Virus record (IMG/VR): IMGVR_UViG_3300047474_000993
Location: 1-26,556 of that record
Source of the DNA: a virus
Length of the DNA: 26,556 nt
Reading direction: 5' to 3' (one strand)
A program made the translations under genes and the position numbers. Shown here one piece after another: positions 1 through 26,556 of this stretch (its first letter is position 1; each line of letters opens with the position of its first letter). Under the pieces are notes generated by a model, which saw only the letters and a list, made by a program, of their open reading frames with translations, did no database searches and had not been told where the DNA came from.

Positions 1-191
1 TTAATAGATAAATCTTGAGAACTTAGCTGTTTTGATTTTTGTCGTTGTTGAGAAAAACCAACCGACACACTTTGGACAGTACTCATATAAGCGCCACTCA
101 TACTAGAACCATCTCTATTAGCGGTGGTAAACGCTGGTCTTTGCCCAGCGATCACAATTGAATTATTACTCTTTAAAATATCTCTAGCCAT
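1..191 (-). CDS. Partial tail protein, N-terminal 63 residues (tail-tube-like?)
   Basis: An open frame starts at ATG 189-191 and runs off the left edge of the window, so only the first 63 residues are visible (begins MARDILKSNNSIVIAG). It starts one base after the stop of the gpM-like gene, so it is the next gene of the tail operon. The segment VQSVSVGFSQQRQKSKQL resembles VQSANYSFNISRQDVNQF near the N-terminus of the plus-strand tail-tube-like protein (13040-14137). This suggests, but does not prove, another member of the same tube-fold family, placed where tail-tip genes usually lie. No clear Shine-Dalgarno sequence is seen, so expression probably depends on translational coupling. The function is inferred from position and a short similarity only. 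Confidence 0.6.
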   Translation of the reverse strand, partial: MARDILKSNNSIVIAGQRPAFTTANRDGSSMSGAYMSTVQSVSVGFSQQRQKSKQLSSQDLSI

Positions 192-192
192 A

Positions 193-1146
193 TTAAGTTC
201 CTGTTGGTATTACACCTAAAACATCTTCAACTAAAGTCAAAGATAGATCATTTGAGTTTTTATATTTCCAAGTATGATCCCATTCTGGGCAGTACATAAC
301 TTTGGGTCTATTATATACAGATGGTATCTGATGTCTGAATCTTCTATAACCCGCTTTATTCTCTAAAAAGTGTAACATGCATTTTAATTGCTTATCACTG
401 ATGTTGTTAAATTCATAAGAAACGGGGAATGATGCATTATTATCTTTTGTTTTTATTCTTTTTACAAAAGAGTTTTTGAATTCAATCTTTTCGTTTTTTA
501 ATTGGACCTCATTTTGTAAGCCTATATCAGGCTTGAAGAAGAATTCTTGAGACCAAGCTGAAGAAGCTCCCGTGGGGGAATTCGCGGCGGAAGAAGTATG
601 ATCTCCTGTGCAATAGTAAAAGTTGTTTAGTTTGTTTGTGTTGACTCCTGTATATACAACATCATACTTTTCATAAGCATTTGAATAGGCAAAACTTTCA
701 AAAGATAAATTAGTAAAATTCATCCCAGACCAATTAAATAGATTAGGAGACTGATCTACTATATATTTTACAGCGACTTCATAATGTTGATTATTAATAT
801 GATTAATTGCGTAGCTGTCAGAAATACCAGATAATGATTTATATATGCCGCTATTATCTATATTGAATTCAAAAAGAGTATCTCCATTTTTGCTTTCTAT
901 AAATGCCGCTATTTTTCTAGCATTGGTTTCATTAACATCATATCTGACTTGATATTCAGCTTCTAAATTATTTATAGAAGATGGGATTATGTTTGTTTGA
1001 AAATCATCTACTTCGTAAGTAAACGATTTTGATCTGAATGAAACTTTTGACCCATATACAGGGGTTAAACTAAGACCTGAGTAATCAGTTTCTACTGTTA
1101 CTCCAGAAATATTAGAATCTCTATTATAAAACAAATCAGAAGCCAT
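193..1146 (-). CDS. Tail-tip protein with two lambda gpM-like domains and a carbohydrate-binding-like insert
   Basis: The protein has 317 residues from ATG 1144-1146. A TTG two codons earlier is also possible but less likely. The C-terminal part (about 220-310) has the layout of lambda minor tail protein M: a helix with LKCMLHFLENKAGYRRF, then a YCPEWDHTW strand and a final LTLVEDV. An upstream segment (about 40-135, ARKIAAFIESKNGDTLFEF ... YEVAVKYIVDQ) looks like a second, diverged copy of the same unit. Between them (about 155-205) lies AYEKYDVVYTG ... NFYYCTGDHTSS ... WSQEFFF, which has the aromatic spacing of small chitin/cellulose-binding (CBM5/12-type) modules often found in phage tail proteins. 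The start overlaps the upstream gene by 11 bases. The likely role is at the distal tail or tail tip, after the tape measure. The fold assignment is by eye and the role is inferred from gene order. Confidence 0.6.
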   Translation of the reverse strand: MASDLFYNRDSNISGVTVETDYSGLSLTPVYGSKVSFRSKSFTYEVDDFQTNIIPSSINNLEAEYQVRYDVNETNARKIAAFIESKNGDTLFEFNIDNSGIYKSLSGISDSYAINHINNQHYEVAVKYIVDQSPNLFNWSGMNFTNLSFESFAYSNAYEKYDVVYTGVNTNKLNNFYYCTGDHTSSAANSPTGASSAWSQEFFFKPDIGLQNEVQLKNEKIEFKNSFVKRIKTKDNNASFPVSYEFNNISDKQLKCMLHFLENKAGYRRFRHQIPSVYNRPKVMYCPEWDHTWKYKNSNDLSLTLVEDVLGVIPTGT

Positions 1147-1927
1147 GACCAATATAATTTAAATTTAAAACTAACGCTCCATCGGCTGAAGCAGATAAAG
1201 ACTCACTAACTAAGGAAGCGTTAGGAATACTTAATGATTGAATATTAGCCCCTCCCCGACCATCTATATCAAAACTAATAGTTTTATTTTCCCTATTAGT
1301 TAAGAAATTAAAAGCCGATTCAGGTAAAGCTTGATCGACTTCTATTTGAACTTGAGCGGAATATTCTAACGGCGGAATTAATTCTACAGCAACCGCAGAT
1401 TCTTGACCGATACTATACTGGGGTTTTCTCTCCGCTTTGATCGAGTAATCAAAACCAATCACACGATTCGTGGATGAGTTGTCACAACTTATACTTATAG
1501 AACCTTGAGACGGGATATCTATAGAGCTTATACTTTCGGCAGACGAGGTCTCACTGGATTGACTGACTAATTCATCAATAATCATGAAATCAGCATTGAC
1601 TTTAGGTACAGAACCAACAGCGCAATTCACAGAATAGTTATTTAAGTAACCACTATCGAACTCGTATTGCTTACTGTTGTAAGTTACAGACCCTGAAGTG
1701 CTTGACGCTCCTGTCAGAGCTAAAACAGGATCATCATAAATAAGATATCTAGATACAGATAAGGTCTGTTGTGTAGCTGCACCAACAGTAGTTAATCCGT
1801 TTTTGGACCCTAGTATCTTAGATGTCGTCGCATTATTGGAATATGAAATACTAGCGGAATCAACACCAGACAGGTGTTTTCCCGCGACACGGACCTCTAC
1901 TTCTTCATTTAGTCTTGAATCAAACAT
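1136..1927 (-). CDS. Second tail-tube-like protein (paralogue of the 13040-14137 product)
   Basis: This is a 263-residue beta-rich protein starting at ATG 1925-1927. The start is preceded by AGGAG and shares one base with the tape measure stop (TAATG), so translation is coupled. The sequence follows the plus-strand tube-like protein in order. Near the N-terminus it has GVDSASISYSNNATTSKI. Later LNNYSVNCAVGSVPKVNADF matches LSDYSLDLSVGSLPTASVSF, and IQSLSIPNASL is comparable to IQSASLSIPLS. Both proteins contain an Ig/tube-like run of alternating Ser/Thr strands. This gene follows the tape measure, where siphoviruses encode distal-tail (Dit-like) and tail-tip proteins, so it may form a ring capping the tube. 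The paralogy is visible in the sequence, while the distal-tail role is inference. An alternative is a tail-surface decoration protein. Confidence 0.6.
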   Translation of the reverse strand: MFDSRLNEEVEVRVAGKHLSGVDSASISYSNNATTSKILGSKNGLTTVGAATQQTLSVSRYLIYDDPVLALTGASSTSGSVTYNSKQYEFDSGYLNNYSVNCAVGSVPKVNADFMIIDELVSQSSETSSAESISSIDIPSQGSISISCDNSSTNRVIGFDYSIKAERKPQYSIGQESAVAVELIPPLEYSAQVQIEVDQALPESAFNFLTNRENKTISFDIDGRGGANIQSLSIPNASLVSESLSASADGALVLNLNYIGHGF

Positions 1928-4900
1928 TATCTCCTAAGTTGTCCTCCCAATCTTTTCTCGTCAGCAATGACCTGCTTAACAGCAGATTTGATTTTCTCGG
2001 ATAGGTTTCTTTGCTCCTCAGAGGCTCCCTGACCACCGACACTACTTTCGGACCCGTTAGATCCATTTACAGTGATACTGATGTTACCCGCCGTCTGAGA
2101 GTCTTCTGTGGCTCTTATAAGCTCATCTAGTTTAAGAACTAAATCTGAATTGTCGCTAACTCCAGTTCCAGAGTTAAGAGCTTGTAAATTTGATGCTCCA
2201 ATATTTTGGGTAGCAGCAGCGTTCATAACAAACTCTCCGCCAGAAAGCATTGCGGGAACTGTATCGACTCCACCAGCAGCAGGAATTAATCCTCCTGTAG
2301 CTCGTTTAGGGATCATAGGATAACTTCCAGTTAAGTCCCCATCTTCATCAAACAGATCACCAAGATTATGTTTAATGCCATCAATAGTCATTATTGCGTC
2401 AGATGAAGGACGCGCCAGAGGCATTGTGGCAGCGGATTTAGAACGTGTGGCAGCTGATTTTGTAATTACATTCAAATTAGCCCCTTCTATTTCAGATAAA
2501 TCGACTTTAGAGCTTAACAGATTGGTAAATGCCCCACTTTCCGTGGCGGCAGCTCCAAACGCTCCTCCTGAAGAAGGCGCTCCAGTAGTCACCATCCCGG
2601 CGTAATTACCAGCTGAAGACCCTATAAGTTTAGACATTCCACTCCCTAACCCCATTGTTGACCCTAATTGGGTAGCCCCATAACCAACAAGAGTACTGAT
2701 GGCTGCTGAAGCCAGCATACTACCTAAACTGACTTTTTGGTCTGAAGCTTGTTGTCGTGCGGCTATTTCTTGACCTGCCAACTGGAAAGCTTGCAGCTTC
2801 GCGGATTGCACTTTTTGGAAAGCGGGATTATTTCTGCGGCCAAACCCTGTCATCCTTGCGCTTTCAGATCCCAAGAATGCTCCGTAACCCCTTAAATCAT
2901 CTCTGCCCATAGCGAGAGGCGTTTGCGTAGCAAAAGACATTAAGTTCGCCCCTCCTCTTATAGCCCCCGCTCCATTTACTCCCGGAGTCATAAACATACC
3001 TTCTTTATCTCTGACTTGACCTCCTCTAGCAAAGCCTTGAATAGATCCAGAGTTTAACGCTGACATAAAACCAGTTCCGTATTTACTTACGGCCTTTTTA
3101 TTCATGACGTATTCTCCACCCATTAACATAGCTGGCACATCATCTCTACTACCAGAACCACCATTAACTTTACCCCCTTCAGAGAAACCGAGGAACCCTA
3201 AAATTCCACCTTTAGTACTTTCGTTCGCCGCTTGATCCATAAACTTTTGAACAAAGTTCTGAGTCATAGATTGTAAAAACGTATTAGCAGCGTTTAAAAG
3301 AGCGTTTTCTAAATCTTCAGCGCCTTTTATACCTTCCGCGAAAGCAGAGACTATACCGTCTCTAAATGTTAAAGAGGTTGAAGCCATCTTGTTTAGGAAT
3401 TCATCATTGATAACTTTAGGATCTTTTTTCATATCGTCTAAACGATTTTGGTAAGTTCTGGCCATCATCCCAGCCCTAATAGCTTGTTCAGGAGGTAATC
3501 CGGGCCTATCTCCTATAAAATCAGAATCTCTTTTCCTTCTAGCTGCTTCTCTACTTAATCCCATCCCCTCAAGGTCCATAGATTCAGATTGAGCTACTGC
3601 CATAGCTTGCATTCTAGCATCATTTATTAGCTCCGGTTCTCTTAACCTCTTCAATCTTAATTGAACTGAGAATAGGGTGGCTCTAGTTAATTTAGCTATC
3701 TCAACTTCATTGTCTAAATTGTCTTTTGTCGCTTCTTCTGTTTGTTTGAAGTTTTTTAAAACTTGTTCAGATATTTTGTTTATATTATCCCGAGATTTTG
3801 CGAAATCTGGTGCAAAAATTCTAATAGAACTTTTCAAATCATTAGTGAATTGTTTGAAACCTTCTTCATCTGTAATCCCTGCAGCTTTACCAGACAATTC
3901 CTTGCGTTGGAACGCCGATAACTGCTGCTCACTCAATTTACCTAATAAATCCGAACCTGCCGCACTAAAAGTAGACTGTTTCCTTAAGGCTACAGCCGCA
4001 GGACTTAGTTCTTCCTGTCTCCTCGATTCGGCCCTCTGAATTGCTTGAGCTTGATTTGCAGCCCCGACATTTACTGCGGTATGAGCGATTAACCCTAGAG
4101 CATCACCCTCTTGTTTATTTTTCAATTTCATTGCAGCCGCCTGATTCCTGTCAGCCATATTCTGCAATGATATAGAATTAGATATTAATTGATTCTTTCT
4201 CTCTAAATTCTGCAAGGAGATCTCATCTTCAATCCTCTGTAATTGTTTTGCGTTTAACTCTCCTTTTTGTAAAGTTTCAGACTCGGATAAAGCTTTTAAT
4301 TTCTCTCTGAGAAGTTTCTCATCTACCTCTCCCAATTGCCCAGTCTCCCCCGCTAGTTGATTTAGCCTACTCGCAAATCCAACCGCCGCATCATCAGTTA
4401 ACAAACCGTTCCTAGCTACCCCAAGCATGGATTGTTTAATCCCTTCTAATGTCGCGGTATCCACATTTAATTGTTTTAGCTTATCAATTTCCGCATCTAA
4501 AATACTTAATCTTTTATCATCAAACTTGTTAGACAAACTCTTTCTTTCTTTAGCGTCTGTCAAACCCATCAATTCCAACTTAGTCAAAGAACCCAAAGCT
4601 TTAGCTTTGTCTATTTGTAAATCTAATTGGTTAGTCCTTAATGTTTCTTGTTTAGCTAAAGCAATAGTGTTTTTTAATTGGGCTTTAGCCACTTGCCCCT
4701 TAGTAAGTTCTCCGCTTTTTAGTTTTTCCTCTTGTCTTAATTGCTCGTCTCCTAAAGCTTTGGAGAGAGTTCGACCCATTGAACCCAACTGATCTGCTGC
4801 CTTCTTCTGCGCGTCTGGGGAATCTTCTTTCGCCATGTTCACAGCCGCTCCAAGTTCAAATCTTCTGAACTGTTTTGAAGGCATATAATCGGCTAAATAC

Positions 4901-7900
4901 TTGGAGAGTTGTTCACGAAGTTGATTACCACTCATGCCTTGCGCTCCACCTTCAGTGAATGGCTTATCAGGAGCATTCTTTAACCTAGCCTCCATTTGAT
5001 TGTTAAGCTTTTCTTCATCGGCCCCTTTCAAAGCTTTCTCAAGCTTATCGGTTACCAAAAATTGAATCTCTTGATTGGTTTTGCCGCCTAAAGATAGTTT
5101 TTCCTTAGAATCTAAAGATGAAAGTACTGAGATAACAATCTGTTTTTGAACATTTTTTTCAGCTTTCCTAAATTCATCCATATCATCTATCTTAGTTCCA
5201 CCGAATGAATCTAGTTTTTTAGCTCCAACACGTTTCCCACGACGATTCCTTAAAATCTCTACATCCTGCTTCTCTCCTGAGAATTGTCCCACAATATCAT
5301 CTATTCTTTTCTTCGCTGCTTCTTCGGGGCTTCGATTCTGTATCTCTTCAACTGTTTTCCCTTCTTTGCTGGCTTGTAGCATCATTGCAGCCATGCTACC
5401 TAACATATTTACATTACCTTCTCCTCCTGAAAATATATCTTGAGAAGCTTTTTCAGCTAACTTATCCAATGCTTCTGAAGCTTTTTCAGCTGGCGTTTTA
5501 ATGAATCCTAAGGATTTACCTATTGAGCCTATGATATCAACCCCGAATCCTTTCAATAAAGGATTCAAAAGAGTAAATGCTGTCACAGCTGTCCCCACAA
5601 CAGGCAGAAACCTCATAAACCCTCCTGCTAATTTAGCTAAGCCCGACCCCAACTTTCCTACACTTTTACCTAATAGAGGAGTTGCTGCCACCGCTGTGGA
5701 AATCCTTCCTCCCCCGCCAGCCGCGAAGTTTTGTGATTTTTTAGCAAATGCAGCAGCGCCTTTACTTTTACCGCCTAATCTTAAGCCGGGGTTAACCCCC
5801 ATCATTTGCATGGTCATGAAAACCATCAAAGCACTCATAGCCCCTTCAGATAGATCTGCGAAACCCTTAGTTAATCCTTTTGCATCTTTAGACGCTTCAC
5901 TTATACTAGATCCGAACAAACTTAAACCCATTTGCATAGCAATGAACTTCATGCTAAGACCATCAGCGCTCATGCCTGTCTTTTTTAAAGATTGTGTTGT
6001 TTTTCTGGTGGCCTTAGCAGCTTCTTCAGAAGCTTTTTGTGAGGCGAGTAAAGAGTCTTTTGCAGCTTTTCCACCGAAGCCAGCGGCTATTTGTTTATCG
6101 CTTAAAGCAAAATTAGGAATAGCTCCGGTAGGCTCATCACGGGTATTCGTCACAGCGAGACCCATTGGGTTTTTCGAGTTACGAAGCTTACCACTTTGAT
6201 TAATTCTAATTTGACTAACAGGCAAACCAGCAGCCTTCTCTCTGCCGACAGCTTCTTCTAAAGCCCCACCCGCGAAGTTAGGTATGTATCCTGTCGCGGC
6301 TCTAAATTTAGGAATCACCTTTTTTATTTGAGAGATAAGAAAATCTCTTTGGCTGGGATCATTGAAAGCTTTACCTATAACTGTCCTTACAGCTTCGTTA
6401 GAGGCTGTTCTTTTTCCATCTGATTTTTGAAGTGAAGGAGTAAACTTAAATGTGTTTTTAAACGCTTTACTAGGTCGCCCCGCACCTTCTTCAAAGTCAA
6501 AAGGTTTCTGATCATCTTTCTCATCTTTAAAAGCTCTTAGTCCCGAAGCTTTCTTTGTAATAAGTCTAATCGCAGATTCAAATATACCACCTTCTACAGA
6601 AGAGCTAAAAAGATTAGCCCCGCCACCTTGGTTTTTTATCTTTTTTAATTTGTTATTTAATTCTTTGGCATCATTACCTTGAAAAGATGTACCAAGAATA
6701 TTAGCGCCTAATGTAGCAACAGGATTTATGAAAAGATCCGCTATTTGATTTTTAAATTTAGTTTTTTTATCTTTTAGATTATCAGAATGCAAACTCCTAA
6801 CTTGAATACCTTTAAATTGTATATCAGTTATCCCCGCTTTTGCAGCTGATTTAGCTAGAGGAGAGCTTAAAAGAGAGGGTGATGTTTTAGAATCCCCTGT
6901 TTTCTTTGAAGAAAAAAGAGACGCCACTCCATACCTATCAGCTGGCACTATTAGAGTTTTAGATCCTTGGTTCCTGTTTCTAAATTGATTAATTTTATCT
7001 TTATCTGCTTGACTAGCATTTCTAAAAGATTCAGCGGCTTTGTTAGATTTAAAAGTCCCATCCGCTTTCATATAGTTTCCGGGTCTCCTAATAATATCTT
7101 GAATACTCGCAAAGTTTGGAATATAACCTGAAGCAGCTCTGACTCTTTTAGCGTTTGCAGGAAGACCCATTGAAGAAGCCATATTTTGATTAAATATAGC
7201 ATCTCCGCCATTAGCGTAATTAGGAACAATATATTCGCTGCTATTAGCTACCATAGTTCCCCTCTTGCCCCCACCAAAAGCAAAATTAGGGATAACTACG
7301 GGTTTGGCAGAAGCAGGTGCGCCGCCCACTCCACGAGATATATCAGACTTCTCTGCTCCAACAGGTAAGAAACCGTCAGCCGCTCTACGACCTCGGCCCC
7401 GCCCTCTTCCAGTTCTTGTCCCCGCCATTACAGATGGAGCGATATTTGCGGCGATACCTTGCATCTTGGTCATCACAGCTAATTGCTCGTTAAGAGCTGT
7501 GGTAAAGAACTTAGCTTGTAAAACCTTTTTTTCCTCAGTAGACACGCTTAGCTTTTCAATATCTAATATCTTTTTTCTTATAGATTTATCATTAATTAAA
7601 GAAGAAGCTATTTGACCTTGCAATTTAGCTTGCCTTTCTGCAGCTTTATTAAGACCAAAAAATACACTTAAAGATTTAGCTCCAAATTTTCCAAAATCTA
7701 TTAGCAGCTTTCCAACTACAGCTAAAGCTAAAGCTAATCCGGGGCCAGAAATTATATTAGAAATGCCTTTTATCAATCCTTTTGCTAGGTTCGAACCAAT
7801 ACCTTCACCATCTAAAACGCCTTGGATATTACTTACAATACTATTGAAAAATCCTAAGATGCTTTTTAAGTTGTCTGTAACTCCAATTTCCCCTAAAGTA

Positions 7901-9024
7901 TTAGCGAGTTCCTTTAAATTTAAAGTTGCTTTATTGATCGCTGCGGATAAAGTATCATTCAATGCGGCATTCCTTTGATAAGCTTCATTAGCTGCATTAA
8001 AAGATGTTTTGGTTACCTCACCACTTCTAGAGACTTCTTGGTTGTAATCCTCAAGTAAAGCCAAGAAAGGTGCAATTTGAAATTTTCCTACAAGCTTATC
8101 AGCTAAATTTACTTGAGCGCCTTGACCTAATTTAGCGAACGCTGGGGCTAGGTTTTCTATGATTTTACTAGAAGATAAAACTTTACCTTCTAAATCTGTG
8201 ACTTGAACCCCTAAGTTCTGTAAACTTTGCAGTTTATCAAAATCTTGAATTCTTACAAAAATTGTTTTCAAAGAGTTACCAATAACAGCTCCGCCCCTAG
8301 CAGTTTTTTCTTGTAGGGCAGATATAATACCAACTAATTCATCAAATTTTACACCTGTAGAAACAGCAACCGCTCCAGAACGCTTGATGCCTTCGATTAG
8401 GTCTCTATCCGACACAGCAGCGCTTGCAGCTGCAGCAGAGATTTTGTTAAGCACTTCAGCGCTAGTTAATCCTGCGCTTTTAAAAGAGTTTATTGCGGCT
8501 GTCAATCCAGATACAGAATCAGCAGCGTTCATCCCAGAAAGACGAGATAAAATTAAAGCATCATTTAATCTTTTAGTAACCTGTTCAGCTTTAAGGCCTT
8601 GACGAGATAACTCCAGAGCGGCTTCGGCAACATTAGCGAATGATTGTTCTGTATTTCGCGCTATATCAAATATATTATTTTTAAATGAGTTTAATTGAGA
8701 TTCACTCTGTTTAAGTATAGAATTTATATTAGCTAAGCTCTTCTCGACTTCGATAGTCGTAGTCACTAACTCTTTCATCCCTCTTGTCACGGCGGCTATA
8801 GTGCCTACAGAAGCGCCAAAAGCTAACACACGAGCGTTAGCAGCCGCCATTGATTTAGTGAAATCGTCTGCCTTGCCCGTAAGCCTACCTAAAGGTTGAG
8901 ATAGAGATTCAATACTCTTAGCCCCCGGCCCCATATTAATCTTGAGGCTTTTCCCAGCTTTCTGGGCAGCTTGTTGAATACTTTGTTCTAAACCTGTTTG
9001 TACGACTGGGACTTTAATTGGCAT
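1927..9024 (-). CDS. Tail tape measure protein (2365 residues)
   Basis: The tape measure protein sets tail length and is ejected ahead of the DNA. This one has the TP901-type core at residues 60-340, including VEKSLANINSILKQSESQL, DIARNTEQSFANVAEAALEL and GGAVIGNSLKTIFVRIQDF. Hydrophobic segments lie near 425-445, 1030-1085 and 1130-1170. Long charged coiled coils fill about 1200-1850. Two glycine-rich motifs, DDVPAMLMGGEYVMN and DTVPAMLSGGEFVMN, lie near the C-terminus, and five [IV]PN[FY]A motifs lie between 578 and 972 around an inserted globular region. The start at ATG 9022-9024 has GGAG at good spacing. If every residue counted at about 1.5 angstroms, the tail would approach 350 nm, but the inserted domains make this an upper bound. 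The gene follows two chaperone-like genes, as is usual for tape measure genes. The function is near certain. Confidence 0.96.
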   Translation of the reverse strand: MPIKVPVVQTGLEQSIQQAAQKAGKSLKINMGPGAKSIESLSQPLGRLTGKADDFTKSMAAANARVLAFGASVGTIAAVTRGMKELVTTTIEVEKSLANINSILKQSESQLNSFKNNIFDIARNTEQSFANVAEAALELSRQGLKAEQVTKRLNDALILSRLSGMNAADSVSGLTAAINSFKSAGLTSAEVLNKISAAAASAAVSDRDLIEGIKRSGAVAVSTGVKFDELVGIISALQEKTARGGAVIGNSLKTIFVRIQDFDKLQSLQNLGVQVTDLEGKVLSSSKIIENLAPAFAKLGQGAQVNLADKLVGKFQIAPFLALLEDYNQEVSRSGEVTKTSFNAANEAYQRNAALNDTLSAAINKATLNLKELANTLGEIGVTDNLKSILGFFNSIVSNIQGVLDGEGIGSNLAKGLIKGISNIISGPGLALALAVVGKLLIDFGKFGAKSLSVFFGLNKAAERQAKLQGQIASSLINDKSIRKKILDIEKLSVSTEEKKVLQAKFFTTALNEQLAVMTKMQGIAANIAPSVMAGTRTGRGRGRGRRAADGFLPVGAEKSDISRGVGGAPASAKPVVIPNFAFGGGKRGTMVANSSEYIVPNYANGGDAIFNQNMASSMGLPANAKRVRAASGYIPNFASIQDIIRRPGNYMKADGTFKSNKAAESFRNASQADKDKINQFRNRNQGSKTLIVPADRYGVASLFSSKKTGDSKTSPSLLSSPLAKSAAKAGITDIQFKGIQVRSLHSDNLKDKKTKFKNQIADLFINPVATLGANILGTSFQGNDAKELNNKLKKIKNQGGGANLFSSSVEGGIFESAIRLITKKASGLRAFKDEKDDQKPFDFEEGAGRPSKAFKNTFKFTPSLQKSDGKRTASNEAVRTVIGKAFNDPSQRDFLISQIKKVIPKFRAATGYIPNFAGGALEEAVGREKAAGLPVSQIRINQSGKLRNSKNPMGLAVTNTRDEPTGAIPNFALSDKQIAAGFGGKAAKDSLLASQKASEEAAKATRKTTQSLKKTGMSADGLSMKFIAMQMGLSLFGSSISEASKDAKGLTKGFADLSEGAMSALMVFMTMQMMGVNPGLRLGGKSKGAAAFAKKSQNFAAGGGGRISTAVAATPLLGKSVGKLGSGLAKLAGGFMRFLPVVGTAVTAFTLLNPLLKGFGVDIIGSIGKSLGFIKTPAEKASEALDKLAEKASQDIFSGGEGNVNMLGSMAAMMLQASKEGKTVEEIQNRSPEEAAKKRIDDIVGQFSGEKQDVEILRNRRGKRVGAKKLDSFGGTKIDDMDEFRKAEKNVQKQIVISVLSSLDSKEKLSLGGKTNQEIQFLVTDKLEKALKGADEEKLNNQMEARLKNAPDKPFTEGGAQGMSGNQLREQLSKYLADYMPSKQFRRFELGAAVNMAKEDSPDAQKKAADQLGSMGRTLSKALGDEQLRQEEKLKSGELTKGQVAKAQLKNTIALAKQETLRTNQLDLQIDKAKALGSLTKLELMGLTDAKERKSLSNKFDDKRLSILDAEIDKLKQLNVDTATLEGIKQSMLGVARNGLLTDDAAVGFASRLNQLAGETGQLGEVDEKLLREKLKALSESETLQKGELNAKQLQRIEDEISLQNLERKNQLISNSISLQNMADRNQAAAMKLKNKQEGDALGLIAHTAVNVGAANQAQAIQRAESRRQEELSPAAVALRKQSTFSAAGSDLLGKLSEQQLSAFQRKELSGKAAGITDEEGFKQFTNDLKSSIRIFAPDFAKSRDNINKISEQVLKNFKQTEEATKDNLDNEVEIAKLTRATLFSVQLRLKRLREPELINDARMQAMAVAQSESMDLEGMGLSREAARRKRDSDFIGDRPGLPPEQAIRAGMMARTYQNRLDDMKKDPKVINDEFLNKMASTSLTFRDGIVSAFAEGIKGAEDLENALLNAANTFLQSMTQNFVQKFMDQAANESTKGGILGFLGFSEGGKVNGGSGSRDDVPAMLMGGEYVMNKKAVSKYGTGFMSALNSGSIQGFARGGQVRDKEGMFMTPGVNGAGAIRGGANLMSFATQTPLAMGRDDLRGYGAFLGSESARMTGFGRRNNPAFQKVQSAKLQAFQLAGQEIAARQQASDQKVSLGSMLASAAISTLVGYGATQLGSTMGLGSGMSKLIGSSAGNYAGMVTTGAPSSGGAFGAAATESGAFTNLLSSKVDLSEIEGANLNVITKSAATRSKSAATMPLARPSSDAIMTIDGIKHNLGDLFDEDGDLTGSYPMIPKRATGGLIPAAGGVDTVPAMLSGGEFVMNAAATQNIGASNLQALNSGTGVSDNSDLVLKLDELIRATEDSQTAGNISITVNGSNGSESSVGGQGASEEQRNLSEKIKSAVKQVIADEKRLGGQLRR
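6109..7299 (-). repeat. IPNFA-type repeats flanking an inserted domain inside the tape measure gene
   Basis: Five copies of [IV]PN[FY]A occur at about residues 578, 600, 635, 914 and 969 of the tape measure protein, in contexts such as AASGYIPNFAS and AATGYIPNFAGG. Some are followed by a conserved-looking block, LEEAVGREKAAGLPVSQIRI then NPMGLAVTNTRDEP. The long gap between copies three and four (residues 640-910) holds a compact, lysine-rich, non-coiled-coil region. The repeats are seen directly. Their role is unknown: they may be spacers, membrane or capsid contact sites, or protease sites. Confidence 0.7.
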
Positions 9025-9042
9025 GATCTTACTCCTTTATGA

Positions 9043-9064
9043 GTATATACACTAATATTACACA
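9043..9064 (-). promoter_or_regulatory. Two tandem GTGTA motifs upstream of the tape measure gene
   Basis: On the minus strand GTGTAATATTAGTGTATATA contains two copies of the window's recurrent upstream motif. The first overlaps the Val-stop codons of the preceding gene and the second lies 23 bases before the tape measure ATG. Here a normal GGAG ribosome site sits between motif and start, so a transcript starting at this site would have a short leader. The repetition is seen; the promoter role is inference. Confidence 0.45.
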
Positions 9065-10047
9065 TCATGACCTGCTAATCTCATCATTTGTTTCATATCT
9101 AGTTTGCCGCCAGCTTCTTTAGTAGCTTCTGATAACGATGTAGAATTAGAATCTTGAGCAACCATTTTCATATCTTCTTTTGTGGCTCCAAATACAGCCG
9201 AAGCGTCAGCATCATCTTTAATACCTCCGTTATTTGAGTCTTTATTCCTTTGATTCTCTGAGAAAGCCATCAACTTATCTGGATCTTCTTTTATATTATC
9301 AGGAACATCATCAGTATATTGGAAAATGCTATGGAAGACCCTGCCATACATTACTGTTTTCATTTGATACACAGATAAATCTATTATAGCTTTACCATAA
9401 AAATCTCTAGGGTTTTCACAATTAGCCAGATACATACTAAAAAACGGTTTTAAAACCGCATATTTAATATTATCTTCTGACATTTTATCTGTCACAGCCC
9501 CCAGTCTAATATTTAATTCTGCTATTTCATCAGATTCTAGTTCCCCAAACTCATCTTCCGTATGGAGGTTTTCTTCAAATTTAAGATCCTTGAAAAAACA
9601 AAACCTTAACATTTCATCCGCAGATCGTCGATTAGCGTAGGCTTCAGCAGTTAAACCTACAACTTCAGCTTTTTGATTCTTTAATTTGTATAACTCTAGC
9701 AGCTTTTCATTAATGGTTTTCTGCAGAGCTTCTCTTTTAGAGGGCAGGAATAAAGATTTTTTTGTCTTTTGTAAATTTTTAGTCTCATTTTCCAATGAAA
9801 CAATTTTGATATCATCGGATTCTTCCCATAAACCCTCATCCTTCACATAAGCAGACCTCTCTTCTTCACAATCTATTCCTTTAGAAATAGCTAGGTCTTT
9901 GTAGCGTTCATAGTACGCATTGAGATACTTCTGATCTCTTAAGTTTATGTGTTTAACGAATACGTCCCGACCTTTGAAGGTCGAGACGCTGTATCCGTCA
10001 AAAACTTCTCCTATCAGAGAAATATAGAACTCGTCACTATAGCTCAC
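9058..10047 (-). CDS. Putative tail assembly chaperone, second cistron
   Basis: The product has 329 residues and starts at GTG 10045-10047, with AGG nine bases upstream. The start overlaps the end of the previous gene by 11 bases in another frame. The middle has an amphipathic charged region (about 65-130, with a KNLQKTKKSLFLPSKREALQ helix) followed by GLTAEAYANRR. The C-terminus is acidic and disordered-looking, ending in KQMMRLAGHDV. Its place directly before the tape measure gene, overlapping a first cistron, matches the G/GT or gp13/gp14-type tail assembly chaperone pair. A fused product would need a -2 (or +1) shift, since this frame opens only at AAA AAG just before the GTG. No residue-level signature confirms a chaperone, so the role rests on gene order and size. 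Confidence 0.55.
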   Translation of the reverse strand: MSYSDEFYISLIGEVFDGYSVSTFKGRDVFVKHINLRDQKYLNAYYERYKDLAISKGIDCEEERSAYVKDEGLWEESDDIKIVSLENETKNLQKTKKSLFLPSKREALQKTINEKLLELYKLKNQKAEVVGLTAEAYANRRSADEMLRFCFFKDLKFEENLHTEDEFGELESDEIAELNIRLGAVTDKMSEDNIKYAVLKPFFSMYLANCENPRDFYGKAIIDLSVYQMKTVMYGRVFHSIFQYTDDVPDNIKEDPDKLMAFSENQRNKDSNNGGIKDDADASAVFGATKEDMKMVAQDSNSTSLSEATKEAGGKLDMKQMMRLAGHDV

Positions 10048-10792
10048 CTTTTTCTACCTGTTCCATCAACTCTTCAAACTCTTTTTGAGATGAAGCTTGG
10101 TTGTAGAACCAGAAAGCTAATGTGGTTGAGACTTGTTTGATTATCTTTTGATAAACCTCAGAGTTTTCCTCCTCTTTATCATAATAATCCTCAAGTTTCG
10201 CTTCGTAATCTAAACCTTCAAAATAAGAAACAGGATCTTCATCCTCCTCCTTTTGGATATAAGTTAGATTCAAAGCGTACCAGAGAAGCAGTTTGTTTTG
10301 CGCTCTTACGTCTGCAGTGTGTTCAAATAGACCTTGTAGATTCGTTTCTACCTCAACTAACTGTCTTTTTACTTCAGCGATTCTTTCTTTGACTTCTTCT
10401 AGTCTATCTTTCTGATCTTTTGTTAGTTTAGTAGCAGAATCAAGTCTGACATATTCATTTTGATATTCTAAGATCTGCTTGTAGAGCTTTCCATATTCCT
10501 TTTGCCCTTCCTCAGTAAAAGCTCCTCCTGTATCATCATACTTCTTAGCGAGCATAGCTTTTGTTAGAATGCCTTGTTTGACACACTTACTCATTTCGAT
10601 TGTGTATTGAAGCTCGCCATCTTCAAGTTCGCGACGAGAAGGTTTCTTAATTTTTACTTCGATTGGGGTTTTTTCCTTAACCTTCTTTTTTACGATAGTA
10701 GTCTCACCTGTTTTTTTGTTCTTGCGGGAAGTCTCTTTTTCCACTTCACGAACCTCATCTACAGTGAACTGATATAATAATTTTAAATCCAT
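10037..10792 (-). CDS. Putative tail assembly chaperone, first cistron
   Basis: The product has 251 residues. ATG 10790-10792 (MDLKLLYQFTVDEV) is chosen as the start rather than an upstream TTG that would overlap the previous gene. The N-terminus has a Lys/Glu-rich beta region, KKPSRRELEDGELQYTIEMS, followed by a helical GILTKAMLAKKYDDTGG segment and a long coiled coil (about 115-170). The C-terminal part is acidic, with an EVYQKIIKQVSTTLAFWFY helix. The gene sits two cistrons upstream of the tape measure and overlaps the next gene by 11 bases, so it fits the first of a tail-assembly-chaperone pair that coats the tape measure before tube polymerisation. The function is by position. The protein itself was not recognised as a named family. 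Confidence 0.55.
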   Translation of the reverse strand: MDLKLLYQFTVDEVREVEKETSRKNKKTGETTIVKKKVKEKTPIEVKIKKPSRRELEDGELQYTIEMSKCVKQGILTKAMLAKKYDDTGGAFTEEGQKEYGKLYKQILEYQNEYVRLDSATKLTKDQKDRLEEVKERIAEVKRQLVEVETNLQGLFEHTADVRAQNKLLLWYALNLTYIQKEEDEDPVSYFEGLDYEAKLEDYYDKEEENSEVYQKIIKQVSTTLAFWFYNQASSQKEFEELMEQVEKGEL

Positions 10793-10796
10793 ATGC

Positions 10797-11084
10797 CTAC
10801 TTAAATATAAATTCAACTCTGTAATTTTCTATTTCATTCTTGACATTTCTTAAACTTTCATTGCCAAAATCTAAAATCCTCTTTCTGATCCAAGATACTT
10901 TATCTGGGGTAAAATGATCTGCAGCCTTTATAACTGGGTGGTATTCCTTAGGTATACCCTCGTAAAGCTTAGCGTAATGAAAATCGTGGTCTTTTTTCAT
11001 GTCTTCCACCATGATTAGCATCATTTTGAATAGTGAGGAGACCTCATCACCAGACCTTTGATTTAAATTTTTTTTAGCATTCAT
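10797..11084 (-). CDS. Small protein of unknown function, first gene of the tail operon
   Basis: The product has 95 residues and is helical and charged (SSLFKMMLIMVEDMKKDHDF, then SWIRKRILDFGNESLRNVKN). The start at ATG 11082-11084 follows GGATAAAGG, a fair ribosome site. It is the first minus-strand gene after the divergent junction at 11085-11127 and lies four bases before the chaperone-like gene, so it belongs to the tape measure operon. No signal peptide, membrane segment or known motif is visible. It may be a small tail assembly factor, but this is only guilt by association. Confidence 0.6.
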   Translation of the reverse strand: MNAKKNLNQRSGDEVSSLFKMMLIMVEDMKKDHDFHYAKLYEGIPKEYHPVIKAADHFTPDKVSWIRKRILDFGNESLRNVKNEIENYRVEFIFK

Positions 11085-11127
11085 CCTTTATCCAAGTTAT
11101 TATAAAAAAAAAAGTGTAAATATCTAC
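11085..11127. promoter_or_regulatory. Divergent promoter region between the minus and plus tail operons
   Basis: This 43-base gap separates two divergently transcribed operons. On the plus strand AAGTGTAAATAT (11112-11123) is the recurrent upstream motif, with nine bases between GTGTA and the ATG of the plus-strand gene and no Shine-Dalgarno sequence. On the minus strand, TATAAT lies 14 bases before the ATG at 11084, followed by GGATAAAGG. Both units must start here or read through from outside, so promoters are expected. Exact start sites are inference. Confidence 0.55.
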
Positions 11128-11592
11128 ATGGCTGGCTTTTTATCTACAAACATGGAATCGAGTATCAACTCAATGTACGATACCCTTCATGAAACTTTTG
11201 CTCAAACTATAACTGTTTTCAAGAATTCTAAGAGGACGGTGGTTTCCACGAACTCAAAGTATAATAATATTTATGGTAGAACCAATACAGGTTCAAAATC
11301 AAGCGTAGAATATACCACAGAATCCCAGTCTTTCGCGGCTAGAATCTATTATATTGATATGGATGAAGAGTACCTTGATAACGGAGCTAACCAGCAAGGG
11401 ACTCAGAATAAAATCGTCCTACCTGATGGTTCGGTTAAGATGATTGTTAAAGCTGATGCTTATGATTATATCAAAGAGGCTAGAAGGATAGAATTGGATG
11501 GGATTAGATTCGCGATTAAAAGTGATGGATCTCCTTCAGGTCTGACCACTAACATTTTTTACACTTTCTTACTTACACCAATAGATGAGTAA
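11128..11592 (+). CDS. Putative neck / head-closure-type protein
   Basis: The product has 154 residues and is first in a four-gene plus-strand operon. It has an N-terminal helix (SSINSMYDTLHETFAQTITV) followed by a beta-rich half with a YIDMDEEYLD segment, KIVLPDGSVKMIVKADAYDY and LDGIRFAIKSDG. A small beta protein with a short N-terminal helix next to tail completion and tube genes is typical of head-tail adaptor or stopper proteins (gpFII, gp16 types), but I see no diagnostic motif. The motif GTGTAAATAT ends a few bases before the ATG and no ribosome site is present. The stop overlaps the next start (TAATG). The call rests on position, size and composition. Confidence 0.45.
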   Translation: MAGFLSTNMESSINSMYDTLHETFAQTITVFKNSKRTVVSTNSKYNNIYGRTNTGSKSSVEYTTESQSFAARIYYIDMDEEYLDNGANQQGTQNKIVLPDGSVKMIVKADAYDYIKEARRIELDGIRFAIKSDGSPSGLTTNIFYTFLLTPIDE

Positions 11593-12164
11593 TGGCTATT
11601 CTACCTAGAGACGTCCAGCTTGCTTTAGAAAAACAAGCCCCAAAACAATTAAGAAGACCTTTCGAGAAACAATTCAAAAAAGATTTCTTAAGGATTAAAG
11701 ATCAAATGATTAAAGAGTTTCTATCTCACCCAGTGACTATAGAATTATCTATGGGGCCGTCAGGGAGCAATATCAGCAATACTTTGGGTGGTATTTCTAA
11801 CCTTTTCTCATTTATAGGGTTCGACTCTTCAGATGATCCGATTACACCTATTTTAGATATTTTGCAGAATTTAGATTATAATTATGTAGGAGAGGTTAAA
11901 ATTGGGGTAAACTATTATATAAACATACCCGAAGCTGCAGACATTTTTAAAATGACTCCAATGCCTTGGGCTACAGGAAGAAGTTGGGCGCAAGGAATAG
12001 AAACGGGTATATCAGGGCTTGGCTACTTACTTAGGAAGAATGATGGACGATCTGGAAAAGCTATCCAATCCAGAAACAAAGTAAGATCGGGTAAGTTCCA
12101 AAATACCAGTTATATTTCTGCACTGATAAAAAAATACAAAAAAGAATTCAATAATATAAAATGA
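11592..12164 (+). CDS. Putative tail completion / neck protein
   Basis: The product has 190 residues. The N-terminus is basic and helical (RPFEKQFKKDFLRIKDQMIK, then EFLSHPVTIEL). A loop rich in Gly/Ser follows, then a YVGEVKIGVNYYINIPE strand region and a WAQGIETGISGLGYLLRK helix, with a basic tail. HK97 gp10-type tail completion proteins have a similar order of helix, beta hairpin and a W...GI-type helix, but the match is by eye only. The start overlaps the previous stop by one base and the stop overlaps the next start by four (ATGA), so the operon is tightly coupled. It probably works at the head-tail joint. A tail-terminator role is the alternative. Confidence 0.45.
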   Translation: MAILPRDVQLALEKQAPKQLRRPFEKQFKKDFLRIKDQMIKEFLSHPVTIELSMGPSGSNISNTLGGISNLFSFIGFDSSDDPITPILDILQNLDYNYVGEVKIGVNYYINIPEAADIFKMTPMPWATGRSWAQGIETGISGLGYLLRKNDGRSGKAIQSRNKVRSGKFQNTSYISALIKKYKKEFNNIK

Positions 12165-12991
12165 AAGAACAATTCATACATACATTGACCAATTCATTCA
12201 TGCTTTGGTTTGATAACTTTTTGTTAAAAAAAGGAGATGCTTACTCCAACCAAACTGGACAGTTTTACCATACCCCAGACGATTTCCTTCAGGATTCTTA
12301 CGTTCCTTTCTCTAGTCCATACAAACAATTTGTAAGCGACTCTTCGATTGTTGGAGCTACGCTACCCACAGGGATAGCTGGTAACTCTCATTATATTGAT
12401 TATGATAATGGCCGTATAGTAGAAACAGGAAGCAATTATACATCAAGCTCAACAATTACAGGAACGTTCGCGGTAAAAGATTTCAATATCTATTTCACTA
12501 ACGAAACTGAAGACGACCTTATCGTAGAGAAGAAATTTGAGTTAAATTCTAGAATCCCAACATATAACGATTCTGGTATAGACCCTTATGATCAAGTAGT
12601 TCCAGCTGTTTTCTTGTCTACAGCTACAATGCAAAATAACCCTTTAGCTTTCGGCGGCGAAGAGCAAACTACCGTTCGCGCTAATGCTGTAGCCCTTTCA
12701 GATGACCCTTACAAATTAGATGGTATCTTATCTATATTTGGGGACTCACACAATGAAGTTTTTTATCCCATTCCTATGAGTGGGCATCCTATGGATGAAT
12801 ACGGCGATTTAAAGAATGGTTCGTATTCGTATTCAACGCTATCAAATGAGTATAGCAACAATAAACCTTTTTTAGTAGATAATGTGACTACTTCAAAATT
12901 GACAGATAAAGCAAGAAAGTCTTTAGCCAATGATCTCTATGTCGGATTTATAGATTTCGACATCAAGATCCATAGGTTCAGGTTTTCTTAA
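12161..12991 (+). CDS. Putative tail terminator or neck protein, unrecognised family
   Basis: The product has 276 residues, starting with an ATGA overlap of four bases with the previous gene. It begins with a helix (FIHTLTNSFMLWFDNFLLKK) and is otherwise beta-rich. Later parts include YIDYDNGRIVETGSNYT, TVRANAVALSDDPYKLDGI and a C-terminal LYVGFIDFDIKIHRFRFS. The final segment and the RANAVALSDDP block suggest a structural protein with a beta sandwich. It is immediately upstream of the tube-like gene, where tail-terminator genes (gpU or gp15 types) usually lie. No signal peptide or membrane segment is seen. The role is inferred only from gene order. Confidence 0.4.
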   Translation: MKEQFIHTLTNSFMLWFDNFLLKKGDAYSNQTGQFYHTPDDFLQDSYVPFSSPYKQFVSDSSIVGATLPTGIAGNSHYIDYDNGRIVETGSNYTSSSTITGTFAVKDFNIYFTNETEDDLIVEKKFELNSRIPTYNDSGIDPYDQVVPAVFLSTATMQNNPLAFGGEEQTTVRANAVALSDDPYKLDGILSIFGDSHNEVFYPIPMSGHPMDEYGDLKNGSYSYSTLSNEYSNNKPFLVDNVTTSKLTDKARKSLANDLYVGFIDFDIKIHRFRFS

Positions 12992-13039
12992 TTTCACATT
13001 ATTCAAAAATAAATGTAAACAATATAAAATCAACCTATT

Positions 13040-14137
13040 ATGTCCAGAAACAGAGTAATTTATCAATCAGAAGCCCTTTACGTCAGTAAAGACGCTACTG
13101 CAACAGGATCAGGCGACCACAAACAGTTGGAGCGCGTTCAATCAGCTAACTATAGCTTTAATATTTCTAGGCAAGATGTCAACCAGTTTGGTATGCTTGG
13201 AAAAGTCGGAAGTATGGTGCTTGAAGCTCCTACTGTATCAGCAGATACATCGTATCTTGTAACAGACGGCTTTAACGAAAGAGCTTTAGGGTTTTTCGTT
13301 ACGAAATCTACCGCAGCGACGACTTCAGGATCTTTTATTTCAGGTCACATGAACGACGGTTCAGGTCAAAACCTTTTCATCACAACTGTTCCCGAAGGAG
13401 GTGACGCTACTGGTGTAACTGTTTCGGGAGCTACTAACGATGCTATCGGAATCGGAAACGCTTATCTTTCAGATTACAGCTTAGATCTTTCTGTGGGGTC
13501 TTTACCTACAGCTTCCGTTTCTTTCGAAGCGTCTAATATTAATAGTAATGCGGGTAATGATATAATCAACCCAGCAGTTAATCAATCTAACGGAACCGCT
13601 TTAACTACTAAAGTACAATTACCAACCGCCGACAGTGGAAATACTTCAGAAATAGCTTTACGCCCCGGAGATATCACAGTTGATATTTCTGACGCTACAG
13701 GTCAGGTTCTTGTAGATATTGATAGCCCAGATAATGATTCAGCTCATATCCAAAGCGCGTCTTTATCTATCCCACTCTCCAGATCTTCTTTGGAGCGGTT
13801 AGGAACAAAATACGCCTATGCTAGGGCTGTTGATTTCCCAATTCAAGCTACTTTATCAGTTAATGCTATTGTCAATGAAACTCAAGCGAACGCTTTAACT
13901 ACCATCGTTGACGATGAAGCTTCAAAGACTTTGAGATTAACCCTTAAAGCTGAAGATGGTTCTGACGCTATGATATACATCTTGAAGGGATGCCAAATCA
14001 CTAGTGAATCCTTCTCTTCATCTATCGGTTCCAATAAATCGGTAGACCTGACATTTGTGACTTCCATTGGAGGTCCAAGCGATACAGCTAATGGAGTGTT
14101 CGTAAGTGGAGCTAATACAAGCGGATCATTCTCCTAA
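13040..14137 (+). CDS. Major tail (tube) protein
   Basis: The product has 365 residues, is beta-rich and low in Cys, with a pattern typical of tail tube subunits: VQSANYSFNISRQDVNQFG, then LSDYSLDLSVGSLPTASVSF, a middle GDITVDISDA domain that looks Ig-like, IQSASLSIPLSRSSLERLG and a final strand set ESFSSSIGSNKSVDLTF. Codon use is richer in C-ending and GCT/GGA-type codons than the preceding genes, as for a highly made virion protein. It is the last gene of the plus-strand operon and ends 25 bases before a strong two-way terminator. A 48-base gap precedes it, with ATGTAAACAATATAAAA, a weak variant of the recurrent motif, so it may have its own promoter. A smaller paralogue is at 1136-1927. 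A tube rather than sheath role is inferred from length and the absence of a sheath gene. Confidence 0.7.
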   Translation: MSRNRVIYQSEALYVSKDATATGSGDHKQLERVQSANYSFNISRQDVNQFGMLGKVGSMVLEAPTVSADTSYLVTDGFNERALGFFVTKSTAATTSGSFISGHMNDGSGQNLFITTVPEGGDATGVTVSGATNDAIGIGNAYLSDYSLDLSVGSLPTASVSFEASNINSNAGNDIINPAVNQSNGTALTTKVQLPTADSGNTSEIALRPGDITVDISDATGQVLVDIDSPDNDSAHIQSASLSIPLSRSSLERLGTKYAYARAVDFPIQATLSVNAIVNETQANALTTIVDDEASKTLRLTLKAEDGSDAMIYILKGCQITSESFSSSIGSNKSVDLTFVTSIGGPSDTANGVFVSGANTSGSFS

Positions 14138-14162
14138 TAACACTAACAAAACCTTAACAATT

Positions 14163-14192
14163 AAAAAGGGCGGTATCACTACCGCCCTTTTT
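14163..14192. terminator. Bidirectional rho-independent terminator
   Basis: A perfect stem of GGGCGGTA with TACCGCCC around a TCAC loop is flanked by five A on the left and seven T on the right. It therefore reads as an intrinsic terminator on both strands. It sits between the convergent ends of the tube-like gene (plus) and the 14216-14677 gene (minus), and protects both operons from antisense read-through. Confidence 0.92.
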
Positions 14193-14215
14193 TTATGTAT
14201 ATTAAGTGTTAGTTA

Positions 14216-14677
14216 CTAACTTTCTCCAGTTAGGATAACAGCATCTATGCCTCCAACCTGCTGAGGGGAAGCTTCGTAAATATTGTACTTAGCTACTAAT
14301 CCTTCTAGATTAGCCTTAGAATCGTTTGCAAGCCCTCTGTAGACCTTAGCCACCTCATTGCGGTTAACGAACGTCACAGACGATTCTCCGTCCTTTAAAG
14401 ATAATATCTTATCGTCGTTAGTGGCTGAAGTTATTCCCCTAAGCGCATTTCGTGTTTGCTTATTGTAATAATGATATAAATAAAGCTCTTTGTGAATAGA
14501 TTGAGCTTCAGTGTCAAGAGCCGCCCCAGTACCACTGAAATCTTGATAAATTAAATTATTTAATTCTCCTAAATTATTCTCAAGCCAAGCCTGAATAGAA
14601 CCTGAAGTAGCAATACCTGTATCGCTATCAAATTCGTCCGTAAAGATGTCGGAGGCTAAATCACTAATTACACTCAT
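14216..14677 (-). CDS. Putative head-tail connector / neck protein
   Basis: The product has 153 residues and is mostly helical: SIQAWLENNLGELNNLIYQD, IHKELYLYHYYNKQTRNALR and FVNRNEVAKVYRGLANDSKA. A helical protein of this size, two genes after the capsid gene, fits the gp6/gp15-type adaptor ring that docks under the portal, but no diagnostic motif is seen. The ATG at 14675-14677 is nine bases after a GTGTA motif that overlaps the stop region of the previous gene, and no Shine-Dalgarno sequence is present. The gene ends at the two-way terminator. The role is inferred from gene order. Confidence 0.5.
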   Translation of the reverse strand: MSVISDLASDIFTDEFDSDTGIATSGSIQAWLENNLGELNNLIYQDFSGTGAALDTEAQSIHKELYLYHYYNKQTRNALRGITSATNDDKILSLKDGESSVTFVNRNEVAKVYRGLANDSKANLEGLVAKYNIYEASPQQVGGIDAVILTGES

Positions 14678-14680
14678 GCT

Positions 14681-14693
14681 TTATATTACACTA
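14681..14693 (-). promoter_or_regulatory. Recurrent GTGTA motif 9 bases before the 14677 start
   Basis: TAGTGTAATATAA overlaps the TAG stop of the 15032 gene. Nine bases separate GTGTA from the ATG, the same spacing as at 15032 and 11128. No ribosome site fits in the gap. If this is a -10-like element, the transcript would begin at or next to the ATG. Confidence 0.55.
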
Positions 14694-15032
14694 TTTATTT
14701 TTCTTTTCGCCCCACTTCTTTTTTTCTTTTTCGTCTTGAGAGATTTTACTGACAGCTTGGATCATATCTTTAATTTCTTCAGAGGCGTTAGAGAACATTG
14801 GGGTAGGGGCTGGAATTGGAGAGTTACGAGATTTATATTCGCGAAATGATTTCAAAATCATGTCTTTAACCACTGTAATCTTTTGGTTAGGGTTTAAACC
14901 TACTTTACCTGCCAAACCTCTAATCTCAGATCGATCACAAGAAGCTAGTTTAGCTTTTAGTTCTTCCGTGGTATCAGCGCCAAAATAATTATTCTCGCCA
15001 TTGCCATATGATACGTTTTCAAAATTGTCCAT
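14691..15032 (-). CDS. Small protein with a SAP/Rho-N-like helical domain
   Basis: The product has 113 residues. Residues 24-68 (TEELKAKLASCDRSEIRGLA, then GKVGLNPNQKITVVKDMILK) have the helix-extended loop-helix layout of SAP or Rho N-terminal-like modules, which bind nucleic acid or act as small docking domains. A Pro/Ser linker and a Lys/Glu-rich C-terminal tail follow. The gene lies between the capsid terminator and the connector-like gene, and similar small proteins are often encoded right after capsid genes. The start ATG 15030-15032 is nine bases after a GTGTA motif and has no Shine-Dalgarno sequence. The domain call is by eye. A head completion or capsid-associated role is inference. 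Confidence 0.5.
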   Translation of the reverse strand: MDNFENVSYGNGENNYFGADTTEELKAKLASCDRSEIRGLAGKVGLNPNQKITVVKDMILKSFREYKSRNSPIPAPTPMFSNASEEIKDMIQAVSKISQDEKEKKKWGEKKNK

Positions 15033-15034
15033 AC

Positions 15035-15048
15035 AGTATTATACACTT
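15035..15048 (-). promoter_or_regulatory. Recurrent GTGTA motif 9 bases before the 15032 start
   Basis: AAGTGTATAATACT contains a perfect TATAAT, five bases before the ATG, joined directly to the TG of GTG. It lies just past the capsid-gene terminator, so a new transcript must start here if the terminator is efficient. This makes it the strongest case for the motif being a promoter. Confidence 0.65.
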
Positions 15049-15065
15049 AATGCAGATAAATAAAC

Positions 15066-15099
15066 AAAAAAAAGAGAGCCGCCCCGAAGGGCGACTCTC
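15066..15099 (-). terminator. Rho-independent terminator of the major capsid gene
   Basis: On the minus strand a GAGAG-CGCCC type stem with one A/C mismatch closes on a TTCG loop (C(UUCG)G in RNA) and is followed by eight T. It starts 19 bases after the capsid stop codon. It ends the packaging-to-capsid transcription unit and separates it from the neck genes. Confidence 0.92.
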
Positions 15100-15117
15100 A
15101 AATCAAGTTTTGCTATA

Positions 15118-16224
15118 TTAAGCAGCGTCGATGATAGTAGCGGTTAATGCACGGTTATCAAGAACCATGCGGCCCTCTTCGATAGAGCCAAAGTAACCGA
15201 TCTTCTGTTGGCGAATGCTATACTGATCGTCAGCGATCAGGTTGAATTCTCCACCAGAGTCTTCGTCAACTGCTACAGCGCGAATCAGAGACTCACGAGA
15301 GCGATCCAAACCAATAACAAGGTCATCAGTGGCAGTGTTGAAAGCAACACTGTCATGAGTACCAGAGAAAAGTTTGGTGAAACGCTTGCCAGCACCAAGC
15401 TCAAGGATCTCAACGATGGAGATACCGTAGAACTCAGGGAGACCTGCGCTGTTGTAAATGCTCATACGCATTTCGTCAGGAGCAGTGTGTCCATCTTTAA
15501 CAGCAGAAGCGATAGGCGCTGCGCTAGTATTGATTGGATTGTAAGCCATTGCACGAAGCTTCTCAACAGTTTCAGGAGAAACAATGAGATCGGTAATACC
15601 ACGACCTTGTCCAGAGGCAGGAGTTCCGCCAAGGAAAGAAGTGTTAATACGCTTAGCAAGGGTCATCATTTTGTTGATGTCGTCGAGAACGAAGCTGTTA
15701 GTGCTGCTGTTAGCACGAACATGTCCAGTTCCAGCGGTAGAAGCATCAGCAAGAGATCCCATTACCAATGAAGCAGAAGTAGTTTCCTGCTTAGCAAGAA
15801 TCTCTTGAGCTGCACGGGAGAAGGTCTTAGAGACAACATCCATGCGGGACTTAGCGGCGTAACGACGATCAAAGCTGACTGCGGTATCCAAGCTGTAAGT
15901 GGCGACCTTCATCTCTGATGCAGTAGGAAGCACTTGGTTAGTTGGAAGTCCACCAGCGTGAGACTGACTGTAAACCTTCACGTAATCTTCGTCATTGATG
16001 TCGTAATAGAGATCAAGAGGGATCGAAGGATTGTCGTCAGCGTTGAACTGAAGAGTAGTGAAGAGATTCGAAATGGTAGGAGCGTTATTGATAACCTCTG
16101 CAAGCACAGGTCCAATAAACTCAGCGAGAGCTACTTGAGCTTCGTAAGCGACAGTGCGATTACGAGAAGCCATAGCTTTCACAAGCTCGATTTGTTCTGG
16201 AGTTCTTTTTAAAGTAATTTTCAT
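15118..16224 (-). CDS. Major capsid protein, HK97 fold
   Basis: The product has 368 residues. Features fitting an HK97-fold capsid subunit are the N-arm ALAEFIGPVLAEVINNAPTI, the SNLFTTLQFN then PSIPLDLYYD strands, the FDRRYAAKSRMDVVSKTFSR helix (spine region) with an AAQEILAKQE continuation, LIVSPETVEKLRAM (a common capsid P-domain motif), and a C-terminal DLVIGLDRSRESLIRAVAVD strand set. There is no long N-terminal delta domain, which agrees with a separately encoded scaffold. Codon use is clearly shifted to C-ending and CGT/CGC codons and the GC content is higher than in its neighbours, as expected for the most abundant protein. The start follows a weak AGAAAGAATCTAGAAA leader. A strong terminator follows the stop. 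Confidence 0.92.
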   Translation of the reverse strand: MKITLKRTPEQIELVKAMASRNRTVAYEAQVALAEFIGPVLAEVINNAPTISNLFTTLQFNADDNPSIPLDLYYDINDEDYVKVYSQSHAGGLPTNQVLPTASEMKVATYSLDTAVSFDRRYAAKSRMDVVSKTFSRAAQEILAKQETTSASLVMGSLADASTAGTGHVRANSSTNSFVLDDINKMMTLAKRINTSFLGGTPASGQGRGITDLIVSPETVEKLRAMAYNPINTSAAPIASAVKDGHTAPDEMRMSIYNSAGLPEFYGISIVEILELGAGKRFTKLFSGTHDSVAFNTATDDLVIGLDRSRESLIRAVAVDEDSGGEFNLIADDQYSIRQQKIGYFGSIEEGRMVLDNRALTATIIDAA

Positions 16225-16243
16225 TTTCTAGATTCTTTCTATA

Positions 16244-16870
16244 TTATTTGAATTTGAAGACGAGGTACTCACCAGAAAACTGATCGGTAATTCCATTAGA
16301 ATTAGCTTGATCACGGGTTCCAGTTCCAAGAATTGTTCCGAAACATGCGCTATCAGTTGGAGCGCATCCAGTAATAGTTCCACCAGTAGAAGCTTTAATA
16401 CCGCTACCGATAGCAAGATCGCCACCAAGATCACCTTGGAAAGCAGAGCTAGCTACAGTAAAGATACCTTTAGTAGCAACAGGAATAGCTTCTCCGGGGA
16501 GAGCAGACTGAAGCTCAGCAGCTTTTTGAGGATTGTAGAGAAGTTTCTCTCCGTTCTCGTCATTTTTAGCGGTTTGAAGAAGAGTGATTCCAAGAGGAAT
16601 ATCTCCAGCACCAGCAGGTTCGACCTGCAGACTTACTTTAGGGTATTGATTACGCCCAACATGAGGGTAGTCAGTTTTACCTAAATAGCTGTCTGTAGCA
16701 TAAGCAACAGGGTCAGCAGAGAAGTCACCAGCAGAAACCTTCACAAAAGTTCCAGCATCGCCAGAACCTGCGTCGGTTGTGCTATCGAGTACCATTCCAT
16801 CGGCAACACGATAGAGATTAACGACATCTTGGTCGTCATATTGTCTAAAAGGAAGAATTTTAAGTCCCAT
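16244..16870 (-). CDS. Putative capsid decoration or head protein
   Basis: The product has 208 residues, is rich in Gly/Ala/Thr and contains alternating short strands: DVVNLYRVADGMVLDSTTDA, DIPLGITLLQTAKNDENGEK, EAIPVATKGIFTVASSAF and SGEYLVFKFK. The P-GIT and V-TKGIF-V pattern is like small capsid-stabilising beta proteins. The gene lies directly before the major capsid gene and shares its high-expression codon use. TATAAT lies three bases before the ATG (16868-16870), so a local promoter is possible. There is one Cys pair (CAPTDSAC). Decoration is the most likely role, but a head-vertex or fibre protein cannot be excluded. Confidence 0.6.
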   Translation of the reverse strand: MGLKILPFRQYDDQDVVNLYRVADGMVLDSTTDAGSGDAGTFVKVSAGDFSADPVAYATDSYLGKTDYPHVGRNQYPKVSLQVEPAGAGDIPLGITLLQTAKNDENGEKLLYNPQKAAELQSALPGEAIPVATKGIFTVASSAFQGDLGGDLAIGSGIKASTGGTITGCAPTDSACFGTILGTGTRDQANSNGITDQFSGEYLVFKFK

Positions 16871-16890
16871 AGTATTATATTTTGTTTAAG

Positions 16891-17556
16891 TTAAGATATT
16901 TCGATGTTCTCACGAGAGAACGCTTTTTTAAATTTATCAACGAGGTTTTCTTCTTTCGAAGCGATAGCCTCATTATTGTTAGAAAGGTCAGCATCGACCT
17001 GCTTAGCATTGTCAAGAGCTTCTTCGACATCAACTTCTTCCGAAGCTTTAGCGACCCTCTTGGCAACCTCTTCATCAATACGAGCTTGGATTTCAGCTTC
17101 AAAAGCTTCTTTATTTTCCTTACTCTTATGCTTCCAGAGGACTTCAAGCTTATCAGAGAAAGAAGCGAATGCTTCCTCGGTCTCTTCGATAGACTTGACC
17201 TCTTTAGCAAGAAATTCACGATCTTCATCAGCAAGGTCGAACTTAGAATCAAGTTCGTCCATACGAGTGTTGAAACGAGCTACAGCTTCTTCAGCTTTTT
17301 TCTCATTTTCGAATCCGTTGATGCGATCATTAGATTCTGCCAGTTTGCTTTCAAGCTCAGCGACAGAAGCTTTAAGATCTTCGTATTCTTTCTTGGCTGC
17401 TTCTTGCTCGCTCAGAAGAGCTTCTTTTTCTTTCAAAAACTCTTCGTTCTTTTGACGAATCGCTTCAGAAAAAGACTGAGTCATAGAAGCTACAGCCTCT
17501 TCACCGATTTTTTTCTCGACGAGAAGCTCCTTTAGTTCATTAACAATGTTTTCCAT
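16891..17556 (-). CDS. Scaffolding protein from an internal in-frame start (Nu3-like)
   Basis: This is the C-terminal 221 residues of the protease-scaffold gene, read from an internal ATG at 17554-17556 (MENIVNELKELLVEKK). The visible support is a change in codon style exactly here. The protease part uses AAA, AGA, ATA and TTT, while this part prefers AAG, CGT, TTC and GAG like the capsid gene. The product is a charged coiled coil ending KKAFSRENIEIS. Lambda (C/Nu3) and many other phages express a shorter scaffold in this way. The region before the ATG (AAAAGAATATAGCT) has no strong Shine-Dalgarno sequence but is AT-rich. The internal start is inference. Confidence 0.5.
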   Translation of the reverse strand: MENIVNELKELLVEKKIGEEAVASMTQSFSEAIRQKNEEFLKEKEALLSEQEAAKKEYEDLKASVAELESKLAESNDRINGFENEKKAEEAVARFNTRMDELDSKFDLADEDREFLAKEVKSIEETEEAFASFSDKLEVLWKHKSKENKEAFEAEIQARIDEEVAKRVAKASEEVDVEEALDNAKQVDADLSNNNEAIASKEENLVDKFKKAFSRENIEIS

Positions 17557-18372
17557 AGCTATATTCTTTTCTTTTGTTACAGTTTTTTTAATTTTTTGTG
17601 AAATTTTATCTTCGCTATCATCTTTGATAGATTCGGCGTTTTCCTCTTGATCTTTATATATACCTTTTACATCAGCAGCGGGATTAGAAGTGAAACCAAT
17701 ACCCAAAGGATATATCTTTCCGGTGATTAATCGGTATACAGGTTCGCCTTTTTCAGTTTTCCCAGACCCTCCATACGCTTTCAAGCATCCATTCAATTTT
17801 TTTATTTCTCTCGGATCTTCAACTATAGTAGCTTCACTCAGTTTATCGCTGCCGACAGCTAATACATAACTGGAGAATCCAACTTCCCAGCTCGCAGATA
17901 TTTTTTTGTAGTATGATTCATCTTCAGGGTCAGTAGATTTTTCTATAAGCTCCGCAAAAGATTTATTAGCTGAACGATAAACAACAGCTCCTAAAGCTAT
18001 ATTAAAAGGATCTTTTTTATTTTCTATTTTATCATTAGATAATATTTTATTAGATCCATACTCACTAAATCCAGCAGTCACAATATGCCCGACAATCTTA
18101 TCTTTGTTATGCTCTATGTTGGTGGGCTTATGGATAAATTGATCGTTGTATTTTAAGGCTGTACTAGAATCAATACCATCACCATTCCTATTAAAAACAT
18201 TAACAACTGCAGCGTTAAAGGAAACACCTAGTAAATCAACGTTTTTTTCAAAGTCTATGTCTTTTGGGACAAGGGAAGAGAGTTCGCTTAGCGAAGCCTC
18301 AGAGATAAACTCATCATTAATTTGATGAGCGAAGATTTCAGATTCAAAAGAGGTTGTATACTTATAAGGCAT
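16891..18372 (-). CDS. Prohead protease fused to scaffolding protein
   Basis: The product has 493 residues starting at ATG 18370-18372 (MPYKYTTSF), chosen over an ATG 114 bases upstream because AAGGAAGG precedes it and the upstream stop is one base away. Residues 45-240 look like a herpes/T4-type (assemblin) prohead protease: LLGVSFNAAVVNVFNRNGDG, then a candidate catalytic His88 in KPTNIEHNKDKIVGHI and Ser160 in KKISASWEVGFSSY, followed by YPLGIGFTSNPA. From about 273 to the end the protein is a highly charged coiled coil typical of a scaffold core. The protease would process the scaffold during maturation. An internal start probably also makes the scaffold alone (separate entry). The family is assigned by motif spacing, so the catalytic residues are candidates. 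Confidence 0.78.
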   Translation of the reverse strand: MPYKYTTSFESEIFAHQINDEFISEASLSELSSLVPKDIDFEKNVDLLGVSFNAAVVNVFNRNGDGIDSSTALKYNDQFIHKPTNIEHNKDKIVGHIVTAGFSEYGSNKILSNDKIENKKDPFNIALGAVVYRSANKSFAELIEKSTDPEDESYYKKISASWEVGFSSYVLAVGSDKLSEATIVEDPREIKKLNGCLKAYGGSGKTEKGEPVYRLITGKIYPLGIGFTSNPAADVKGIYKDQEENAESIKDDSEDKISQKIKKTVTKEKNIAMENIVNELKELLVEKKIGEEAVASMTQSFSEAIRQKNEEFLKEKEALLSEQEAAKKEYEDLKASVAELESKLAESNDRINGFENEKKAEEAVARFNTRMDELDSKFDLADEDREFLAKEVKSIEETEEAFASFSDKLEVLWKHKSKENKEAFEAEIQARIDEEVAKRVAKASEEVDVEEALDNAKQVDADLSNNNEAIASKEENLVDKFKKAFSRENIEIS

Positions 18373-18373
18373 T

Positions 18374-18811
18374 TTATCCTTCCTTGACATCAATTTTTTC
18401 ACCCTTTGGATCAGACTCTTTTTCATCATCTTTTGATAAGAGCTTTTTAATAGCCGCTTCAGACTCTTCTTTGCTAAGTTTGCCATCTTTTTTCATTTTT
18501 TCTAAAATAGCTTTCTGGATAGCGGGTGGAAGTTTTTTCTGTTTATCAGTTAATTCTCCTTTGCCTTCTTCCGTCATCATAGCTCGCATTTTGTCGTATT
18601 TTACAGCACAAGCGGCGTAAGTGGAGTTTTTATCCATACCTTCGGTATCGGTAAGGGCTTTGTCGTCTGATGCACACATGCTCATATAAGATTTATATAA
18701 ACCCGCTTCTGAGCCTTTATACTTACTGGCGATTGAGACTTCAGCTTCCCCATTTTTAAAACTAACAGTTTTTTCGAGGGGTACTTCAATTTGTTCTGGA
18801 TCAATTTTCAT
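18374..18811 (-). CDS. Small head-operon protein of unknown function
   Basis: The product has 145 residues, between portal and protease-scaffold. Its start overlaps the portal end by 11 bases and its stop lies one base before the protease start. The N-terminal half is compact (YKSYMSMCASDDKALTDTEG and STYAACAVKYDKMRAMM). The C-terminal half is Lys/Glu-rich and helical, ending in DPKGEKIDVKEG. The AYAACAVKYDK segment recalls the short A-Y-A-x-C helices seen near portal or protease genes of other phages, but I cannot assign it. It may be a minor head or scaffold-associated protein. Confidence 0.6.
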   Translation of the reverse strand: MKIDPEQIEVPLEKTVSFKNGEAEVSIASKYKGSEAGLYKSYMSMCASDDKALTDTEGMDKNSTYAACAVKYDKMRAMMTEEGKGELTDKQKKLPPAIQKAILEKMKKDGKLSKEESEAAIKKLLSKDDEKESDPKGEKIDVKEG

Positions 18812-20777
18812 GACTGTGATATAATATTGCTGATGGATAAACTTCTAGGTTATGCTTATTAGCTACACTTAAAACTTCATTCATTACATTTAATTCTTCG
18901 ATAAGTTCGAAATTTTCTATACAAGCTTCTAAGGTTTGGTTCCAATTTTGCTTGTCTGTGGAGCATATAATCGACTCGCAAAGTTTCGCGACCATCTCCT
19001 CTTGTTGCTCATTTAAAGTTTCTCCAAATTTTTCTTTAGCGCTGTCTGTAGCCAAAGAATTAAAAGCTTCTATAGAGTAAATAGTATTTTGGATATCGCT
19101 TCTGGAATATTCAGCATTAGATACCTTATCTTTCTCTACTGTTGTAGTACCATGAGGTCTACCCGCAGCTTCAGGGGTTTGAGACTTTTCAGAGACTTCG
19201 TCTTCTATCATTGGAACACCTCCAACGATAGGGTTATAAAAGCCTTCTTTACGCTGTTCGATAAACTTGCTTTGTGCAGGAGCTATATCTTCGGCATTTG
19301 GGAACTGACCATTGTGGAACATCTGCATACCCTGTTGAGGTGTAAGAATTCCAAGCTCCATAAGGCGGGTAGATACACGCATGAGCTGCGTCTCATCTCT
19401 CATATCAATATCCTTCATGGTCGCGGTTGGATATGATTTAAAACCTAAACTATTAGCAATTCTTTTTATTTCTCTCTGTAGGAAATCATTCAAGAAGCAG
19501 CTCCTAGCCTCTTTGAGGCGGTCAATGAATATTTGAGCTTTAACTTGAGTAGAATTATATTTTTCATCCCCGACAACAATATTCTGAAGACCTTGCTTGA
19601 TGTCCTCATTGAGTATTTGATATTTAGCTGGCCCTAGAACTTTATTAAGATCAGGGATAACAAAATCAGCTTTTGTCGTGTGGTCAGAAACTAAGACCCG
19701 GCCAACACTCTCATTTTTAAATAAATGTTGCATAGCGTTGATGTTATTAGCATTAACGCCTCCTTTATCAGGTTCAGCACCCATAGTGATAAGAAGTATA
19801 ACATTCTCCACGGTGCGAGTAATTGCTTGGTCCATCTTCTTAAGCTCAAGCTTAGCGTTGATGTCTTCTAAAACTGGATAACCAAATGGTATAGCAAACG
19901 GCTCATAATCTTGTTTCTTGTAGAATGAGAAGCTCAGACGCTTAGGATCTAACTCGACTTTAATACCATCCGTATAATAAGAACCATCTTTCACAAGCTT
20001 CTTCATTTCAGGATCTAAAGCATCATAAACTAATTGATCTTCTTCTGTAGAGGGATTTTGCAATCTAGAAAGCTCATACTCAGAAAGAACTTTCTCATAT
20101 GCTCCGACATTGAATGTTGTAGCCCTTTTAGATACGATATCGAAAGGGTTAAGGACAACATACTTTACTGGTATTTTGTTTGCTGTTGGGTTGATAGCTC
20201 CAACCTGATTCATTAAACGGGCATAATCTTCAGCTTCAAACTCTCCGTCAAACCTATAAAGAAAGATGTTACCACTGCGGTAGTATTCACGAAAATACTG
20301 ATCTTTTAAATTTTGTAAGTTTATACGCTTGAAAAACTGCTGGAAGAACTCCCTGCTTTTTTTAGAGCCACCCTCTAGGTAAATCTCTGTGTTCGCGAAC
20401 TCAGACATAACATCTATCGCATTTCTGAACACCGCGACATTAGCATAAGCTTTTTGACAAAGTTCAATACCTTCCCGGACATTCACTCCATCTCCGGCGT
20501 ACTCATAAGGCAGCAACCCTTTACGGATACTAGAAAACCTATCTATAGTTGTCCTCATAGCTGAAGAGTTAACTCTAGCGGAATTAGTAGTCCCCGCCCT
20601 GTTAGTCCTAGCTTTAGACACTTTTTTATAGGAAGCGTCAGAGGTGTAAAAAGATTCACCTAATAGCTCTGGAGTGTAAGACTCTTCAGTGTTTCGGGCT
20701 TGAGATAATTGCTGCAAACTATCGTTGCTTTGGAATTTTTTCCAGTAATCAGATTTTTTTGTATACTTCCTAGCCAT
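18801..20777 (-). CDS. Portal protein
   Basis: The product has 658 residues and follows the terminase, as usual. The N-terminal half has LCQKAYANVAVFRNAIDVMS, FANTEIYLEGG and YFREYYRSGNIFLYRF, the usual portal wing motifs. The middle has VLNPFDIVS, then LELKKMDQAITRTVENVILL and KYNSTQVKAQIFIDRLKEAR, the stem/clip helices. The C-terminal part has the DETQLMRVSTRLMELGILTP motif common to portals, then an extended crown and charged tail. Portals form the dodecameric DNA channel and nucleate prohead assembly. The start ATG is 13 bases after a GTGTAATATA motif with no Shine-Dalgarno sequence. The length is larger than most siphoviral portals (about 400-550) because of the extended termini. Confidence 0.9.
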   Translation of the reverse strand: MARKYTKKSDYWKKFQSNDSLQQLSQARNTEESYTPELLGESFYTSDASYKKVSKARTNRAGTTNSARVNSSAMRTTIDRFSSIRKGLLPYEYAGDGVNVREGIELCQKAYANVAVFRNAIDVMSEFANTEIYLEGGSKKSREFFQQFFKRINLQNLKDQYFREYYRSGNIFLYRFDGEFEAEDYARLMNQVGAINPTANKIPVKYVVLNPFDIVSKRATTFNVGAYEKVLSEYELSRLQNPSTEEDQLVYDALDPEMKKLVKDGSYYTDGIKVELDPKRLSFSFYKKQDYEPFAIPFGYPVLEDINAKLELKKMDQAITRTVENVILLITMGAEPDKGGVNANNINAMQHLFKNESVGRVLVSDHTTKADFVIPDLNKVLGPAKYQILNEDIKQGLQNIVVGDEKYNSTQVKAQIFIDRLKEARSCFLNDFLQREIKRIANSLGFKSYPTATMKDIDMRDETQLMRVSTRLMELGILTPQQGMQMFHNGQFPNAEDIAPAQSKFIEQRKEGFYNPIVGGVPMIEDEVSEKSQTPEAAGRPHGTTTVEKDKVSNAEYSRSDIQNTIYSIEAFNSLATDSAKEKFGETLNEQQEEMVAKLCESIICSTDKQNWNQTLEACIENFELIEELNVMNEVLSVANKHNLEVYPSAILYHSHEN

Positions 20778-20780
20778 TGT

Positions 20781-20796
20781 ATAATTATATTACACC
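20781..20796 (-). promoter_or_regulatory. Recurrent GTGTA motif 13 bases before the portal start
   Basis: GGTGTAATATAATTAT contains TATAAT six bases before the portal ATG. The 13-base spacing from GTGTA equals that at 26398. It lies in the 45-base gap after the terminase stop. An AT-only palindrome, TAACTTTTAAAAGTTA at 20810-20825, overlaps that stop and could be a weak terminator or regulatory hairpin, but it has no T tract. Confidence 0.55.
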
Positions 20797-20822
20797 AAAA
20801 GTAACTTTCTAACTTTTAAAAG

Positions 20823-22688
20823 TTAAGAAATAAACATTGGGGTGAAAGTTTCTGTAATAGAAGACCCATTATCCTCTAACATATCGAAGTAAACGTTCAT
20901 AGCCCAGTTACCTAGAACCAAGGCAGAATATGAATCTTTCCGGGCTTTATCGGCTCCCCGCTGCTTCCTTAAGTTGGGTGGGAGATCAAAACTTTGCGTC
21001 CCTTGTGGAGATGTCGTTACCTGCACTAAAGCACATTGTACTTTCATAAGATCCATCATATCTCTCTGATGCTCTACAAAATCGATCATCTTAGCTCCTT
21101 TATTTTTTTCTTCCGCATCTTGATTTCTCAAGAACTTTAAATTCTCAATGGGTATATTAGCTTTTCTCTGCAAGTTGTAGTTCTCATCCATAGCTGAACC
21201 AGCGAAGAATATCCGTTTATGATCAAATGCAGATTGCAAGCTCTCATTAGCAAAACGAATCCATGTAGAACTAGGCTTCCTTAAAAACACATATTTTCTA
21301 GAAGATTTATCTATTGAGTTTTTTAACTGCCTAATCCCTTTCTGATAATCTTTCGGGTTATCTAATTCAGCTTCTACAGTATCTATTTTTAATTTTTCTT
21401 TTTTAAATATGCCGCTTTCCTTACACGCACTCAAAAACTGGACGCCTCCATTGTAGTCACCTACGACCATCTCAATATTGAAGTGAGTTAACAGATACGC
21501 CATATATCTTATGTGCGTTTGTAAGCTGGACCCAGAAACAGCATAGCTATGCACTACAGTGCCTTTCCTAGTATCTGGGTGGACTTTTATCACGAGTATA
21601 GCAAAATCATCTGAGCTTTCACTCTCAGACCAAGAGGGGTCAAATGCCAATATGTATTTTGAGGAGGGATCTCCAATAACCTCGACACATTGACCTTCTC
21701 CATCAGGAATAGTACAAGAAGCCATTTTACTAACTTTGAAGTAACCAGAGCTATCATCTGTAAACACAGCTCCAAACTCTCGATCAAACTGAGACTGACT
21801 CATTGTTGATTTAGATTGATTAATCAAATTTTGATCATATAGCTGATCAGGGGCGCAATCATAACTGAAATGCATAATCACGCGATGAGCGCCGTCTTGC
21901 TTATTCTCATTAACAATTAAGCTCTCATATTGTTGATAAAGTTTGTAAAGGTATTCGAATTTGTATGATGCAGAAGACAAACCAATAATTTTGTTATTTG
22001 GCCAACGAGTCCTTTCGCTTTCCTCCATCTCTCCCTCTTCGATCATCTTCGTCTCGATATCATACGTTTCTTGGCGCTCAGTTGGATTCTCAACGACAGA
22101 TAGGAATGGCATGATAACCTCGTTGAAAATCTTCTCAGGCATCAGGAGAAGCTCATCTATGATCATTCTCTGGAATCGGAAGCCTCGCAGCTTTTCTCCA
22201 TCACCCAAAGGTAACGCTCTGATACTACTAGTGCCTATTTCCATAACCCATTCATCATTCATTTTAGATGTCCTAGTTATACATTGGGATAGAAACTCTG
22301 CTTTAGGGCTTTTAGCAATATCTTCAATCTTTTTGAAAATCATCTTAGCCTGACGAAAAGACTTGGATATGATACCTATCTGAACTCCTTGATTCATAAT
22401 AGCATCTAAGATAGCAAATACAGCAGTTGAGAATGATTTACTCATGCCTCGACTCCAGATTCCTAAAAAGTAGTCTGTCTCCATCATAGATTTGATGGCC
22501 ATATGCTGAAAGGGAAATAACTTCACACCCGTGAATAACTCACAGGTGAATGAAGGATTATCCCTAAGAAATTTATATAGAAGGAGCTTAGCCTCTCCTT
22601 CTTCGATATAACCTTCTTTTGAAAGAACCTCTTGGTTTACTTCCTTGAATTTCTTGTAGAGTTCCTGATTCCCGTCTATCCAAGCCAT
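20823..22688 (-). CDS. terL: Terminase large subunit
   Basis: The product has 621 residues. It has the ATPase motor with Walker A WSRGMSKS (78-85), Walker B MIIDEL (175-180, catalytic Glu179) and coupling motif GLSSAS (236-241). An RNase H-type nuclease domain follows, with Asp350 in ILAFDPSW, Asp411 in VVGDYNGG and a late acidic cluster near 536-546 (MIDFVEHQRDMMD). It cuts concatemers and pumps DNA through the portal encoded next. ATG 22686-22688 is the start because the residues before Walker A (FTCELFTGVKLFPFQHMAIK) are the family's adenine-binding region, leaving no later choice. As a result the N-terminal 33 codons overlap the upstream nuclease gene in another frame. No good ribosome site is seen, so coupling to the upstream gene is likely. 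Confidence 0.97.
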   Translation of the reverse strand: MAWIDGNQELYKKFKEVNQEVLSKEGYIEEGEAKLLLYKFLRDNPSFTCELFTGVKLFPFQHMAIKSMMETDYFLGIWSRGMSKSFSTAVFAILDAIMNQGVQIGIISKSFRQAKMIFKKIEDIAKSPKAEFLSQCITRTSKMNDEWVMEIGTSSIRALPLGDGEKLRGFRFQRMIIDELLLMPEKIFNEVIMPFLSVVENPTERQETYDIETKMIEEGEMEESERTRWPNNKIIGLSSASYKFEYLYKLYQQYESLIVNENKQDGAHRVIMHFSYDCAPDQLYDQNLINQSKSTMSQSQFDREFGAVFTDDSSGYFKVSKMASCTIPDGEGQCVEVIGDPSSKYILAFDPSWSESESSDDFAILVIKVHPDTRKGTVVHSYAVSGSSLQTHIRYMAYLLTHFNIEMVVGDYNGGVQFLSACKESGIFKKEKLKIDTVEAELDNPKDYQKGIRQLKNSIDKSSRKYVFLRKPSSTWIRFANESLQSAFDHKRIFFAGSAMDENYNLQRKANIPIENLKFLRNQDAEEKNKGAKMIDFVEHQRDMMDLMKVQCALVQVTTSPQGTQSFDLPPNLRKQRGADKARKDSYSALVLGNWAMNVYFDMLEDNGSSITETFTPMFIS

Positions 22689-23607
22689 TTTTTTCTAATT
22701 CTTTTTCCCAAAAATATTGTAAATCAACTTTCCAGAGTTTTTTACCACAATGAAGGATCTTGGGTATTAATTCTTCACTATCTTTCCTAGAGCCGCTAAA
22801 CACAAATTGACAGCAGCCACTAAATTGCTCCTCAATAGCCCGAAGGCGACTGAAAACATACTTCATATTAAATTTTTTATAAACTGACTGATTTATTTTA
22901 AAAAGATCTCTATAATCAGCCTCAACAACAATAAATAAATAACACCCCAAACTCTCGCACCGTTCTATCTCTCTCAAAAACCTATCATAGCCATTTGTCA
23001 CTGTAGCTGCAAAGTCACTAAAGGATTTACGTTCAACGTGAGTATATGTATAGTTTTGTGGGGGCAGAGTATAATCACCAAAATCTAATTTATGAATAAG
23101 AGAGTTTTCGAAAGACAAAGGTTTGTTTTCCCTAGTATCGATCCATATCTCCGCATTATTACAATTTTCAAAAAACTCCTCACACAAATTTTTATTATAT
23201 GCTGGCTCAACCCCTAACGCATTACATAATGCCGTGTAACTGCCGAAAAGTTTCTTAATTATGTCTAACGTTGGCCAATCCCCGGTCTTGAGGTATAAAC
23301 TAGATGGACCGTGTCTTAGGTTCTTTTTCTCTAGTCGTTTTTGAAATTTCTCCAATACATATTTTTTTGTTTCATCTTCTGGAGCTTGCAAACACCAACG
23401 CCTCATATTTTCAGAACTATTGAAGTCCATAGAGAAATATTGCTTGGCGTTTTTAAATTCTATAGGCTTCTCCGTCAGTTTGTCAAAACGTGGGTAATGT
23501 TTGACGTAATACTCACCTAGGAGCATGTTATGCGCTTTAATGTGCATGTGAAGCCCTCTCTGCGATTCAAAGGTCTTTCCGCACTCTTGACATTCAAATT
23601 GCATCAT
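22588..23607 (-). CDS. C2H2 zinc finger / homing-repeat / ERCC4-type nuclease fusion
   Basis: The product has 339 residues. A C2H2 finger (Cys6, Cys9, His22, His26) is followed by YYVKHYPRFDKLTEKPIEFK. Next is a segment resembling homing-endonuclease-associated repeats, DWPTLDIIKKLFGSYTALCN then ALGVEP (110-134). Residues 152-270 form an XPF/ERCC4 nuclease core: DTRE (157-160), GD (177-178), ERKSFSD (192-198, the GDXnERKX3D signature) and LFIVVEA. All expected catalytic positions are present. The C-terminus is an Arg-rich tail lying inside the terminase reading frame. The start (ATG ATG) overlaps the HTH gene by 14 bases. The position next to the terminase recalls HNH nucleases that work with terminases, so a role in packaging or branched-DNA trimming is possible. 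Homing is the alternative. Confidence 0.85.
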   Translation of the reverse strand: MMQFECQECGKTFESQRGLHMHIKAHNMLLGEYYVKHYPRFDKLTEKPIEFKNAKQYFSMDFNSSENMRRWCLQAPEDETKKYVLEKFQKRLEKKNLRHGPSSLYLKTGDWPTLDIIKKLFGSYTALCNALGVEPAYNKNLCEEFFENCNNAEIWIDTRENKPLSFENSLIHKLDFGDYTLPPQNYTYTHVERKSFSDFAATVTNGYDRFLREIERCESLGCYLFIVVEADYRDLFKINQSVYKKFNMKYVFSRLRAIEEQFSGCCQFVFSGSRKDSEELIPKILHCGKKLWKVDLQYFWEKELEKNGLDRRESGTLQEIQGSKPRGSFKRRLYRRRRG

Positions 23608-24643
23608 CTTTGCTTATACCTAAGATCCTAGCCTTCCACTCCGCCATACCCTCCATCCGCTCAGCTTCTTCTTTAATTAATTTTTTCTGCATTTCTGCCA
23701 TACGAACCATATTCTTTCGTTCCTCCTCCTCTTGAAACATATGAACAATAGCTAAAAACGAAGCGTTGTCTTTTTGATTCTTCTTCATGCGCTCCGCACG
23801 GTCGCCTTGAAGTTTTTTCGTCAAATTCTCAATACGGGTCTCACATTGATGATATTCTTGTGATTTAGCTTTGATGATCTCAGCTAACCGGACAGTCATT
23901 TCAGTTTGATCGTCTGCGACATCGAACATATCATTAAGTTTATTAAGATGCGCCGAAACAACCTCTAAGTTAATAACTTCTTTACATACGTTTAAGTATA
24001 GATTGAGTTCGTCAGCGGTTAAATCGGGCTTGTCCCAACTTAACCGGATAAACTCTTGCTCGAACAGCTCCCTGTCTTGCTTATTTAAATAATTATTGAT
24101 GATTTTTAAAAATCTGCTATTGGATAAGTTGATGCGAAGTTTCTCTATACAAATTTGTTTTTGCCTGTTCAGTTTACTCTCCTCCAAACCTATTCCTGTA
24201 GCATCATTTATTTTCTTTACGATTCTGCTCGCGCTTTTCGGCGATGAATAATCATTGACCGCGCCAGACTCTTGCGATGGAACAAAATCAGGGTTTATCT
24301 CATGAATATAAGAAAGCACTGTTCTCTGCTCATTACTTAAAGGTTTTATTTGTTTTTGGGGGAATATGAGCTTCGCTATCTCAAGGGAAGACAAACCTTC
24401 TTGCGCTTGATCCAATATGAATTCTTTTTGTTGGTCTGTTAAGTCTATCTTATCTGTTGGCGCTCTGGCTGTTGTTTTATAATCAATATCATTCTCAATC
24501 AAAAACTTTCTTACAGCTCTCCCCTCTTTGTTGCGGCCATCTAATTTATCATCTTTAAAGCATTTTTGTGTTAGATCATTAAGGTCTAACATGTCTTTAG
24601 CGTTTTCCTCCAAAAATTTTTGCTGTTCTTTTGTTAATCTCAT
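23594..24643 (-). CDS. Tandem helix-turn-helix protein, small terminase candidate
   Basis: The product has 349 residues. Two copies of a helical unit lie at about 3-51 and 68-117. Each starts LTxxQxxF(I/L) and continues through an E-(I/L)-x-K/Q helix to a C-terminal ...IxEN/NxD end (compare LTKEQQKFLEENAKDMLDLN and LTDQQKEFILDQAQEGLSSL). They look like DNA-binding HTH domains. The middle is helical and the C-terminal third (240-340) is a long charged coiled coil rich in Glu, Lys, Arg and Met. DNA-binding N-terminal HTH plus an oligomerising coiled coil, one gene before the nuclease/terminase pair, is the layout of small terminase subunits. However, this protein is longer than usual (about 150-200), so a transcription regulator is possible. 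It starts by ATGA overlap with the sigma-like gene. Confidence 0.55.
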   Translation of the reverse strand: MRLTKEQQKFLEENAKDMLDLNDLTQKCFKDDKLDGRNKEGRAVRKFLIENDIDYKTTARAPTDKIDLTDQQKEFILDQAQEGLSSLEIAKLIFPQKQIKPLSNEQRTVLSYIHEINPDFVPSQESGAVNDYSSPKSASRIVKKINDATGIGLEESKLNRQKQICIEKLRINLSNSRFLKIINNYLNKQDRELFEQEFIRLSWDKPDLTADELNLYLNVCKEVINLEVVSAHLNKLNDMFDVADDQTEMTVRLAEIIKAKSQEYHQCETRIENLTKKLQGDRAERMKKNQKDNASFLAIVHMFQEEEERKNMVRMAEMQKKLIKEEAERMEGMAEWKARILGISKDDAI

Positions 24644-25320
24644 TTTTTCGGGTCTTCTTGTTTCAATATTGATATCGCCATTTCTTGAAATTTATTTTTT
24701 AGATTCTTAACCTGACGGTATCCTGTCTTGCGAGTCGCGTCTGTGATCTTATACCCCATGAAAATAGCAATATCTTCCTCGGAACATTCTTCAAAGTACA
24801 ACATATGATATGCAGTAAAATGTTTTTCGCTAAGTCTGTTGCTCATTTCTTGATTTAACTTTTCTATGTTGCCTTCATAATCAAAATGAGAATTACACTT
24901 AACATTGCCAATTGAGTCGGTTTCATCCAAACTCCCGGCTGTTTTAAGCTCTAAGCCATATTTTTTCTTTTTTGACCATTTAGCAAAATCTTTACAGCTA
25001 ATATCTTGATTACCGCTCTTTGTTTTGGCACACAACTCGTCTCTAGCGTGAATACATGTAGAACAAGGCTTTATATAAGAACCATAATGATTCCTTATAA
25101 GATTCCACATCCTATTGGTAATCACTCGACTCAACCAAGGCTCAAGAGGTCTTGTTTGATCCCACATATGCCACTTCTGGGCAATATGAGATTTTACAAC
25201 CTGCTCTACGTCTTCAAAATCAAACCACTTAATTGCGTCTAAGCGCCATCTAGATTTTTGCTTTTTTACAGCTAAGTCTATTAGATCTTGGAAGTCTTCA
25301 TATTTTTTCTTTTCGCCCAT
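24640..25320 (-). CDS. Sigma-70-like factor with cysteine cluster
   Basis: The product has 226 residues. Residues 34-80 match sigma region 2: FDFEDVEQVVKSHIAQKWHM then WLSRVITNRMWNLIRNHYG. Residues 163-210 match region 4: LSEKHFTAYHMLYFEECSEE, then a helix-turn-helix with DIAIFMGYKITDATRKTGYR. Between them is an insert with Cys86, Cys89, Cys97 and Cys109 (C-x2-C-x7-C-x11-C), which could bind zinc or an iron-sulphur cluster. It would direct host RNA polymerase to phage promoters, and the recurrent GTGTAATATA motif in this window is the obvious candidate target. The start overlaps the previous stop (TAATG) and the stop overlaps the next start (ATGA). The domain call is confident for region 2. 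Promoter specificity is inference. Confidence 0.75.
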   Translation of the reverse strand: MGEKKKYEDFQDLIDLAVKKQKSRWRLDAIKWFDFEDVEQVVKSHIAQKWHMWDQTRPLEPWLSRVITNRMWNLIRNHYGSYIKPCSTCIHARDELCAKTKSGNQDISCKDFAKWSKKKKYGLELKTAGSLDETDSIGNVKCNSHFDYEGNIEKLNQEMSNRLSEKHFTAYHMLYFEECSEEDIAIFMGYKITDATRKTGYRQVKNLKNKFQEMAISILKQEDPKK

Positions 25321-25640
25321 TAAGGATTGGAAGTAAATTCATCTAAGCCATATGAACCCTTCCCCTTAAAGTCTGGCGGTGTATTTTGTCCTGCGAGAGA
25401 ACCAATAGTAAAAGATTTATTATTATAAATTTCAACATCTAAACCCCGAATATCAGGGACAAATTCAGCATCAGTCTCATCATCAGAAACTGCAGATACC
25501 CTTTTTCGAGCTGGCTCAGCAACTCTTGCGTTAGATTGACCTACAGAACCAAAATTTGCCCCGCATTTGGAACAAAAATTAGGTTTTGCAAAATTATATT
25601 CAATCTTAACCCCACAATCAGAACAAAACATGTGACTCAT
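25320..25640 (-). CDS. Small zinc-ribbon protein
   Basis: The product has 106 residues. The N-terminus is a zinc ribbon with two CxxC knuckles (FCSDCGVKIEYN and NFCSKCGANFGS). The rest is low-complexity and acidic, with a short LDVEIYNNKSFTIG strand and no second domain. It lies between PhoH and the sigma-like factor and shares one base with the latter, so it is probably co-expressed and could be a transcription or nucleic-acid adaptor. A GTGTA motif is 31 bases before the ATG. The fold is clear; the function is unknown. Confidence 0.7.
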   Translation of the reverse strand: MSHMFCSDCGVKIEYNFAKPNFCSKCGANFGSVGQSNARVAEPARKRVSAVSDDETDAEFVPDIRGLDVEIYNNKSFTIGSLAGQNTPPDFKGKGSYGLDEFTSNP

Positions 25641-25665
25641 CTCATTTATTATATTAGTAATGTAT

Positions 25666-25678
25666 ATTTATTACACTA
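25666..25678 (-). promoter_or_regulatory. Recurrent GTGTA motif 31 bases before the zinc-ribbon gene
   Basis: TAGTGTAATAAAT lies four bases after the PhoH stop codon. GTGTA is separated from the ATG at 25640 by 31 AT-rich bases with no Shine-Dalgarno sequence. A transcript from here would cover the zinc-ribbon, sigma, HTH, nuclease and terminase genes. Confidence 0.5.
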
Positions 25679-25681
25679 TTT

Positions 25682-26398
25682 TTAGCTTTCTAGCTTTTTA
25701 ATAATGAATTTTAGTATTTTACTACGCACAATGTCGCTTTCATTGAAGCTGAATGTATGAATTCCCATATCTTCCGACTCATCATCATCGAATTTGTTGA
25801 ACATTGGGTTAAAACCGCTCTTTCCGTTGATATCACTTTGGAAAAAGTCACCGCCTATGATGATTTTACTGTCTTCTCCTATACGAGTGATCAAAGTAGT
25901 TAACTCTTTCAAAGTGAAGTTCTGCGCTTCATCAGCAAAAACCAACTTATTTTGCCAACTAGCGCCCCTCAGAAAGTTTATCGGGACTGCAGATATCTTT
26001 CCTTTCTGTTTCAAGAAGGTTGCATCGCCGGGAGCGACTATTTCTTCCATTTTATCATAGAGAGGACCAAGAAATGGGTCGAACTTCTCTGTAATATCTC
26101 CGGGTAGACTGCCTAATCCCCTATCCGCACTCTCAGCAATACTTCGGACATACAAAATATCCTTACTGAAATCTTCCTCCATGAGTTTCAACATGCCATA
26201 TAAGGACATGTAAGTCTTTGAGCTTCCCGCAGGACCAGATACGAAGATTATTTTCGAATCTTCACTCAATACTAACTCTAGAAACCGCTTTTGTTTGGGG
26301 CTGAATCTAAATTTCCTCTTATTAAACTTAATTGATCTCTCAAAATCCGCCATTAAGTCAAATGGAGCCTTCTCTTTCACCGCTTGTTTTCGGGCCAT
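25682..26398 (-). CDS. phoH: PhoH-like ATPase
   Basis: The product has 238 residues, a normal length for phage PhoH. Walker A is GPAGSSKT (55-62), Walker B is VFADEAQN (153-160), a GGDFFQSD sensor segment lies at 182-189, and a candidate Arg finger lies in DIVRSK (222-227). The RSIAESADRGLGSLPGDITE segment (85-104) is the typical PhoH loop. PhoH proteins are P-loop NTPases with a helicase-like core, widespread in aquatic phages, and their exact role is unsettled (RNA processing is suggested for bacterial relatives fused to PIN domains). The start ATG is 13 bases after a GTGTA motif, with no Shine-Dalgarno sequence. Confidence 0.92.
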   Translation of the reverse strand: MARKQAVKEKAPFDLMADFERSIKFNKRKFRFSPKQKRFLELVLSEDSKIIFVSGPAGSSKTYMSLYGMLKLMEEDFSKDILYVRSIAESADRGLGSLPGDITEKFDPFLGPLYDKMEEIVAPGDATFLKQKGKISAVPINFLRGASWQNKLVFADEAQNFTLKELTTLITRIGEDSKIIIGGDFFQSDINGKSGFNPMFNKFDDDESEDMGIHTFSFNESDIVRSKILKFIIKKLES

Positions 26399-26402
26399 AT
26401 GT

Positions 26403-26418
26403 ATTTATATATACACTT
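26403..26418 (-). promoter_or_regulatory. Recurrent GTGTA motif 13 bases before phoH
   Basis: AAGTGTATATATAAAT lies just past the stop of the partial gene at the right edge. Thirteen bases separate GTGTA from the phoH ATG, the same as at the portal gene. No ribosome binding site is present. Confidence 0.55.
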
Positions 26419-26421
26419 ATT

Positions 26422-26556
26422 TTACAGAATTATCTCCCTAATTGTTGCTCTAGTTGATAAAGTGTCTCCTCCCTGTACAGAATACGACTCGCTGACCACA
26501 TGCGCCCCAGCATTTACCAATAAATCAAAATCAACACCATTATAATTTAAACCAAT
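26422..26556 (-). CDS. Partial CDS, C-terminal 44 residues of an unknown protein
   Basis: A minus-strand frame is open from the right edge to TAA at 26422-26424. It reads IGLNYNGVDFDLLVNAGAHV, then VSESYSVQGGDTLSTRATIR and EIIL. The normal third-position pattern and the downstream promoter-like motif support a real gene. The visible part has no recognisable motif. The NGVDFDLLVN hairpin and the strand-rich end would fit a virion structural protein, but this is weak. Confidence 0.6.
   Translation of the reverse strand: MGLNYNGVDFDLLVNAGAHVVSESYSVQGGDTLSTRATIREIIL

Follow-up and report, generated by a model that had tools for sequence, protein, structure and literature searches.

Three paralogous tail proteins, two with predicted tandem tube domains, in an uncultured phage

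Why should a phage encode the same kind of tail protein at both ends of its tail region, and how old is the resemblance? The question is raised by the window (the whole stretch of viral DNA analyzed, 26,556 nucleotides), where a sequence-only reading had noticed ordered similarity between a tube-like protein (A) and the protein encoded after the tape measure (B), together with a third short match in a partial protein (C), and had proposed a more recent duplication yielding either a tube made of two subunit types or a recently derived tip ring. Its coordinates for A, B and the partial protein were correct; the features of the region, including a fourth protein (D), are as follows.

13040-14137, plus strand: A, probable major tail tube protein, 365 aa, with two tandem tube domains at about residues 7-173 and 207-358
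13466-13525, plus strand: residues 143-162 of A, the hairpin quoted in the sequence-only reading, LSDYSLDLSVGSLPTASVSF
1136-1927, minus strand: B, a protein of tube fold encoded next after the tape measure, 263 aa; probable ring between tube and D, resembling T5 p140 or the HFTV1 connector
1586-1645, minus strand: residues 95-114 of B, the hairpin matching that of A, LNNYSVNCAVGSVPKVNADF
1-191, minus strand: C, residues 1-63 of a third paralogue, of probable tube fold and cut by the window end; the partial ORF occupies 3-191
193-1152, minus strand: D, tandem Phage_min_tail (lambda gpM-type) protein and probable distal tail ring, from its PF05939 match and half-versus-half score
1927-9024, minus strand: tape measure protein (TIGR01760, E 8.7e-36; PF10145, E 2.6e-25)
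11128-12991, plus strand: three genes (154, 190 and 276 aa) that move with A as a single block, probably neck or tail-completion genes judging only by position; family searches with them gave no significant match

Homology and predicted folds

Direct BLASTP of A against B returned a single ordered alignment (A 142-340 / B 94-259; E 1e-4), and the HMM-HMM comparison by hhalign was significant (probability 95.9, E 5.6e-9). The local A-B score of 97 was reached by 0/2000 shuffles of B (maximum 82) and by 0/304 other ORFs of 230-330 aa outside the A-D labels (best 69). Shuffles, other ORFs and profile comparison together rule out a chance similarity. The two quoted 20-mers share 8/20 residues, and the hairpin pattern to which they belong was found in 26/26 A, 31/31 B and 32/37 C rows. 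With the partial C of the window alone, BLASTP found no significant match to A or B; full-length C orthologues in relatives, mostly 359-373 aa long, matched A with E down to 1.8e-24, and by hhalign the C-A match (E 2.9e-37) extended over nearly the whole length and was far closer than that of B to A. The third short match was thus real, and stronger than could be seen from the window, and the duplication first described was an undercount: A and B are indeed related, but the paralogues number three. Sequence comparison gave no match that would place D in the same family as A. All hits of the A profile were labeled A, B or C, and since these labels were assigned by best score, the hit list is no independent test of specificity.

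The AlphaFold2 model of A reached a pLDDT of 77.4 and a pTM of 0.78, and the models of A and B are both of middling confidence (pLDDT 76-77). Each predicted fold consists of two tail-tube domains in tandem, and both models aligned with many tube-fold chains, whole and half by half, in Foldseek and VIA. Single-domain tube chains covered approximately A 7-173 or A 207-358 and B 5-131 or B 137-263, and two-domain tube chains aligned over most of the length of either protein. The best solved matches were tail proteins of T5, DT57C, SH-Ab15497, P74-26 and HFTV1. For A, Foldseek gave E 1e-12 with 7qg9_G, a 298-residue T5 tail-tip chain, and VIA gave Z 20.0 with the T5 tube over 299 aligned residues; for B, VIA gave Z 18.0 with T5 tube chains over 254 aligned residues, and 7qg9_G and 7qg9_A were tied (Foldseek E 3.4e-10 versus 6.5e-10; VIA Z 17.7 versus 18.0). 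The HFTV1 chain 9fkb_BA matched B with E 2.7e-6 and Z 12.5, and A with E 4.5e-4 and Z 10.5. Here 7qg9_G is taken as p140, 7qg9_A as pb6 and 9fkb_BA as the baseplate-tail connector (BTC) of HFTV1 from chain length, and by structure score A goes no more with pb6, or B with p140, than the other way round. BLASTP, hhalign and the predicted structures agree that A and B are homologous and share a tube-type fold. Neither a failed HMM-HMM comparison nor differing folds, the two outcomes that would have counted against the sequence-only reading, occurred.

Comparison of the separate halves gave scores of 44.7 for A1-B1 (mostly the hairpin, 26 columns), 40.6 for A2-B2 (86 columns), 153.5 for A1-C1 and 120.8 for A2-C2, while cross-half scores of 12-23 lay near the shuffled range, which suggests that domain fusion probably preceded gene duplication. 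Within one chain, the halves of A or of C matched each other in sequence barely above 60 shuffles, and no internal repeat was detected in B by sequence (score 17.5, with 4/60 shuffles as high).

B matched Pfam PF18906, Phage_tube_2 (E 6.1e-6; 26.5 bits, 0.5 bit below the curated cut-off of 27), and PHROG 290, "minor tail protein" (E 8.5e-10), while A matched neither. The C of one relative (G002) had a weak PF18906 match (E 0.0044), and 0/37 members of the C family matched any Pfam family at E 0.01. D matched PF05939 (Phage_min_tail, which we take to be lambda gpM-type) with E 7.3e-9, in two stretches at a permissive threshold; its 36.4 bits lie under the family cut-off of 39, and the D of G002 lies above it, at 52. 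All D family members (27/27) matched PF05939 at E 0.001, and the two halves of D scored 30.5 against each other versus a maximum of 19.7 in 60 shuffles. D therefore contains the Phage_min_tail domain but differs in having two copies per chain. Genes of gpL and gpJ type were found elsewhere in one long relative.

Among the sequences of solved chains, B had no match at E 1, and a sequence link of A to solved tube proteins was rejected, as its eight weak matches all fell on unrelated proteins, the best being a PDZ/LIM protein at E 0.0053. Searches of 50,697 deposited phage records gave no relative of A, B or the capsid protein, and the terminase matched 69 such records, every one at <60% identity. 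Five genome-contig hits were located in MAGs of four unrelated groups; given this spread, they are probably mis-binned, and no host was assigned.

Gene order and age of the duplication

The gene tallies describe the closer relatives (the best 80 of 162, the best 80 of 99 and the best 80 of 157). Among the relatives listed, the order B-D-C was kept for 65/65 distinct D genes and the tape measure gene lay directly before 75/77 distinct B genes, placing B as a tube-like paralogue in that part of the tail cluster which encodes the tip. C was present in 15 of the 17 records with D. Neither the A nor the C profile detected a C in G007 and G011, two divergent records with A and D; in G007, moreover, B and D are separated by a 630-aa gene and by another gene resembling B. 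In a further record, G008, tube-like genes adjoin A before the tape measure, and neither D nor C was found.

In the tree, B and C each formed one clade (99/99 and 100/99) on a long stem, and 27 A rows plus C were set apart (98/97). L083, labeled A and 315 aa long, fell beside a G008 gene near B, where long branches meet. The sequence-only suggestion, a recent duplication of A that gave rise to B within this lineage, draws on the similarity visible by eye in one hairpin; however, A, B and C all conserve that hairpin, and the similarity there reflects constraint, the B stem amounts to 2.9 changes per column, and no significant A-B similarity was found at the DNA level (best E 0.11). The long-stemmed B and C clades, the lack of significant DNA similarity and the nearly constant position of B place the split before the sampled family, and we regard a recent duplication as highly improbable. 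An earlier origin of B is a possibility to be taken seriously, if not the one we would expect: B could stem from a lineage of adaptor rings that predates this phage group and is shared with T5 p140 and HFTV1 BTC, with only C duplicated from A within the group. B is far less similar to A than C is, it stays behind the tape measure in G007 and G011, where C is missing, it matches 9fkb_BA better than A does, and in the account of HFTV1 (PMC12494034) the BTC and the tape measure protein have adjacent numbers, gp41 and gp40. Against such a lineage, one T5 chain ranks first for both A and B, B lacks a sequence match to any solved chain at E 1, and a sequence match still joins A to B, whereas the sequence matches of neither include a T5 chain.

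Roles of the rings and their inserts

Codon adaptation to the capsid gene was compared in 12 of the 15 records holding A, B and C, and was higher for A than for B in 12/12, than for C in 12/12 and than for D in 11/12. The signal is modest, and since third-position GC of B and C is below that of A, it may partly be base composition; a 259-aa gene before the tape measure had higher codon adaptation than A.

We consider it reasonably likely that A, B and C are ancient paralogues, derived from a single gene in which two tail-tube domains would already have been fused, with A as the major tube protein, B as a single ring before D and C as a further tip ring, although the missing C in G007 and G011 slightly reduces our confidence. 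By analogy of fold, each of the three would probably close as a trimer, making a pseudo-hexameric ring of the T5 pb6 kind. Many A rings would be stacked around the tape measure, one B ring would lead from the last of them to the gpM-like ring D, as T5 p140 and HFTV1 BTC do, and C, whose gene follows D and which resembles A more closely than B does, would add one low-copy ring at the tip. As D itself joins two gpM-type domains in one chain, threefold symmetry could extend through the whole of tube and tip. Of the recently derived tip ring once proposed, the tip-side location is thus the likelier part, whereas the recent origin is not upheld.

The homology of A, B and C would also suit a mosaic tube in which A assembles with either B or C as two subunit types. 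The SPP1 tail is described as holding two tube protein forms at a ratio of 3:1 (PMC8718954), and among the relatives listed, 3/35 distinct loci have two adjacent A-type genes and may build a two-type tube. For A with B or C, however, we think this unlikely, and the codon data speak against the two-subunit tube of the sequence-only reading, as B and C fell below A in every record compared. Both genes also lie behind the tape measure, around D, and B is 102 residues shorter than A. It appears quite unlikely as well that the major tube protein is C rather than A, or that C makes a ring where the tail meets the head. C is A-sized and similar to A over nearly its whole length, but its codon adaptation is likewise the lower of the two throughout, A shares a block with the 154-, 190- and 276-aa genes while C lies behind the tape measure and D, and two records with A and D yielded no C.

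If A forms the tube and B, C and D the tip rings, the latter can probably also present binding domains outward. One relative carries lectin domains between the halves of B and between the halves of D, the latter a C-type lectin; a search for further lectin-bearing B genes returned only the same record. Three relatives have an extra module on C. Inserts are also present in A of L210, L212 and L293, so an insert is no proof of tip position. Two further ideas were dropped: that the C-terminal extension of C in L248 is trypsin-like, as a motif picked out by eye had suggested but no solved chain or Pfam family supports, and a diversity-generating retroelement behind the lectin inserts, with a reverse transcriptase match in 0/18 records, several of them fragments.

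Comparison with known tails

In T5, pb6 is described as forming a trimeric ring and bearing a C-terminal Ig domain, and p140, one trimeric ring at the tip, as pointing to duplication of the tube gene (PMC10038345). The P74-26 tube chain is likewise reported as a trimeric ring (PMC10034513), and for HFTV1 a hexameric tube protein is described together with a pseudo-hexameric BTC trimer of two homologous domains (PMC12494034). One account treats trimeric rings as peculiar to T5 and DT57C (PMC11313276); others add phiCbK (PMC8718954) and P74-26 (PMC10034513), so such rings are probably commoner than that account states.

The fibre genes of uncultured phages are hard to recognize, and lectin-type inserts in ring proteins offer places to seek their host-binding domains. 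We tentatively entertain a wider picture, possible but short of an expectation, in which a group of uncultured large siphophages builds tails with threefold symmetry all along, in the tube as at the tip. In place of the usual hexamers there would be three paralogous two-domain tube rings and a fused double gpM-type ring, and those at the tip would serve in addition as interchangeable platforms for host-binding modules set between their halves. If all rings are trimers, the tail could do without the change from sixfold to threefold symmetry that is usual at its tip.

The tubes of T5 (pb6), DT57C, P74-26 and SH-Ab15497 have the same two fused tube domains per chain (VIA Z ~16-20), but no solved tube chain is among the sequence matches of A or B, A ends with its second tube domain where pb6 is described with an Ig domain, and two further paralogues accompany the tube protein. 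The putative p140 chain (7qg9_G, as read from size) is the top Foldseek match for both A and B; the T5 account describes this one tube duplicate, whereas here there are two, B and C, and the ring after p140 is given there as a pb9 hexamer, whereas here it would be the fused gpM-type pair of D. HFTV1 BTC is, like B, a two-domain protein beside the tape measure, matched by B through 9fkb_BA (Z 12.5), while the HFTV1 tube protein is reported as hexameric and the tube protein A is itself two-domain. A T5-like arrangement is thus seen in phages whose tube, ring and capsid proteins have no relatives among the deposited records searched, and it goes one step further in them, with one more tube paralogue and a gpM-type fusion protein: a known way of tail building, in which the tube gene is duplicated to give a tip ring, appears here to be carried further than usual.

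Homology and gene order of the tube-like proteins

The window, a 26,556-base virus record, holds a tailed-phage structural module on its minus strand, with the following features:

Minus strand: terminase and tape measure (1927-9024), assigned by family match.
Minus strand: portal and capsid, assigned by position.
Plus strand, inside the minus-strand structural module: a four-gene block of 154, 190, 276 and 365 aa, the last being A (13040-14137).
1136-1927, minus strand: B, 263 aa.
193-1152, minus strand: D, 319 aa, the gene after B.
1-191, minus strand: C, an ORF cut by the window end.

The sequence-only reading had proposed that A and B are homologous and that 1-191 holds a third short match. 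The homology of A and B is true: BLASTP aligned them at E 1e-4 across ~200 residues, their local score of 97 exceeded that of every one of 2000 shuffled B sequences (highest 82) and of all 304 other ORFs 230-330 aa long (highest 69), and the HMM-HMM comparison suggested in that reading gave probability 95.9 and E 5.6e-9 (hhalign; profiles built from 26 A relatives and 31 B relatives). The 63-residue C fragment alone had no significant match to A or B; the third match was upheld by relatives, where whole C is present, mostly at 359-373 aa, and matches A nearly end to end (BLASTP E down to 1.8e-24; profiles E 2.9e-37). B and C profiles matched more weakly (probability 76, E 2.2e-5), and D had no match to A. 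The hairpin by which A and B had been compared owes its visible likeness to conservation across the three families (26/26 A, 31/31 B and 32/37 C). The A/B homology thus stands, but the finding is larger than described, comprising three paralogues and a fused gpM-type protein.

Among the matches listed, all 65 distinct D genes with enough flank, from close relatives, showed the order B, D, C behind the tape measure, and the tape measure lay directly before B at 75 of 77 distinct B genes, both exceptions being in locus L088. When 30 records were searched whole, the A profile matched in 27, D in 17, and A, B and C together in 15, including the two largest records, of 134 and 140 kb. In G007 and G011, two relative records with D, neither the A nor the C profile found a C: G011 has the order tape measure, B, D and then a 980-aa gene, and in G007 the tape measure and B are followed by a 630-aa gene, another B-like gene and then D. 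B and D are therefore the stable components, with a varying number of additional tube-like rings. At locus L296 of G007 (5326-10231), the two B-like genes (316 and 265 aa) flank the 630-aa gene before D, and C was not found.

In the lineage of record G008 and locus L088, two additional tube-like genes (288 and 272 aa) lie between A and the tape measure; neither D nor a separate C was found in the G008 record. Its locus L203 (2726-5188) shows A, then 288-, 272- and 261-aa proteins, then a tape measure candidate of >4100 residues; the 288- and 272-aa proteins match the B profile, and the 261-aa protein has no clear match to A-D. More than one A-type gene was present at 3 of 35 distinct loci with flanks (L017, L026 and L210; L083, at a contig end, was left out). 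The two A genes of L017 (2900-5220) and of L026 (7187-9507) are adjacent and full-length, and in neither locus are they mutual nearest relatives in the tree; these pairs are candidates for two-subunit-type tubes or acquired second alleles.

A and the capsid gene are on opposite strands in the window, as they are in 25 of 30 relatives showing both. The genes lying between the tape measure and the 153-aa gene (window 9058-14137) occur in three arrangements across window and loci: A/276/190/154 opposite to the remaining genes, as in the window; the entire block inverted (L065, L079, L084); and one direction for all genes (L083, L088).

Predicted folds and likely roles

AlphaFold2 models of A (pLDDT 77.4, pTM 0.78) and B (pLDDT 76.2, pTM 0.75) each consist of two tandem tube domains, and the tube fold proposed for both was borne out by these predictions and by solved-structure matches. 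Among solved structures, B matched 7qg9_G best (E 3.4e-10), a T5 tail-tip chain that we read as p140 from its length of 298; next came the T5 tube, SH-Ab15497, DT57C, P74-26 and one HFTV1 chain, read as the baseplate-tail connector. A had the same top match (E 1e-12), then SH-Ab15497, DT57C, T5 and P74-26. Against the T5 tube, VIA gave Z 20.0 over 299 residues for A and Z 18.0 over 254 residues for B, while single-domain tube proteins aligned to one or other half only. Among predicted viral structures, B had 75 matches at E up to 0.001, many of two-domain size, so this is not a rare fold among viruses.

As a proxy for abundance, we scored each gene's codon adaptation, taking the capsid genes of the family as reference; the comparison covered 12 of the 15 records with A, B and C (in one of the 15, G024, C is cut by the contig end). 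A exceeded B in 12/12, C in 12/12 and D in 11/12 records; in the window, the scores were 0.433 (A), 0.332 (B) and 0.365 (C fragment), with a 259-aa gene above A at 0.477. The effect is modest, may be caused in part by base composition, and fits an abundant A with B and C as minor proteins.

D seems to contain two Phage_min_tail domains in tandem; we take this Pfam family to be that of lambda gpM, and gpM forms a hexamer. All 27 of 27 D members matched this family. Two stretches were detected in the window D at a permissive threshold of 1 and in the G002 and G001 copies at thresholds 0.1 and 0.01, and the D halves matched each other above 60/60 shuffles. The gpL- and gpJ-type genes of G002 are located elsewhere than D.

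T5 p140 is described as having arisen by tube gene duplication and as making up a single trimeric ring, situated between tube and distal tail protein (PMC10038345); the HFTV1 connector gp41 is described as a pseudo-hexameric trimer, its number adjoining that of the tape measure gp40 (PMC12494034). Since B corresponds to these proteins in both gene position and fold, it is probably a ring of the same kind, and the tip-ring role suggested for it from sequence is probably correct. We read C, which is closer to A and encoded behind D, as a further single tip ring, its position being the least certain part of the reading. We favor this assignment of A, B and C as a whole, though not strongly. That the tail is threefold from tube to tip, with the tip rings as platforms for inserted host-binding modules, is a tentative and rather doubtful proposal. 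The absence of C from G007 and G011 weighs slightly against both.

Order and age of the duplications

When first and second halves were compared, A1 and B1 scored 44.7, over 26 columns only and mainly in the hairpin (maximum of 60 shuffles 22.9), A2 and B2 scored 40.6 across 86 columns (maximum of 60 shuffles 21.1), and the A1-C1 and A2-C2 scores were 153.5 and 120.8. Cross-half scores among A, B and C were 12-23, close to the shuffled range. That corresponding halves match and cross halves do not suggests that domain fusion probably preceded gene duplication.

In a tree of 63 rows, B formed one clade (99/99) on a stem of 2.9 changes per column and C another (100/99) on a stem of 1.5, with 27 A rows and C set apart at 98/97. 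A row labelled A from L083 (315 aa) grouped with a gene of the G008 lineage close to B; the precise position of B is uncertain because long branches meet there, as a tool warning indicated. The recent duplication that the sequence-only reading had inferred is wrong: A and B have no significant DNA similarity (best E 0.11), and B and C sit on these long stems. The duplication is instead old relative to the sampled family.

Inserted domains and comparison with known systems

In record G001, the halves of B are separated by a C-type lectin domain, as are those of D, and C carries 160 inserted residues close to its N terminus. At its locus L206 (4406-6906, minus strand), the lectin domains inside both B and D are PF00059; the search for a reverse transcriptase gave no match in this record. 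C carries a 111-residue insert between its halves in L108 and 290 residues added at its end in L248. The latter extension (L248, 3962-5932) holds a GDSGNP motif and an upstream His; by eye only, it might be trypsin-like, and it had no match in Pfam or solved structures. Directly after C, L005 (8205-8948) encodes a concanavalin/laminin-G-type protein (PF13385, E 4.5e-19); the gene following C is in the opposite orientation in L096 and L143.

Inserts are also present in the A proteins of L210, L212 and L293, located close to the N terminus or between the two halves. Weak CBM_5_12-like stretches occur in the inserts of L210 (4029-6176; A of 715 aa; E 0.023) and L293 (4026-6041; A of 671 aa; E 0.13), which suggests that these tubes may be decorated. 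For T5 pb3, a linker between two tube domains is described as enlarged into a bigger domain (PMC10038345).

In the literature searched, judged on titles and abstract openings, we found no siphophage with three tube paralogues. The set described here is the same kind of arrangement as in T5 and HFTV1, extended to three paralogues together with a fused gpM-type protein.
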